Source: Phytoamicus setariae (GTDB lineage Bacteria > Pseudomonadota > Alphaproteobacteria > Rhizobiales > Rhizobiaceae). Taken from it: a stretch of 64,000 nucleotides of DNA. The notes under the pieces were generated by a model that was given only the letters and a program-made list of their open reading frames with translations, made no database searches and was not told the DNA's origin. Both the position numbers and the translations under genes were made by a program. The stretch lies in contig NZ_JAEQNC010000007.1 of assembly GCF_016722925.1 (NCBI RefSeq), positions 1 to 64,000 on the forward strand, in the 5' to 3' direction. Positions 1 to 64,000 of this stretch are shown here, one piece after another. Numbering within the stretch: the first letter of the stretch is position 1; the number at the start of each line of letters is the position of its first letter.

Positions 1-10
1 CGTCCATAGA

Positions 11-115
11 ACCTCCGTTCTGTGTCGCGCATAAAATAGCGGTCCAAGCACGGAGGTCTCTCAACTACGATGTAGAACACGTCCAGTCCTCCACCGTAGG
101 TGGAGGTTTACTTAC
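11..115. other. Two inverted repeats, possible small RNA or gene-end structure
   Basis: An 8-bp inverted repeat (ACCTCCGT at 11-18, ACGGAGGT at 50-57) is followed by a tight hairpin, CCTCCACC / GGTGGAGG (88-95 and 99-106), and then a T-rich stretch on the plus strand. This could be the 3' part of a small RNA read left to right, or the end of a gene outside the window. CCTCC in folded stretches recalls the anti-Shine-Dalgarno motifs of some alphaproteobacterial small RNAs, but no known family is recognised. Confidence 0.3.
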
Positions 116-121
116 TTCATA

Positions 122-148
122 ACAAATGCCGGGCGGGTGCCCGGCATT
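122..148 (-). terminator. Hairpin terminator after gor
   Basis: ATGCCGGGC and GCCCGGCAT form a 9-bp stem with a GGGT loop. On the minus strand the stem is followed by TTGTT. It lies just past the gor stop codon, so it probably ends the minus-strand transcript. Confidence 0.6.
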
Positions 149-169
149 CATCGAATTGCACGACGGTAT

Positions 170-1558
170 TCAGATCCGCTCGCCGTTCTTCACGCGATAG
201 CTGGGAGAGTACATCGTCACCAGTTCTTCCGCCGCGGTTGGATGGACCGCCATCGTGCGATCAAAATCGTCCTTGGTACAACCGGCCTTCAGCGTGATGC
301 CGAGAAGTTGGGCCATCTCGCCGGCATCGTGGCCGAGGATATGCGCCCCGACAACCTTGCGGTCGGCGGCATTGACGATCAGCTTCATGATCATTTTCTC
401 CGCTCGTCCGGAGAGCGTGGCCTTCATCGGCCGGAACTCGGCGCGATAGACCTCGAGTTCGGCAAACGCCTTCGCCGCCTGTTCCTCGCTCATGCCGACG
501 GTGCCTATTTCCGGCTGCGAGAAAACCGCCGTCGCGATCAGATCGAGATCCGGCGAGGTCGGGTTGTTCTTGTATTCCGTCTCGATGAAGCACATGGCCT
601 CGTGGATCGCCACCGGCGTCAGCTGTACCCGATCGGTGACATCGCCAAGTGCGAAGATGGACGGCACGTTGGTGCGCGAATAGTTGTCGACCAGGATCGC
701 GCCGCGCGGATCGACGGCAACGCCTGCGGCATCCAGCCCCAGGCCCTTGGTATTGGGCGAACGGCCGAGCGCCAGCATGACCTCGGAGGCTTCGAGCACC
801 TTGCCCGCTTTCGTCGATACGGCGAGCGAGCCGTCCGGCCGCTTCTCAACCTTCTGCAGCACGTCCTCGCACAGGATCGTGATGCCCTTCTCGACCATCG
901 CCTTGTGCAAGCCGCGGCGGATATCGCCGTCGAAACGGGAGAGGATTTCCTTGCCGCGGTAGACCAGCGTCGTCGCCACGCCCATGCCATGGAAGATATT
1001 GGCGAATTCCACGGCGATATAGCCGCCGCCTTCGATGACGATCGATTTCGGCAATTGCTTGAGGTGCAAGGCCTCGTTGGAACTGATCGTGTGTTCATAC
1101 CCCGGCAGGGCCCCATGCACGGATGGAGCGCCGCCGACCGCGACGACGATCCGCTCGGCGGTCACAGTCCTGCCAGTTGATTTGAGCAGCACGGTATGGG
1201 CATCAACGAGCTCGGCCCGCGTTTCGAACTGTTCGGCGCCGGCATTGGTCAATCCCTTGCGGTAAAGACCTTCAAGGCGGGCGATTTCGACATCCTTGGC
1301 AGCAATCAGCTTTTCCCAGCTGAAGGTGCTTTCGCCGACCTGCCAGCCGTAGCCGGCAGCGTCCTCGAAATGCTCGCGATATTGGGACGCATAAACCAGA
1401 AGCTTCTTGGGAACGCAGCCTCGGATGACACAAGTGCCACCAAACCGGAATTCCTCGGCGATAGCCACTTTCTTACCCATGGAAGCGGCCACGCGCGCGG
1501 CACGAACGCCGCCCGAACCGCCACCGATGACGAAGAGATCATAATCAAAACCCGGCAT
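170..1558 (-). CDS. gor: Glutathione-disulfide reductase
   Basis: Cytoplasmic flavoenzyme that reduces glutathione disulfide with NADPH. The 462-residue product has an N-terminal FAD-binding glycine motif (GGGSGG, about residues 12-17), the redox-active disulfide in GGTCVIRGCVPKK (Cys43 and Cys48), a second dinucleotide-binding site (GGGYIAVE near residue 177) and the C-terminal HPTAAEE motif (His439) that completes the active site of the dimer partner. Length fits the family. The ATG at 1558 is preceded by GAGGTAAAGC. It is the last gene of rpiA - DUF2059 - gor on the minus strand, but a strong terminator separates it from DUF2059, so it probably has its own promoter. Confidence 0.95.
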   Translation of the reverse strand: MPGFDYDLFVIGGGSGGVRAARVAASMGKKVAIAEEFRFGGTCVIRGCVPKKLLVYASQYREHFEDAAGYGWQVGESTFSWEKLIAAKDVEIARLEGLYRKGLTNAGAEQFETRAELVDAHTVLLKSTGRTVTAERIVVAVGGAPSVHGALPGYEHTISSNEALHLKQLPKSIVIEGGGYIAVEFANIFHGMGVATTLVYRGKEILSRFDGDIRRGLHKAMVEKGITILCEDVLQKVEKRPDGSLAVSTKAGKVLEASEVMLALGRSPNTKGLGLDAAGVAVDPRGAILVDNYSRTNVPSIFALGDVTDRVQLTPVAIHEAMCFIETEYKNNPTSPDLDLIATAVFSQPEIGTVGMSEEQAAKAFAELEVYRAEFRPMKATLSGRAEKMIMKLIVNAADRKVVGAHILGHDAGEMAQLLGITLKAGCTKDDFDRTMAVHPTAAEELVTMYSPSYRVKNGERI

Positions 1559-1614
1559 GCTTTACCTCTGCTGTCTGCGAGCGTCCTCCCGGACCTCATA
1601 TGGCGACTGCGGAC

Positions 1615-1650
1615 AAAAAAGAAAAGCCCGTTTGAACTCAAACGGGCTTA
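1615..1650 (-). terminator. Strong rho-independent terminator after the DUF2059 gene
   Basis: AAGCCCGTTTGA / TCAAACGGGCTT form a long near-perfect stem. On the minus strand it is followed by a T-rich tract (TTTTCTTTTTT). It should end transcription of rpiA - DUF2059 before gor. Confidence 0.85.
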
Positions 1651-1689
1651 TCATCTTTATTGCAACCGACGCAAAATGCGTCGCTATGC

Positions 1690-2205
1690 TCACTTCTTCT
1701 GAGCAGCAATCTTCTTTTCGAGCTCTTCATCCGCCGCCTTCGTCAGATCGCGCGTGATGCCAGCGGCCCAGACATCGCCGGCCTTGCTGAGTTCCCGAAT
1801 CGCCAGCGGACCATCCTTGAGGAGCTTCTGGCCTGCAGGCGAGCTGTAGAAGGCGGCAATAGCATTCAACTCGTCGGCGGTGAATGCCTTGGCGTAAATG
1901 ATCGCGGCTTCGCGCTCGAGGTCGGCGCGGCGCGGTGCAAGCTCGATGGCTTTCTGGTCGACGGTTTCGACGATGAGCGCTTCATAGTTCGGAGAGCCCT
2001 GGATCAGCGTCGACTTCAGCTGCGAGGCAATTGTCGGCAGGATCCCGTCGAAAGGCGTGGTCACGCGGATTGCATCCATTGCTGCGCGCGCCGCCTTGAT
2101 CTGTGCATCCGTAACTTCGTCGGCAGCAAGCGCATTGCCTGCGAACAGGCCAGCAGCCACAAGTGCCCCGAAGGCAATCCCGCCGAAACGTTTGTTCTTC
2201 ATCAT
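1690..2205 (-). CDS. DUF2059 exported protein
   Basis: 171-residue protein with a Sec-type signal (charged start MMKNKRFGG, hydrophobic stretch, AlaLeuAla cleavage region near residue 27), so probably periplasmic. The mature part is mostly helical and matches the DUF2059 pattern, with the stretch ELNAIAAFYSSPAGQKLL near the centre and a lysine-rich end. The function of the family is unknown. The gene starts 23 nt after the rpiA stop and is probably co-transcribed with it; the strong hairpin at 1615-1650 follows. The rpiA - DUF2059 - gor order is, from memory, common in rhizobia. An alternative ATG one codon downstream is possible. Confidence 0.8.
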   Translation of the reverse strand: MMKNKRFGGIAFGALVAAGLFAGNALAADEVTDAQIKAARAAMDAIRVTTPFDGILPTIASQLKSTLIQGSPNYEALIVETVDQKAIELAPRRADLEREAAIIYAKAFTADELNAIAAFYSSPAGQKLLKDGPLAIRELSKAGDVWAAGITRDLTKAADEELEKKIAAQKK

Positions 2206-2228
2206 GGGAAACTCATCTCCTCGTCAAA

Positions 2229-2921
2229 TTATGGTGCCAGTATCCGCGCTTCGGCAGGACCGGCGATGATGGCAAGCGAAGCCAGGTTGATAAAAAGCCC
2301 GTGTTCCACAACGCCCGGAATAGCGTTCAAACTCGTTGCAAGTGCCTCTGCATCAGAAATGCGGCCAAAAGAAGCATCGAGAATGTAATGTCCACCGTCT
2401 GTCTTGAAGTAGCCTTCGCCGGACTTGCGCTGTTCGATTGCCCCGGCCAGACCGAGGCTTGCAGCCAGCTTTTCGATGGCGATACGCGTCGCGCTCAGAC
2501 CGAAAGCATTGACCTCGATGGGCAGCGGGAACGCGCCCAGCGTCTCGACCACCTTCGATTCATCGGCAATCACGATCATCTTTCGGGAGGCTGCGGCAAC
2601 GATTTTTTCGCGCAGCAATGCGCCGCCGCCACCCTTGATCAGGCGTAGCGAACCATCGACTTCATCGGCTCCATCGATTGTCAGGTCGAGTTCCGGAAGC
2701 TCGTCGAGCGAGTTCAGCGGCACTCCGAGTTCCACACATAGACGCGCGGTCCGCTCGGACGTTGGAACACCTCTCACCTCAAGGCCCTCAGCGACCTTCT
2801 CGGCCAGCAGCCGGACAAACTCCTCTGCAGTGGATCCCGTGCCGATTCCCAACCTCATGCCGTTTTCGACATGCTTGAGCGCCTCGGCGGCGGCTATGAT
2901 TTTCATTTGCCGGGCGTCCAT
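2229..2921 (-). CDS. rpiA: Ribose-5-phosphate isomerase A
   Basis: Interconverts ribose 5-phosphate and ribulose 5-phosphate in the non-oxidative pentose phosphate pathway; cytoplasmic. The 230-residue product carries the family signatures: [12 protein letters not shown] (phosphate-binding loop, about residues 25-36), TIDGADEVD (catalytic aspartate region, near residue 82) and [11 protein letters not shown] (about residue 96). Length is normal. The start at 2921 gives MDARQMKI; a second ATG five codons in (2906) is also plausible. It heads the minus-strand group rpiA - DUF2059 and is divergent from gph across a 211-nt AT-richer gap in which I see no other gene. Confidence 0.95.
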
Positions 2922-3132
2922 CCGCCAGGGTCTCCATTGATCGTGGAACGGGCTTTTACACGAGCTTGCCAGGGAGTGAAAGAACTATCGGTTATTTTAG
3001 CAATCGGGTACGCCGAAATTTTGAGGATCGGCCAACGTGACTTGATTGAGCCTGCAAAAGAGGCTGATCAACCAACGAATATTTGCATTTTCCGCACCAT
3101 TGACTTAACCGCATTCGCAACGAAGCTTTCCA

Positions 3133-3837
3133 ATGGAGTCCGCCGTGCCGCCCATGCTTGCCGTATTCGACCTCGATGGAACACTGATCGATACGGCCCC
3201 CGATCTCGTCGACAGCCTTAACTTCACGATTGCGGCGCGCGACCTGGAGCCGGTTACCTATGCGGACCTTACCCACCTTGTCGGCCACGGCGCCAAGGCG
3301 ATGATCGAGCGGGCCTTTGCGCTACGCAAGGCGCCGCTTTCCAATGGCGATTTCGAGCCGATGCTCGAACGCTTCATCGACCACTACAAGGGCGCTATGC
3401 CCGGCAAAAGCCAACCCTATCCGGGCCTCATCGACGCGCTTGACCGCCTGCAGGCGGCTGGTGTGATGCTTGCCGTTTGCACCAACAAGATGGAGAGCCT
3501 CGCACGCCCGCTCATCGCGGGTCTCGGGCTGACGGATCGATTTGCAGCAATTACCGGCGGTGACACTTTTGCCGTCCGCAAGCCCGACGCCGAACACCTT
3601 TTCGGCACGGTCAAGCTGGCCGGCGGCGCACCCGCGCGCACGGTCATGATCGGCGACAGCCTCAACGACATCAAGGTCGCGGCCAATGCCGGCATTCCTT
3701 CCATCGCGGTTCCCTTCGGCTACTCCGATGTGGCCGTCGAAACGCTGAAACCGACTCACGTCATCCAGCATTTCGACGAACTGAACCCCGATCTGCTGCA
3801 AACACTGCTGGCTACGCACGCCGCCGGCAACGGCTGA
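3133..3837 (+). CDS. gph: Phosphoglycolate phosphatase (HAD family)
   Basis: Cytoplasmic HAD-superfamily phosphatase, probably removing phosphoglycolate formed during DNA repair or oxygenation reactions. The 234-residue product has HAD motif I as DLDGTLIDT (about residues 12-20, nucleophile Asp12), a helical cap, motif II near VCTNK, motif III lysine in KPDAEHLF and motif IV as GDSLNDI. The position beside rpiA is typical for alphaproteobacteria and supports Gph over other HAD phosphatases, but substrate cannot be proven from sequence. The start could also be the ATG at 3154, seven codons downstream, since the HAD core begins right after it. Confidence 0.85.
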   Translation: MESAVPPMLAVFDLDGTLIDTAPDLVDSLNFTIAARDLEPVTYADLTHLVGHGAKAMIERAFALRKAPLSNGDFEPMLERFIDHYKGAMPGKSQPYPGLIDALDRLQAAGVMLAVCTNKMESLARPLIAGLGLTDRFAAITGGDTFAVRKPDAEHLFGTVKLAGGAPARTVMIGDSLNDIKVAANAGIPSIAVPFGYSDVAVETLKPTHVIQHFDELNPDLLQTLLATHAAGNG

Positions 3838-3869
3838 ATGCGCCGACATGGGGCCCAGCCCCAAAGGCC

Positions 3870-3888
3870 GGCCGGGCGCTGCCCGGCC
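3870..3888 (+). terminator. GC-rich hairpin after gph
   Basis: GGCCGGGC, GCT loop, GCCCGGCC: an 8-bp perfect stem 33 nt past the gph stop. No long T run follows, so termination efficiency is uncertain. The rest of 3838-4090 shows no convincing gene. Confidence 0.4.
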
Positions 3889-4090
3889 TTGAAGTGCCCT
3901 GGGCAGGTGCTACTATACGTAGAGCCCTGTAACCGAGCTGCCATGACGTCTGCCGAGACCATCTCAACCCATAGGCGTTCCACTGCCTCTGCGCCGTTTC
4001 AGCGAATTGCTGGCCTGACGGGCATGGAAGCCGTCGCGGATATCAGAAAAGCCCTGCAAGCCCGCCAAACCAACACCTCCGGATAGTCCG

Positions 4091-4531
4091 ATGTACACGG
4101 TCCACACGATAGGCTTCACCAACACCACCGCCGAGCACTTCTTCGATCGTCTGCTTGCGTCGGGCTCCAGGTTGGTAATTGACGTGCGACTGCACAACAC
4201 ATCGCAATTGGCCGGCTTTGCCAAGGCAACCGATCTTGCCTATTTCCTCGATCGCATTGCGGGGATCGGTTACGCCCACCAATCGCTGCTCGCACCCGAG
4301 GAGGATATGCTCAAGGCATTCCGGGCGCCGAAAGCGAACTGGCAAGACAATGAATCCCAGTTCCAACGGCTGATGGCCGAGCGCAAGATCGAGGAAAAGC
4401 TGAAGCCGGACTATTTCGCTGATTCCTGCCTGCTCTGCTCCGAGGACAAGCCGCATCATTGCCACCGGCGCATGATCCTCGACTACCTCAACGACCGCTG
4501 GGGCAAAGTGCTCGACGTCACGCACCTATGA
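4091..4531 (+). CDS. DUF488 family protein
   Basis: 146-residue cytoplasmic protein of the DUF488 family. The N-terminus (TIGFTN) and the IDVRLHN segment near residue 32 match the family, and the cysteine/histidine motif CLLCSEDKPHHCHRRMI near residue 115 is its hallmark. The biochemical role is not established; the Cys-x2-Cys and Cys-His-Arg residues suggest metal or nucleic-acid contacts. It stands alone between gph and a convergent L,D-transpeptidase gene; the stop codons are about 50 nt apart. The ATG follows a weak ribosome binding site. Confidence 0.8.
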   Translation: MYTVHTIGFTNTTAEHFFDRLLASGSRLVIDVRLHNTSQLAGFAKATDLAYFLDRIAGIGYAHQSLLAPEEDMLKAFRAPKANWQDNESQFQRLMAERKIEEKLKPDYFADSCLLCSEDKPHHCHRRMILDYLNDRWGKVLDVTHL

Positions 4532-4581
4532 AAAAGGTGGCCCTGTGGCCGCCCCTTCCTCATCTGAACTTCAATAGCGCC

Positions 4582-6486
4582 TTAGCTGGTACCGTGGCGC
4601 GCCTTCTTGGTCGCATCCAGCGCCCGGTTCATGTACATGTCGCGGTCGTAGACATCATCGAAATATTCGACCACGCCGTCCTTGTTCGGATAGGCGGTGA
4701 AATAGGCCACGTAGACTGGAAACCTCTGCGGCACCTTGACCTGCCGGTTCTGGCCGGTGGCAATCTGCGCATCGATGTCCTCAACAGACATATTCATCAC
4801 GGCCGCAGCCATCTTCTTCGGATCGACAAGACGCACGCAACCATGGCTGAGCGCGCGCATGTCGCGCTGGAAGAATTTTTTCTGAGGCGTGTCGTGCATG
4901 TAGATCGCATGCGTATTGGGGAACATGATCTTCAGCTGACCAAGCGCATTGCCATTGCCCGGCGGCTGGCGCACATCGACCGAATCCGTCTGGTCCCAGT
5001 CGATCGAAGTAGACGAAACTTGCTGCCCACTGATCGATGTCTCATAGCCGAGGCGGTCGAGATAGCTCGGGTCTGCGCGGAGCTTCGGCAGCATTTCATT
5101 GACGATGATCGAACGCGGCACGCCCCAGTAGGGGTTGTATTCCACCAGTTCGATATCATCCTGGAAGAAATAAGTCTGGTTGGCCTTGGAGCCGACCACG
5201 ACCTTCATGTTGAATTCTTCGTGGTCGTTGTTGTGGTAGTAGGCCGTAAATGCAGGCTGGTTGATGAAGATATAGCGTGGGCCGAGATTGTTCGGTAGCC
5301 AACGCATCTGCTCCATCGCGATGACGATCTTGTTGATGCGCGAGGCACCCGTGTCCCCACCCGTCAGGATGCGGATCGTGCCCTTGCCGACGATACCGTC
5401 GCCCTTCAGACCATTTTCCGCCTGGAACGCTTTGACCACATCCACCAACTCGGGCGTGTAGTCCGGCTCACCCTGATAGGAAGCCAGCGTCACCGAATGG
5501 TCGAGCTTCAACGTGTCCGAGCCGCGCTGCCTCACGGCAGCAATGATGTTAGCCAATTCAGCATTTGACTCGCCTGGCTTGAGAAGCGTGCCCGGCGCGA
5601 TCTCAATGCGCGTATCGGCAGTACCCTCAGAAGCCTTAAGCGCCGCCAATTCGCGCCTGAGCGTCTCGAATTCCTTGTTGGAAGGGCTGCGGCTCTCCAG
5701 ATACGACTTGATGTCCGTCGTCGCAGCGATATTGAGCAGGGCGCCGGGGAGATTGACGGCCTTTCGCTTGAAATCGTGATACTCGGATATCCGGTTCGGG
5801 TCGATCCGGCCGCGTTGTGCATCCTGCACATAAGTCAACAATGCCGCCGTCAACTCGACCTCGAACTGCATCAGTTGGCGCTGACGAGTGACTGCATCGA
5901 CAGCAGCAAAAGTGTCTGTCGGATCCTCTACGGCATAATCGGCAGGGTCCAGGCCAACAGCGTCGGCAGTGCGCAGAGCGTCCAGCGCCTGGCGGGCTTT
6001 TTCGGACACACCATCGGCATCGACCCAAAGCAGGCCTTCCCGCGATGCGTAAAACTTCTCGATCGCTGCGGCGACTTCCGTCGGCGCCTTGGCTCGCACA
6101 TCCATCATATAGGCGCGCGGATTGCCGGTGATATCCACATGCGGCGTGGTGCTGACCGTCTCGATGGAGCCGGTTTGCTGGGGATCGGCAGCAGCCGTCT
6201 GAAGCCGCGGCGAGAATCTCGAAACGTCGATCCACTTCAGCCCATCTGCCTTGTAGGTGAAGTATTTCGGGCTGGAGACGCGCGGCAGCGGCTTGGATGG
6301 CCTGGCGGGGTCCGGAAACGCGCCGACATCGTCGTCAAGCGATCCCGCGAAGGTGTCTTTCTGCTTGCTGACCTTGTTTCCACGCAAGAAATCCAGCAGC
6401 GTGGCCGAGTGGGCAGCAGGCGCTCCGAAAGTAATCGCACAGGACATCGTCAGCGCGGCAAGAGCCGCATTCCTGAAAATTTTCAT
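4582..6486 (-). CDS. Large L,D-transpeptidase, YcbB/LdtD-like
   Basis: Periplasmic enzyme that should form 3-3 cross-links in peptidoglycan, or attach other groups, using an active-site cysteine. The 634-residue product has a Sec signal (hydrophobic stretch to about residue 27, ending AHSA), a scaffold region, a peptidoglycan-binding domain (about residues 335-375, YTPELVDVVKAFQAENGLKG) and a YkuD catalytic domain in the last third. The catalytic motif is RALSHGCVRL with the cysteine near residue 550, preceded by the histidine segment IYMHDTPQ. Architecture and length fit the YcbB-type group rather than the short ErfK type. It is monocistronic, with a 340-nt upstream gap. Confidence 0.9.
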   Translation of the reverse strand: MKIFRNAALAALTMSCAITFGAPAAHSATLLDFLRGNKVSKQKDTFAGSLDDDVGAFPDPARPSKPLPRVSSPKYFTYKADGLKWIDVSRFSPRLQTAAADPQQTGSIETVSTTPHVDITGNPRAYMMDVRAKAPTEVAAAIEKFYASREGLLWVDADGVSEKARQALDALRTADAVGLDPADYAVEDPTDTFAAVDAVTRQRQLMQFEVELTAALLTYVQDAQRGRIDPNRISEYHDFKRKAVNLPGALLNIAATTDIKSYLESRSPSNKEFETLRRELAALKASEGTADTRIEIAPGTLLKPGESNAELANIIAAVRQRGSDTLKLDHSVTLASYQGEPDYTPELVDVVKAFQAENGLKGDGIVGKGTIRILTGGDTGASRINKIVIAMEQMRWLPNNLGPRYIFINQPAFTAYYHNNDHEEFNMKVVVGSKANQTYFFQDDIELVEYNPYWGVPRSIIVNEMLPKLRADPSYLDRLGYETSISGQQVSSTSIDWDQTDSVDVRQPPGNGNALGQLKIMFPNTHAIYMHDTPQKKFFQRDMRALSHGCVRLVDPKKMAAAVMNMSVEDIDAQIATGQNRQVKVPQRFPVYVAYFTAYPNKDGVVEYFDDVYDRDMYMNRALDATKKARHGTS

Positions 6487-6826
6487 TTGTCTATCATTCC
6501 CAGCGGCTGACCGCCCTCACCCAGATCATTAGTTGCAGCAACACTAGCTGATTGCCTGTCGCTTGAAAAGAAAACGGATAAGGCGGCCGGTTCATTCAGA
6601 GGGTCACAAACTTGTGACCAGAATCTGGCATCATGTGCCTGCTCCGTAAAAACAACACACTGATAACGTTAATTTTTATTTAAATCTTACTTTGCGGCAG
6701 CAATATTGTCGGAAAGTGATTTCCATCACGAGCCAAGCCAATTCCCGCCCCATGTGACCAAAATGGCACGTGCGCGCGCCTTGTAGGGCGACCTGCGTTC
6801 TGTTCTTCAACCGGCCAGATTCGCCC
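6487..6826. other. Intergenic gap between the transpeptidase start and the arsR end
   Basis: AT-richer spacer with no convincing gene. It should contain the promoter of the minus-strand L,D-transpeptidase and holds one striking palindrome, annotated separately. A second GTGACC copy lies near 6754 (CATGTGACCAAAATGGCAC). Confidence 0.6.
6602..6619. promoter_or_regulatory. Perfect palindrome GGTCACAA-AC-TTGTGACC
   Basis: Two perfect 8-bp arms around two bases, about 115 nt upstream of the L,D-transpeptidase start. Size and symmetry fit a site for a dimeric regulator. There is no T tract, so a terminator is unlikely. The regulator is unknown. Confidence 0.45.
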
Positions 6827-7180
6827 TCACGGACAGCGATGATCCCTCAATGCATCGATCGCCGGCTTGCAAATGTCCGGGCTGCCGCCGCAGCAATCCT
6901 GCATAAGATAGCCAAGCAAACCACGCATGGCACTCATCTCGACGAAGTAGCGGATGTTGCGACCTTCGCGCTGCGAGGTGATCAGATTGGCGCATGAAAG
7001 CACGGTCAGATGGGCCGACAACGTGTTGGGCTTGAGTTCGAGAGCACAGGCGATCTCGCCTGCATTCAGCCCAGCCCCGCCAGCGCCTACCAGCAACCGA
7101 AACACATCTAGCCGGCCCTCGTGAGAGAGCGCGGTCAATTTGCTGAGTGCGGGTGCCTTTTCCATAGTTCCTGTGTTCAT
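6827..7180 (-). CDS. ArsR-family transcriptional regulator
   Basis: 117-residue winged helix-turn-helix repressor of the ArsR/SmtB type. The DNA-binding region spans about residues 15-75 (ALSHEGRLDVFRLLV, then ALELKPNTLSAHLTVL as recognition segment, then the wing SQREGRNIRYF). The tail carries a cysteine group DCCGGSPDICKP (Cys96, Cys97, Cys104) and a last Cys116, which could bind arsenite or another soft metal. No arsenic or metal-efflux gene is adjacent, so the target is unclear. The ATG at 7180 is preceded by GGCGAGATC; a second ATG at 7165 is possible. A near-perfect palindrome just upstream (7194-7216) suggests autoregulation. It is divergent from the exported protein at 7348. Confidence 0.85.
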   Translation of the reverse strand: MNTGTMEKAPALSKLTALSHEGRLDVFRLLVGAGGAGLNAGEIACALELKPNTLSAHLTVLSCANLITSQREGRNIRYFVEMSAMRGLLGYLMQDCCGGSPDICKPAIDALRDHRCP

Positions 7181-7193
7181 GATCTCGCCGGAA

Positions 7194-7216
7194 ATTCAAA
7201 TGAAGCTTCATTGAAT
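7194..7216. promoter_or_regulatory. Imperfect palindrome, probable ArsR operator
   Basis: The arms ATTCAAATGAAG and CTTCATTGAAT face each other with one extra A in the left arm. AT-rich imperfect palindromes of this size are typical of ArsR/SmtB sites, and it lies 14 nt upstream of the arsR start, between two divergent genes. Confidence 0.55.
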
Positions 7217-7347
7217 CACGCCTAAGAATTCATATAGTGGCTAAAATGCCACATTGCACCCTGTTCGAAAATAAAATTTGGCTTCGTAGCAGATTTGATT
7301 TCATACGTTGAATCGTCTCCAGTCCAACGACATTCCGGAGGAAAACG

Positions 7348-8589
7348 ATGTTCGGGCGCCTTTTATTCACATCATTCATATTGCTTGCCCTTGCTGCCAA
7401 CGCAAATGCTGAGAACGCGCAGGCCGAGCCCTCCTTTTTAGGGCTTGGAACACCGATCACCTGGAAGATGAACGAACTGCCGGCATCCTATAGCATATAT
7501 GATAGTACGGGGCGCGGCTGGGAAGTGGCGTTGGAAGCCACGAAGACGCCCGAAGGCAATCTCAAAGCCCTGACGCTGACGGCATCGTCCGAACAGATCG
7601 AGCCGGTCTCTCTCACAATGGACGTGGAGTTCGGTGCTCCCGACGGCACGCTTGCCGGATATGAATTCGACCCTGGCACGCCGACCTTCATAGTCACCAA
7701 TTACTCCATGGGTGCGCATTGCTGCACGATGGCCAGGGCGCTTACATTCGACGACGTAAAGCTGGTACCGGTGGATGTCGGCGATTTCGACGGCTCGGCC
7801 CTGTCCATTCGCGACCTGGATAATGATGGCACAGTCGAGATCGATTCTGTCGACCAACGTTTCCTCTACGCGTTCGACTCCTATGCAATGTCACTGGCTG
7901 CGCGGAAGATCATGAAAATACGGGGCGTCAGCATCGACGATGTAACCGCCGACCCCCCATACGAGACCTATCTGATCAGCCAGATCACCAAATACGAGAA
8001 CGAATGCTACAACGGCACCTCAGCGGGTCTCTGCGCAGGTTTGCTGGGGACAGCGGCAAAGGTGGGTCTGTATAGCAGCATTGCATCGCGCGTTCCGTTC
8101 AAGGCGATCGACGCGGCGATGGAGAAAACCTACCTGGAATGCAGTGCGGAGGATTGCGGTCAGCAGAAAATGTTCGGCAATTTCCGCGAGGCCGTCGAGT
8201 CTCGCCTCAAGAGCTGGAACTACAACACAACATCCTCGATGAACGACCGTGTCCGCGATTACTTTCGTACGCTCGCGTCATACAGGAAGGGCTTTGGCTC
8301 CCCCAGCAAGGACCAGGAATCTCCATGCGCCTATGCCCCGGTCAAGTTCAGCATGAACAAGGACGAAACCTTTGTTCACGTCGAGGGACAGGAATATACC
8401 TGCCGTGTCGAGCGCGTGAACACCCTCGGCAATGCCGCTGTCGGGCTAGGACTTTGCACGAGCGAAGGGGAAAACTATTCCACGCTGCTTGCCATGGAGC
8501 TGAAGAATGACACGCTCTACATGAATTCCATCTTCAACGGAGGCGTCTACTCCAACCGTGAGCCGGCTATCCTGCCAGCCTGTCGCTGA
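7348..8589 (+). CDS. Exported protein of unknown function
   Basis: 413-residue protein that I do not recognise. A clear Sec signal (MFGRLLFTSFILLALAANANA) predicts a periplasmic or outer location. The mature part has a cysteine pair in GAHCCTMARAL near residue 125, an Asp-rich calcium-type loop (DLDNDGTVEI, near residue 155) and several more cysteines in the second half (ENECYNGTSAGLCAGLL, YLECSAEDCGQQ), which suggests disulfide bonds. The Asp loop looks like an FG-GAP or EF-type site but does not repeat. It is divergent from arsR and could share its operator. No neighbour indicates its job. Confidence 0.6.
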   Translation: MFGRLLFTSFILLALAANANAENAQAEPSFLGLGTPITWKMNELPASYSIYDSTGRGWEVALEATKTPEGNLKALTLTASSEQIEPVSLTMDVEFGAPDGTLAGYEFDPGTPTFIVTNYSMGAHCCTMARALTFDDVKLVPVDVGDFDGSALSIRDLDNDGTVEIDSVDQRFLYAFDSYAMSLAARKIMKIRGVSIDDVTADPPYETYLISQITKYENECYNGTSAGLCAGLLGTAAKVGLYSSIASRVPFKAIDAAMEKTYLECSAEDCGQQKMFGNFREAVESRLKSWNYNTTSSMNDRVRDYFRTLASYRKGFGSPSKDQESPCAYAPVKFSMNKDETFVHVEGQEYTCRVERVNTLGNAAVGLGLCTSEGENYSTLLAMELKNDTLYMNSIFNGGVYSNREPAILPACR

Positions 8590-8606
8590 CGCGAATAGTC
8601 ACCGCA

Positions 8607-8639
8607 AAACAAATATGACTATTATAGTCACGTTTGTTT
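8607..8639. promoter_or_regulatory. Nested inverted repeat upstream of fumC
   Basis: An inner palindrome, GACTAT-T-ATAGTC (8617-8629), sits inside outer arms AAACAAA (8607-8613) and TTTGTTT (8633-8639). It lies 81 nt before the fumC start and just after the stop of the upstream gene. It could be a weak terminator for that gene or an operator for fumC. Confidence 0.4.
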
Positions 8640-8719
8640 CCGCGGGAGGTTTTCAATGGTGCAAATGACGCCTAGAGTTCTCAGGAAAAATCTTGTGTCC
8701 TCTAGCGGAGACGACCGAC

Positions 8720-10108
8720 ATGACCACGCGCACCGAAACCGACACCTTTGGCCCCATCGAGGTCGATGACACCAGATACTGGGGCGCGCAGGCCGAACGG
8801 TCGCTGGCAAACTTCAAGATCGGCTGGGAACGGCAACCGCTGTCCGTCGTCCGGGCGCTCGGCATCGTCAAACAGGCGGCAGCACGCGCCAACATCGCAC
8901 TTGGCCAGTTGGATGATACGGTCGGCCATGCAATCATTCAGTCGGCGCAGGAGGTCATCGACGGCAAGCTCAACGAGCATTTTCCGCTGGTGGTCTGGCA
9001 GACGGGTTCCGGCACGCAGTCCAACATGAATGCCAACGAGGTGATCTCCAACCGGGCGATCGAGATGCTGGGCGGCGTCAAGGGCTCGAAGAAGCCGGTT
9101 CATCCGAACGATCACGTCAATATGAGCCAATCGTCCAATGATACCTATCCGACGGCCATGCATATCGCCTGCGCCGAACAGATCGTGCACCATCTGATTC
9201 CGGCCCTCAGGCACCTGCATACGGCACTTGAGGAAAAGGTTCACGCCTTTGCCGCCATCATCAAGATCGGCCGGACGCACACGCAGGATGCCACGCCGCT
9301 GACGCTCGGCCAGGAATTTTCGGGCTATTCGGCGCAGGTCGCATCCGCCATCAAGCGGATCGAACTGACGCTGCCAGGCCTCTACGAACTCGCACAAGGC
9401 GGCACCGCCGTCGGCACGGGTTTGAATGCGCCTGTCGGCTTTGCCAAGAAGGTCGCCCACGAAATTGCCGACATCACCCACCTGCCCTTCGTCACCGCCC
9501 CCAACAAGTTCGAGGCGCTGGCAGCGCATGACGCGATGGTGTTCGCCCATGGCGCGATCAATGCCGCCGCAGCCGCCCTGTTCAAGATTGCCAACGACAT
9601 CCGCTTTTTGGGCTCCGGGCCGCGCGCGGGCCTCGGCGAGCTGGCACTGCCGGAAAACGAGCCCGGCTCATCGATCATGCCGGGCAAGGTCAACCCCACC
9701 CAATCCGAGGCGCTGACCCAGGTTTGCGCGCACATTTTCGGCAACAACGCCGCCATCACCTTCGCCGGCAGCCAGGGCCATTTCGAACTGAACGTCTACA
9801 ATCCGATGATGGCCTACAATTTCCTCCAGTCGGTGCAGTTGCTCGGCGATGCCGCCCGCTCGTTTACCGACAATTGCGTCGTCGGCATCGAAGCCCGCAC
9901 CGACAATATTAAGGCCGGGCTCGACCGCTCCCTGATGCTGGTGACCGCGCTAGCGCCGATCATCGGTTATGACAACGCCGCCAAGATCGCCAAGACCGCC
10001 CACAAGAACGGCACGACGCTAAAGCACGAGGCGCTCGCCAGCGGGCTGGTGACCGAGGCCCAGTATGACGAGGTTGTGCGTCCCGAACTGATGATCGGGC
10101 CGCGATAG
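8720..10108 (+). CDS. fumC: Class II fumarate hydratase
   Basis: Iron-independent fumarase of the citric acid cycle, converting fumarate to malate; homotetramer in the cytoplasm. The 462-residue product shows the superfamily signature [13 protein letters not shown] near residue 316, the active-site segments [14 protein letters not shown] and [13 protein letters not shown], and [17 protein letters not shown] chose the ATG at 8720 because GGAG lies about 10 nt upstream; an in-frame TTG at 8693 would add nine residues and fits the family less well. A nested inverted repeat precedes it. A second, unrelated class I fumarase is encoded at 12591. Confidence 0.95.
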
Positions 10109-10155
10109 AAAGGACAACGGCCATCGCTGTGCAGGCCCAGCAATCGGCAACTGTT

Positions 10156-10199
10156 TCCGATTACGTATAGCGCGCCTCCGATTATGTGCAGCATGCGCC
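10156..10199. repeat. Two imperfect copies of a 21-23 bp repeat
   Basis: TCCGATTACGTATAGCGCGCC (minus its last base in the common core) is followed directly by a variant that reads TCCGATTATGTGCAGCATG before GCGCC. They lie between fumC and the serine hydrolase gene and may affect its promoter. A chance tandem duplication is equally possible. Confidence 0.35.
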
Positions 10200-10266
10200 T
10201 CCGTCGCAACCAATGATCCGTCAGCCTCTCAAGCAGGGGTCGGGAACAAATACGATGGAGGACTGC

Positions 10267-12033
10267 ATGCTGCGACGAACCACCCTCGCCCTTTCGATCT
10301 GCTGCTCTATTCTCGCCGCTCAAGGCGCCGATGCAGCCGGGCGAACGCTGCTGCGCATGGCCGATATCGCCGAGCCGGTGCGGGCGCACGCGCTGATCGA
10401 CAACAGTGCGTTCTTGCCGCCGGCTGACGCGCAGGTCGCACATGAGGCGTTCTCGGGCACGCTGGGGATCGGCGAAGCACCGATGTTCACCATTCCGGTG
10501 GAGTTCAAGAGCGACCAGGTGCTGGGCAAGGACCCGCAGCTGTTTCCGGGTGTCGCCCTTTCATTCGTCAGCATTGGCGACAACCTGGTACCGCAAACCC
10601 AGGACATCATCCGCAACGGCAGCTTGGGCGGCGGCCGCAGCTTCTGGGACATCATCGTCCAGCCCGGCAAGGTCTGGTCTGAAGCCACCGACGATGGCTG
10701 GTCGCGCGCCTCCTTTCCTTTCTCGCTGATGAACTCGATCGAAGGCGAGACGCACAATGGCGTCGCAACTTTCCTTTACAAGGGCACGCAGGTCTCGAGG
10801 ATCCGCTACCAGATCCTCACCCAGACATCGCCGTTTTATGTCGAGGATTATTTTACCGCCTCGGGTGCGTTGGAGGCCGCATACAAGCCCGGCAAACTGC
10901 TCGAGGAAGCTTCGATCAAAGCCACCTACGAGACGTCGCAAGCCGTAGCCGAGAAAATCCTGCCGTGGTCTGAGCTGGAGAAGAAATTCGGCAAGGACAA
11001 GCTCGCCGGTTTCGACAGCAAGATCCGCCCGGCCGAAATCGTGCTTGATGGACTTTCCATCGACGACAGTTTCTACCTCAAGTCCTGTCCGACGCCAGTA
11101 GGCGAACTGCCCTTTTGCGACCGCCAGCGATTCGGTGTCTGGTCGGTGACCAAATCTGCCGGCAATACCGCCGCCATGCTGGCGATCGCCGAAAAATATG
11201 GCCCTGAAATCTTCGACACCAGGCTCGTCGATTACATCACCGAAGCCAGGGATGCGCCCGGCTGGAAAGACGTGACCTTCGGCGATGCGCTCAACATGGC
11301 CACCGGCATGGGCAATGGCTCGGACAAGGCAACACCCGCAGCAATCTCCGACCCATTGGGCAAGGCCTACTACGCCTGGTACGAAGCACGCACCACCAAG
11401 GACAAGATCGACGCCTTGCTGAAGGGGGCCAAACCCTACCCGTGGGGTCCGGGCAAGGTGGCGCGCTATCGCGACGAGGACATGTTCCTGCTCGGGGTCG
11501 CCATGACACGCTATCTGCAGTCGAAGGAAGGTCCCGCAGCCAATGTCTGGGATTTCCTCAAGCGGGAAGTCTACCAGCCGATCGGCATCTCCTATGCGCC
11601 GATCAACAAGACGATCGAGGCCGATCCGAAGCAGGACCAGCCGCTGATGGCCTACGGCTTCTATCCAACCATCGGCGACCTGATCAAGATCGCCCGGCTC
11701 TACCAGAACGGCGGCAAGTTCCAAGGCAGGCAGATCTTCAATGCGCAGAGGCTTGCTGACCTCATGCCCGCCAAACAGGCCGTGGGATTGGCGACCGGCA
11801 ATCCGGAAAAACCCGAATATTATAAGGCTTTCTGGCGTTCGTCCTACAAGGCCGCAAGCGGCTGCACGTTCAGTTTCCCGATTATGGACGGCTGGGGGGA
11901 AAACTATGTGCTGCTGCTGCCGAAGGACGTGACAGTCTTCCGCCTCGCCAAGAACTGGGACGGCGATGCCGGCGCGGGCGAGCTCGGCAACATGACCGCG
12001 GTGGCGGGCAGGCTGAAGGACCTCTGCGACTAA
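10267..12033 (+). CDS. Exported serine hydrolase, beta-lactamase/PBP-like fold
   Basis: 588-residue protein with a Sec signal (MLRRTTLALSICCSILAAQGADA) and a C-terminal serine-hydrolase domain related to class C beta-lactamases. The probable nucleophile is the serine of SVTK (about residue 293), an SxxK motif in the context FGVWSVTKSAGNTAAM. A YRDEDMFLLG segment about 120 residues later may supply the tyrosine of the YxN position, although the Asn is replaced. The first 280 residues are not recognised. GGAGG at 10257-10261 lies five bases before the ATG at 10267 and decides this start over 10186 or 10255. Substrate unknown. It stands between two fumarase genes without an obvious functional link. 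Confidence 0.7.
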   Translation: MLRRTTLALSICCSILAAQGADAAGRTLLRMADIAEPVRAHALIDNSAFLPPADAQVAHEAFSGTLGIGEAPMFTIPVEFKSDQVLGKDPQLFPGVALSFVSIGDNLVPQTQDIIRNGSLGGGRSFWDIIVQPGKVWSEATDDGWSRASFPFSLMNSIEGETHNGVATFLYKGTQVSRIRYQILTQTSPFYVEDYFTASGALEAAYKPGKLLEEASIKATYETSQAVAEKILPWSELEKKFGKDKLAGFDSKIRPAEIVLDGLSIDDSFYLKSCPTPVGELPFCDRQRFGVWSVTKSAGNTAAMLAIAEKYGPEIFDTRLVDYITEARDAPGWKDVTFGDALNMATGMGNGSDKATPAAISDPLGKAYYAWYEARTTKDKIDALLKGAKPYPWGPGKVARYRDEDMFLLGVAMTRYLQSKEGPAANVWDFLKREVYQPIGISYAPINKTIEADPKQDQPLMAYGFYPTIGDLIKIARLYQNGGKFQGRQIFNAQRLADLMPAKQAVGLATGNPEKPEYYKAFWRSSYKAASGCTFSFPIMDGWGENYVLLLPKDVTVFRLAKNWDGDAGAGELGNMTAVAGRLKDLCD

Positions 12034-12051
12034 CGATTGCTCCTCGTGCAC

Positions 12052-12075
12052 GCTCTCCCCGCCAGCGGGGAGAGC
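12052..12075. repeat. GC-rich hairpin, partial intergenic mosaic repeat
   Basis: GCTCTCCCCGC and GCGGGGAGAGC form a perfect 11-bp stem around CA. The CCGCCAGCGGG core recurs in the element at 15445-15556. It follows the hydrolase stop by about 18 nt and may also end its transcript, although no T tract follows. Confidence 0.5.
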
Positions 12076-12116
12076 AATCCGCCCGCTGCTCATCCAGCGT
12101 CGTCAGTCCCTTAGGT

Positions 12117-12344
12117 CTACCCGTTCGGATCGCACGACTCGGTCTGGCAATCGTCGGAGGTCGTGTACTTGTCGCATTGTTTCAACGCCGTCAGTTCGGC
12201 ATCCTGTTCGCTTGGCCAGTCGTTACTGTAGCCATAGGCGCCGTCGCTGGCGACAGCGGTGCAGCCCCAAGCGAATGCCGGGCCGGAAGGCGCAGAACCG
12301 ATCACCAATGCGGCCACGCAGCCCAGAAAGAATCGCATACGCAT
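12117..12344 (-). CDS. Small exported DUF4189-like protein
   Basis: 75-residue exported protein with a Sec signal (MRMRFFLGCVAALVIG, cleavage near AFA). The mature part begins WGCTAVASDGAYGYSN and contains AELTALKQCDKY and three further cysteines near its end, which fits a short DUF4189 domain. Function unknown. I chose the ATG at 12344 because it directly precedes the signal peptide and AGGGGA lies upstream; a longer frame reaching 12527 would add 61 residues with no signal. It is convergent with the serine hydrolase. Confidence 0.6.
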   Translation of the reverse strand: MRMRFFLGCVAALVIGSAPSGPAFAWGCTAVASDGAYGYSNDWPSEQDAELTALKQCDKYTTSDDCQTESCDPNG

Positions 12345-12590
12345 TCGATGTTCCCCTTGAATATCGGGCCTTTCTACTCTGTCCAAGCCTGATGCAAAAG
12401 TACCGCTTCGGGTCATTTTCAGGATGGTGCCGCAGCCCAATAGATATGCCCGAACTTCAAATCGATTGAATCGATCCGCCGGCAAACTATATCGTTTCAA
12501 TCGCCGGCCAGCCCACTTTGGAATCATTGCAATTGCCCGCCCGGCCTCTTAAACCACCGCCAGTGCAATACCCTTTCGAAAGGTTGGCTT

Positions 12591-14198
12591 ATGGCCGGTG
12601 ATCTCTTTCCGCTTGGCGAGGACAAGACGTCCTATCGCAAACTCACCTCGGAGCACGTTTCCGTCGACACATTCAAGGGCCAGGAAATCCTGACCGTCGA
12701 GCCGGAAGGCATGCGCCTGCTCGCCGAGACCGCCTTTGCCGACATCAACCACCTCTTGCGCGCCGACCACCTCAAGCAGCTCGCATCCATCCTCGACGAT
12801 CCCGAAGCCACGGCCAATGACCGTTTCGTCGCATATGATCTGCTGAAGAACGCCAACATCGCCGCCGGCGGCGTGCTGCCGATGTGCCAGGATACCGGCA
12901 CGGCCATTGTCATGGGCAAGAAGGGCCGCCGGGTCTGGACCGAGGGCGGCGACTACGATGCGCTCGCCAAGGGCGTCATGGACGCCTACCTCAAGAAGAA
13001 CCTGCGCTATTCACAGCTCGCGCCGATCTCGATGTTCGAGGAAAAGAACACCAAGAACAACCTGCCCGCCCAGATCGACATCTACGAGGAAGGCACCGAC
13101 GACTACGACTTCCTGTTCGTCGCCAAGGGCGGCGGCTCGGCCAACAAGACCTATCTCTACCAGGGCACGCCGTCGCTGCTGACGCGCGAGCGAATGATGG
13201 ACTTCCTCAAAGACAAGATCCTGTCGCTCGGCACCGCGGCCTGTCCGCCCTATCACCTGGCCATCGTCATCGGCGGCACCTCGGCCGAGATGAACCTGAA
13301 GACGGTCAAGCTCGCCTCCACCCACTATCTCGACGAATTGCCGACCGAGGGCTCGGAAACCGGCCACGCGTTCCGCGATCTGGAGATGGAGCAGGAAATC
13401 CACAAACTCACCCAGAACCTTGGCGTCGGTGCTCAGTTCGGCGGCAAGTACTTCTGTCACGACGTGCGCGTCATCCGCCTGCCCCGGCATGGCGCTTCGC
13501 TGCCGATCGGGCTCGGCGTCTCCTGTTCCGCCGACCGCCAGGCCAAGGGCAAGATCACCCGCGACGGCATCTTCCTCGAGGCGCTCGAAACCGATCCGTC
13601 AAAGTATCTGCCTGAAATCGAGGACAAGCACCTCAACGACGACGTGGTCAGGATCGACCTCAACCGGCCGATGGCCGAGATCCTCGCCGAGCTCAGCAAG
13701 TACCCGATCAAGACGCGGCTGTCGCTCTCAGGCCCGATCATTGTCGCCCGCGATCTGGCGCATGCCAAGATCCGCGCGCGGCTCGAAGCCGGCGAAGGCA
13801 TGCCGGACTATTTCAAGAACCACCCGATCTACTATGCCGGCCCGGCCAAGACCCCGGAAGGCTATGCCTCGGGCTCCTTCGGCCCGACCACCGCCGGCCG
13901 GATGGATTCCTACGTCGACCAGTTCCAGTCGTTCGGCGGCTCGATGGTGATGCTGGCCAAGGGCAATCGCTCGCGCCAGGTGCGCGAGGCCTGCGGCACC
14001 CATCACGGCTTCTATCTCGGCTCGATCGGCGGCCCGGCGGCGCGCCTTGCCAAGGACTGTATCCGGCATGTCGAAGTGGTGGAATATCCGGAGCTCGGCA
14101 TGGAGGCGATCTGGAAGATCGAGGTCGAGGATTTTCCGGCCTTCATCGTCATCGACGACAAGGGCAATGATTTCTTCAAAGAACTCAACCTCGAATAA
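12591..14198 (+). CDS. Class I fumarate hydratase (iron-sulfur)
   Basis: Oxygen-sensitive [4Fe-4S] fumarase. The 535-residue product fits the single-chain class I family (FumA/FumB type). The cluster cysteines appear to lie in CQDTGTA (about residue 100), ACPPYHLA (about 217) and VSCSADRQ (about 311), with the spacing expected from known structures. The C-terminal domain includes RDLAHAKI, the segment [10 protein letters not shown] and CGTHHGF. The ATG at 12591 follows GAAAGGTTGGCTT. A strong terminator follows at 14227. The organism thus carries both an iron-dependent and an iron-independent fumarase about 2.5 kb apart. Related tartrate dehydratases are shorter or two-chain, which makes them less likely. 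Confidence 0.9.
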
Positions 14199-14226
14199 AT
14201 ACCGGCTTTTGCGAAGACGAAACCAC

Positions 14227-14258
14227 CCCGGCGAAGCAATTCGCCGGGAATTTTCTTT
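14227..14258 (+). terminator. Rho-independent terminator after the class I fumarase
   Basis: CCCGGCGAA, loop GCAA, TTCGCCGGG: a 9-bp perfect stem followed by AATTTTCTTT, 29 nt past the stop codon. Confidence 0.85.
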
Positions 14259-14362
14259 AAAAATGCTAAAACTACAGCAATCTCCGAAACCTGATCTTAA
14301 CCGTTTCCCAACACTTCGGGTCTAGAAACGAAATCGGGACAAAGCGGTTCAGGAGTTTTCGT

Positions 14363-15433
14363 ATGAGTGTGGCGCAGCCGCAACCTAAGGTGCAGGTGCC
14401 GGATATTGCAGCGCAGGTGACTTATGCGATGCGGCAGATGGGCATTTCGCCGATCCCGCGCAATTACGAGCTTTTCTATGAAGCCTATATCGGCTCCAAC
14501 CCCAAGCTGACCCGGGAACTGGCCGCGCTCGGCTCGCGCGCCACCCAGGACGAGCTGGACGCCATTGGCGCGCAATATTTCAGCCAGCATCAGGTCAACA
14601 TGGTCGACGGCGCTCACTCGCGGATCGTCGGCGAACTCGAAAGCCTCGTCACCCTGCTGCGCCAGGAGCACTCCTCGCTCGAAAGCTACAACAAGCTGCT
14701 CGGCGAAACCTATTCCCGCATCACGTCGAAGAGCGCCTCCAGCGCCGACCTCTTGCACAATGCGATCTCGCTGCTGTCTGATGCCACCGGCTCGAAGATG
14801 GAGCGCGGCAAGGTCACCATGGATGGCGTCGAGGCCAAGTCGCGCGAGATGGAAGACATCCGCAAGGAGCTCGACGAATACAAGAAGATCGCCAACACCG
14901 ATTCGCTGACCCGGCTGCACAACCGCCGCGCCTTCGACGACCGGCTGGCGGCGATCTACGACAGCCCGCTCGGCCGCACGACCACGACGCTGATCATTGC
15001 CGACATCGACAATTTCAAGAAGATCAATGACACGTTCGGCCATCCGGTCGGCGACAAGATCCTGGCGACTGTCGCCAATGTCATCAAGTCGAACCTGCGC
15101 AAGGACGTGTTCGTCGCCCGCACCGGCGGCGAGGAATTCGCCGTCATCCTCGAAGGATCCTCTTCCGAAGACGCGATGATCGTCGCCGAACGCGTCCGCC
15201 GCTCGCTGGAAGCCACGCCCTTCCGCAATTCCAAGACCGGCGTCAACTACGGCCCCGTGACGCTGTCGCTCGGCCTGTGTCTGGCATCCGAGGGCGACAG
15301 CCCGCAGGATCTCTACCAGAAATCCGACGTCGCCCTCTATTGCGCCAAGAGCAACGGCCGCAATCGTTCCGTCACCTATGAGGACGGGATGAAGAAGGAA
15401 CTCTCCAAGAGCTGGCTGCTCTACAAGAAGTAG
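14363..15433 (+). CDS. Diguanylate cyclase (GGDEF domain)
   Basis: 356-residue soluble protein predicted to make cyclic di-GMP. The N-terminal half (about residues 1-180) is helical and probably coiled near residue 170, without a recognised sensor. The C-terminal GGDEF domain begins at TDSLTRLHNRRAF and has the intact active site RTGGEEFAVI. The inhibitory RxxD site upstream reads R-K-D-V, so product inhibition is probably lost. No membrane segment is seen. It is preceded by the class I fumarase terminator and followed by a repeat element. Its input is unknown; the N-terminus resembles that of other rhizobial diguanylate cyclases. Confidence 0.85.
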   Translation: MSVAQPQPKVQVPDIAAQVTYAMRQMGISPIPRNYELFYEAYIGSNPKLTRELAALGSRATQDELDAIGAQYFSQHQVNMVDGAHSRIVGELESLVTLLRQEHSSLESYNKLLGETYSRITSKSASSADLLHNAISLLSDATGSKMERGKVTMDGVEAKSREMEDIRKELDEYKKIANTDSLTRLHNRRAFDDRLAAIYDSPLGRTTTTLIIADIDNFKKINDTFGHPVGDKILATVANVIKSNLRKDVFVARTGGEEFAVILEGSSSEDAMIVAERVRRSLEATPFRNSKTGVNYGPVTLSLGLCLASEGDSPQDLYQKSDVALYCAKSNGRNRSVTYEDGMKKELSKSWLLYKK

Positions 15434-15742
15434 TCGTTTCCCGCTTGCCCCTCACCCTGACCCTCTGCCGGCAAGCCGGGAGAGGGAATCCGGAGGCTGC
15501 TCGCCAGTTCCCTTTCTCCGCCAGCGGGATGGGACGATAGGGCGGATGAGGGGCAACGCCGACGCACATCCGCCCGCAACACCCCCACCCTGTCGCTCAC
15601 CAGTGACAAGCGCCCCCGCCCGCCCCGTTCCACAAGGAACAGCCGAATGCGCCACCCTCCTCTAAAACCCTCCCATCGACATCGGGACGAGGCGAGGCCG
15701 GGGCACCAACGGCCCCTCTCCCACCCAAGGGAGGGCATGAGC
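15434..15742. other. Intergenic spacer with a repeat element
   Basis: GC-rich spacer between the diguanylate cyclase and the second L,D-transpeptidase. Its first third is the mosaic element annotated separately; the remainder shows no convincing gene. The transpeptidase promoter should lie in the last 150 bases. Confidence 0.5.
15445..15556. repeat. 112-bp intergenic element with 10-bp terminal inverted repeats
   Basis: The ends TTGCCCCTCA (15445-15454) and TGAGGGGCAA (15547-15556) are perfect inverted repeats. The inside is built of smaller GC-rich palindromes, such as GCCGGCAAGCCGG and CCGCCAGCGGG. Size and structure resemble rhizobial intergenic mosaic elements. Related fragments lie at 12052-12075 and 42678-42750. 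Confidence 0.6.
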
Positions 15743-16432
15743 ATGACCAGCAGCATCGCCATTCTTGCCGCAACGCTAGCCGCAACATTTTCCGCCATCG
15801 TCGCCTCGACCCCAGCCAGCGCCGGCTTCCTCGGCAAGAAGCAGCCGACATCGGCCAGCGTCGAACTCGTCTCGCTTCAGACGCAAAACAACAAGCTCGG
15901 CTGGATGCAGATCCTCTCCGATGACGGCGCGCCGGCGCCGAAGAAGCGCAAGAAGGTAAAGACCGACGTCAATGCCTCGCCGATCTCCCGCAAGCTGATC
16001 CCCTATGACGAGACGATCGCCGTCGGCACCATCGTCATCGATCATTCCGACCGCCGGCTCTATCATGTCATCCAGAAAGGCATGGCGATGGTCTATGGCG
16101 TCTCGGTCGGCCGCGAAGGTTTTGGCTGGACCGGCAGCGAAGTCGTCACCGCCAAGGCCGAATGGCCCGCCTGGAACCCGCCGGAGGAAATGCGCATCCG
16201 CGAGGCGAAGAAGGGCCACATCCTGCCCGAGCGCATGGAAGGCGGCATCGACAACCCGCTGGGCGCACGAGCGATGTATCTCGGCAACACCCAGTACAGA
16301 ATCCACGGCACCAACCAGCCCGCCTCCATCGGCCGGGCAATGTCCTCGGGCTGCATCCGCATGGCCAACGAGGATGTCGAATATCTCTATGCCCATGTCA
16401 GCATCGGAACGCGGGTGATCGTCCGGCGCTAG
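15743..16432 (+). CDS. L,D-transpeptidase, ErfK/YbiS/YcfS type
   Basis: 229-residue exported protein with a Sec signal (MTSSIAILAATLAATFSAIVA, cleavage after PASA) and a YkuD catalytic domain. The active-site motif is MSSGCIRMANEDVEYLY near residue 200, with the histidine in YRIHGTNQPAS about 20 residues before. Expected to cross-link peptidoglycan or anchor proteins to it in the periplasm. The GGGAGGG at 15729-15735 lies seven bases before the ATG at 15743, so this start is preferred to the ATG at 15737, which would be almost on top of the site. It is a second, shorter transpeptidase besides the YcbB-like one at 4582. Confidence 0.9.
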   Translation: MTSSIAILAATLAATFSAIVASTPASAGFLGKKQPTSASVELVSLQTQNNKLGWMQILSDDGAPAPKKRKKVKTDVNASPISRKLIPYDETIAVGTIVIDHSDRRLYHVIQKGMAMVYGVSVGREGFGWTGSEVVTAKAEWPAWNPPEEMRIREAKKGHILPERMEGGIDNPLGARAMYLGNTQYRIHGTNQPASIGRAMSSGCIRMANEDVEYLYAHVSIGTRVIVRR

Positions 16433-16850
16433 TCCGGCTTTCCCGCCGCCCGGATTCACCCATCTCATAGTCGTCATTGCCACCACAGGCCGCCGGGTTC
16501 AGCAGCGATGCAACCGGCGGCCCAGGCGCGTCCGGGCGCCCCGGACACCGCCGCGCCACCCCGCCCGGCGGGACCAAAGACGCCGTCGGCCCCGATGTAT
16601 TCCACAAGTCTAGATGCAATAATATCCATTTATGTCAGGCATTTACCCAGTAATTTCCAATTTACTAAAGTACAACACAAATGCCGGAACGTTTTAAACT
16701 CGTATTTCTTTATTGAAATTGTAGTTAGTTGACCGTGCGATCATTAGTTGCGTACACATATCGGGACTCGAAAAGGGGATTCCTTTCGGTTGAACGGGAA
16801 GTAACCCGCACGGAAGCACTCCGTGACGGCTACAATGGAGATTTATTGGC
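16433..16850. promoter_or_regulatory. Long AT-rich upstream region of the RTX gene
   Basis: After a GC-rich start this gap becomes clearly AT-rich from about 16595, unlike the surrounding DNA, and carries no convincing gene. Near its end are two small stem-loops: GAAAAGG...CCTTTC around 16769-16786 and CACGGA-agcac-TCCGTG (16809-16825). The ribosome binding site is ATGGAGA around 16834. Such long structured leaders are known for abundant surface proteins, so a strong promoter and a stable mRNA leader are inferred. Confidence 0.45.
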
Positions 16851-19616
16851 ATGGCCAAGAAGGCGCTTAAAGGCAACAAGCCGACCGCAGGTGATGATAT
16901 CCTGAACGGTAGCAACAAGAATGACGTCATCAACGGCAAGGGTGGCGATGATGTCATCACCGGCGGTGCGGGTAACGACACGCTCAATGGCGGTGCCGGC
17001 AATGACGTCCTGCGCGGCGGCGATGGCGACGATAACCTGATCGGCGGCACCGGGAACGACCGTCTGCTCGGCGGCGCTGGCGACGACACGATCGACGCCA
17101 CCTCCGGCAACGACACGGTTGACGGCGGCGCTGGCGACGACATCGTCAAGGTCAAGGGCAACTTTGCCGACGCCGTCATCACCGCAGTTTCCGGCGGCTA
17201 CAAGATCGTTCTCGGCGGCCAGACCACGGTCATCAAGAATGTCGAAATGGTCAAATTCTCCGACGGAATCGTGGACGCAGACGACCTGATTCCGGTAACG
17301 CAATTTGTGCTTACTTCTAGCATTGACACCGTGAATGGCTCCGTTGGTAATGACACCATCAAGTCTGATGGGTTCGGTATTTCTGCACTCGACACCATCG
17401 ATGGCGGCAATGGTCGTGACAGCATTGTGGTGACGGATCAGACAACGAACGGCATCACACTGAATTCGGATCTCGCAAATGTGTCTAATGTCGAAGACCT
17501 TTCCGTAACCGTTGGTGGCGGCGATGTCAGCGCCGATGTTAGCGGCTGGGTTGGACTGGACACAGTAAGCGTCAACACACGCGATGCTGGCTGGGGCAAC
17601 GATGTCAACCTGACGACCGGTGGCAATGTGACGTCGATCACGGTTACTGGCGGCGACGAAGTAGAAATTTCGGATAATGGCGCAACGCAGGCACTAGCCT
17701 CGGTTACCCTCAACAAACTCGAAGACTACGCCGACATCGAAAGCGAAGCGCTGAAGACGTTGAACATTGCTGCCTCGGGCGACAACAACGTTTCTGTCTG
17801 GACCGATACAAAGCAGGCTCTTACAGCGACGATCACTGGCAGCAAGGTCGTTGACATCGATGCTAATACTGCGACATCTGTTACGGCATCGGTCGACAAG
17901 AGCGGTCAGTATCTCGGCATCGAAGCTGATCTGGCAACCTCGGTTTCCGTGACCGGCGCAGGTAAACTCACGCTCAATGTGGACGCTGCGGCTGCAACCA
18001 GCGTATCCTTCACCGCTGGTGATGAATCGACGATCGTTGTGACGGACGCAACTGCTGCTACCACGCTGACGTTCGCTGGTGCGGGCAGCATCGCTGTTGC
18101 CGGAACCATCGCTACAACCGTTACTGCAATTGACGCTTCTGCCAACACAGGCGGTGTGACCACTGGCGCACTCGGCGACGACGTAGTCTTCACCGGCGGC
18201 GCCGGCAAGGACAGCATTGTACTCGGCGCGACCAACAAGGCCAACGATATGGGCGCTGGTGACGATACCGTCACTCTGACGGCTGCGCTCGGTATTGGCG
18301 GTTCGGTCAAGGGCGGTGCTGGCACGGATACGCTGGTTCTGACGGATACCGTTGCTGATGGCGCTGCGGGTTCAGCAACCTTCACCACCCAGGTCACGGG
18401 CTTCGAGAACCTGAAGCTGTCTAATGCACTGAATGGTGCTCTCGACGTATCGAAGCTCGGTACGTTCGGCGACATTACACTCGCGGCAGGCGGTAGCGGC
18501 GCGCTGAACGGCCTCGGTGCCAACAGCACGGTTCATCTGCTTGCAGGTGCAACAGCTACCTTTGGTCTTGCCAATTCCGCTGGTGTGTCTGATGCCATCA
18601 ACGTGTCTGTCGAAGGCATCACCGGTTCTACAAGCACCTTGACGCTCACTGGCATCGAGACGCTCAACCTCAAATCCGACGACACAGCAACGGTCGCATC
18701 TGGTATGTACCAGAACGTCGTTAACGTGATCGATGCCGACCTCAAGACAGTCGTCGCTTCGGGCGATGCTGGCCTCGATCTCAATCTCCTCGGAGCTGGC
18801 GCTGTCACAAGCGTGGACACCTCGGGCATTACTAAGGGGGCCGTGTCGGTTACCCTGGGTGCTGTTGCGCCGCTTACTGCTCCGGCGACGTCTACAATCA
18901 CCATCAACGGCGGTGACACTGCAACAACAGTCGTCGGCACGGCAATCGTCGACCCGCAGGTCTCGCTGAACGTCACAACCGGCAAGGGTGATGACCTCAT
19001 CATCGGCGGCGCCGGCAACGACACCATCAAGGCTGGTGACGGCGCTAACACTGTTAATTCCGGTGCCGGCAACGACAACATCACCGGTGGCGCTGGTATC
19101 GATACCGTTGACGGCGGTGCAGGCAACGACACCATCTCTGGTTTGGGTGGCAATGACGTCCTCAAGGGCGGCGCTGGCAACGACTCCATCGATGGCGGTG
19201 CAGGTGACGACATCATCGAAGGTGGGCTCGGTCAGGACGCTCTGACCGGCGGTGCAGGCAAAGACACGTTTGTCTTCAATGCAGCGGACAGTGCGTTCAA
19301 TGCCTTCGATACCATCACAGACTTCGCTTCTGGCACCGACAAGCTCCAGCTTGCAGGTGTTGACCTGGCGGACTTCATCTTCGCGGGTAACGTCTCTGGA
19401 GACCTGTCTGTGCAGGCAGCAGTCGCAGATGGTGCTAATGTCGGCGACGACATGATCCGCGCGGTGTTCAACTCGGCAAACAACACTCTGTATGTCGATA
19501 GCGACTCCAGCGGCACCATCGGTGCAGGTGACTTGGTGATCAAGCTCAACGGTGTCACCAGCCTGTCATTCGACGCAGCTGGCCCGTTCGCTGACGACTT
19601 CCTGTTCGCCATCTAA
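16851..19616 (+). CDS. Calcium-binding RTX protein, S-layer-like
   Basis: 921-residue acidic, glycine-, threonine- and alanine-rich protein without a Sec signal, as expected for type I secretion. Glycine/aspartate nonapeptide repeats (GGAGNDTLN type) form two blocks, one at about residues 14-95 and one at about 713-803. Between them lies a long beta-rich, cysteine-free region. The last about 115 residues (TFVFNAADSAFNAFDTITDF...) resemble the usual C-terminal RTX secretion region. RTX at both ends with a large beta-rich middle recalls alphaproteobacterial S-layer proteins such as Caulobacter RsaA, but adhesin or extracellular matrix protein is equally possible. No type I exporter genes are in the window. 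A strong terminator follows. Confidence 0.75.
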   Translation: MAKKALKGNKPTAGDDILNGSNKNDVINGKGGDDVITGGAGNDTLNGGAGNDVLRGGDGDDNLIGGTGNDRLLGGAGDDTIDATSGNDTVDGGAGDDIVKVKGNFADAVITAVSGGYKIVLGGQTTVIKNVEMVKFSDGIVDADDLIPVTQFVLTSSIDTVNGSVGNDTIKSDGFGISALDTIDGGNGRDSIVVTDQTTNGITLNSDLANVSNVEDLSVTVGGGDVSADVSGWVGLDTVSVNTRDAGWGNDVNLTTGGNVTSITVTGGDEVEISDNGATQALASVTLNKLEDYADIESEALKTLNIAASGDNNVSVWTDTKQALTATITGSKVVDIDANTATSVTASVDKSGQYLGIEADLATSVSVTGAGKLTLNVDAAAATSVSFTAGDESTIVVTDATAATTLTFAGAGSIAVAGTIATTVTAIDASANTGGVTTGALGDDVVFTGGAGKDSIVLGATNKANDMGAGDDTVTLTAALGIGGSVKGGAGTDTLVLTDTVADGAAGSATFTTQVTGFENLKLSNALNGALDVSKLGTFGDITLAAGGSGALNGLGANSTVHLLAGATATFGLANSAGVSDAINVSVEGITGSTSTLTLTGIETLNLKSDDTATVASGMYQNVVNVIDADLKTVVASGDAGLDLNLLGAGAVTSVDTSGITKGAVSVTLGAVAPLTAPATSTITINGGDTATTVVGTAIVDPQVSLNVTTGKGDDLIIGGAGNDTIKAGDGANTVNSGAGNDNITGGAGIDTVDGGAGNDTISGLGGNDVLKGGAGNDSIDGGAGDDIIEGGLGQDALTGGAGKDTFVFNAADSAFNAFDTITDFASGTDKLQLAGVDLADFIFAGNVSGDLSVQAAVADGANVGDDMIRAVFNSANNTLYVDSDSSGTIGAGDLVIKLNGVTSLSFDAAGPFADDFLFAI

Positions 19617-19640
19617 GGAATTCGACATACAAGAACAGAA

Positions 19641-19667
19641 ACCCGGCCTCACAGCCGGGTTTTTTTG
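19641..19667 (+). terminator. Rho-independent terminator after the RTX gene
   Basis: ACCCGGC, six-base loop, GCCGGGT, followed by seven T residues, 24 nt past the stop codon. Confidence 0.9.
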
Positions 19668-19726
19668 TTTCGGGCATTCGACAAAAGAAAAAGGCCGCCC
19701 CAATCCCACGCAGCCCCTCAAGATCC

Positions 19727-20353
19727 TCAGTCGTCGTTGCTAGCGTCGAGATCTTCCGGGCGGCGGCCCTCGTCGCGCGACTGGTGCCTGATCTGCTCGG
19801 CCAGCGCCTTCAGGCAGGCTTCGAACCCGGTCAGGTCGGTGTAGAGAGCATCGTCAGCCGCCTTGTGGACGACCACCGCCCCGCCCCGGCGCTCGACGCC
19901 GCCATGCAGCATCAGGTTGTCGATCATGTCGAAATCCTCGAGCGACAGCCCGTCCGGGCCGCGCTTGTATCCTCCCGCATCGGTGCTGATCTGGCCGCCG
20001 TAATAGGCCAGCGTTCTCTGGTAATGATCCTCGGTGACATTGGTATAGGCAGCCACCAGCTTGCCCTGCGCGCACATGTAGCCGAGCTCGAACGCGGTGC
20101 CGACATCGGCCGCCAGCCCGCGAAACGGCGTCAGGTTGGCGATGACGGCATCGGCAGAATCCATCATATCCTCGTCGACCCGGCTGATCGCCAGCCCGAA
20201 TGCCTTCATCGTCTCGGCCGGCGGGATATCGAGATCGCCGGGGCAGATGGCGTCAAAGCCGTATTTACGGCAGAGCGCGGTCTTGGCGGCCATGACCTCG
20301 CGGGCATTGGCCAGGAACACTTCCGGGCCGGCGGTATAAATCTTCAAAGTCAT
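19727..20353 (-). CDS. Nucleoside 2-deoxyribosyltransferase family protein
   Basis: 208-residue cytoplasmic protein of the nucleoside 2-deoxyribosyltransferase family, which exchanges or hydrolyses bases on deoxynucleosides. The start (MTLKIYTAGPEVF) carries the phosphate/nucleobase loop, and the likely nucleophile glutamate is in DVGTAFELGYMCAQGK near residue 95, with the preceding ANLTPFRG segment typical of the family. The ATG at 20353 is preceded by GGAGGG and fits the family start; the reading frame runs further upstream only through repeat DNA. Role in salvage or in clearing modified nucleotides cannot be separated from sequence. Confidence 0.8.
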   Translation of the reverse strand: MTLKIYTAGPEVFLANAREVMAAKTALCRKYGFDAICPGDLDIPPAETMKAFGLAISRVDEDMMDSADAVIANLTPFRGLAADVGTAFELGYMCAQGKLVAAYTNVTEDHYQRTLAYYGGQISTDAGGYKRGPDGLSLEDFDMIDNLMLHGGVERRGGAVVVHKAADDALYTDLTGFEACLKALAEQIRHQSRDEGRRPEDLDASNDD

Positions 20354-20367
20354 CTCATCACCCTCCA

Positions 20368-20534
20368 AAGCATGTCTCCCGAAAGGGGGTACCGGTTTCG
20401 GGATAAAGACATGCGTAGAAACAAAAAGCCAAGCATGTCTCCCGAAAGTGGCCACCGGTTTCGGGATAAAGACATGCGTAAAAACAAACAGCTAAAGCAT
20501 GGCAAGGCAATCCCGGAGATCGCCATATGCTTTA
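20368..20534. repeat. Tandem 63-bp palindromic repeats
   Basis: Two copies of a 63-bp unit begin at 20368 and 20431. Each has AGCATGTCTCCCGAAAG at one side and CTTTCGGGA-like and GACATGC sequence at the other, so each unit folds as a long hairpin, and each ends in an A-rich AAAACAAA linker. A third, different palindrome (AAAGCAT ... ATGCTTT, 20494-20534) follows directly. They lie between two minus-strand genes. This looks like a rhizobial intergenic repeat family rather than CRISPR, because the units are contiguous and palindromic and have no spacers. Confidence 0.7.
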
Positions 20535-21332
20535 GCGGCAGGCCGCAACGCCGGATTGCCTGCCAATTTCAATCAGTTCCGGTCGATACTCGAAATGCAT
20601 CGTATCATAGTGATACCAGCGGCCACCCCAGATAAAACCGTGCCGCTCGAAGATTTCAATAATGTCCATCGGATATTTGTTGCGGTAATCAGGCACCCTG
20701 CCCGGCTTGCCGCCGGACCACACCCAGTAGTCGGCAAATTTCGTGTTGAGGTCGATGGCCGCGCCAAAACTGTGCACCGACAGGTTGGTCTGGCCCGACA
20801 CCCTGCGCCAGTTGAACACCCCGGCCGACGGCGTCAGGTATTTTGTCAGTTCCGGCTGTGCGGCGAGCTCATCGCGCACCTTTTCCAGTGCCCGGTTGAC
20901 GCCATTGACCTCGGTCACCCTCAGCGTCTCGCCGAACCATGTGACCGGCACCAGCTGCTTTCGCACCGCGCCGGCGCTATCGCCATACATGCCGGCCATC
21001 AGCGCTTCCGAACGGATCCGCCCCGCATCGACATTATGCTGCGGCCGGATCGGGCAAGGCCCGGCCTCATAGAGCTGGTCGACACTGTCGGCGACATCGC
21101 CGTTTTCCAGTTGCTGGAAGTGATCGCGCGCCTTGCCGTCATCGATCACGACAGGCGCCGCCCCCGTGCGCAGCACGATATGGCCGTCGCGAACCGCCGC
21201 AATCGTCTCGGGATAGGCTTTGACCAGGATGTCGATTTTCTCGTCCAGCGTCAGCGCCGCCGCCGGCCAGCCGGCCAGCAGCCATGCGGCTGCCGCGATC
21301 TTAATCCACGGTGATCGTGAGATAGTCACCAT
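20532..21332 (-). CDS. VanY-type D-alanyl-D-alanine carboxypeptidase (M15)
   Basis: 266-residue exported zinc peptidase of the M15 family. An N-terminal hydrophobic signal (IKIAAAAWLLAGWPAAALT) is followed by a helical region and, in the last 100 residues, the catalytic domain. The zinc motif SVHSFGAAIDLN (His and Asp ligands) and the second histidine motif HYDTMHFEYRPEL are both intact. Expected to trim D-Ala from peptidoglycan stem peptides, or to cleave endolytically, in the periplasm. Its start overlaps the end of the upstream 130-residue exported protein by 32 nt, which suggests coupled translation. The gene's last bases reach the repeat block at 20368-20534. Confidence 0.8.
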   Translation of the reverse strand: MVTISRSPWIKIAAAAWLLAGWPAAALTLDEKIDILVKAYPETIAAVRDGHIVLRTGAAPVVIDDGKARDHFQQLENGDVADSVDQLYEAGPCPIRPQHNVDAGRIRSEALMAGMYGDSAGAVRKQLVPVTWFGETLRVTEVNGVNRALEKVRDELAAQPELTKYLTPSAGVFNWRRVSGQTNLSVHSFGAAIDLNTKFADYWVWSGGKPGRVPDYRNKYPMDIIEIFERHGFIWGGRWYHYDTMHFEYRPELIEIGRQSGVAACR

Positions 21333-21693
21333 CCGGCCCTTCGAAAATTTTCACGTTGATCATCACGTCTCCATCCAGCAGCAGCGCGCGGGCAGCCCGC
21401 GTCATCGCGCCGTCGCGGATCATCCGCTCGGCTGCAGCGCGGTTGTCGACGGAATCGAAAAACCCGTCGTCTTCGTCGCCCCGCTGGTTGATGCCGAACT
21501 TGTGGAAATTGGCCCTGTCCTGCCGGATGATCTGCCAGGGCTGGGTCAGCCGCTCGCCATTGGAATTGTAGAGATCGTCCTGGCCGATATAGGCGTTGTA
21601 CTGGTCGACCAGCTGATCGGCATAAGCGGCGGAGGTCGATCCCAAAAGGATGGACACGATCGCCGCAAGCGCCAGATTGTTTTTCATTTTCAT
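21301..21693 (-). CDS. Small exported protein of unknown function
   Basis: 130-residue protein with a Sec signal (MKMKNNLALAAIVSILLGSTSAAYA). The mature domain is acidic and contains DQYNAYIGQDDLYNSNGERL, then QDRANFHKFGINQRGD, and ends in EGPDGDYLTITVD. I do not recognise a family. It overlaps the start of the M15 peptidase by 32 nt on the same strand, so the two are probably made together and the protein may act in the same wall-remodelling step. GGGAGAAATT precedes the ATG. Confidence 0.6.
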   Translation of the reverse strand: MKMKNNLALAAIVSILLGSTSAAYADQLVDQYNAYIGQDDLYNSNGERLTQPWQIIRQDRANFHKFGINQRGDEDDGFFDSVDNRAAAERMIRDGAMTRAARALLLDGDVMINVKIFEGPDGDYLTITVD

Positions 21694-21941
21694 AAATTTC
21701 TCCCTGCAATATCAGCCAGATTCGGCATCCCGGCGCTGACCGAGACTGCCAGAACAATGACGGGGGCGATAGCCGCATTATTCGTCGCAAATCCTGAAGT
21801 GGGCGACGACCCGCATCGAAAACACGACAACGTGATTTGCCCGGCAATCTCCCTAAAAATTTGTGCTTGATTTCCCGCCACGCCGGTATTTCACTACCTC
21901 AGTCCTTACATTGTAAGGGCGACAATCCGGGAGGATCCGAG

Positions 21942-22421
21942 ATGAAAACCCGCTTTTCCAGACGATTCGCCTTCGCATCCGCACTGCTGGCTTCAGCGCT
22001 CGTTCCGACTATAGCCCTTGCCGCCGATGCGCCCACGCCCGACGACCCAGCTGATGCCGCCTATGGCGAGATGCAGCAGATGTTCGGCGGCGTGCCGTCC
22101 TTCACCAAAGCCTTTCCCCGCGCGGGCATCGCCGGGGCCTGGGCCGAACTTCGTGACCTTCAATTCAGCGACAAGACCGCGCTGGATGCCAAGACCAAGG
22201 CTCTGATCAGCCTTGCCGTCTCCGCCCAGATTCCCTGTACCTATTGCATCTATGCCGACACGATGAGCGCCAAAAAGGCCGGCGCGACAGAGCAGGAAAT
22301 CCAGGAAGCCGTGGCCATGGCAGCCATCACCCGCCACTGGAGCACGGTGCTGAACGGCATGCAGGTCGACTTCGAAACCTTCAAGAAGGAAATGAGCAGG
22401 GAGATGGGCACCAGCAAGTAG
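21942..22421 (+). CDS. Exported carboxymuconolactone decarboxylase/AhpD-like protein
   Basis: 159-residue protein of the AhpD/CMD fold. The N-terminus is a Sec signal (KTRFSRRFAFASALLASALV, ending ALAA), which is unusual because most members are cytoplasmic. The mature part holds the peroxidatic CxxC pair in QIPCTYCIYADTMSAKKAG; the histidine usually found three residues after the second cysteine is replaced, so classical AhpD proton relay may be altered. It then continues with EIQEAVAMAAITRHWS. GGGAGGA seven bases before the ATG at 21942 sets the start. Probably a periplasmic thiol redox or peroxide-related protein; its partner is unknown. Confidence 0.75.
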   Translation: MKTRFSRRFAFASALLASALVPTIALAADAPTPDDPADAAYGEMQQMFGGVPSFTKAFPRAGIAGAWAELRDLQFSDKTALDAKTKALISLAVSAQIPCTYCIYADTMSAKKAGATEQEIQEAVAMAAITRHWSTVLNGMQVDFETFKKEMSREMGTSK

Positions 22422-22438
22422 GCCTGCGCATTTGGTTG

Positions 22439-23323
22439 CTAGCCGAGAAACGTCTTGATCGCGTCGATCACCTCCGGCGAATTGACGATCCGCCGATGTC
22501 CGAGGCCGTTTGCCCAGTGAACCCTGACATGCCCGCCGGCCCGGCCGTAACGCCGCGCGGCACCCGCCCCCACTTCCTTGTCGTCTTCGGCGTGCAGCAC
22601 CAGCACCGGCGTCTCGGGTATATCAGCCAGCATCGTATCGGCGGCGAAGAACTCGACCGGTTTGCCAATCGTCGCTCGCGCCTGGTCGTCCAGCGCCCGC
22701 CGCACCCGCCCGGAAAACCCCATCATGCCGGCATAACCGTCGAAGACATGCCGTGCCGCGACCGGCGCGGCAATCAGCACCAGCTTGGCCGGCGTATGCC
22801 GCCGCACCCAGTCTGCCGGGCCGCCCGCCACCATCGCCGCGACGAAGCCGCCGAACGAATGGCCGATGATCGCATCGAAACCGCCATATTGCCGCCAGGC
22901 CGCATCGATGGCGTCGATCGCCATCGGCACGGTCATCGTCCGCCCGCTCGAGCCGCCATGGCCGGGCAGATCGAGGCCGACGATTTCAGCCCCGGTCTCG
23001 CGCAGGCCGGTCACCAGCGCCTGCATGTAGTCGATCCGCGAACCCCATCCGTGCACGATCAGGTAGCGCTTGCCCCTTGGCGTTCCGATCGGGGGGAAAT
23101 GATGGCTGGCCACATGGCCATGCGGCACGCCGAGCATCAGTTTTTGCGCCTGGCCCATCCGGGTTTCGGACGATCTGAGCAGTTTGCGCGCCTTGGCGCT
23201 TGCCGGCACCGGCGGGCGGGCGACCGAAAACAGCCCGAACGCCATCCGCCCCGCAACCCGCGGCGCGACGACACCGGTCAGATTGATCGCTTGCCCTGCG
23301 AGCTTGGCCAGATATGATGACAT
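22439..23323 (-). CDS. Alpha/beta hydrolase
   Basis: 294-residue alpha/beta-hydrolase fold protein. The nucleophile elbow is IGHSFGGFVAA (Ser near residue 158), the oxyanion strand is RYLIVHGWGSR, and the later acid and histidine lie in VLHAEDDKEV and NGLGHRRIV. DLPGHGGSSG is the usual cap-side motif. Substrate unknown. It is divergent from a MarR regulator 44 nt away, with a perfect GTTCA-N4-TGAAC palindrome between them, so the hydrolase is probably repressed by that regulator and may act on its inducer. The start codon has only a weak ribosome binding site. Confidence 0.8.
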   Translation of the reverse strand: MSSYLAKLAGQAINLTGVVAPRVAGRMAFGLFSVARPPVPASAKARKLLRSSETRMGQAQKLMLGVPHGHVASHHFPPIGTPRGKRYLIVHGWGSRIDYMQALVTGLRETGAEIVGLDLPGHGGSSGRTMTVPMAIDAIDAAWRQYGGFDAIIGHSFGGFVAAMVAGGPADWVRRHTPAKLVLIAAPVAARHVFDGYAGMMGFSGRVRRALDDQARATIGKPVEFFAADTMLADIPETPVLVLHAEDDKEVGAGAARRYGRAGGHVRVHWANGLGHRRIVNSPEVIDAIKTFLG

Positions 23324-23339
23324 GACAACAATCCGTTTA

Positions 23340-23353
23340 GTTCAATTATGAAC
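23340..23353. promoter_or_regulatory. Palindrome GTTCAATTATGAAC, probable MarR operator
   Basis: Perfect 5-bp arms around ATTA in the 44-nt gap between the divergent hydrolase and marR genes. A half-site (AATGAAC) overlaps the marR start. Confidence 0.5.
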
Positions 23354-23367
23354 AATAAAGTACAACA

Positions 23368-23835
23368 ATGAACAAAAATCAAGTCCTGCCGTGGGATCAT
23401 CCCCGCTTTCGCACGTGGATCGCTGTGGGACGGGCCTGCCAGCTCATGCAACTGACGTTGACGCGCAACATGGCGCATCTCGAAATCAAGCCGCCGCATC
23501 TCGACATCCTGATCAATCTCTACCGGCGCGAAGGAATCTCACAGCAGGAACTGGCGCATAAACTGCTTGTCGGGCGCTCCAACATGTCGATGCTGCTGCC
23601 GCAACTGGAAAAGCGCGGCCTGGTCGAACGTCGCGGCGATGGCAAGGACAAGCGCGTGCTCAGGCTGTTCCTGACGGCTGACGGCAAGGTCGTCACGGAA
23701 AAGGCGATGGCAATCCAGACGGCGCTGATCGACACGGTCATGGCCGGCACCGACGAGTCCAGCTGCCTGGAAATGGCCGGGCATATGGAAAAGATCGTCG
23801 GGATACTGCTGGCGCAGGATAGCCCGTCTGGGTGA
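23368..23835 (+). CDS. MarR-family transcriptional regulator
   Basis: 155-residue winged-helix regulator. The DNA-binding core spans about residues 35-105: HLDILINLYRREGISQQELA, then LLVGRSNMSMLLPQLEKRGL as recognition helix and the wing GDGKDKRVLRLFLT. N- and C-terminal helices for dimerisation flank it. It is divergent from the alpha/beta hydrolase and probably represses both genes through the palindrome at 23340. The ATG used has little Shine-Dalgarno sequence. The ligand is unknown; MarR proteins often sense phenolic compounds or oxidants. Confidence 0.85.
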   Translation: MNKNQVLPWDHPRFRTWIAVGRACQLMQLTLTRNMAHLEIKPPHLDILINLYRREGISQQELAHKLLVGRSNMSMLLPQLEKRGLVERRGDGKDKRVLRLFLTADGKVVTEKAMAIQTALIDTVMAGTDESSCLEMAGHMEKIVGILLAQDSPSG

Positions 23836-23849
23836 TGTGGAAGCCCGTG

Positions 23850-24224
23850 TCAGCGCGGCTTTTCGCTGACGTCGCGGCTCATGCCCTTTTCGGCAAGCGC
23901 CTGCTCGTAGTCGGCAAACTGCGCCTCGCCCGTCTCGCCGAGCTCACGAAGATAGGTCCAGGTGAAGATGCCGGTATCATGGGAATCGTCAAAGCCGATG
24001 CGGATGGCATAATTGCCGGTCGGCGTCACCGAAATGATGGCAACGTTTCGTTTGCCCGGCACGGTCAGCTTCTGGCCCGGCCCGTGCCCCTGCACTTCCG
24101 CAGACGGAGACAGCACCCGCAGCATCTCCGCCGACAGTTCACAGGCAACACCATCGTTGAACGTCACGTCCAGATGTTGCCGGTCCTTGGTCACCTTGAT
24201 CTGCGTCGGCCAGAAATCGCTCAT
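23850..24224 (-). CDS. DUF971 domain protein
   Basis: 124-residue protein made of one DUF971 (gamma-butyrobetaine hydroxylase N-terminal-like) domain: WPTQIKVTKDRQHLDVTF, then SAEMLRVLSPSAEVQG, then IRIGFDDSHDTGIFTW. In other bacteria such small proteins are linked to iron-sulfur assembly factors of the Mrp/ApbC type, but this is family knowledge only. The ATG at 24224 is preceded by GGGATGG; a longer frame extends upstream through moaA in antisense and is a shadow. It is divergent from moaA, whose product needs two iron-sulfur clusters, which fits the proposed role. Confidence 0.75.
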   Translation of the reverse strand: MSDFWPTQIKVTKDRQHLDVTFNDGVACELSAEMLRVLSPSAEVQGHGPGQKLTVPGKRNVAIISVTPTGNYAIRIGFDDSHDTGIFTWTYLRELGETGEAQFADYEQALAEKGMSRDVSEKPR

Positions 24225-24368
24225 GATCCATCCCTTTTTTCGTTCGAATAGGCCCACAGTGTCGCATCTGCAAGACAGATTCGCCTTCAAAAACTGTATT
24301 GAATACTTATATAGGATTGACGGAGGCACATGCGGCGACAAGATGAGCCGCGTGGAGGAAATCGCGAC

Positions 24369-25406
24369 ATGAATGCCCATCCCGGCCCTCTGGGCCCGCA
24401 AGCAAATGCAGATCCCATGATCGACCCGTTCGGCCGCATGGTGAGTTATCTGCGCGTCTCGGTCACCGACCGGTGCGATTTCCGCTGCACCTACTGCATG
24501 GCCGAACACATGGTGTTTCTGCCGAAGAAGGACTTGCTGTCGCTGGAGGAAATGGAACGGCTCTGTTCCGCCTTCATCGACAAGGGCGTGAAGAAGATCC
24601 GGCTGACGGGCGGCGAACCCCTTGTGCGTCACAATATCATGTATCTGGTGCGCGCGCTCGGCGGCAAGCTGGGTGCCGGCGGACTGGAAGAGTTGACGCT
24701 GACGACCAACGGCTCGCAGCTTTCGCGCTACGCGGCCGAACTTGCAGAGTGCGGCGTTCGTCGCATCAACGTTTCGGTTGATACGCTCGACCCGGTGAAA
24801 TTCAAGCAGATCACCCGCACGGGCGATCTGTCCAAGGTCCTCGCCGGCATCGATGCCGCCCAAGCGGCCGGCATTCATGTCAAGCTCAATGCGGTCGCCC
24901 TAAAGGATTTCAACGAACGGGAAATTCCCGAAATCATGCGCTGGGCTCACGGCCGCGGCATGGATATGACTGTCATCGAGACGATGCCAATGGGCGAGAT
25001 CGAGGAAGACCGGACCGACCGTTACCTCCCCCTGTCCGAGCTGCGCCAGTCGCTCGAACAGCAGTTCACGTTGGAGAACATCCCCTATCGCACCGGCGGC
25101 CCCGCCCGCTATGTCGAGGTGGCGGAAACCGGCGGCAGGCTCGGCTTCATTACACCCATGACGCATAACTTTTGCGAGAGCTGCAATCGCGTGCGGCTGA
25201 CCTGCACGGGCACGCTCTACATGTGCCTGGGCCAGGAAGATGCCGCCGATCTGCGCGCAGTGCTGCGTGAGACCGATGATGACACGGTCCTGAGCGCCGC
25301 TATCGACGAAGCCATTCGCCGCAAGCCGAAGGGCCATGACTTCATAATCGATCGCACCCATAACCGCCCGGCAGTAGCGCGTCATATGAGTGTGACCGGC
25401 GGCTGA
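24369..25406 (+). CDS. moaA: GTP 3',8-cyclase, molybdenum cofactor synthesis
   Basis: Radical-SAM enzyme for the first step of molybdopterin synthesis, turning GTP into 3',8-cyclo-GTP, which MoaC then converts to cPMP. The 345-residue product has the N-terminal SAM cluster [10 protein letters not shown] (Cys36, Cys40, Cys43), a GGEPLVR motif, the second C-terminal cluster [12 protein letters not shown] with its third cysteine, and the conserved C-terminal glycine pair (SVTGG). GGAGG about ten bases before the ATG at 24369 sets the start. moaC and moeA are not nearby; mobA and mobB follow 2.5 kb downstream. Confidence 0.95.
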
Positions 25407-25509
25407 AGCGCCGGCATTGACTGCACAATCCAGCATTTCATTAACTGCTTTAATAAGCAGTTCCTGAACACTCCTCTGCTATGGTCTTCGGATCTTGTGG
25501 GGGACCGCG

Positions 25510-26919
25510 ATGGAAAGTGTGTCAATCGAGACTAGCCAGGCGTTGACGCGAAAAGTGATCCTGCCGTTGGCGGCACTGGTCGCCGGGTTGCTCGTTTGCG
25601 CCGTCGCAGGCATATTTTGGGTGGCGAATTACCAGACCAATGTCGCCATCACCCAACAGGCGCGGCTGGCAAGTCGCGCATTGCGCATCCAGAGCGAGCG
25701 ATTGGCGGTCAGCGCCTCCGACTACGGCTACTGGGACGACGCCGTCGAAGCCATCATCGATAAGCCGGATCGCGCCTGGATGATCGAGAACATTGGCGCC
25801 GGTGCGCATAAGAGCCTCGGCATCGATATGGCCTTTATTCTCGATCCATCCGGGCAGCCGGTGTTTTCCTATTTGACCCAGATCGATGGAGCGGAAGCAA
25901 AAGTCGGCGTCGAGGATCCGGCTAAACTGCTGGCGCCAGGATTTACGTCCCTCTACCGGACATGGAAGACAGGCCCTGCCGCTCATGCCTATGAGAATGT
26001 CATCCCCTATGCGGACACCGCCGCAGCCGTGGCGATCGCGCCTGTTCGTTCCTGGAGCGACGCCAACAGGCCCGCCACTGGATATGCGATTGTCTATGTG
26101 AGTGTGTTCGGCGCGACGATGCTTGAGACGCTGGCGCGCGATTTCGAACTCCGAGGCCTGCGCAACGTCGGCTCGCCCGCTGACATTAGCAATGCTCTGG
26201 CTGTCATAACCGTTTCGGCGGAAGGCGCATCAACCCGTTTTGCCTGGGATCCGCAAACGCCGGGTAACGGTCTCCTGCGGATCGCGCTGCCCTATCTTCT
26301 CGTCCTTCTCACTGTCTTCGGGCTGCTCGCGGCAGTCATGTTGCGTCATGTGATCGCATCGGCGCAGATCATCTCCGACCGAGAAAACAAGGCAGCCTGT
26401 GACCCGCTGACTGCCTTACCGAACCGCTCCCGGTTCTTTTCGGAACTCGAAAGGGCAATTGGCCGGCTGTCGCCAGACCAACCCAGAGTCGTGGTGATGT
26501 ATATCGACCTCGACGGCTTCAAGAAAACCAACGACACCTTGGGGCATGCAAGTGGCGATGCCTTGCTGATTGAAGCTGCAGCACGTTTCAGGGCCTGCCT
26601 GCGCGCTTCCGATCTGGTGGCGCGCATCGGCGGCGACGAATTTGCCATCGTCCTGTCCGGAAAGGCCGACCATTCGCTTGTACAACTGATAGGCGCCCGC
26701 ATCCTGCTCTCCATGGCCCAACCTTTCGAACTGGCCGCCGGCTCCGCCCAAATTGGCTGTTCGATCGGCATCGCATGCACGCAGGACCGCCAGACAAGCA
26801 GCGCCGACCTTCTCAATCGCGCCGACCGGGCGCTCTACGAAGCCAAGGCATCAGGCAGGAACACGATGCGTTTCGCTCCCGACTACCGACTGGAAGTCGA
26901 AGGAGATATGGCCGCCTGA
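25510..26919 (+). CDS. Membrane diguanylate cyclase with CHASE4 sensor
   Basis: 469-residue inner-membrane protein. A first transmembrane segment (ILPLAALVAGLLVCAVAGIF, about residues 19-38) is followed by a periplasmic domain of about 215 residues that looks like CHASE4 (SDYGYWDDAVEAI, then GIDMAFILDPSGQPVFSY), a second membrane segment (ALPYLLVLLTVFGLLAAVML) and a C-terminal GGDEF domain. The active site RIGGDEFAIVL is intact, and the inhibitory site RASD lies at the usual distance, so both activity and feedback inhibition are expected. GTGGGGG precedes the ATG at 25510. The ligand is unknown. Confidence 0.85.
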   Translation: MESVSIETSQALTRKVILPLAALVAGLLVCAVAGIFWVANYQTNVAITQQARLASRALRIQSERLAVSASDYGYWDDAVEAIIDKPDRAWMIENIGAGAHKSLGIDMAFILDPSGQPVFSYLTQIDGAEAKVGVEDPAKLLAPGFTSLYRTWKTGPAAHAYENVIPYADTAAAVAIAPVRSWSDANRPATGYAIVYVSVFGATMLETLARDFELRGLRNVGSPADISNALAVITVSAEGASTRFAWDPQTPGNGLLRIALPYLLVLLTVFGLLAAVMLRHVIASAQIISDRENKAACDPLTALPNRSRFFSELERAIGRLSPDQPRVVVMYIDLDGFKKTNDTLGHASGDALLIEAAARFRACLRASDLVARIGGDEFAIVLSGKADHSLVQLIGARILLSMAQPFELAAGSAQIGCSIGIACTQDRQTSSADLLNRADRALYEAKASGRNTMRFAPDYRLEVEGDMAA

Positions 26920-27018
26920 GGGCGGTTTGTCCACCCGCACGTCGTATGATTGTTGTAACCCGGATGAACCGCGGTCTATAGACATACCAGACACATTTTC
27001 AGCGCGGATGCCCTCCCC

Positions 27019-27924
27019 ATGACGAAGAATGACAATTTCAAGGGCGCCTTGCTGATATCCCTGGCAATGGCCGGATTTACCTTAAGCGATGCGATGATCA
27101 AGCTGGTGACGCCGCACATGTACACCGGCCAGATTATGTTCGTGCGCGGCGCGATCACGAGCGTGCTGATTTTTGCCGTCGCCTGGAAACTCGGCGCGTT
27201 GCGCCCGCCCCGCGTTTTGGCGGATCGGTATCTCCTGCTTCGCACGCTTGGCGAAATCGTTGCATCGATCACCTACATCACGGCGCTTGGCTCGCTGCCG
27301 CTGCCCAATGCCTCGGCCATCCTCCAAATGCTGCCGCTGGCGGTGACCATGGGAGCTGCAGTGTTTTTCGGCGAATCCGTCGGCTGGAGACGGTGGGGCG
27401 CCATACTGGTAGGCCTGATTGGCGTGCTGATCATCATCCGACCGGGGGCGGAAGGCTTTACGGTCAGCGCCTTGCTGGTCGTGGTCTCCGTGCTGGCGGC
27501 AGCGACGCGCGACCTCGCAACACGAAGGATCAACCCCAACATTCCTTCGCTATTGATTTCAGCGGTGACCGCACTGGTCGTCACCATGGTCGGCGCAGTG
27601 CTGATCGTGCCGTTTGGAGGCTGGAAACCGGTCGCAGCCTTTGATCTCGGCGCTCTAACCATCGGAGCTTTGGCGTTGTTTGGCGGTTATCAGGCGGTAA
27701 TCATGGCAATGCGAACCGGCGACATGTCGTTCGTGGCGCCGTTCCGCTATACCAGCCTTATCTGGTCGATCGCCCTTGGTGCATTCATGCTCGGCGAGTT
27801 CCCGGATACCTGGATGCTGGTGGGATCCGCCATTGTCATCGCGGCCGGCCTCTACGCCTTCAATCGGGAGCGACAACGACACCGCGCGCCGGCCATGGCC
27901 AGCGACAATCAGTTGGCACCCTGA
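27019..27924 (+). CDS. EamA/DMT-family transporter
   Basis: 301-residue integral membrane protein with about ten hydrophobic segments and two EamA repeats, the drug/metabolite exporter type. Typical features are the DAMIKLVTPHM start, RGAITSVLIFAV, and the second repeat ending in FMLGEFPDTWMLVGSAIVI. It ends 19 nt before mobA, so the two may be co-transcribed, but there is no obvious functional link. Substrate cannot be predicted. Confidence 0.8.
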   Translation: MTKNDNFKGALLISLAMAGFTLSDAMIKLVTPHMYTGQIMFVRGAITSVLIFAVAWKLGALRPPRVLADRYLLLRTLGEIVASITYITALGSLPLPNASAILQMLPLAVTMGAAVFFGESVGWRRWGAILVGLIGVLIIIRPGAEGFTVSALLVVVSVLAAATRDLATRRINPNIPSLLISAVTALVVTMVGAVLIVPFGGWKPVAAFDLGALTIGALALFGGYQAVIMAMRTGDMSFVAPFRYTSLIWSIALGAFMLGEFPDTWMLVGSAIVIAAGLYAFNRERQRHRAPAMASDNQLAP

Positions 27925-27943
27925 TTGGGTAAGGAGAATACCG

Positions 27944-28570
27944 ATGTCGGCCACATTTCCAGGCGTCATACTAAGTGGTGGAAAATCCTCGCGCATGGGC
28001 GAGCCGAAAGCTCTGCTAGGCTTTGGCCCTGCCCGCCTCATCGACCATGTCGCGGCTCGCTTGCGCCCCCAGGTGACGGCACTTGCCCTGAACACCAATG
28101 ACCCCCGAATCTCGCTGGCGGGTATTTCATCGTTTCCAGACGCGTTTTCAGAGTTTCCAGGGCCGCTGGGCGGCATTCATGCCGCGCTCAGGCATAGCTT
28201 GCTGGCCTGGCCCGACGCCAGCCATGTCGCGATGGCGCCTGTCGATGCGCCTTTTTTTCCGATGGATCTTGTCGATCGTTTTGCTGAGGCGCTGAACGGT
28301 CGAGATGATGTCGTCCTGGCCTCGTCCCTTGGACAATTGCACCCTGTGACGGGCCTTTGGCCTGTTGCCATCATAGACCGGCTCGCACATTGGCTGGAAA
28401 ACCCGCCGACACTGAAGGTACGCGCCTTCCTGGACGGACTGACTGTCAAAACTGTCGCGTTTTCTTCACTTCAGACGTCACTCGGCGAAATCGATCCGTT
28501 TTTCAACATCAACACGCCGGCGGATCTTGCCCAGGCACGAGAAATACGCGAAATCATGCAACCTTCCTGA
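27944..28570 (+). CDS. mobA: Molybdenum cofactor guanylyltransferase
   Basis: Links GMP to molybdopterin to make the bis-MGD form used by DMSO-reductase-family enzymes. The 208-residue product has the nucleotide-binding motif LSGGKSSRMGEPKAL at residues 11-25, GPLGGIHAAL, the metal-binding VDAPFFP and a C-terminal NINTPADL, all typical of MobA. AAGGAGA upstream of the ATG at 27944 sets the start; a longer frame begins inside the EamA gene and is not used. It precedes mobB by 51 nt. Confidence 0.9.
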   Translation: MSATFPGVILSGGKSSRMGEPKALLGFGPARLIDHVAARLRPQVTALALNTNDPRISLAGISSFPDAFSEFPGPLGGIHAALRHSLLAWPDASHVAMAPVDAPFFPMDLVDRFAEALNGRDDVVLASSLGQLHPVTGLWPVAIIDRLAHWLENPPTLKVRAFLDGLTVKTVAFSSLQTSLGEIDPFFNINTPADLAQAREIREIMQPS

Positions 28571-28621
28571 CCGACAGCTGTATTGTCAGTCCGAGACAAT
28601 TGCCAAGCGAAAGCCACACTC

Positions 28622-29143
28622 ATGACATCACCCAAGATCTTCGGCATCGCCGGCTGGAAGAATTCCGGAAAGACTGGTCTCGCCGTCCGCCTCGTCACCG
28701 AACTGACGGCACGCGGGTACAAGATTTCGACCATCAAGCACGCTCACCACGATTTCGACATCGACAAGGTAGGCGCTGATTCCTTTCGCCACCGCGAGGC
28801 AGGCGCCCATGAGGTAACGATCGTCTCGGCTACGCGTTACGCGATCATGCACGAGTTGCGCGGCGCGCCCGAACCCACGCTCGCCGAAGTGTTAGCGCGT
28901 TTGGCCCCCTGCGACATCGTACTAATCGAGGGATACAAACGCGAACCAGTGCCGAAGATCGAAGCACGCCGGCTGCAAGCCGCCAACCGCGAGCCCCTGG
29001 CCCCGACCGATCCGCATATCTCCGCCATCGCCGCCGATCACCCGGTCGAGGGCACCTCCCTGCCGGTCTTCGATCTCGACGCGACAAACACGATTGCCGA
29101 TTTCATTCTCGATACGCTGGCTCTCGAACGCTCCCGCAATTAG
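28622..29143 (+). CDS. mobB: Molybdopterin-guanine dinucleotide synthesis protein B
   Basis: 173-residue GTP-binding protein that helps MobA. The Walker A motif GWKNSGKTGLAVRL lies at about residues 9-22, followed by STIKHAHHDFDIDKVGADSF and the Walker B region CDIVLIEGYKREPVPKIE, which is characteristic of MobB. I prefer the ATG at 28622; an upstream in-frame start at 28583 would add 13 residues. It follows mobA with 51 nt between, so they are probably one operon. Confidence 0.9.
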   Translation: MTSPKIFGIAGWKNSGKTGLAVRLVTELTARGYKISTIKHAHHDFDIDKVGADSFRHREAGAHEVTIVSATRYAIMHELRGAPEPTLAEVLARLAPCDIVLIEGYKREPVPKIEARRLQAANREPLAPTDPHISAIAADHPVEGTSLPVFDLDATNTIADFILDTLALERSRN

Positions 29144-29288
29144 GATTTGCATCCACGTTCCATTCGTTGTTGTCTCACTCAGACCGGCATCGGGATTCGC
29201 CATTGAAACGATTGTTCGATAGCTAGGCCAGCCTTTCCCTCGTCTTGGCGAAAGCGCCGCGTCAACTGAAAAGAAGTTGGAGTAACGT

Positions 29289-29675
29289 ATGAACAATCCT
29301 CCCCAAGTCGCTGGCGAACTTACACTGAGGACTTTGGCCATGCCCGCCGACGCCAATGCGTCCGGCGATATTTTCGGCGGTTGGGTGATGGCGCAGATGG
29401 ACCTTGCATCTGGTATCCGCGCCGCAGAGCGCGCCCGGGGCCGCGTGGTGACGATGGCCGTCAAGGAAATGGTCTTCGAACTCCCCGTCAAGATCGGCGA
29501 CACACTCTGCGTCTACACCGAGATCGTCAAAGTCGGACGCACATCCATCACTCTGAATGTTGAGACCTGGGCACAACGCTATCTTTCCCACCAGATGGAC
29601 AAGGTCACAGCGGCAACATTCGTGATGGTCGCGCTGGATTTCGACGGGAAACCCACACCTGTTCCGGATCTCTGA
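29289..29675 (+). CDS. Acyl-CoA thioesterase, YciA-type hotdog
   Basis: 128-residue cytoplasmic hotdog-fold thioesterase that hydrolyses acyl-CoA. The N-terminal segment with ANASGDIFGGWVMAQMD is the family signature (catalytic aspartate in the SGDIFGGWV loop), followed by RVVTMAVKEMVFELPVKIGD. Length fits the short YciA group. GGAG nine bases upstream supports the ATG. It follows mobB after 145 nt. Substrate chain length unknown. Confidence 0.85.
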   Translation: MNNPPQVAGELTLRTLAMPADANASGDIFGGWVMAQMDLASGIRAAERARGRVVTMAVKEMVFELPVKIGDTLCVYTEIVKVGRTSITLNVETWAQRYLSHQMDKVTAATFVMVALDFDGKPTPVPDL

Positions 29676-29709
29676 CGAATATCAGTCTTTCGGTCTCCGC
29701 CCGCCGAGA

Positions 29710-29895
29710 GTACCGGCAAACCGCATGGGCAGTTCCTATTATTCGACGGCCCAGCTGAAGACGATGCAGGAAGTCATCGCCCTTCTGGTCTTTGTCGGGT
29801 TCTCGGTGTTCTGGCTGAAGGAAAGCATTACAATCAACCATGTCATCGGCTTTGCGTTGATCGCAGCCGGGGCTGCTTTCATCTTCCGTTCATGA
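29710..29895 (+). pseudogene. 3' remnant of a DUF486 (DMT-type) membrane protein gene
   Basis: Reading in frame from about 29710 gives VPANRMGSSYYSTAQLKTMQ, followed by a hydrophobic segment with FSVFWLKE and IGFALIAAGAAFIF, ending at TGA 29893-29895. This matches the last half of the small DUF486 membrane family (about 110 residues), whose N-terminal two membrane segments are missing. The homology starts abruptly about 35 nt after the thioesterase stop. An ATG at 29725 could in principle make a 56-residue peptide, but there is no ribosome binding site. It looks like a gene truncated by a deletion next to the thioesterase. Confidence 0.7.
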
Positions 29896-29967
29896 ACCGA
29901 TTGCTATTCGAATTGTTGCCGGATTCCGGCGTCATAGTTCGCAGGTCCGGATGGAAGAGGAAAGACA

Positions 29968-31509
29968 ATGTCGCTAACCAGATCGACCATGAGCGCCATT
30001 CGCTTCGGCTACGGAATCCGGCCAGGCGAGCAGGCACCTGATGGTGCGGACGCCCTGTTGGCGCAACTCGACGACGGGGCGCAGGCAAAACTACGCTTTC
30101 CCGCTGAGGGCATAGACGGTCGTTACGCGACCTATGCGGAGTTCGCTCGCAGGGCCGCGAACGCCCGTTCCCCGGACAAGGAAAAGACGCGCGCCAATAT
30201 GAAGCCGATCCGCAGGGAGATAATCCGCCTGTTCGGCGCCGATCAGCATGCCCGTGTGGCGCAGTCGGTTCTCTCTCCATACGGCTTCCAAGAGCGGCTG
30301 GCCACATTCTGGAGCGATCATTTTTCCGTCAGCGCCAAGAAGCAGAGAACCATGTATCTGCTAACCCCACTTTATGAGGCCGAAGCTCTGCGCCCCAACC
30401 TGGCAGGCCCTTTCGACGAGCTTCTTCATGCAGCAATCCTGCATCCGGCGATGCTCATCTATCTCGACCAGGTGAGATCCAACGGCCCGAATTCGAGGCG
30501 CGGCAAGAACACGGGCAAGGGCCTGAACGAAAATCTGGGCCGCGAACTTTTGGAACTTCACACGCTGGGCGTCGATGGCGGATACAAGCAGGACGACGTC
30601 CGTGCTGCGGCGCTTGTACTCACCGGCCTGACGGTGGACCGCAAGACCGGCAGAACAGAATTCAAACGGCAGATGGCCGAGCCCGGGCCATTGACGTTCA
30701 TGGGCAAATCCTATGGTAGTGCCAAACGCTCGATCGCCGATGTCGAGGCGATGCTGATCGATATCGCAGCAAGGCCACAGACCGCACACCATATCTGCCG
30801 AAAACTCGTCATTCATTTCGTTTCCGACAAGCCCCCGGAGGCTCTAGTAGCAGCGATGGTCGATGCATGGCGGGCATCGAATGGCAATCTTCGTGATGTC
30901 TATGCGGCCATGCTCGCCAACCCAGCCGCGTGGGACAATGCAGGTGAAAAGGCCCGCCAGCCGTATGATTACATTGTCGCAGGCCTACGCGCGCTCGAGA
31001 TCCCGGAAAGCGCACTGGCCGTGCCGAAGAAACACGACCCAGCCGCCATCGATGATGCAGAAGCGCCGGCCGCAGCAGCAGTCGCAGCCACTGCCCAAAA
31101 TGACATGAAGCCGGAAATGGCCGCAACCGCTGACCTGAGCGAAGAAGAGCGCGAGGAGCAGGCCGAAAGCAAGGCGCCGAAAAAGCGCGATCGGTTGCGC
31201 CCGCCCGTCAATCCGATCAGCGTACGCGCTATCGGTAGGCTGGGCCAGCCTGTCTGGCTGCCAGCAAGCCCCGCCGGCAGTGATGAATCATTCGCAACGT
31301 GGATTTCCTCGAGCCAGATCACCGGACGCATCGAATGGGCCCAGCGCGTTGCCAGCCAGCATGCCGGCAGGCTTGATCCCAACGCTCTCCTGAAAGAAGT
31401 GCTTCGCGACGCCGCTCGCGACGATACGATCAAGGTGGTCGGTCAGGCACCAAGCAGGGTCGCGGGTACTGCACTGGTTCTCGCTTCTCCTGAATTCAAT
31501 CGCCGCTGA
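29968..31509 (+). CDS. DUF1800 domain protein
   Basis: 513-residue protein with the DUF1800 signature segments: ATFWSDHFSVS near residue 113, NENLGRELLELHTLGVDGG near residue 190, and LVIHFVSDKPP. The family is widespread and almost always paired with a DUF1501 protein, as here; function is not firmly known. A low-complexity Ala/Glu-rich insert (about residues 355-415) separates the core from the C-terminal part. No clear signal peptide is seen. GAGGAAAG precedes the ATG. The DUF1501 gene starts 22 nt after its stop, so they form an operon. Confidence 0.85.
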   Translation: MSLTRSTMSAIRFGYGIRPGEQAPDGADALLAQLDDGAQAKLRFPAEGIDGRYATYAEFARRAANARSPDKEKTRANMKPIRREIIRLFGADQHARVAQSVLSPYGFQERLATFWSDHFSVSAKKQRTMYLLTPLYEAEALRPNLAGPFDELLHAAILHPAMLIYLDQVRSNGPNSRRGKNTGKGLNENLGRELLELHTLGVDGGYKQDDVRAAALVLTGLTVDRKTGRTEFKRQMAEPGPLTFMGKSYGSAKRSIADVEAMLIDIAARPQTAHHICRKLVIHFVSDKPPEALVAAMVDAWRASNGNLRDVYAAMLANPAAWDNAGEKARQPYDYIVAGLRALEIPESALAVPKKHDPAAIDDAEAPAAAAVAATAQNDMKPEMAATADLSEEEREEQAESKAPKKRDRLRPPVNPISVRAIGRLGQPVWLPASPAGSDESFATWISSSQITGRIEWAQRVASQHAGRLDPNALLKEVLRDAARDDTIKVVGQAPSRVAGTALVLASPEFNRR

Positions 31510-31531
31510 CAGGCGCGAAGGACACCAACAC

Positions 31532-32707
31532 ATGGAAAAATTCCTCCTCAGCCGCCGCATGTTCCTAGCTTCAGCGTGTTGCGCGGCAGCCTCGCCACTG
31601 ATCACCCCGATGTCCTTCGCCGCCGCGCCCGGGGAAAACCGCATGGTGACCATCGTCCTGCGCGGAGCCTTGGACGGCCTGCATCTGGTGCAGCCCTATG
31701 CGGATCCGTTACTGAAACAATATCGACCGGACCTGGCGCTGGACCCTGCCAGCGGCTTGATCGACCTCGACGGTTATTTCGGACTGCATCCGACTGCTGC
31801 CGATCTGCTGCCGCTGTGGAAAAGCGGCGAGCTTGGTTTTATCCACGCAGTTTCAACACCCTACCGTGATGCACGCAGCCATTTCGATGGGCAGGACATT
31901 CTTGAAACGGGAGGTGAGCACGTCGCCGCCGAAGACACCGGCTGGCTTAATCGCGCGCTTTCCAGCATTCCCCGCTCCAGAAGCAGCAAGGCGATCGACG
32001 TCAACGCATCGGCCGAGTTGATCCTGACCGGGCCCAATCCGGTAGATGTGTGGTCGACACAGTCCGACCTGAACATCGAGCCTGATGAACTCACGTTCTT
32101 CAGCCGCCTTTACAAGAACGACCCAGCCTTCGCCAAGGCCTTCGGTGAAGCCGTGGGTGCGGACACCGACGCGGACAACGTCTTCAACGGGGAACAGCGC
32201 AAAGATGACCCAGCCGGCATAGCCAAGCTTACCGCAGGCATGCTCAAAGGTGACTACCGTATCGCAAATTTTTCGATTGGCGGATGGGATACCCATATCG
32301 GCCAGCGCAACATCTTCAACCGGCCGCTGAAGGGCCTGGTGAGAGCAATCACCGCGCTGAAGGCCGATCTCGGCCCGGATCTCTGGTCGAAAACGGCAAT
32401 TCTGGCAATTACCGAATTCGGCCGGACGGTCCGCCAGAATGGCTCGAAAGGCACGGATCACGGCACCGGCGGCCTGGCTATCGTTGCGGGAGGCGCAATA
32501 CGTGGCGGCAAGGTCTACGGCAAATGGCCGGGCCTGAAGGACGCCCAGTTGTTCGAGAGCCGGGACCTCATGGCAACCGGAGATGTCCGCGAAGTCGCTG
32601 CCGCCCTGCTCAACGCACAGTTTGACATCTCGGCAGGAGACCTCACGTCAAAGGTCTTCCCAGGACTGTCGCTGGACCTGCGGGGCCAGGCGTTCCTGCG
32701 GGGATAA
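31532..32707 (+). CDS. DUF1501 exported protein (Tat substrate)
   Basis: 391-residue protein with a twin-arginine signal (SRRMFLASACCAAASPL at about residues 7-23), so exported folded. The body matches DUF1501, a sulfatase-like or alkaline-phosphatase-like superfamily: LRGALDGLHLVQPYADP, a central GGWDTHIGQ, and the metal-type segment ITEFGRTVRQNGSKGTDHG. Histidine and aspartate residues at these places could bind metal. It is the second gene of the DUF1800-DUF1501 pair. The pair's physiological role is unknown to me. Confidence 0.85.
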   Translation: MEKFLLSRRMFLASACCAAASPLITPMSFAAAPGENRMVTIVLRGALDGLHLVQPYADPLLKQYRPDLALDPASGLIDLDGYFGLHPTAADLLPLWKSGELGFIHAVSTPYRDARSHFDGQDILETGGEHVAAEDTGWLNRALSSIPRSRSSKAIDVNASAELILTGPNPVDVWSTQSDLNIEPDELTFFSRLYKNDPAFAKAFGEAVGADTDADNVFNGEQRKDDPAGIAKLTAGMLKGDYRIANFSIGGWDTHIGQRNIFNRPLKGLVRAITALKADLGPDLWSKTAILAITEFGRTVRQNGSKGTDHGTGGLAIVAGGAIRGGKVYGKWPGLKDAQLFESRDLMATGDVREVAAALLNAQFDISAGDLTSKVFPGLSLDLRGQAFLRG

Positions 32708-32716
32708 GTTCGAATA

Positions 32717-33622
32717 TCAGTCAAGCACCGAGAGTAGCGCTTTTTCGAGACTGAACTGGCGGGCAGCGCTGGACATTCCGTCGAACAAGGCATCGAATTG
32801 ATCTCTGTTCCGAGCGGTTTCCTCGAACATTTCGAGATATTGTTGCTCTGACAGGCTCATGTCGATGGGAGCGAGTTCGACACCGGCGAATTCGCCCAGC
32901 GCGCTGATCTTGTGCGTGGGAATTGGGCAGAACAGGAACGGGCACCGAGCAACACAGGCCGCCATCACATCGTGGTGCTTGCCCGTCACCAGCAATCTGG
33001 CGCTGCGGAGCCGATTAACGGCCACATGCCAGTTTTCCTTTGTTATGTCGATATTGTTCGTTCGGTCCATCTGCTTGAGCGCAAGCTGAGCCGGCTGTAA
33101 CCCGCTGCTGCTGGCGTGCTGGCCCCAATAGAATCCCCCAAAGAGTACGCCTTGATCGGCCATCGGTGCGTGAAAAGGAACGTTAAGATAGGAAAAGTCC
33201 GGCACGATATGTAGCCGTCCACTATATATGGAGGCAATCGAACGATAGGAACGATGATCGCGCGCTACGACGAGATCGATGTGCTTGAGTTTTTCAGCGT
33301 AGGCCGGACTAATATCCTGCCAAACGGTATTGACCAGGCAGATCTTCTTGTCCTTGAATCTTTCAATCGTATCCAACAGAAACACGGCCATCGGGGAGTC
33401 GTGATGGATCGTTCCCTCACCGTTTATGACGATCACATCGGCTTGCCGGAGGATGTTTTCATCAAGTTCTGGCGCAGATTTTTCGAACATGAACGTGTTG
33501 CCAAAGAAGCTCGCCAGCACGTTCCACTCAAGAGACCTGATCGTCCGGAATATATGCTCCATTACGGCCGCCGAACCATGGTGAAAGCGACTTGTGTCGT
33601 TAAGAACGCAAACGTTTGTCAT
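32717..33622 (-). CDS. Polysaccharide pyruvyltransferase-like protein
   Basis: 301-residue protein resembling the polysaccharide pyruvyltransferase family, which adds ketal-linked pyruvate to sugars of exopolysaccharide. The family-type segment ADVIVINGEGTIHHDSP lies near residue 68, followed by VNTVWQDISPAYAEKLK and, in the second half, TGKHHDVMAACVARCPFL. The ATG at 33622 starts one base after the TAA stop of the upstream gene (33624-33626 on this strand) and is preceded by TTGGAAATAAC; this start is preferred to a longer frame that overlaps the neighbour. Tight coupling suggests both act on the same glycan. Base composition is AT-richer than nearby housekeeping genes. Confidence 0.65.
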   Translation of the reverse strand: MTNVCVLNDTSRFHHGSAAVMEHIFRTIRSLEWNVLASFFGNTFMFEKSAPELDENILRQADVIVINGEGTIHHDSPMAVFLLDTIERFKDKKICLVNTVWQDISPAYAEKLKHIDLVVARDHRSYRSIASIYSGRLHIVPDFSYLNVPFHAPMADQGVLFGGFYWGQHASSSGLQPAQLALKQMDRTNNIDITKENWHVAVNRLRSARLLVTGKHHDVMAACVARCPFLFCPIPTHKISALGEFAGVELAPIDMSLSEQQYLEMFEETARNRDQFDALFDGMSSAARQFSLEKALLSVLD

Positions 33623-33623
33623 G

Positions 33624-34496
33624 TTATTTCCAACCGGTAACTTCTTCGAAAATGCGACGGCTTTCCTTGTTCTTCCGCAAGGCAATGTCAAAAGGCGGAT
33701 ATACGACAAGGCGTTTCAAAATCGCACTCCAGGCTACACGCATGGCGGGAATGCTCTCGACATCGCGAGCAACACGCAGAAGAAGGGTCCTGTAAGTGTC
33801 CCCCCATTTGTAGTTAAAATGAATGATTCCGTCCCAGATCTCTTCCTTATTCATAAAGTGCAGAGGTTCCTCATGTGTCTTGGGGTCCGGAACGGACTGA
33901 AGTCCCATTGTCAGACCAAGGCGAACGCCGAGTGAAAAGCTGCGGAGTTGTCCGGCAGCGAGTCGATATTCGCTTGAGCAGGGCATATCACTGAAGGTAT
34001 CCAACACCGAAACGATCCAGCGTAGCGTCAGATTTCCGAACAGTTCGTTTGGTTGGTTCAGTACAGCGCCAAATACGAATAACCAGTTCTTTTCAGCCTC
34101 TTCGTTACGCCTGATCTGGATGATTCTTTTCAGCACTTCCAAGCACAATTCGTTACTACCGGCGAACTCGCTCCGAAGGTCGACGAGCTTTTCTTCGACG
34201 GACGCTTTATGGCTGAAATTGGCGGCGTGCCTGTACTGCCCCTCGACCTTCTGTCGACCTAGGCGGCGATAGGTCTTTCCCCACAGAATTCGTGTAATCG
34301 CCTTCAACAGGTTGGGAAACAAAGCGAGGCGGACAATCAACCACATCTGGGGTGCCCGATCTTGCACATAGCTGCTTTGACCTTTCGCGATGAAAAGAAT
34401 GATATGAATCTGGCTATTGCCAACGCTCATGCGCGGAACCGAGTTTTCCTTTACCAGTCTTTTTCCGTCGAATACAATCGCAGCGAAAAGATTCAC
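33624..34496 (-). CDS. Unknown protein, coupled to the pyruvyltransferase-like gene
   Basis: 290-residue protein that I do not recognise. It is mainly helical, with many aromatic and basic residues (for example RILWGKTYRRLGRQK and EEIWDGIIHFNYKWGDTYR). No signal peptide and no clear membrane segment. The frame opens with GTG at 34496 without a good ribosome binding site; the ATG at 34430 is an alternative, so the true start is uncertain. Its stop is one base from the start of the pyruvyltransferase-like gene, and a sulfotransferase gene is divergent 47 nt away. It may therefore serve in synthesis or modification of a surface glycan. Confidence 0.5.
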   Translation of the reverse strand: MNLFAAIVFDGKRLVKENSVPRMSVGNSQIHIILFIAKGQSSYVQDRAPQMWLIVRLALFPNLLKAITRILWGKTYRRLGRQKVEGQYRHAANFSHKASVEEKLVDLRSEFAGSNELCLEVLKRIIQIRRNEEAEKNWLFVFGAVLNQPNELFGNLTLRWIVSVLDTFSDMPCSSEYRLAAGQLRSFSLGVRLGLTMGLQSVPDPKTHEEPLHFMNKEEIWDGIIHFNYKWGDTYRTLLLRVARDVESIPAMRVAWSAILKRLVVYPPFDIALRKNKESRRIFEEVTGWK

Positions 34497-34543
34497 GGCT
34501 CAACGACAGCCCTCAGATACATGAATGGCGGCAACGCGACAAA

Positions 34544-35176
34544 ATGATAGTGAATGACATCCATAAATTCGTCTTCGTGCACGTCCCCAAAGCGGCGGGT
34601 ACGAGTATCCGTGCTGCCCTTCGTGACATAGACGGTCTGAATAGGATGCCGGTCAAGGCCACAGGAACAAAACACGAGACACCGACCGAGATGCTGGCTC
34701 GCCTCAACCTGCAGATGAGCGATAGAATGCCATCCCGGTCGAAAGCAGCAGGCTCAATAAACGAGTATCTATTTTTCTGCTTCGTCAGAAATCCATGGGC
34801 GCGCTTTTGCTCGCTGCACAAATATCTGCGAATGGCAGAGATCGCTAAAGCTCATCCTGTTCCAGCCGATGTTAACGAGTTCGCCGGCCAGCTTGGAGCA
34901 CGAGAACCTTGGGTAATGAACTTGCATTCGATCAAACCGCAAACGAGCTATGCCTGCGAGCCGGTCAGCTTCGTCGGACGATACGAGACACTGAAGGAAG
35001 ATTTTCAGACAATTTCTCTGCGGATCGGCATTGAGCCTGTGCTGCCCCATAGAAACGAGTCGGGCTCGTATCAGGAAGATTATCGCACGCTGCTGACATC
35101 AAACTCGGTGGATATCATCGCCGATTTTTTCAAATCTGACGTAGAAGCCTTTGACTACAAATTCGAAGAGGCATGA
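34544..35176 (+). CDS. Sulfotransferase family protein
   Basis: 210-residue protein of the sulfotransferase family 2 type, using PAPS as sulfate donor. The 5'-phosphosulfate loop is FVHVPKAAGTSIRAAL (about residues 11-26), and the 3'-phosphate segment is FFCFVRNPWARFCSLHKYL near residue 80. A later FVGRYETLKEDFQTI matches the family's C-terminal motif. No signal peptide or membrane anchor is seen, so it probably acts in the cytoplasm on a lipid-linked glycan or small molecule. It is divergent from the unknown and pyruvyltransferase-like genes. The substrate is unknown; Nod-factor sulfotransferases such as NodH belong to a different branch. Confidence 0.8.
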   Translation: MIVNDIHKFVFVHVPKAAGTSIRAALRDIDGLNRMPVKATGTKHETPTEMLARLNLQMSDRMPSRSKAAGSINEYLFFCFVRNPWARFCSLHKYLRMAEIAKAHPVPADVNEFAGQLGAREPWVMNLHSIKPQTSYACEPVSFVGRYETLKEDFQTISLRIGIEPVLPHRNESGSYQEDYRTLLTSNSVDIIADFFKSDVEAFDYKFEEA

Positions 35177-35239
35177 AAACGGCTGCCCAAATCTGCGCCT
35201 AGCTGGTTGAATGCCATTTACCGATAGACCTGATTTGCC

Positions 35240-35563
35240 ATGAAATTCCGACTTTCCGTGCTGATTGGATTAGTGCTCCCCACTTTCACCCTCGCGCAGG
35301 ACATCCCCCCTTGCGCACTTTCCGGCAGCGCCACCGTCATGATCGGCGGGAGACCGGCACTACGCCTTGCCGACGTCGCCAACTGCCCGCCGGCACTCTA
35401 CGAAACGATCGACTCAGTCCACATCGACGGCCAGCCGATGGTGTTTTTCAAGTCCGGCAAATCAGGCGGCACGACCTGCGTCGCAAAGGCCGATTCCAGC
35501 ATCACCGTCGAAGGCAAGCCGGCCCAGGGACTGGGCGATGTCGGCTGTTCGAGGGAACGATAA
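35240..35563 (+). CDS. Exported PAAR-like protein
   Basis: 107-residue protein with a Sec signal (KFRLSVLIGLVLPTFTLA, cleavage before QD). The mature part has the repeated PAAR-type pattern: SGSATVMIGGRPALRLADV, then VHIDGQPMVFFKSGKSGG, then DSSITVEGKPAQGLGDVGC. PAAR domains normally cap type VI spikes from the cytoplasm; here a signal peptide precedes the domain, so it is probably periplasmic or secreted by another route. Four cysteines (PPCALS, ANCPPA, TTCVAK, VGCSRE) are likely paired. No type VI genes are in the window. The family call rests on pattern only. It lies 263 nt upstream of the RTX paralog pair. Confidence 0.55.
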   Translation: MKFRLSVLIGLVLPTFTLAQDIPPCALSGSATVMIGGRPALRLADVANCPPALYETIDSVHIDGQPMVFFKSGKSGGTTCVAKADSSITVEGKPAQGLGDVGCSRER

Positions 35564-35826
35564 CGACAGTCGGTCGAGAATGGGCGACCGCCCCCTTGAT
35601 GCTGCCCATGGCCCGCCGCAGAAACAACTGCAACAATTGGCGCCGTCGGCGGACACCCGGTTGAAACATCGCGGCGCGACAAGTGCCCAGGCGAATAAGC
35701 CGGCGGGACGGAACGTCCAGCTTCCGTAATACACACACACCTAACAGCGTGTGATTGCCTTTTGTCACTGTGGACGGACCGCATGGGCGGGAGCCCGATC
35801 AACATTGCCACCGACAGGACAACGAC

Positions 35827-37014
35827 ATGGCCAAGAACCACATTACCGGCAATGCCAGCCAGCCGCTCCAGATTGCTGGTTCGGGCAACACATGGATCAT
35901 CGACAAGGGGGCGTCGATTGTCACCACTCAACCTCTTCATGAAATCGCGCTGTCCGATACGCCGAAATCCCACGACAACACGATCGTCATCAACGGCACG
36001 GTCAACGGCAGTCCGGAAGGCAAGGACCATGGCGTTCTGATCCGTGGTCGCAATACACATGTCGAGATCGGCATAACCGGCGAATTGAGTGGCGACGTCG
36101 CATTCTACGCCGGCGGCAGGAACGAAAGCCTGACAAACCACGGCGAGATTTTCACCGACGGCAGAGCCGTCTATGCCAAGCACCATATCACCATCAACAA
36201 CAGCGGATACATCACTGCCGGCAGCGGCATTTACTCAGAAGAAGGCGGGGCCGATATCACCAACGCGGCGGGAGGCAAAATCATCGTACAGGATACCGCC
36301 GTCGATCTTGCCACTCTCAAGGGAGACGTATCCACGTTCGTCAACCACGGCTATGTCGATGCCTACTACTATGTCATCCGCGGCGGATATGGAGACGAGA
36401 CAGTCATCAACCGCGGTATTATGAAAGGCAACCTGTCTTTGGGTGCCGGAAACGATACCTTTGACAATCGCGGCGGCAGCATCGACCACGACATCAGCTC
36501 ATATCTGGGCAACGACACGCTGATCACCGATGACAGCGCCGTGAAGCTTTCAGAAGACAGTGGCGAGGGCACCGACACCGTCAGATCCACCGTCTCCTAC
36601 CAGCTAAACGACCACGTCGAGAACCTTGTACTGATCGGCAAGGGCAACACCGATGCAACCGGAAACGCTGCCAGGAACCGGCTCGATGGCAATTCCGGCA
36701 ACAATTTCCTGTCTGGCGATGCGGGCAAGGATCACCTCGATGGACACAGAGGCAACGACATCCTGGCCGGTGGCGCCGGCGCCGATACTTTCGTCTTCGC
36801 CAAGGGCTCGGGCCAGGACACCATCATGGATTTCGAAAAGGGTCACGACCGCATCGATTTGCGCGGATGGGACGACGTCAGCAGTTTCGCCGACCTCAAG
36901 GCGCATCACCTTACTGACATAGGCCCTGACCTTGTCATCCAGTCAGCTGACGATCGCCTGACAATAAAGCTCACCAACCTCGCCGACCTTCACGCCAGCG
37001 ATTTCAGCTTCTGA
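35827..37014 (+). CDS. Beta-helix/RTX calcium-binding protein, paralog A
   Basis: 395-residue protein with no Sec signal. The first about 210 residues contain irregular repeats of the type NHGEIFTDGRAV, NSGYITAGSGI and NHGYVDAYYYVI, which look like right-handed beta-helix coils as in autotransporter passengers. After a linker with GTDTVRSTVSYQLNDHVENL comes an RTX block (about residues 283-325, for example GKDHLDGHRGNDILAGGAG) and a C-terminal region TFVFAKGSGQDTIMDFEKG... typical of type I secretion. Probably an extracellular calcium-stabilised protein. The ATG at 35827 follows ACAGGACAACGAC, which also precedes the next gene. A close paralog follows. Confidence 0.75.
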   Translation: MAKNHITGNASQPLQIAGSGNTWIIDKGASIVTTQPLHEIALSDTPKSHDNTIVINGTVNGSPEGKDHGVLIRGRNTHVEIGITGELSGDVAFYAGGRNESLTNHGEIFTDGRAVYAKHHITINNSGYITAGSGIYSEEGGADITNAAGGKIIVQDTAVDLATLKGDVSTFVNHGYVDAYYYVIRGGYGDETVINRGIMKGNLSLGAGNDTFDNRGGSIDHDISSYLGNDTLITDDSAVKLSEDSGEGTDTVRSTVSYQLNDHVENLVLIGKGNTDATGNAARNRLDGNSGNNFLSGDAGKDHLDGHRGNDILAGGAGADTFVFAKGSGQDTIMDFEKGHDRIDLRGWDDVSSFADLKAHHLTDIGPDLVIQSADDRLTIKLTNLADLHASDFSF

Positions 37015-37204
37015 TCCACCTCATACAACGAGTTACCCTTTCGGATTTGCTCCTGACATGGGCCCGATGGACATCTTCGCTCACATGTCAAAGCCAACCG
37101 GATCGCTCGTTTCTAGATTTCCCAGTTAGCCACCCCCAAGCATCTGCCTTTTGTCATCGCGTCAGGCCGCTCAGACAGGCAGCAACATCGACAGGACCGA
37201 GACG

Positions 37205-38389
37205 ATGACGACACACACAATCGAAGGCGACACGTCTGTTCCCTTCAACATCAACCGCTCCGGCGACAGATGGGTTCTCGGCGCGGGCAAGGTCATAGGG
37301 ACCGTGCTGCCTGCGCACGAAAGCGCGCTCTACGAAGCCGAAAATTATCATGACAACAAGATCGTCCTCGGAGGTCACCTGAAGGGCGGCCCGGAGGGCG
37401 AAGACAACGGCATAAAGATCCTGGGCTTGAGAACCAGCGTCGTCATCCAGTCAACCGGCGAACTGGAGGGAATGATCGCGCTTTACGCGGGCGGTAAAGA
37501 CCAATCGATTGTCAATCACGGCGCCATAAGCTCTGACGGCTATGCCGTCACCGCAGTCCATGCCATGCAGATAGAAAACCATGGCCACATCCAGGGCAGC
37601 ACTGCCCTCAACCTGGCCGAAGACGGAAACAGGATCGTCAATGGGGTAGGAGGCACGATCTCCTCAACCTACGATGCCGTGTCGCTATACTATGGTCAAG
37701 GCAGCGTGCACTTTACCAATCACGGGCTGGTTGAGGCCAGCTACACCGCCTTCGCCGGTGGAGACGGCAACGACACGGTCATCAATGACGGCATCATTAA
37801 AGGGCAGATCAACCTGTCGGCCGGCAACGACCGCTTCGACAATCGCGGCGGTTCGGTCGATCATGCCATTATCGGCGGCAAGGGCAACGATGTGCTCATC
37901 ACTGACGACAATGCTGTCATGCTATCCGAGATGGCAAAAGGCGGTACCGACACGGTCAGATCGTCGGTGTCCTATACACTCGGCAACAATATCGAAAACC
38001 TCCTCCTGATCGGCAAGGCCGAAATCGACGCTACCGGCAACGACAGCAACAACCGGCTGGACGGCAATGCGGGCAACAACGCGCTCTCAGGTGCCGGTGG
38101 CAAGGATCACCTCGATGGGCACAAGGGAAACGACATCCTGGCCGGTGGCGCCGGGGCGGATACCTTCGTCTTCGCCAAGGGCTCGGGCCAGGACACCATC
38201 ATGGATTTTGAAAAGGGTCATGACCGCATCGATTTGCGTGGTTGGGACGACGTCAGCAGTTTCGCAGACCTCAAGGCGCATCATCTCACAACCGTCGGCA
38301 ATGATCTGTTGATCTCTGCCACGGGCGATACGCTGATCCTGAAAAATTTCGACAAGGCCGATTTGCATGCCGCCGACTTCATTTTCTGA
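37205..38389 (+). CDS. Beta-helix/RTX calcium-binding protein, paralog B
   Basis: 394-residue paralog of the preceding gene with the same layout: beta-helix-like repeats (NHGAISSDGYAV, NHGHIQGSTAL, NHGLVEASYTAF), GTDTVRSSVSYTLGNNIENL, an RTX block and a type I secretion end. The N-terminal halves differ at many positions, but from GKDHLDGH to LKAHHLT only one residue differs over about 64 residues. The upstream DNA also shares TGCCTTTTGTCA and a GACAGGAC ribosome site, so the duplication included the promoter. The pair may be co-expressed. No exporter is adjacent. Confidence 0.75.
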   Translation: MTTHTIEGDTSVPFNINRSGDRWVLGAGKVIGTVLPAHESALYEAENYHDNKIVLGGHLKGGPEGEDNGIKILGLRTSVVIQSTGELEGMIALYAGGKDQSIVNHGAISSDGYAVTAVHAMQIENHGHIQGSTALNLAEDGNRIVNGVGGTISSTYDAVSLYYGQGSVHFTNHGLVEASYTAFAGGDGNDTVINDGIIKGQINLSAGNDRFDNRGGSVDHAIIGGKGNDVLITDDNAVMLSEMAKGGTDTVRSSVSYTLGNNIENLLLIGKAEIDATGNDSNNRLDGNAGNNALSGAGGKDHLDGHKGNDILAGGAGADTFVFAKGSGQDTIMDFEKGHDRIDLRGWDDVSSFADLKAHHLTTVGNDLLISATGDTLILKNFDKADLHAADFIF

Positions 38390-38418
38390 GGAACGCGGAT
38401 CACGTTGGCAGGCGACGA

Positions 38419-39405
38419 CTATCGGGACGGCGGAGCCATCTCCGCCCTCTCCTCCTCCGCCAGGCTCACCTTCTTCATCAGATGCGCCACGGCCAGCAGC
38501 ACCGCCATCTCGCGGATCATCGGCGTGACATCGGCGTAGGCGACGTCGGTATGAATGTCCGGCAGGGCGAAATAATCCTGCTTCGACGGTAGCAGCAGGT
38601 AGCATTCGTCATTGCGCAACGCGATGCGCGCCTCTCCGTCCGACCACTCCCGTTTGAGGTAGACGAGCGCCGAGGCGAGCGGCCCCTCCACCAGTGGTCG
38701 CGCGACGGAATAGTTGTCCGTATGGAACTCGTGGGTTTCATCGACCTCCCAGTTGCCGGACGCGATCATGTCGCCGCTGCTGCCAAACGTCTCGCGCACC
38801 CATTCCTGCAACCAGTTGCCGCGTTTGGCTGCAAACAGCAGTCCCGGAAATGGCGTATCGAGCCGGAAATGAAAGATCAGCCCCTGAAACACGGTTTCCT
38901 TGTGCTTGCCGCTGCCGAGCACAAGCTTGGCTTCCACCAGTTCGAAGTAAAGCTCGTCATGGGTGCCGGTGATGACATCGTCGTTTTCCGTGGATGAAAA
39001 ACGCACCATCTTCATCGCGTTGATCTCGTCGATGAAACCCGGTGCGTGGCCATGGCTGTAGCTCACCCCATCGATGAAACCAAAAATCTCCGGGAACAGC
39101 CGATATCGCAAGGTCAACTGATGATCCTTGATCGGCCGCATCAGAAATTCCCAGAGCTTGATGCCGCCGAATATCAGTAGCCCGCCGACAATCCCGAGAA
39201 GCTTGTGCTTCTCATCGAGATTGAAGGCACCAATCACCAGCAGGCCCGCTACAGCGACATAGCCAGCCATGCAGAGGCCGGCCACCGTGTAGCAGGATTT
39301 CAGAATGCCGGGGCGCTCGAGATTGTACTCGTCGATTGCCGCCTTGATCTTGGCCTGACGCGCGGCATCGGGCATCAGATTCTGCGGATCGTCGAGGCTG
39401 GCCAT
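38419..39405 (-). CDS. DUF3137 membrane protein
   Basis: 328-residue protein matching DUF3137. Two transmembrane segments lie near residues 35-75 ([20 protein letters not shown] and [20 protein letters not shown]), followed by a large cytoplasmic domain with [25 protein letters not shown]-like [19 protein letters not shown], and a C-terminal [16 protein letters not shown]. Function unknown. The ATG at 39405 is preceded by GGGGAAATG; a longer upstream frame is not supported. It is divergent from uvrB with 128 nt between. The gene is convergent with RTX paralog B. Confidence 0.8.
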
Positions 39406-39533
39406 GGCATTTCCCCTTTTGCCAAAAATACTGCAATCTGCATCGATGCTGCTGTCAACAACTGACAGGGTATGTTTCCCTTTTGTACGCATCCGGTCTT
39501 TATTTTATTCGATTCTCTTGCCATATATTGGCG

Positions 39534-42653
<3,120 letters not shown>

Positions 42654-42677
42654 CATGCCGCATCGACGCGAATCTAC

Positions 42678-42750
42678 CTACCCTTGTGGGAGAGGGCAGC
42701 AAGGACGCGAGAGGTGCAGCGGATCGCATGACTGCGTGGTGAGGGGTAAC
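42678..42750. repeat. Partial intergenic mosaic repeat after uvrB
   Basis: The 42654-42851 gap has no gene. It contains GGGAGAGGGCAGC and ends in GGTGAGGGGTAAC, which resembles the right end of the element at 15445-15556 (GATGAGGGGCAAC) and its inner GGGAGAGGG. Probably a diverged copy of the same repeat family. Confidence 0.4.
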
Positions 42751-42851
42751 TCGAGCGGTTGGCGCAAGCCCCAATGTTCGGCTTCGACCGCTTTGCGCGA
42801 GAAGGAGACATTGCCACTCAACATCTCCTTCCTTATGATCCGACAGCGCTT

Positions 42852-45242
<2,391 letters not shown>

Positions 45243-45601
45243 GGTCGCCTCCCTTCAATCTCCGCGCTAAATTTACACAATGCTAAAATACCGCAAGTAC
45301 GTTACGGTAACATTGCGCGAGGTTGCGCTGAGTTTGCTAATTCCGATGGCCAGTAAGGCCATGTGGGGACATTTAGCTGCCCGATTTCCCTTCGCCCCTA
45401 CAACCACTCCCGTTTCCGCCCCAGGATACGCCTCGTGGCGTTGTGGCAAGACGAAGCCGGTGCCTTCGCTTGCGGCAAGGGCGCAAACCATTTTGCCATG
45501 CGAGCAATGGCGACCTCAATGGCGACCGCTTTCGTGAAAAACACAGCGTTTGGCGCGGTCAGTATGTTATACAATCGCGGAGGTCTCAAAGGAGCCGAAG
45601 C
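45243..45601. other. Intergenic region between the first sulfatase and the LssY_C leader peptide
   Basis: No convincing gene. It should hold the minus-strand sulfatase promoter, including the 22-bp element at 45293-45314, and the plus-strand promoter for the leader peptide and LssY_C gene, perhaps around GTTATACAAT at 45566-45575. Confidence 0.5.
45293..45314. promoter_or_regulatory. Shared operator copy 1, upstream of the first sulfatase
   Basis: A 22-bp sequence identical to 48418-48439, with the core GTACGTTACGGTAAC. The GTTAC / GTAAC arms around one G form an inverted repeat like TetR-type operators. It begins 50 nt upstream of the sulfatase start. Confidence 0.65.
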
Positions 45602-45652
45602 ATGCACGCCCGCATCGAAGCTTTTAGTACGTCGCTCGCGGATCACTCCTGA
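45602..45652 (+). CDS. Possible 16-residue leader peptide coupled to the LssY_C gene
   Basis: AAAGGAG (45588-45594) lies seven bases before an ATG that opens the frame MHARIEAFSTSLADHS. Its TGA (45650-45652) overlaps the ATG of the next gene as TGATG. The LssY_C start itself lacks a ribosome binding site, so this peptide may drive its translation by coupling. It is also possible that a longer in-frame start upstream (from 45443) is used. No function in the peptide itself is recognised. Confidence 0.4.
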   Translation: MHARIEAFSTSLADHS

Positions 45653-46383
45653 TGGCGTGGCGATCCGGCACACGACCTCGGTCGAAAGCACGCATTGTAA
45701 TCAGCGGTGTGATGGCGCTGCTGATTGCATATCTGTTGGTGGCCTATTTCTTCATTCCCGAAATATGGATCCTTCGCGATGCTGGCCGCGTTTCCGACTA
45801 TGGCAGCATGGTCACCACCACCGAGCAGGACATTGCCGGCGACCCCATCAATGTCGGTCTTGTCGGTTCGAAGGAACAGCTGATCCGGGGATTTGCTGCG
45901 GCCGGATGGGATCCCGCCGACAAGATCACCTTACGCAGCTCGGCCGACATCGGATTGAGCGTCGTGCTGGACCGACCGGACCTCGATGCTCCGGTCAGCC
46001 CCCTGTTCTATGAGGGCCGCAAGCAGGATCTGGCATTCGAGAAGGCCGTTGGTAAAAGTGCGGACCAACGCAACCATGTGCGGTTCTGGATGACCGACAA
46101 GACGGGTCCGGATGGACGTCCTCTCTGGCTTGGTTCTGCGAGTTTCGACCGTGGCGTCGGCTTCAGCCATGATACCGGTCAGGTCACCCACCACATCGGT
46201 CCCGATGTCGATGCCGAGCGCAATCTGATGATCGGCAACCTTCTGGAAGCCGGGCAGCTTTCAACGACATATGAGATCGCCGGTATCGGAGCCACCAAGA
46301 CGGGGCGCAATGGGGGCGGTGATCCCTACTTCACCGATGGAAAAGCACTGATCGGCGTGCTCCGCATTCCGCCCTCTCCCTAG
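45652..46383 (+). CDS. LssY C-terminal-domain membrane protein
   Basis: 243-residue protein with one N-terminal membrane segment (ISGVMALLIAYLLVAYFFI, about residues 17-35) and a domain that resembles the C-terminal part of LssY, a family named after a Legionella secretion-associated protein. Typical segments are INVGLVGSKEQLIRGFAAAGW, NHVRFWMTDKTGPDGRPLW, SASFDRGVGFSHDTG and DVDAERNLM. The function of the domain is unknown. The ATG overlaps the stop of the short upstream frame and has no own ribosome binding site. It is placed between two convergent/divergent sulfatase genes and ends at a shared hairpin. Confidence 0.7.
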   Translation: MAWRSGTRPRSKARIVISGVMALLIAYLLVAYFFIPEIWILRDAGRVSDYGSMVTTTEQDIAGDPINVGLVGSKEQLIRGFAAAGWDPADKITLRSSADIGLSVVLDRPDLDAPVSPLFYEGRKQDLAFEKAVGKSADQRNHVRFWMTDKTGPDGRPLWLGSASFDRGVGFSHDTGQVTHHIGPDVDAERNLMIGNLLEAGQLSTTYEIAGIGATKTGRNGGGDPYFTDGKALIGVLRIPPSP

Positions 46384-46458
46384 GGCGCGCGTTGCGCGCA
46401 GTCATGGTCCGACGGCATCAGCAACCCCAGGCGACACGTTTTCTTCTATTCAGCCATT

Positions 46459-46484
46459 GAAGGTGCCGCCTCCGCGGCACCTTC
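46459..46484. terminator. Bidirectional hairpin between the LssY_C and second sulfatase genes
   Basis: GAAGGTGCCGC, loop CTCC, GCGGCACCTTC: an 11-bp perfect stem between convergent genes that end at 46383 and 46502. It probably stops transcripts from both sides. Confidence 0.7.
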
Positions 46485-46501
46485 GTTCCCGGTCTTGCTT
46501 G

Positions 46502-48211
46502 TCAGTTTCCGGTTGGCATCGGGAGGTCAATGCCACCCTTGCCAAGTTGGTCCCTGACCCATTCGAACTGTTGATACTTGGAGATTTCGATCGGGCCCGT
46601 GTAAGTCTCGCTCTGCAACTTGCGCGGCGGATACTCGATATAGGTCTTCATCAGATCCTTGATGGCAGCGCTGATGGTGACCATCGTCCAGGTCCGCTCG
46701 GTGTAGTTGTTCATGAAGATGTCATAGCGCTCTTGCGGATCCTGCCAAAGATCGAACACCTGCGGTACGGTCGCGACATATTTCGTCGCACCCTTCCATC
46801 CGAGGTTGCTATCGACTGCCAGGCCTCCCGTTTCCTGCCCATTGTCGCCGCGCAAATTGAAGACGGCTTTGTAGTTTCCCACGCGGGCAGCGCCCGGCGA
46901 GAGCTCGTTCTCGGTAAAATAGAACCAGGACGTCCGTTCCGACTTGCCCGTTCCGCGCAGGATCGGTGACATGTCATAGCTGTCGAACATCATCGGCTTG
47001 CCTTCGCGGTCCTTGTCTGGCAAGGCGACACCGGCGACCGAAGCAAATGTCGCCATCAGGTCAAGCCCGCCGACGATATCGTGGTTCTTGGAAGCCGGCT
47101 TGATCTTGCCAGGCCAGACCGCAAGCGCCGGAACGCGATTGCCGCCTTCGCGCACAGTTCCCTTGGTGCCTCTGAACGGCGTGTAGCCCGCATCCGGATA
47201 GACATCCTGCCAGGCGCCATTGTCCGTCGTGTAGAAAACCAGGGTATTCTTATCTTTACCGGTTTCACGCAGCTTGTCCATGATCCGGCCGATGCGCGTG
47301 TCGAGCTCGACGATGCTGTCGGCATACTTGGATTTAGACATCGACTTGTGCTCGAACTCCGGCGCCGGCATGTTGGGCTGGTGCACCTTCATGAAGTTGA
47401 CGTCGATGAAGAATGGCTTGTCGGATTTGGCTGCCTCGTCGAGAAAGCCGATGGCCGCCTTTTCGACATAGCTGTCGAAATAGGGGATGCCGACGACGCC
47501 CGACGCGCCGTTGACTTCTGGCGTATCGACGTATTGACCGTTAATCTTGAACTCCTCTACGGCCTTTTCGCCTGCCTTACCCGAAAGCGCACCCTTGGTC
47601 ACCTTCTGGAACATGGCCCGCAGTTTGGGATCCATGTCAGGAAACCACGTCGGGTCCGCATAGGTGTAGGCGTTAAGGTGATAGAGCCCGACATATTTCA
47701 TTTCGTCGAAGCCCTGCGCGTTCGGAAGGGCATAGTCCGCCTCGCCCAGATGCCATTTGCCGGTGAAGTATGTCTGGTAGCCGCCAAGCTTCAGGACCGA
47801 ACCGAGTGTCCACTCGGCGGCCGGCAAGCCGCCACCCTGCCCCTGAAAGGCGACTGTCGTCATGCCACTGCGGTTCGGAATACGGCCCGTCAGCATCGCC
47901 GCACGGCCCGGCGTGCAGCTTGGCTGGGCATAGAAGGAGTAAAACGTCATCCCCTCGTCAGCAAGCCTGTCAATGTTGGGCGTGGGCATTCCCCGCCCCT
48001 CGCCACCGCCATATGGTCCGAGATCGCCGTAACCGGTATCATCAGACACGATCAGAAGAATATTTGGCTGGCTGGACTGCGCGTATGCAACGCTGCTCGT
48101 CAGCGAAACGGTTGCCATCATCGCAAGGCCGGTGGCCATAAGCGTCATCCGCGCCGTGCTTTTCAGCGCGCCTCCGGGCCATGGCTTTTGAAGTTCTGCG
48201 TCATGAATCAT
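46502..48211 (-). CDS. Arylsulfatase-family sulfatase, exported
   Basis: 569-residue sulfatase with an N-terminal hydrophobic signal (LMATGLAMMATVSLTSSVAYA, about residues 24-44). The formylglycine motif is QPSCTPGRAAMLTGRIP near residue 107, followed by a metal-binding ILLIVSDDTGYGDLGPYGG-type N-terminal region (near residue 52) and VFYTTDNGAWQDV in the middle. GAGGAGG upstream sets the ATG at 48211. It differs from the sulfatase at 42852 in length and motif type (CTPGR, not CSPTR), so they are not recent duplicates. A copy of the shared 22-bp element lies 206 nt upstream. A formylglycine-generating enzyme is not in the window. Confidence 0.85.
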   Translation of the reverse strand: MIHDAELQKPWPGGALKSTARMTLMATGLAMMATVSLTSSVAYAQSSQPNILLIVSDDTGYGDLGPYGGGEGRGMPTPNIDRLADEGMTFYSFYAQPSCTPGRAAMLTGRIPNRSGMTTVAFQGQGGGLPAAEWTLGSVLKLGGYQTYFTGKWHLGEADYALPNAQGFDEMKYVGLYHLNAYTYADPTWFPDMDPKLRAMFQKVTKGALSGKAGEKAVEEFKINGQYVDTPEVNGASGVVGIPYFDSYVEKAAIGFLDEAAKSDKPFFIDVNFMKVHQPNMPAPEFEHKSMSKSKYADSIVELDTRIGRIMDKLRETGKDKNTLVFYTTDNGAWQDVYPDAGYTPFRGTKGTVREGGNRVPALAVWPGKIKPASKNHDIVGGLDLMATFASVAGVALPDKDREGKPMMFDSYDMSPILRGTGKSERTSWFYFTENELSPGAARVGNYKAVFNLRGDNGQETGGLAVDSNLGWKGATKYVATVPQVFDLWQDPQERYDIFMNNYTERTWTMVTISAAIKDLMKTYIEYPPRKLQSETYTGPIEISKYQQFEWVRDQLGKGGIDLPMPTGN

Positions 48212-48673
48212 TGTCAGTCCTCCTCAAAAGGTTGATGCGACTGCTCATGAAAGCGTGAAATAGCGAGGCTTGTGGATTGAATACCGACCCGCGAATATGC
48301 AGTTTGAATTCAAGCAACGACCTCGGCCCAACGCCAGGTATGACGGCTACAGACACACGCGTAGCGAACCATCCGACCGGTCATACGTTACGCGTAGACC
48401 AACATTTTAGAACTCTCGCAAGTACGTTACGGTAACATTAACGGCTGTGAGACAGAGCCCAACCACATCTGACATTCCTGAAGTCACTTAGGCGGCAATC
48501 GTCCGACTGCCTTGATCCGGAAGTGATTTCCGCTTGAGAAACCCAGACAAGATTTCCTGGCCGCCGGTACGTCCCGGCTCAAAATCTGACCTTCGCAACT
48601 TGCCCCCTTGGCAACGGCGAAGAACCGGGGCAGGCTCTGTGACGGCATCTCAAAACTTCGCTGGAGTGCGCCC
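48212..48673. other. Intergenic region upstream of the second sulfatase
   Basis: No convincing gene. It carries the second copy of the 22-bp element (48418-48439) and a nearby relative, ATACGTTACGCGTAG at 48384-48398. Towards 48674 the sequence should contain the promoter of the next plus-strand gene. Confidence 0.5.
48418..48439. promoter_or_regulatory. Shared operator copy 2, upstream of the second sulfatase
   Basis: Identical over 22 bp to 45293-45314, in the same orientation relative to the minus-strand sulfatase gene that follows. Core GTACGTTACGGTAAC. Confidence 0.65.
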
Positions 48674-49084
48674 ATGTCGAACACTGCCCGCCTCTGCTAT
48701 CTCACATGGATTTTAGCCATCCTACCCGTGCTTGCGCATGCCCACATCGACGCGTCGACCGGGCAGGACTACCAGGGCTTCGATCGCAATGATGGCAGGG
48801 GTTCGTGTTGCAACTGGCTCGATTGCCGCCCCGCCCTCGCCCCTTTCATGGAACCGGATGGCGAAAAGATCGCCGACCGCGCCCGCAACAAATATGCCTT
48901 CGACCGGAGCAAGGTAGTCAAACGGCCGTCGGATGACGGCAACTGGCACATCTGCACCAATGGCGGAAGACTCAGGTGCATCATCGCACCGCCTGAAGCG
49001 TGGCGCCGCCCCGACCCTGCCAGCGATCGCTTCGCATGGCGCAGGGAGTTCATACTCACCCTGAAGCTGCACATTGTGCGGTAA
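48674..49084 (+). CDS. Small exported cysteine-containing protein, unknown
   Basis: 136-residue protein with a Sec-type signal (CYLTWILAILPVLAHAHIDA, cleavage near AHA). The mature part has SCCNWLDCRPA, then DGNWHICTNGGRLRCIIAPP, so five or more cysteines are likely paired in the periplasm. I recognise no characterised family. The ATG at 48674 follows CTGGAG; a longer frame from 48608 is less likely because the signal peptide starts at the ATG. It is followed 70 nt later by the cyclase gene on the same strand. Confidence 0.6.
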   Translation: MSNTARLCYLTWILAILPVLAHAHIDASTGQDYQGFDRNDGRGSCCNWLDCRPALAPFMEPDGEKIADRARNKYAFDRSKVVKRPSDDGNWHICTNGGRLRCIIAPPEAWRRPDPASDRFAWRREFILTLKLHIVR

Positions 49085-49154
49085 CGATCTAGGATTTTGT
49101 CGCAGAAAAAGTTGGCCGGCATTCGCGCTAGGAAAAGAGATGGGGCGAGACGCC

Positions 49155-50036
49155 ATGAGCGAAATGCAGCGAAAACTGACGACTATTTTTTCTGCCGACG
49201 TTCAGGACTACACGCGCTTGATGGGCGCGGACGAAGAAGGCACGCTCGCGACGCTGAAGCGGTATCGCGATACAATGTCGCGACTGATCGGGGCGCGTGG
49301 CGGACGGATGATCAACACCTGGGGCGATGGGTTGATCGGCGAGTTTCCAAGCGTGGTCGAGGCGGTGCGAACAGCCGTGGACATCCAGAACGAACTGGCA
49401 GGCCTGAACGCTGCCCGCCCGGCAGACGGGCGCATGATGTTCCGGATCGGCATCAACCTCGGCGACATCATTGTCGAAGGTGACGACATCTACGGCGACG
49501 GCGTCAACATTGCGGCCCGGCTTCAGTCAATGGCGCCTGCCGGCGGGATCGTCATATCCAACACCGTCTATGACCAGGTCCGCAACAAGCTGGCCATTGG
49601 CTTCGATTTTCTCGGCACGCTTGAAGTCAAGAATGTCGCGGAAGCCGTGCCGAGCTACGCGGTTCGCATTGGTGACGTCACTGGTATACCGCAGGTAGCA
49701 ACCAGGGAGCAGCCTCGGACAGCAGGCAAGCCATCTGAGCGACCGACCCCAAGGGCATACAAGAGCATCGGTTTTCTCGCGGTCGTCGCTGCCGTGTTGG
49801 TGGGCATCAACGTGCTGTCCTGGCACGGCGAGTTCTGGGCGGCATGGCCGCTACTTGTCTTTGCCGTCCTGTCGACGCTGACCTGGACCAGACGACAGAA
49901 CCGCGTCGATGCTGGCATCGCCAGCCTTGCCATCGTGGGACTGGGCATTGTCGGCATCAACCTGCTTTCGTGGCACGGAGAGTTTTGGGCGATATGGCCA
50001 CTCCTCGCAGTCGGCGCAGCGGCAGGCTTTCGTTGA
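49155..50036 (+). CDS. Class III adenylate/guanylate cyclase with duplicated membrane tail
   Basis: 293-residue protein predicted to make a cyclic nucleotide. The catalytic domain (about residues 1-185) has TTIFSADVQDYTRLMGADEEG (metal-binding Asp), NTWGDGLIGEFPSVVEAV, RIGINLGDIIVEGDDIYGDG and VNIAARLQSMAPAGG, as in rhizobial class III cyclases. The tail carries two copies of a membrane pair containing GINVLSWHGEFWAAWPLL and GINLLSWHGEFWAIWPLL, a likely tandem duplication of a 2TM-type segment. In most family members the tail is a TPR or Sel1 array. GGGGCGAG precedes the ATG at 49155. Substrate preference cannot be read with certainty. Confidence 0.8.
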   Translation: MSEMQRKLTTIFSADVQDYTRLMGADEEGTLATLKRYRDTMSRLIGARGGRMINTWGDGLIGEFPSVVEAVRTAVDIQNELAGLNAARPADGRMMFRIGINLGDIIVEGDDIYGDGVNIAARLQSMAPAGGIVISNTVYDQVRNKLAIGFDFLGTLEVKNVAEAVPSYAVRIGDVTGIPQVATREQPRTAGKPSERPTPRAYKSIGFLAVVAAVLVGINVLSWHGEFWAAWPLLVFAVLSTLTWTRRQNRVDAGIASLAIVGLGIVGINLLSWHGEFWAIWPLLAVGAAAGFR

Positions 50037-50168
50037 CTGATGCGCGGCTGACATTTCGCACGCCTGCCCGACTGTGCCAGTTCCGCACCAAACACTGGCT
50101 TGCGCCACGAGGGCCAAAGGCGCAAGATGGGCCGCGTCGGACATTGACCCCAATTGGAGGACCCCCTC

Positions 50169-51605
50169 ATGAACGACGCAAAGCTCACAACATTGCAGAC
50201 TGGCATGACCACGGTCAGCGGCGCGGTCATCGAAGCGCTCGCCATGCAGGAGCGCGGCCGCGTCCTGATGCCGGGTGATGCCGGCTATGACGAGGCACGC
50301 ACGATCTGGAACGCCATGATCGACCGCAAACCGGCGCTGATCGTCCAGTGCTTCGGTGCCGCGGATGTCATCCACGCCGTGGAACTTGCTCGCGACAACA
50401 ACCTGCTCGTTGCCGTTCGCGGCGGCGGCCACAACATTGCCGGCAACGCCGTCTGCGACGGCGGGCTGATGATCGATCTTTCACCGATGAACTCGGTACG
50501 CGTCGATGTCGCGGCGCGGCGGGCCTGGGTCGGACCGGGCGCGACGCTTGCCGATGTCGATAAGGAAACCGCAGCCTTCGGCATGGTGATCCCCACCGGC
50601 ATCAACTCCACCACCGGCATCGCCGGCCTGACGCTCGGCGGCGGCTTCGGCTGGACGACCCGCAAGTTCGGCCTGACACTCGATTGCCTGATGTCCTGCG
50701 ACGTCGTCACCGCTGACGGGCGGATGCTCAAGGCAAGCGCCACCCAGAACACGGATCTGTTCTGGGCGTTGCGCGGCGGCGGCGGCAATTTCGGCATTGT
50801 CACCTCCTTCGAGTTCAAACTCAACGAACTCGGTCCGCAGGTGATGGCCGGACTGGTGGTGCATCCCTTCGACGACGCGCGCCATGTGCTGGACGAATAT
50901 CGTCGGGCGCTGGAAATGGCCCCTGACGAACTGACCTGCTGGGCCGTCATGCGCAAGGCACCGCCGCTGCCCTTCCTGCCCGAAGCGTGGCACGGCAAGG
51001 AAATCCTGGCGCTCGCCATGTGCTATTGCGGCGACATGGCAAAGGCCGAGCAGGCCTGCGCCCGGCTGCGCGGCATCGGCAAGCCGATCGCCGACGTCGT
51101 CGCCCCCTGCCCGTTCCCCGCATGGCAGCAAGCCTTCGATCCACTGCTGCAGCCCGGTGCGCGCAACTACTGGAAGAGTCACGACTTCATGTCGTTACCG
51201 GATGAAGCCATCGATGTCCTGCTCGATGCCGTCCGCAAGCTGCCTGGACCGGAATGCGAGATCTTCGTCGGTCATGTCGGCGGCGCTGCCGGCCGGATGG
51301 CCATTGATGCCACGGCGTTCCCGCAACGCAGTTCGCATTTCGTCATGAATGTGCATGGGCGCTGGCGCGATCCGGCGATGGACAAGATCTGCATCGGCTG
51401 GGCGCGCGATCTGTTCGAGGCGGCCAAGCCGTATTCTGCCGGCACGGCCTATATCAACTTCATGCCGGCTGATGAAACCGATCGGGTGGAATCGGCTTAT
51501 GCCGGCAACTATGCGCGCCTGTCGCGGATCAAGAAGATCTACGACCCGCAGAACATGTTCCGGATGAACCAGAACATCCGGCCAGACATGGGCATGGCCC
51601 ATTGA
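50169..51605 (+). CDS. FAD-linked oxidase, BBE/6-hydroxynicotine oxidase-like
   Basis: 478-residue flavoenzyme of the vanillyl-alcohol oxidase superfamily. The FAD domain begins near residue 50, with VAVRGGGHNIAGNAV near residue 85; this histidine is the usual site of covalent FAD attachment. INSTTGIAGLTLGGGFGWTT follows, and the second covalent cysteine of BBE-type enzymes is absent at the usual place. A C-terminal BBE tail (KKIYDPQNMFRMNQNI) completes the fold. GGAGGACC nine bases before the ATG at 50169 sets the start. Probably oxidises a sugar or aromatic alcohol/amine; substrate unknown. Its stop is 4 nt from the convergent dusA stop. Confidence 0.85.
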   Translation: MNDAKLTTLQTGMTTVSGAVIEALAMQERGRVLMPGDAGYDEARTIWNAMIDRKPALIVQCFGAADVIHAVELARDNNLLVAVRGGGHNIAGNAVCDGGLMIDLSPMNSVRVDVAARRAWVGPGATLADVDKETAAFGMVIPTGINSTTGIAGLTLGGGFGWTTRKFGLTLDCLMSCDVVTADGRMLKASATQNTDLFWALRGGGGNFGIVTSFEFKLNELGPQVMAGLVVHPFDDARHVLDEYRRALEMAPDELTCWAVMRKAPPLPFLPEAWHGKEILALAMCYCGDMAKAEQACARLRGIGKPIADVVAPCPFPAWQQAFDPLLQPGARNYWKSHDFMSLPDEAIDVLLDAVRKLPGPECEIFVGHVGGAAGRMAIDATAFPQRSSHFVMNVHGRWRDPAMDKICIGWARDLFEAAKPYSAGTAYINFMPADETDRVESAYAGNYARLSRIKKIYDPQNMFRMNQNIRPDMGMAH

Positions 51606-51609
51606 GCTG

Positions 51610-52689
51610 CTATTCGGCGGCGTCTTCCATGGCGCCGCCGATCCCCACAGCGGCAAAGGCACTGGCGATCACCTCGGGTCCGGCGCCAGGTCGATTGGCA
51701 TCTGTGGACAGGATCTGGCGATAGCGGCGGGCGCCGTCGATGCCGACGAACAGACCAATCATATGGCGGGTGATGTTGCCGAGCCGCCCGCCTGCAGCGA
51801 TATGCCGGTCGGCATACTCCATCATCGCATCGCGCACAAAGTGCCAATCAGGCTCGGCTGCGGGTGCCCCGAAGAAGCGATGGTCGACATCAGCGAGAAT
51901 TGCGGTCGTGTGGTAGGCAGCGCGCCCGAGCATGACGCCGTCGACATGGATCAAATGCTCAGCGGCTTGATTCAGATCGGCAATCCCGCCGTTTATACCA
52001 ATGAAAACATTTGGATATTTCTGCTTGAGCCGATAGACGCGATCGTAATCCAGCGGCGGGATCTCGCGGTTTTCCTTGGGGCTCAACCCCTTCAGCCACG
52101 CCTTTCGGGCATGCACCCACAGCGCGTCGGCACCGGCATCGAGGACGCGCTCTGCCAGCGCGTCGAGCGCCGTTTCCGGATCCTGCTCGTCCACCCCGAT
52201 CCTGCATTTCACCGTGACGGGAACGGAGGATGCCGCCTTCATCGCGGCAATGCAGGCCGCCACCACATCCGGCGTCTGCATCAGGCAGGCCCCGAAGGTG
52301 CCGGACTGAACCCGATCCGAGGGGCAGCCGACATTAAGATTGATCTCGTCATAGCCAAAATCGAGACCGATCCGGGTCGCTTCGGCGAGCTTTGCAGGGT
52401 CGGAACCGCCCAGTTGCAGCGCCACAGGATGCTCGGAAGCGTCGTAGCCGAGCAGTCGTTCGCGCTTGCCGTGGATGGCGGCATCGGCAACGATCATCTC
52501 GGTATAGAGAACTGCGTTCTTCGTCAGCAGCCGGTGCAGATAGCGACAATGGCGATCGGTCCAGTCGATCATGGGGGCCACGGCAAATACCGGCCGGCCG
52601 AAATAACCGTCCGCCTTCACGCTTGCTGCGCTGTCCTGAACTGCCTGCATGTCCACATTCAACCTGATCGTCCTGGCGCCCCTATACAT
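51610..52689 (-). CDS. dusA: tRNA-dihydrouridine(20/20a) synthase
   Basis: 359-residue flavoenzyme that reduces uridine 20/20a in tRNA D-loops. The N-terminal TIM barrel starts with FAVAPMIDWTDRHCRYLHRL, contains INLNVGCPSDRVQSGTFGAC (catalytic Cys near residue 120), CRIGVDEQDPE and GRAAYHTTAILADVDHRFFG near the FMN end. These match the DusA branch rather than DusB or DusC. The ATG at 52689 is one option; the ATG at 52650 would shorten it by 13 residues. It is convergent with the flavin oxidase. Confidence 0.9.
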   Translation of the reverse strand: MYRGARTIRLNVDMQAVQDSAASVKADGYFGRPVFAVAPMIDWTDRHCRYLHRLLTKNAVLYTEMIVADAAIHGKRERLLGYDASEHPVALQLGGSDPAKLAEATRIGLDFGYDEINLNVGCPSDRVQSGTFGACLMQTPDVVAACIAAMKAASSVPVTVKCRIGVDEQDPETALDALAERVLDAGADALWVHARKAWLKGLSPKENREIPPLDYDRVYRLKQKYPNVFIGINGGIADLNQAAEHLIHVDGVMLGRAAYHTTAILADVDHRFFGAPAAEPDWHFVRDAMMEYADRHIAAGGRLGNITRHMIGLFVGIDGARRYRQILSTDANRPGAGPEVIASAFAAVGIGGAMEDAAE

Positions 52690-52800
52690 CGCAATTGCAG
52701 ACGAAGCGAGATGGATTTTTTCATGACGGAGGGAATGGAACCACGATCGCTCAGCCTGAAATAATATGGAACGACATCGGCACGTCCAGTCCTGAGACGG

Positions 52801-52834
52801 AAAACGCCAGGCAACCTGGATTGCCTGGCGTTTT
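52801..52834. terminator. Bidirectional terminator between terC and dusA
   Basis: AAAACGCCAGGCAA, CCTGGA loop, TTGCCTGGCGTTTT. The 10-bp stem is flanked by A4 and T4 on either side and can end transcription on both strands. Here it should end the minus-strand TerC transcript. Confidence 0.8.
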
Positions 52835-52855
52835 CAAACGGCGATTATAGATCAA

Positions 52856-53548
52856 TCAGGGCAACAGCGCCGGTGCCGCACTCTTCAGCAGCGGAATGGC
52901 CGGAAGGGTATGGCCGAGAACCTGATCCGCCCCTTCGTAGATCATCTTGATCGCGACGTAGAGGATGATGACCAGACCAACCCAGGCGATCCAACGGTAA
53001 CGGTGCAACAGCTTGGCGATCCATGCAGAGGCGACGCCCATCAGCACCACCGAGAGGCCGAGGCCGAAGACCAGCGCGCCGAGGTGATCCTTGGCAGCAC
53101 CGGCCACTGCAAGGACGTTGTCGAGCGACATCGAAATATCGGCGACGATGATCTGGATGACCGCCTGCCGCAACGTCTTGGTGCCATTCTTGCCTCCGAC
53201 GGTGCCGTCGGCATTGACGTCGGTATCTGAGAGCGCTTCCTCGGCATTGACGATGTCCTGCTCCTTGACCGTCAATTCCCGGTACATCTTCCATGATACC
53301 CAGAGCAGCAGCAGGCCGCCAATCAGGATCAGGCCGATGATCTGCATCAACCAGGTCGTGCCGATGGCAAAGACAATACGCAGCAGGGTTGCGGCCAGAA
53401 TGCCGATCAGGATCGCTTTTCTGCGAAGAACCGGCGCAAGTCCAGCTGCGGCAAGTCCGATGACAATGGCATTGTCGGCGGCAAGAACCAGGTCGATCAT
53501 AATCACCTGGCCGAATGCGGCGAGAGCCGCGTAGTCAATACCAAACAT
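52856..53548 (-). CDS. TerC-family integral membrane protein
   Basis: 230-residue membrane protein with about seven hydrophobic segments, of the TerC family (Alx/YkoY/YceF type), often tied to tellurite resistance or manganese export and pH response. The family motifs DLVLAADNAIVIGLAAAGL near residue 20 and DISMSLDNVLAVAGAAKDH near residue 130 carry the conserved membrane aspartates. The ATG at 53548 is used; the GGAG site is farther away than usual. I looked for a yybP-ykoY manganese riboswitch upstream and saw none. A bidirectional terminator follows. Confidence 0.85.
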   Translation of the reverse strand: MFGIDYAALAAFGQVIMIDLVLAADNAIVIGLAAAGLAPVLRRKAILIGILAATLLRIVFAIGTTWLMQIIGLILIGGLLLLWVSWKMYRELTVKEQDIVNAEEALSDTDVNADGTVGGKNGTKTLRQAVIQIIVADISMSLDNVLAVAGAAKDHLGALVFGLGLSVVLMGVASAWIAKLLHRYRWIAWVGLVIILYVAIKMIYEGADQVLGHTLPAIPLLKSAAPALLP

Positions 53549-53743
53549 AGGGCTTAGGGACTCCGGTTTGCGCAATCTTGGAATAGCGTGCCACTAGGAC
53601 GGAAAAACGTCGGCTGTCAACCGCGACCATGGCTTGCATTCGCGACAATGGCATGAAATTTCAGAGCATTGTATAAATCAATGTCTGACGATGGCAATGC
53701 CACGCGCCGACCAGATGCAGACAACCAGTCGGAGAGGACCAGA

Positions 53744-54271
53744 ATGCCACTATATGCGCTCGCACAGGACAGACCCTCCACGCCGGCAGGCGACAATTAC
53801 TGGCTGGCGCCCGATGCGCATGTCATCGGCAAGGTAACGCTCGGCGACGATGTCGGAATTTGGTTCGGCTCGGTGCTCCGGGGCGACAACGAAACGATTG
53901 CCATCGGCGCCGGCACCAACATCCAGGAAGGAACGATGGTGCACACCGACCCCGGCTTTCCTGTATCCATCGGCACCGGCTGCACGATCGGCCATCATGC
54001 GATCTTGCATGGTTGCACGATCGGCGACAACTCCCTGATCGGCATGGGGGCGACTGTGCTCAATGGGGCCAAAATCGGCAACAATTGCCTGGTGGGCGCC
54101 AATGCATTGGTCACAGAAGGCAAAGAATTCCCCGATAACTCTCTGATCGTCGGCGCACCGGCACGCGCCATCCGCACGCTTGACGAAAAAGCCATCGACG
54201 GCTTGAGGAAATCAGCCGAGAGCTACGTGCGAAACTGGAAGCGTTTCAAGGCAGATCTCCGACCGATCTGA
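53744..54271 (+). CDS. Gamma-class carbonic anhydrase-like protein
   Basis: 175-residue left-handed beta-helix protein of the gamma carbonic anhydrase/YrdA group. Hexapeptide repeats (VIGKVTLGDDVGIWFGSVL, IQEGTMVHTDPGFPVSIGTG, TIGHHAILHGCTIGDNSLIG) and histidines in MVHTDP and IGHHAILHG form the metal site between trimer subunits. Whether it is a true carbonic anhydrase cannot be told. GGAGAGG seven bases before the ATG at 53744 sets the start, over an upstream in-frame start at 53669. It is convergent with the large GGDEF-EAL gene; the stops are 4 nt apart. Confidence 0.85.
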   Translation: MPLYALAQDRPSTPAGDNYWLAPDAHVIGKVTLGDDVGIWFGSVLRGDNETIAIGAGTNIQEGTMVHTDPGFPVSIGTGCTIGHHAILHGCTIGDNSLIGMGATVLNGAKIGNNCLVGANALVTEGKEFPDNSLIVGAPARAIRTLDEKAIDGLRKSAESYVRNWKRFKADLRPI

Positions 54272-54275
54272 TCTG

Positions 54276-57200
54276 CTAGCCGACCAGCCTGTTGTCGTGT
54301 CGAAACAGCCTGAATGTCTCGGCCGCCGGCATCGGCCGGCCGAAGTAATATCCCTGGGCAAGCCCGCAACCCAGTAGCTTAAGCGCCTGTGCCTGCGCCG
54401 GCGTCTCCACGCCCTCGGCGGTTGCGATCATGCCAAGGTCCTGGCAAAGGTTGGTGACGGCACGGATGATGGCAAGCGATTCAGGGTTTTCGAGCATGCC
54501 TCGCACAAAACTCTGGTCGATCTTGATCTTCTTGAAGGGAAATTGCCTGATATAGCTGAGACTCGAATAGCCGGTGCCGAAGTCATCCATGGCAAAGTGC
54601 ACGCCGAGCGCACGGATCTGATTGAGCGCGGTGACGGTCTGGTCGCTGTCGTTCAGGAACACGCCTTCGGTTATCTCCAGGACCAGCCGCGCAGCGTCCA
54701 GGCCTGATTTCGACAGCGCGCTTGCGACTGTGAACGGCAACTGGCCGTTTCCGAGTTGAAGCGGCGAAATGTTGACGGCGACGCTGATCTGCTCGGGCCA
54801 CTTTGTCGCAAAGGCACATGCGGTCTCGAGGATCCACGTACCGATCTCATGAATGAGGCCGGCTTCCTCGGCGACTGGAATGAACTCTGCTGGCGGCACC
54901 AGGCCGCGGCGTGGATGATGCCATCGCAGCAGCGCTTCGAAGCCCACCGTAGAGTCATCCCGCAAGGAGACCAGCGGCTGGTAGTGAAGCTCGAACTGAT
55001 GGGCGGCAATCGCTTCGCGCAGATCGTGCTCCATCTCATGCCAGTCGCGTACTTTGCGGTCCATATCAGCTTCGAAAAAGCTGAATTGCCCCTTGCCATC
55101 CTGTTTGGCGCAATAGAGGGCAAGATCTGCGTTCTTGCACAGTTCGTCACCGTCCATGCCGTCTCTCGGCGCAATGGCGATACCTATCGACGTGCCGATA
55201 ATGATGTGGTGGCCATCGACGTCGAAGGGCTGGGAAATCCGCTGGATCAGTTCCGCAGCAAGGGTCGCCGCACCTTGCGGCTGGTCTGCGCCGGTCTGCA
55301 GGATCGCAAACTCGTCGCCGCCGAGCCGGGCAGCATAGCAATTGTCCGCGAGCGCCGTCCGAAGTCGGTGCGCGACCTGTACCAGAAGCGCATCTCCCAC
55401 CGGATGGCCGAGTGTATCGTTGACGATCTTGAAACGGTCGAGATCAAGAAACAGCAGCGCGGTTTCCGATGATCCTTCCGATGCTGCGTGGCGTGCGATC
55501 TGGGAGCGGAACAAGGTGCGGTTCGCCAGGTCAGTCAAGCTGTCGTGAAGCGCCATATGTGCGATCTGAGCGCTGGCAGTCTGCCTTTCCGTGATGTCCT
55601 CGTGCGTCACGACGTGGCCGCCATCAGGGAGCTGCATCACCGTCATGGTCATCATGCGGCCGTCATCGAGCTCCACCACCCGCTGCGATGTATGATAACC
55701 AACGCCCTTTTTGGTCAGGTCGGGAAGCGCCTCTTCCGATACTGTCCGGCGAATGCCTGCGCTTCGCAGCCGACACAGCACGATGAAATCCGCAACCTGC
55801 ATGCCGAGCAGCTCCGAACCCTGGTCTATGTTGTAGAGTTCATAGAGCCTGCGATTGGCAATGATGATTTTGCCGTCGCGATCCAGCATGTAGAGTCCCT
55901 GCGGCATGTTTTCGATCGCGCCATGCAATCGGTCGCGCTGCAAAGCGACTGCGGCTCGCGACTCTTCCTGCAACTCCTGCCGAGCCTTGGAAAGTGCCGC
56001 AAAAGTCCGCGCGAACTGATTGGCAAGATCGCCGATCTCGTCGCGCCGCTTGAGGAGGTCGGCATCGACGGCATTTGCCTCGCCTCGCTTGGCAAGGCCG
56101 ACATCGCTGATATTGTCGCTGAGCATTTCCAGCGGTGTCGTTACCGCACGCTTCAGAAACAGACCGATCAACAATGCAAGCACAGCGCCAATGATGACGC
56201 CGATGGCAATTTGCCAGTTGGCGATATTGGCATCGCTCTCAGTCTTGAGTTGGGCATTGCGATTGACACGCTGAGCGACGTCCATGATGTTTGTCAGCGC
56301 GACGAAAAACTGTCCCTGCTCTCGCTGCAACCTTGTCACCAGCGACTGCTTCTGCATTTCGTTGTTGAACAGTTGTTCCTGCGAATTGAAGAGTGACTCG
56401 GGCGCAGTCTGCGACATGCGCTTGGTCTCTTCGGTGAGGAACGTCAGTTTCTCGAACTCCTTCTGCCGTGATCCGGCGTCGAAGTAGCGCTTTAGGCCAG
56501 CGACATTCTTCTCGATCGCCAAAATCTTGGTCCAGTAGGCCTTGCGCAAACGTTCCAGCTCGAACATCGAACTGGTGTTGTGCAGCAAAGAACCGACTGT
56601 AAGCAAATCGGTCACCAGAATCTTGAGGCGATAGAAGTCGCGGAGGTAATCCCACGTTTCCCGCGTCTGCCGATCGAGCGCAATCGCCCTATCCGCCTCG
56701 CCCTGCACGATCGTCATTCCCGTATGCTGTTTGCGAAGCCGTGCTTCCAGCATGACGATGTTCATCGTCGCCTCGACAACGATCAGATTGGCTGATGAGT
56801 GGAGCGAGGTTTCCGCGGAATCTATGCTGCTCTTTGTCTGATTGCTTGCCCGGCAGACATCGAGAAGGCCACGGCGGGTCTGAAAAATCTTGTCGCCAGC
56901 AAACTGGTAGCGCGCCAGTTCGGTCGATGCCTTTGCCTTGCCGGCAAACCTGTGCAGTTCGACCAGCTTGACGTACTGGCTTTTCTGCGATTGTTCCAAA
57001 TAGCGGGAGGCATCCTCGAGACTTGCACAATTTTTCACGACGGGATCGAAAATACCCTGCAGCTTCTGATAGCTTTCGGAAAGCGAGAATACACCGATAA
57101 GCAATGGCGACGCTGACATCGCGGAAAAATTCACCGATGCCTCGACCCTGCGAACGTTGACCATCGCATTCAGGCCCGAAAGCAGGGCGGCAACCATTGA

Positions 57201-57302
57201 TATGCCCACCCCCAGCATGACCTTATTGCGGAATCGAATATTCGATCCGCGCACCGCGTCGATGATCTTCGCCCCGAACGGGCCGTCCATCAATTGCCAC
57301 AA
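54276..57302 (-). CDS. GGDEF-EAL protein with membrane sensor and PAS domain
   Basis: 1008-residue c-di-GMP turnover protein. Membrane segments near residues 28-47 and 362-385 enclose a helical periplasmic sensor of about 310 residues; HAMP follows (TPLEMLSDNISDV), then PAS (about residues 450-560, LHGAIENMPQGLYMLDRDGK), GGDEF (ARLGGDEFAIL near 660, no RxxD site) and EAL (FEALLRWHH near 787, DDFGTGYSSLSYI). The EAL site looks intact, so phosphodiesterase activity is likely; GGDEF may be active or regulatory. A TTG at 57302 has GGAGAGG five bases before it, while the ATG at 57290 is too far away, so TTG is preferred. It is convergent with the carbonic anhydrase gene. Confidence 0.85.
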   Translation of the reverse strand: MWQLMDGPFGAKIIDAVRGSNIRFRNKVMLGVGISMVAALLSGLNAMVNVRRVEASVNFSAMSASPLLIGVFSLSESYQKLQGIFDPVVKNCASLEDASRYLEQSQKSQYVKLVELHRFAGKAKASTELARYQFAGDKIFQTRRGLLDVCRASNQTKSSIDSAETSLHSSANLIVVEATMNIVMLEARLRKQHTGMTIVQGEADRAIALDRQTRETWDYLRDFYRLKILVTDLLTVGSLLHNTSSMFELERLRKAYWTKILAIEKNVAGLKRYFDAGSRQKEFEKLTFLTEETKRMSQTAPESLFNSQEQLFNNEMQKQSLVTRLQREQGQFFVALTNIMDVAQRVNRNAQLKTESDANIANWQIAIGVIIGAVLALLIGLFLKRAVTTPLEMLSDNISDVGLAKRGEANAVDADLLKRRDEIGDLANQFARTFAALSKARQELQEESRAAVALQRDRLHGAIENMPQGLYMLDRDGKIIIANRRLYELYNIDQGSELLGMQVADFIVLCRLRSAGIRRTVSEEALPDLTKKGVGYHTSQRVVELDDGRMMTMTVMQLPDGGHVVTHEDITERQTASAQIAHMALHDSLTDLANRTLFRSQIARHAASEGSSETALLFLDLDRFKIVNDTLGHPVGDALLVQVAHRLRTALADNCYAARLGGDEFAILQTGADQPQGAATLAAELIQRISQPFDVDGHHIIIGTSIGIAIAPRDGMDGDELCKNADLALYCAKQDGKGQFSFFEADMDRKVRDWHEMEHDLREAIAAHQFELHYQPLVSLRDDSTVGFEALLRWHHPRRGLVPPAEFIPVAEEAGLIHEIGTWILETACAFATKWPEQISVAVNISPLQLGNGQLPFTVASALSKSGLDAARLVLEITEGVFLNDSDQTVTALNQIRALGVHFAMDDFGTGYSSLSYIRQFPFKKIKIDQSFVRGMLENPESLAIIRAVTNLCQDLGMIATAEGVETPAQAQALKLLGCGLAQGYYFGRPMPAAETFRLFRHDNRLVG

Positions 57303-57418
57303 GATCGCCTCTCCGTGCGATTTTTCCCCTCCTTTGATCAGTAACGAATACTACTTGAAATATAATTAACCCGGAAAACAATCACCTGCGCCCAACGAAA
57401 CGTTGATGCATAATATTG

Positions 57419-59779
57419 TCAGATACTTGCCCGCCGCAGGCGTAATGCATTGAATACAACTGAAACGGATGACAGGCTCATGGCTGCCGCTGCGATCATC
57501 GGCGACAGCAGCGTTCCGGTGAATGGGTAGAGAATTCCGGCTGCAAGGGGCACGCCGACGGCGTTGTAGCCGAAGGCAAAGAAGAGGTTCTGCTTGATGT
57601 TGGCAATGGTGGCCTGCGCAAGGGTGCGGGCGCGCATCACGCCCGCCAATTCACCACGAACGAGGGTGATGCCGGCGCTCTTGAGCGCGACATCTGCGCC
57701 GGTGCCCATGGCAATGCCGATATCGGCCGACGCAAGTGCAGGCGCATCGTTAATACCGTCGCCAGCCATGGCGACGATCCGTCCTCCTGCCTTCAACCCG
57801 TCGACAAGCACCTTCTTGTCCTCGAGAGACTGGCTGGCATGCACCTCGGCAATGCCGAGTTCTCGCGCCACGTGCCAGGCCGTGACGGCGCTGTCGCCGG
57901 TGGCCATGATGACCCGCATACCGGCCGCTGTCAGCGAGGCAACCATGGCCTTGGCATCCGGCTTGACCGGGTCGGTGACCGACAGTAACGCGGCAACCTC
58001 GCCATCGACCGCACAAAAGAACACTGTCTGGCCCAGGTCCCGCATCGTGTCGGCCATTTCCAGCGTGTCTGCAAGGTCGAGACCATTATCCCGCATTAGC
58101 GTCTCGTTACCGAGCAGCAGGCGCGTGCCCCCAACCGTACCTGAAATGCCCTTACCGTTGATCGCCTCGAAATCGTCGACGCGGGAGATCTGCAAGCCCT
58201 TCTCTTTGGCGCCTTCGACAATCGCTTCGCCGATCGGATGTTCAGAGCCGCTTTCGAGTGACGCTGCGTATGCCAGGATTGTTTTGGCATCCATGCCCGA
58301 CACCGGAATAACCGAGCCGAGAGTGGGTCGTCCAAGTGTAAGCGTACCGGTCTTGTCGATGATCAGGGTATCTGCCGCCGCTAACCTCTCCAGGCTTGCG
58401 GCATCGCGCACGAGGACCCCAGCACCAGCCCCCCTGCCTGTTGCCGTCATCACTGAAACGGGTGTGGCAAGCCCGAGCGCACATGGGCAGGCGATGATCA
58501 GCACAGAGACGGCCGCGACAAGGCCATAGATCGCCGATGGTTCCGGCCCGTAGACGAACCAGAGCCCGAATGCGGCAATGGCGACCATCACCACCGTGGG
58601 CACGAACCAGGCAGATACGCGGTCGGCCAGCTTCTGGATCGGCGCGCGAGACCGCTGCGCCTCGGCGACCATGCCGACGATACGAGCAAGCAGGGTATCT
58701 GAGCCGACGTGCCCGGCCCGCATGACGAACTGGCCGGCACGGTTCATCGTGCCGCCGGTGACAGGTGAGCCCACTTCCTTTTCGACCGGCACCGGCTCGC
58801 CGGTGATCATGCTTTCATCGACGGTGGAGCGACCTTCGGTGACATCACCATCGACAGGCACAGCCTCCCCCGGACGAACTCGCAGGAGATCGCCTGGAAG
58901 GATGTTCTCAAGTGGCGCATCGAATTCTGTCCCGTCGGGCTGAATGCGCCTGGCGGTATCCGGCGCAAGCCGGGACAGCGCCCGGATCGCCTCTCCCGTC
59001 TGTGCCCGAGCCCTGAGTTCAAGGATCTGCCCGAGGAACACCAACGTGACGATGACCGCAGCTGCCTCGTAATACACGGGCACCTCGCCCATGTGTCCGG
59101 CAAAATCATGCGGGAAAAGTTGCGGCGCAAGCGTCGCCACGACGCTATAGCCGAACGCTGCGATCACGCCGAGCGTGATCAGCGTCCACATATTGAGGTG
59201 ACCGGTACGGATCGAAACCCAGCCACGCTCGAAGAAAGGCAATGCCGCCCAGAGCACGACCGGTGCAGTCAGCAGAAGCTCGACGAAGGGAGCCAGTTCG
59301 TGGCCGATCCAGTCGCGGACAGGCAGGCCGATCATGGGCCCCATGGAAAGGACGAGCAGCGGGATGGAGCAAGCGGCGCTGACGATGAACCGTCTCGTGA
59401 AGTCGACGAGCTCCGGATTGGGGCCGTCGATCTCGGCAGGGTTCATCGGCTCAAGTGCCATGCCGCAGATAGGGCAGGTTCCCGGTTCCGAACGAATGAT
59501 TTCGGGATCCATGGGGCACGTATATTGCTGTGCCACCTTGGCCTGTTTGGGCTTGTTCTTCGAATGGCCGGAGACATAGAACCATGGATCGGCGGCGAAA
59601 CGCGTGTGGCAACGCTCGCTGCAGAAATGGTATTCGACCCCTTCATGCTTCAGACTTGGCTTGCCGACACCAAGTTTTACCGTCATGCCGCAGACCGGAT
59701 CGACTGTTGTCGCTGCATCCGGACTTGTGGACGGCATTTCGAATAGGCCGTCCGTGGAGTGGTTGTCGTGCGTTTTCAT
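57419..59779 (-). CDS. Copper-type P1B ATPase with YHS and heavy-metal-binding N-terminus
   Basis: 786-residue inner-membrane exporter. The N-terminus has a YHS-like domain ([24 protein letters not shown]) and a heavy-metal-binding domain ([20 protein letters not shown]) in place of the usual CxxC ferredoxin-like domains. The core has the membrane CPC motif ([12 protein letters not shown]), the phosphorylation site DKTGTLT, SEHPIG and [19 protein letters not shown] together with these motifs points to Cu(I) or Ag(I) export to the periplasm. The gene lies 104 nt after zur on the same strand; a separate promoter is likely. Related genes are called copA, actP or silP. Confidence 0.9.
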
Positions 59780-59883
59780 GGGTATTACCTAGCAAGAAAC
59801 CGCAGCATTCCACACCCCTAAATTTCAGGCGGCGTGGCGATGCTCGTACCCAACCCATTTAGGTTAGGATAGCTTGCTCCATA

Positions 59884-60291
59884 TCAAGCACACGCCTTGC
59901 AAGCGCCTCGTATTTCGATCGTCGTCTTTTCGGGCTTGAAATGCGTGGCAGCCTGCCATTCCTTCAGTCGATTTTCGATGGTGTGATCATGAAACTCGGT
60001 GACCTGCCCGCAGCTTTCACAGATGGCGAAGGCGGTGACCCCGTGCGCATGCGCAGCATGGTCATGGGGATCGGAGCAGGCAACGAAAGCATTCAAACTT
60101 TCCAGCCGATGAACAAGTCCGAACTCCATCAGCTTGTCGAGGGCGCGATAGACCTGCAAGGGAGCACGAAAACCGTCGCTCCTTAGCCGGTCGAGAATAT
60201 CATAGGCGCTTTGCGGGCCACCGGTGCCGCTGAGCGCCGACAATACCAACGACTGATTCCGGGTAAGTTCTGGTTGCGCGATCATCGTCAA
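59884..60291 (-). CDS. zur: Zinc uptake regulator of the Fur family
   Basis: 135-residue Fur-family repressor. A winged helix (about residues 10-70, AYDILDRLRSDGFRAPLQVY) precedes the metal-binding dimer domain with HDHAAHAHGVTAFAICESCG and a final CKAC, which form the structural zinc site (CxxC pairs). It is encoded with znuC and znuB and faces znuA, so zinc is the expected ligand; with zinc bound it should repress the znu genes. Its start overlaps the znuB stop as ATGA (60288-60291). It is probably autoregulated as part of the operon. Confidence 0.9.
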   Translation of the reverse strand: MTMIAQPELTRNQSLVLSALSGTGGPQSAYDILDRLRSDGFRAPLQVYRALDKLMEFGLVHRLESLNAFVACSDPHDHAAHAHGVTAFAICESCGQVTEFHDHTIENRLKEWQAATHFKPEKTTIEIRGACKACA

Positions 60292-61100
60292 CGTCCTTCC
60301 TGGCCGGCATGTCGCCTGCTGGGAACAGGCATCAGACTGAGTACGAAAAGGGCAAGCGCTGCCACCACGATCGACGGACCGGAGGGCGTATCGAACGTCA
60401 GTGAGCCATAGAGGCCGCCAACCACAGCCACGGCGCCAATCACGGCGGCGAGAACTGCCATGATCTCGGGCGAGGTCGAAAAACGACGAGCGGCGGCGGC
60501 CGGAATGATCAGCAGCGACGTGATGAGCAGGATGCCGACAATCTTCATGGCGATGGCAATCACCAGCGCCAGAAGCAGCATGAAGATCAGCCGTGCCTGC
60601 TTCGGCTTCATGCCTTCTGCCTCAGCGAGGTCTTCGGAAACTGTTGCGGCAATCAGCGGCTTCCAGAGATAGACAAGCGCCAGCAAGACGAGAATCCCTC
60701 CGCCCCAGATGATATCGATGTCAGCTTCGCTGACGGCGAGAATGTCGCCGAACAGGAAACTGACGAGGTCGACACGGACCCACGTCATGAAGGCGAGAAT
60801 AACCAACCCGACTGACAGGGACGCATGCGAGAGTATGCCAAGCAGCGCATCCGCCGACAGTGTACCGGCCTTCTGCAACAGCAGCAGCAGCAACGACACG
60901 CAGGTCGCCACCACGAAGACGGCGATCATGATGTTGAGGTTGAGCAACAGCGACAACGCCACGCCGAGCAGTGCCGAATGGGCCATTGTGTCACCAAAAT
61001 AGGCCATACGCCGCCAGACGATGAAACAGCCGAGGGGGCCGGTTGTCAGCGCAATACCAACACCTGCAACAATGGCGCGGGTGAAGAAGTCATCAAGCAT
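60288..61100 (-). CDS. znuB: Zinc ABC transporter permease
   Basis: 270-residue inner-membrane permease of the ABC-3 family, with about eight membrane segments. MLDDFFTRAIVAGVGIALTT starts the protein, followed by GCFIVWRRMAYFGDTMAHSA, the family signature. Its ATG overlaps the end of znuC by eight bases, and its stop overlaps the zur start, which shows a tightly coupled znuC - znuB - zur operon. It works with ZnuC and the binding protein ZnuA. Confidence 0.92.
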   Translation of the reverse strand: MLDDFFTRAIVAGVGIALTTGPLGCFIVWRRMAYFGDTMAHSALLGVALSLLLNLNIMIAVFVVATCVSLLLLLLQKAGTLSADALLGILSHASLSVGLVILAFMTWVRVDLVSFLFGDILAVSEADIDIIWGGGILVLLALVYLWKPLIAATVSEDLAEAEGMKPKQARLIFMLLLALVIAIAMKIVGILLITSLLIIPAAAARRFSTSPEIMAVLAAVIGAVAVVGGLYGSLTFDTPSGPSIVVAALALFVLSLMPVPSRRHAGQEGR

Positions 61101-62007
61101 CGTTGGCATCTTTCGAAATGGTCTTGGGCAGAACGAGACGGCTATGGTCGTGACCGCAGGAGCAGTCGGCTCCATGCTGATGATCGTGTCCGTGGTGATG
61201 GCCATCGTCCGGATGGCAGCTATCAGTCACGGAACCGTCCTGGTGCAGCACTCGTCCGTCAGGCAGATGGGTGTGATCGTGGTGATGGGTGTAGATGGCA
61301 AGCGCACCCGAACCACGGACGCCAAACAGACGCTGGTACTCCGCACTCTGGGAAACCATTTCCGGCGTGCCGGTGCAACAGACATGGCCGTTGAGGCACA
61401 CGACGGTATCGGTCGCCGCCATCACCACATGCAGATCATGCGAAATCAGCAGAACGCCGCAGCCGGATCGATCGCGGATTTCACCTATCAGTTCGTATAG
61501 CGCGATCTCGCCGTTGTAATCGACGCCCTGGACTGGTTCGTCCAGCACCAGCAGGTCCGGCTTGCGGGCAATCGCGCGCGCCAAGAGCGCACGCTGGAAC
61601 TCTCCGCCGGAGAGATGCTGAACTTCAGCCTTGGCGAGATGGGCAATTCCTGTTTCAGCGAGGGCATCGGCGACTTCCTTGCGGCTCGGCGAACCCGTCA
61701 ACGTCATCAGTCGCTCGACCGTCAACGGCATGGTGCGGTCGATGGACATCTTCTGCGGGACATAGCCGACACGCAGGTCGGATCTTGTCGTCACCAGACC
61801 TTCGTCGGGTCGCACCAGTCCCAGCGCCATCCGCGCCGATGTCGACTTTCCAGAACCGTTCGGGCCGATCAGGGTGACGATCTCGCCGCGTTTGATCTCG
61901 AAGGACACGCCACGCACCAGCCACCGGCCTTGCCTGTTGGAGCCGGCATTGTCGAGACCGACGAGTCGTTCTTTTTCCTCTGTGCGCTTGAGCATGAATT
62001 TTTCCAT
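61093..62007 (-). CDS. znuC: Zinc ABC transporter ATPase with histidine-rich tail
   Basis: 304-residue ATPase. Walker A is GPNGSGKSTSA, the signature LSGGEFQRALLA and Walker B LLVLDEPVQGVDYN. The tail after about residue 240 is very rich in histidine (THHHDHTHLPDG, GHHHGHDHQHGADC) and probably binds zinc, as in many ZnuC proteins. The start at 62007 gives MEKFMLKRTE; the ATG at 61995 has a closer GGAAAA and is an alternative. It is the first gene of the minus-strand operon and is divergent from znuA over 96 nt with two palindromes. Confidence 0.92.
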   Translation of the reverse strand: MEKFMLKRTEEKERLVGLDNAGSNRQGRWLVRGVSFEIKRGEIVTLIGPNGSGKSTSARMALGLVRPDEGLVTTRSDLRVGYVPQKMSIDRTMPLTVERLMTLTGSPSRKEVADALAETGIAHLAKAEVQHLSGGEFQRALLARAIARKPDLLVLDEPVQGVDYNGEIALYELIGEIRDRSGCGVLLISHDLHVVMAATDTVVCLNGHVCCTGTPEMVSQSAEYQRLFGVRGSGALAIYTHHHDHTHLPDGRVLHQDGSVTDSCHPDDGHHHGHDHQHGADCSCGHDHSRLVLPKTISKDANDA

Positions 62008-62036
62008 ATTCGGGGCTTGGCAGTGGATATAGCGTA

Positions 62037-62051
62037 CGTTATAGCATAACG
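62037..62051. promoter_or_regulatory. Palindrome CGTTATAGCATAACG, possible Zur site
   Basis: Near-perfect inverted repeat in the 96-nt znuC/znuA gap. It differs from the second site at 62059 but has the same size and AT-rich character. Confidence 0.55.
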
Positions 62052-62058
62052 CAATGAA

Positions 62059-62073
62059 TGTAATAACATTACA
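62059..62073. promoter_or_regulatory. Palindrome TGTAATAACATTACA, probable Zur box
   Basis: Near-perfect inverted repeat of the TGTAAT...ATTACA type expected for Zur in alphaproteobacteria, between znuC and znuA. It should control znuA, perhaps both directions. Confidence 0.65.
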
Positions 62074-62103
62074 CATCAAGTATCCCAAAAGACAACAAGG
62101 ATC

Positions 62104-63063
62104 ATGCTCATGCCGTCCAGAATGTTGAAGACACTGTTTGCGACCGCACTGCTGGCTGCAGCGCAGACCGCAGCCGCATATGCGGCGCCGGATGTGATCG
62201 TGTCGATCAAACCGATCCATTCGCTGGTCGCATCGATCATGAAAGGCGTGGGCGAACCGGGCCTGATCGTCGATGGCGTGGCTTCACCGCACACCTACCA
62301 GATGAAACCGTCCGATGCGGGCAGATTGCAGGGCGCCGACATCGTTTTCTGGGTTGGCCACGATCTGGAAAAGTTCCTCGAAAAGCCACTGGAATCACTC
62401 GGAAGCAAGGCAAAGATTGTCGAACTCGACGACGCACCGGGCCTTGTTAAACTGCCGACCCGCGAAAGCGGAACCTTCGAACCCCACGCCGACGAAGACC
62501 ATGCAACCGGCGGCCACGAAGCCGACGCACATGATCATGGTGAAGAGGTCGATCTGCACTTCTGGTTGAGCACAACCAACGCCAAGGCAATAGCCGCCGA
62601 AATAGAAAAGGCCTTGATCGACATCGATCCCGGCAACACCCAGCATTACGCCAAGAATCTTGAAAATCTGAACAACAGTCTCGACGCCCTCGCCACGGAA
62701 ATCGCCGGCACTATCGCTCCGGTAAAGGACAAGCCGTTTATTGTCTTCCACGATGCGTACCAGTATTTCGAGAAGGAATTCGGCGTGGCGGTGGCGGGAT
62801 CTATCACCGTGTCGCCGGAAGCCATGCCGGGTGCTGCCCGGATCAGTGAAATCCACGACAAGGTCAAGGCGCTGAAAACCACCTGCGTCTTTGCTGAACC
62901 GCAATTCGAGCCGAAGCTGATTGCAGTGGTTCTCGAAGGCACCGATGCGAAGACCGGCACGCTCGACCCGGAAGCCGGATCGCTGAAAGCTGGCGAAGGC
63001 CTCTATGGCGAGATGATGCTTGGGATCGCCAAGTCACTCCGGGACTGCCTCGAAACCAGCTGA
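62104..63063 (+). CDS. znuA: Zinc-binding periplasmic protein
   Basis: 319-residue periplasmic solute-binding protein of the cluster 9 (A-I) family. A signal peptide (LKTLFATALLAAAQTAAAYA) is followed by IKPIHSLVASIMKGVG and the typical histidine-rich loop (HADEDHATGGHEADAHDHGE, about residues 134-153) that helps bind or gather zinc. The site histidines are expected near SPHTYQMKPS, LHFWLS and VFHDAYQYF. AAGGATC precedes the ATG; the next ATG (62110) is an alternative. It delivers zinc to ZnuBC and is divergent from znuC. Confidence 0.93.
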   Translation: MLMPSRMLKTLFATALLAAAQTAAAYAAPDVIVSIKPIHSLVASIMKGVGEPGLIVDGVASPHTYQMKPSDAGRLQGADIVFWVGHDLEKFLEKPLESLGSKAKIVELDDAPGLVKLPTRESGTFEPHADEDHATGGHEADAHDHGEEVDLHFWLSTTNAKAIAAEIEKALIDIDPGNTQHYAKNLENLNNSLDALATEIAGTIAPVKDKPFIVFHDAYQYFEKEFGVAVAGSITVSPEAMPGAARISEIHDKVKALKTTCVFAEPQFEPKLIAVVLEGTDAKTGTLDPEAGSLKAGEGLYGEMMLGIAKSLRDCLETS

Positions 63064-63207
63064 TTCAACGCTCTTGGCAGCGACGGGAGAAGGACGCGGC
63101 TCGCTCGTAGCGGGGGCATTATATAGGGCTACGGCAAACATCAGTTGACGAAGCTTCGGTCACAATTCTACGTTCGGATGAAAATCGAATCAGGAAAGGA
63201 ACCACAT

Positions 63208-63447
63208 ATGAAGATCAAGACCCCTGCAATCGTCGCTATCTCCATGGCAATCGGCATCGTTGGCGGCGCAGGCGTTACCGCCATTGCTGCTCAACCGAAC
63301 ATGAAGTCCGCTCTCGATCATCTGGTCGCTGCAGATACTTTCCTCGCACGCGCCACCGACAACAAGGGCGGCCACAAGGCCAAGGCCCGTTCGCTGATCA
63401 GCCTTGCAATCAAGGAAGTTCGCGCCGGCATGCGCTACGCAAACTAA
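63208..63447 (+). CDS. Small exported protein of unknown function
   Basis: 79-residue protein with a Sec-type signal (MKIKTPAIVAISMAIGIVGG, cleavage near AIAA). The mature part of about 50 residues is basic and helical (MKSALDHLVAADTFLARATD, then KARSLISLAIKEVRAGMRYA). I recognise no characterised family; similar tiny proteins occur in rhizobia from memory. AAAGGAACC upstream of the ATG at 63208 supports the start. It follows znuA after 144 nt and ends at a strong hairpin. Confidence 0.65.
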   Translation: MKIKTPAIVAISMAIGIVGGAGVTAIAAQPNMKSALDHLVAADTFLARATDNKGGHKAKARSLISLAIKEVRAGMRYAN

Positions 63448-63470
63448 TTTCCGGCTGCATCCATTTGCAA

Positions 63471-63498
63471 AACCCGGCGGATCAATCCGCCGGGTTTT
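63471..63498. terminator. Bidirectional hairpin after the small exported protein
   Basis: AACCCGGCGGAT and ATCCGCCGGGTT form a 12-bp stem followed by TTTG on the plus strand. It lies between convergent genes. Confidence 0.75.
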
Positions 63499-63502
63499 GT
63501 CG

Positions 63503-64000
63503 TTAAAGTCTCGTATAAGAGAAATGATCGAAATCAGCGGCTTGCACGCGCCCACTGATGTCATAGGCAAACATGCCGACAAAGGCTCCCGTAAAGGAAC
63601 CGTGTTCGCCAACCCCGCCTTCATCCGACACTACGCCGCCGTCAAGGATCGGGCCGATCTGCTGCCATTCTGCTTCTCCGTCTGCATGCCAGAAGAACTG
63701 CAGGTCGTTGTCACGCACTTCGACAGCAAGGTGGATCCGTCCGGCCGGCAATGAAATGCCGCTGCCAATCGGGAAGGTGAGATTTCCCGACGGATAGTCA
63801 CCTGGGCAAGACTGGATGACGAGCACCCTTCCCAACGTTTCGTGCCATGACACAGCCAGAGCATGGAACTTGTAGCGGTTATAGTAGTGGGTCAGCCCTG
63901 CCGCCTGCTGATATGTGTCCGGATCAAACTCGACAACGGTTTCGGCGCGGAACGAATGATCCTCCTGCCGGCGTGCGACAAGCGAAAACTCGAACCAGGA
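63503..64000 (-). CDS. C-terminal end of a GH43 beta-xylosidase (partial)
   Basis: The frame runs off the right edge, so only the last 165 residues are visible. They match the concanavalin-like C-terminal domain of GH43 beta-xylosidases: SWFEFSLVARRQEDHSFRAE, then AAGLTHYYNRYKFHALAVSW, then RVLVIQSCPGDYPSG, and the final VQAADFDHFSYTRL. The catalytic five-blade propeller lies outside the window. The enzyme is expected to release xylose (or arabinose) from xylo-oligosaccharides. An internal GTG at 63853 could look like a start but is inside the domain. It is convergent with the small exported protein. Confidence 0.8.
   Translation of the reverse strand, partial: SWFEFSLVARRQEDHSFRAETVVEFDPDTYQQAAGLTHYYNRYKFHALAVSWHETLGRVLVIQSCPGDYPSGNLTFPIGSGISLPAGRIHLAVEVRDNDLQFFWHADGEAEWQQIGPILDGGVVSDEGGVGEHGSFTGAFVGMFAYDISGRVQAADFDHFSYTRL

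Follow-up and report, generated by a model that had tools for sequence, protein, structure and literature searches.

The window, that is, the whole 64-kb stretch of DNA analysed, carries two sulfatase genes on its minus strand. Sulfatase gene 1 (42852..45242) encodes 796 aa with a PF00884 match at E 6e-56 and the Cys-type active-site motif CSPTR, and sulfatase gene 2 (46502..48211) encodes 569 aa with PF00884 at E 8e-49, a Sulfatase_C match and the Cys-type motif CTPGR; the preliminary description had rightly called the pair sulfatases of different length and motif. Each gene is preceded, as had also been described, by a copy of one element, lying at 45292..45314, 50 bp from the ORF start of sulfatase gene 1, and at 48417..48439, 206 bp from that of sulfatase gene 2. 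The element had been located correctly but given as 22 bp, whereas the identical stretch is 23 bp long (CGCAAGTACGTTACGGTAACATT). Likewise, its palindromic character holds for the core GTTAC-G-GTAAC, the only perfect palindrome within the repeat, but not for the 22-mer overall. Both copies lie on the minus strand and read ATGTTACCGTAACGTACTTGC in gene direction, at 45293-45313 and 48418-48438.

The 23-bp repeat is real and not due to chance. A scan of the window with its 15-mer core at up to three mismatches returned just two matches, both exact, and two matches at this loose tolerance were reached in 4 of 100 shuffles. With a site matrix built from 214 sites from other genomes, both copies score 31.5 bits and no other place in the window exceeds -1.1; position 48384, the supposed third and weaker relative, receives -18.7 and is no site. 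Sulfatase gene 2 has a close homologue in another genome (G003, 1153 bits), likewise with an upstream motif copy, and the core motif is absent from the 9.6 kb searched at each of its homologues in S. meliloti 1021 and R. leguminosarum ATCC 14479 (L196 and L197). The R. leguminosarum homologue is flanked by a kinase and response regulators. A histidine kinase gene beside a sulfatase at a further locus (L035) was set aside as a candidate, there being no response-regulator partner among the adjacent ORFs when these were inspected by eye.

Across the genome of origin (5.6 Mb), AAGTACGTWACSGTWACAT has nine exact matches and, at up to three mismatches, 20 matches against six for the reversed control; the exact 23-mer had no match in a scan of the genome-contig collection. 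Fifteen copies are strong, and 12 of these stand before and face an assigned target gene, the remaining three being at C36:228728, C23:113771 and C23:102839. The several identical copies could suggest a dispersed repeat of no regulatory role, but the copies are positioned and oriented before genes, rather than spread at random or lying inside them, and they recur with the same families of genes at separate loci and in different genera, which makes this reading barely credible. A CRP-like gene by a weak site on C36 was rejected as a probable chance association, since the 19-mer there is off by three mismatches and the gene is not faced by it.

The target families comprise sulfatases, FGE (the formylglycine-generating enzyme, which activates sulfatases), DUF1254/1214, DUF992, DUF2092/3300 and others. 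With weaker copies included, the motif was assigned to one of three PF03781 genes, namely FGE, and seven of the 11 DUF1254 genes sit in four motif-bearing gene groups. A motif was assigned to six PF00884 genes out of 17 in the genome (four by strong copies and two by weaker ones) and to none of the other 11. The regulon is thus wider than the sulfatases, yet covers only 6/17 of the sulfatase-family genes. All six motif-headed sulfatases have a PF00884 domain and a Cys-type CxPxR/CxAxR active site, which in three is CTAGR as against the canonical CxPxR. In this they resemble known type I sulfatases, as the FGE (PF03781, E 3e-76) resembles known FGEs in retaining the Cys pair: its GGSHLCAPNYCRRYR aligns to GGSFLCHESYCNRYR of the solved FGE 6s07, and we take the aligned cysteines to be the catalytic ones.

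The proposal that the element marks a sulfatase-including regulon whose regulator is encoded elsewhere is supported, with a candidate regulator, here called REG, on a different contig from the window sulfatases. REG (C23:479132-480958) is a protein of 608 aa from no known family, and its gene lies 3' of a conserved small ORF of ~90 aa. The REG operon is divergent from FGE, and their shared intergenic region holds three motif copies, two of which face FGE. The strict motif was found in 4 of 151 genomes, all four among the five with a REG ortholog above 250 bits (strict motif against full-length ortholog, Fisher p 2.4e-7); the fifth, G037, has five motif copies by a wider pattern. REG homologues occur in 53 of the 151 genomes, many of them matching the head only.

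To the same effect, 72 of 80 named ortholog loci, which were taken as the 80 best among 108 relatives and so over-represent the nearer ones, contain the motif, with 250 copies at up to two mismatches against one for the reversed control; at up to one mismatch there are 175 copies in 66 loci against none. Eight loci lack the motif, 59 contain FGE and 73 the conserved small ORF. An ORF follows 244 of the 250 copies, compared with 211/250 in the opposite direction and 1774/2000 for random places; this rate is hardly above that at random places and is therefore no evidence by itself. The first ORF after these 244 copies is the small ORF in 54 cases, FGE in 49, a sulfatase in 19, REG in 13, DUF1254 in five and another gene in 104. 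Ten whole genomes, all with an ortholog, gave 65 motif matches in nine genomes and none for the reversed control; in 30 of these sites that were read, the next gene was a sulfatase, FGE, DUF1254, DUF3300 or the small ORF in 16. Base composition, the matrix, the target groups and the G/T labels were derived from a 214-copy set from which weaker copies were left out. Of the 80 loci, 76 were kept, as L173 and L181 lacked a start codon and all ORFs of L190 and L195 were short; from these, 53 loci in set A3 and 42 in set A4 were selected for diversity. Covariation of the G/T motif base with residues of the REG head was discarded as confounded by phylogeny.

The consensus of the site is directional, TKTWACNGTWRCGTACTTnC, and its conserved part forms a single unbroken block of ~18 bp, followed after 17 bp by a weak -10-like signal. 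Its ACTTnC end is likely to occupy the -35 position, and this placement, together with the directional consensus, fits an activator site better than the TetR-type operator first suggested. The operator reading draws on the palindromic GTTAC-G-GTAAC core and on the site of a sister REG clade (TGTWACNGTWACA), which is often symmetric. The GTWAC arms, however, are inverted in 152 of the 250 sites and direct repeats in 98, as they are in 7 of the 14 sites with up to one mismatch, and the flank is asymmetric and directional, running into the -35-like ACTTnC. No TetR-family protein appeared among 38 proteins of this genome scanned from near the sites or the window (part of all neighbours), and the protein that does co-occur with the motif is predicted to be membrane-anchored and CadC-like. 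We therefore consider a TetR-type repressor highly improbable.

The same directionality, and the short distance at which the motif stands 5' of start codons in the larger target groups, would also suit a promoter of an alternative (ECF-type) sigma factor. Such a promoter should give two separate blocks, whereas the motif is one block of ~18 bp with the weak -10-like signal; moreover, no sigma-factor gene was seen among the annotated proteins, a subset of the targets, and the motif tracks REG orthologs. A sigma-factor promoter is accordingly very unlikely, if slightly less so than a TetR operator.

A more serious competitor is that the motif is bound by a protein travelling with REG, most plausibly the small protein alone, with REG a mere member or modulator of the regulon. 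The small ORF is as closely tied to the motif as REG is (73/80 loci), and of the seven loci missing it six have no motif either. In G041 REG is ~13 kb away from the motif cluster, which sits with the small ORF, and there is no good site immediately 5' of REG. Against this, the small protein has no Pfam match (one representative scanned) and no likeness to an OmpR-type wHTH profile (0.16%), and the DNA-binding-like head belongs to REG. Binding by such a protein in place of REG is thus unlikely, although a joint complex of REG and the small protein is compatible with all observations, and the small protein is possibly a co-factor of REG.

REG is predicted to have a ToxR/CadC-like layout, in which a single transmembrane helix joins a winged-helix-like head to a periplasmic part. 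The AF2 model (mean pLDDT 86) shows, at high pLDDT, head helices at 17-29, 37-51, 60-66 and 81-99 and a beta hairpin. Alignment of the head by hhalign to 20 PF00486 domains from the same genome, of the OmpR-type wHTH, gave Prob 54% and E 1.3e-4, and 17% with simpler settings, at which 12 shuffles reached at most 3%. No DNA-binding model in Pfam or NCBIfam matched the head, PF00486 included, nor did a sequence search of the PDB, and the head model alone found no fold in the PDB by Foldseek at E <0.001 (best 2.7). Support for a DNA-binding fold of the modelled head is borderline. A hydrophobic 19-mer was present in 52 of 53 orthologs when residues ~120-260 were scanned (LLFLVTTLVAALTLVSAAA at residue 170 in this REG), and the model of the L123 ortholog has a helix at 153-176, in agreement with a single transmembrane helix between the head and the sensor part; the head side of this stretch is the more charged, as a cytoplasmic head predicts, in only 35 of 53 orthologs. 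No receiver domain was detected in REG by Pfam and NCBIfam scans.

The putative periplasmic part is predicted to be alpha/beta and TPR-like, and all 53 orthologs have a Cys pair there, the invariant C352 and C374, 22 residues apart. In a Foldseek search, the CadC periplasmic domain took ranks 2, 5, 12 and 21 (3ly9, 3lya, 3ly8 and 3ly7), over 323-327 columns at E 2.3e-5 to 2.0e-4, with low TM-scores of 0.22-0.43, and generic TPR proteins score like CadC. Like CadC of Escherichia coli, REG is predicted to carry a DNA-binding-like head that is linked by one transmembrane helix to a part combining alpha/beta and helical-repeat structure, and it is probably an activator as well. Both have a cysteine pair in that part, with a spacing of 22 in REG and 64 in CadC (Cys208/Cys272, PMC3096576). 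Unlike the CadC head, which according to PMC5430869 has an N-terminal beta-sheet, the REG head has none in its model and does not match PF00486. CadC is also described as preferring AT-rich DNA with few specific contacts (PMC5430869), whereas the REG-linked site is a specific ~18-bp consensus at many promoters. REG further differs in having the ~90-aa partner ORF, and in that its linked targets are sulfatases and FGE where that of CadC is lysine decarboxylase.

ToxR/ToxS and VtrA/VtrC offer a parallel, in that a one-component regulator in the membrane is encoded together with a small partner, but here the small ORF lies 5' of REG and has, by eye, no obvious signal peptide or membrane stretch. 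The ChvG-ChvI system resembles the present case in its envelope-related regulon and its occurrence in the same bacterial group, so that the motif might be its box. It is, however, a two-component system, and the ChvI consensus sequences N-GCC-N8-GCC (S. meliloti) and TTGC-N3-GCAA (Caulobacter), taken from PMC9731502, are unlike the motif when the letters are compared by eye. The same paper calls ChvGI conserved in alphaproteobacteria, against a strict motif in 4/151 genomes, and we give this reading almost no weight. The CenR-type repeat AGTCAC..GTGACT, as printed in PMC9561847, likewise does not match the motif.

We consider it likely that the repeat is the activation site of REG, a so far uncharacterised one-component regulator anchored in the membrane, and that REG probably switches on sulfatases along with their activating enzyme. 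The periplasmic part, with its invariant cysteine pair, would sense an envelope or periplasmic signal, and the winged-helix-like head on the cytoplasmic side, tethered through the single transmembrane helix, would bind the consensus over the -35 region and recruit RNA polymerase. Cys-type sulfatases would thereby be switched on jointly with FGE, which converts their cysteine to formylglycine, as would DUF1254/1214, other proteins and REG's own operon. What was observed is the motif with its orientation and target genes, the way it co-occurs and lies close to REG, FGE and the small ORF, and a predicted architecture; that REG itself contacts the site, that it activates and does not repress, what it senses and what the small protein contributes are inferred from these. 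The portion of the open-licence PMC literature covered contains no description of the motif or regulator, the motif's letter forms led there to no rhizobial-regulation paper by title or abstract start, and nothing in the literature consulted, which includes a part of PMC11500405, assigns a transcription factor jointly to FGE and the sulfatases it serves.

More tentatively, at somewhat less than even chances, REG and its ~90-aa partner may form an undescribed branch of membrane-anchored one-component regulators in Rhizobiaceae and relatives, with a DNA-binding family of its own absent from Pfam and a specific ~18-bp site at many promoters. It may tie FGE, a post-translational maturase, to the sulfatases that are its substrates, possibly by means of a thiol switch in the periplasm, and the small protein may be an obligate partner in DNA binding or assembly. 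If the proposed role of REG is true, sulfatases and the enzyme activating them would have a specific regulator and operator in rhizobia and their relatives, and a binding site would be assigned to proteins now called 'hypothetical protein' or left unannotated in plasmid records. A common physiological role would also be suggested for the DUF1254/1214, DUF992, DUF2092 and DUF3300 proteins. Since REG homologues occur in 53 of the 151 genomes, the DNA site of one member would open a larger set of uncharacterised regulators, which are probably membrane-bound.

The preliminary description had reported an identical 22-bp repeat before two sulfatase genes of the window. The identity of the two copies (45292-45314 and 48417-48439) was confirmed, over a stretch of 23 bp rather than 22, and downstream of each lies a minus-strand sulfatase gene (PF00884; 796 aa and 569 aa), as had been proposed. 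Scored with a matrix built from sites of other genomes, both copies reach 31.5 bits and the next-best position in the window -1.1; the suggested third relative at 48384 scores -18.7 bits and does not qualify as a site. Between the two sulfatase genes, the other strand carries an LssY_C-domain ORF (PF14067; 45652-46383, plus strand).

The search was extended to the whole assembly of 5,608,031 bases, of which the window is C35:1-64000. The 15-mer ACGTTACGGTAACAT has five exact copies, and at up to three mismatches its 75 matches (99 for the reversed control) were drowned in background, so the pattern was lengthened to AAGTACGTWACSGTWACAT. This gave nine exact copies, 13 at up to two mismatches and 20 at up to three, against six for the reversed pattern. 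Together with two further exact copies of AAGTAACGTWACSGTWACAT, a form one base longer, the 13 matches make 15 strong copies; in gene direction, sites in this genome read ATGTTACCGTWACGT(T)ACTTG with minor variation. Twelve of the 15 point toward a first gene that could be assigned, with families named by Pfam: four sulfatases (two in the window, one on contig C23 and one on C34), the formylglycine-generating enzyme (FGE) on C23, a small ORF followed by a candidate regulator (REG) on C23, DUF1254/1214 genes on C12, C1 and C36, a DUF992 gene on C12, a DUF2092 then a DUF3300 gene on C32, and genes for a Cys-rich and then an OmpA-family protein on C1. The other three are at C36:228728, C23:113771 and C23:102839, the last of them oriented away from the sulfatase gene on that contig.

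Two further sulfatases, on C12 and on C6, and a DUF1254 gene on C33 have weaker copies upstream. Given 17 PF00884, three PF03781 (FGE-domain) and 11 PF06863 genes in the genome, hypergeometric estimates are 5e-12 for six of 17 sulfatases and 2e-8 for four of 11 DUF1254 genes, figures that are only indicative because the calculation is based on an assumed 5600 genes and 18 sites and counts weaker sites that were chosen knowing their genes. A weak match at C36:245409-246223, flanked by a second FGE-domain gene and a CRP-family regulator gene, is probably due to chance.

On C23, three copies (C23:478330, 478485 and 478595) are found between the FGE gene (6941-7927 of the C23 stretch L031, minus strand) and the divergent small ORF (L031:8398-8664, plus strand, 88 aa) and REG gene (L031:8803-10629, plus strand, 608 aa). 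Neither motif nor small ORF was found within the 19 kb examined around a distant REG paralogue on C2.

Of 151 genomes, four contain the strict motif (one mismatch at most): the source genome G000 (11 copies), G003 (six), G041 (three) and G079 (one). The reversed pattern gives one match each in four others (G042, G047, G083 and G085), so the lone G079 match is uninformative by number, but the REG ortholog of G079 is only 0.7 kb away from it. Orthologs above 250 bits occur in five genomes, these four and G037 (Fisher p 2.4e-7 with G000, the motif's source, included; about 7e-6 by our own arithmetic with it excluded, for three of three motif genomes within four of 150). The strict motif is absent from all 48 other genomes with weaker REG-family members. 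A copy precedes the small ORF beside REG in G003, G079 and G037, and another is found at FGE, strict in G003 and weaker in the other two; G079 and G037 are listed in the same family as the window's genome. In G041, the genes that copies precede, among them the small ORF, are about 13 kb away from REG, FGE adjoins REG, and no good site lies directly 5' of the REG gene (L111/L112). REG-related proteins occur in 53 of the 151 genomes (23-51% identity, often in the N-terminal head only), a large uncharacterised set that probably consists of membrane regulators.

An alignment of these five REG orthologs (32-39% identical to the first sequence) retrieved 80 named loci, the best 80 of 108 relatives, in Rhizobium, Ensifer/Sinorhizobium, Phyllobacterium, Mesorhizobium, Agrobacterium, Ochrobactrum/Brucella haematophila and others. 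At up to two mismatches, 72 loci carry 250 motif copies (one for the reversed pattern), and at up to one mismatch 66 carry 175 (reversed, none). The eight loci without it are L121, L125, L139, L141, L152, L183, L189 and L195; TGTWACNGTWACA is present in L141 and L195, in the latter 86 bp 5' of a sulfatase match. FGE was found in 59 of the 80 stretches, sulfatase in 31 and DUF1254 in 12. One locus labelled as an Acidobacteriaceae MAG (L172) has REG, motif and sulfatase together as rhizobia do, which probably reflects misbinning of the contig or a transfer.

The next ORF, present for 244 of the 250 copies, is the small ORF (54), FGE (49), sulfatase (19), REG (13), DUF1254 (5), DUF2092, DUF3300 or Cys-rich (one each) or other (101), representatives of the last including PF13557 outer-membrane-type, OpuAC, SH3, MscS channel, MoxR ATPase and DUF202 proteins by Pfam. 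Motif followed by ORF is weak evidence in itself, because random places (1774 of 2000) and the direction opposite to the motif (211 of 250) have an ORF nearly as often. The small ORF is present in 73 of the 80 loci (missing from L121, L125, L139, L152, L181, L183 and L189), and the main rival to binding by REG is that this small protein binds the motif, or is needed.

In ten whole genomes, each with a REG ortholog, TKTWACNGTWRCGTACTTNC at up to one mismatch gave 65 matches in nine, none in that of A. bohemicum (L141), and none reversed in all ten. At 16 of 30 sites examined, the first gene is a sulfatase (L218, L232, L233, L234, L242), FGE (L226, L227, L243), DUF1254 (L236, L241, L244, L247), DUF3300 (L235) or small ORF (L220, L228, L240); the remaining 14 gave no assignment, nor did L219, examined separately. 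MoxR-type ATPase genes lie 3' of the motif in several genomes, and in the source genome one strong copy comes right after the end of a BatD-domain gene (the loci concerned are L160:4823-5794, L224, L231 and L036:6417-7748).

The arms of the 250 sites are inverted in 152 and direct in 98. Base composition was taken from 213 distinct pattern-selected sites, which biases the inner positions and leaves the flank unselected; there, C is the second base past ACTT in 78%, and positions 40 and 44 are A (52%) and T (61%), the place expected of a -10 element if ACTTnC is a -35 with a 17-bp spacer. This composition and the fixed direction suggest, by inference from position to mechanism, an activator that would contact polymerase at -35. 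In a sister REG group (L117, L129, L141, L144, L155), the small ORF and REG are preceded by pairs of TGTWACNGTWACA sites spaced at 32-44 bp, which suggests that the site's flank changed between REG groups.

No Pfam family matches REG significantly, TPR models reaching E 0.1 at best, and NCBIfam gives a single weak match across its repeats (E 0.002). For the ortholog from Phyllobacterium brassicacearum, an AF2 model based on a 53-row alignment (mean pLDDT 86, pTM 0.69) predicts a head of helices 17-29, 37-51, 60-66 and 81-100 and hairpin 106-121, a membrane helix (153-176), an alpha/beta part (180-291) and helical repeats (297-573); modelled alone, the head keeps these elements (pLDDT 88.5). 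Foldseek hits to the whole model are TPR proteins, with the CadC periplasmic domain in places 2, 5, 12 and 21; the head alone has no hit at E < 0.001. Against 20 PF00486 domains of the source genome, the head profile aligned 57 columns in register (Prob 54%; 17% with simpler settings, 0.08-3.0% with shuffled columns, 0.8% reversed). All 53 orthologs compared share two invariant cysteines, C352 and C374 being the only ones in the source genome's REG; the predicted secondary structure places them on adjacent helices at about the same distance from the turn, which makes a disulfide plausible. CadC has a periplasmic disulfide, described in PMC3096576 as supporting the inactive state at pH 7.6. That REG itself binds the motif is the likeliest reading, and one we consider quite probable.

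The motif, its targets and its linkage to REG are strongly supported. All six motif-headed sulfatases have Cys-type motifs, three of them CTAGR and not the canonical CxPxR, FGE retains its Cys pair, and many targets have, by eye, a putative N-terminal signal peptide. At least two other Cys-type sulfatases (L042:2365-4077, L031:80-1738) have no motif upstream, and thus the regulon covers a subset of the sulfatases.
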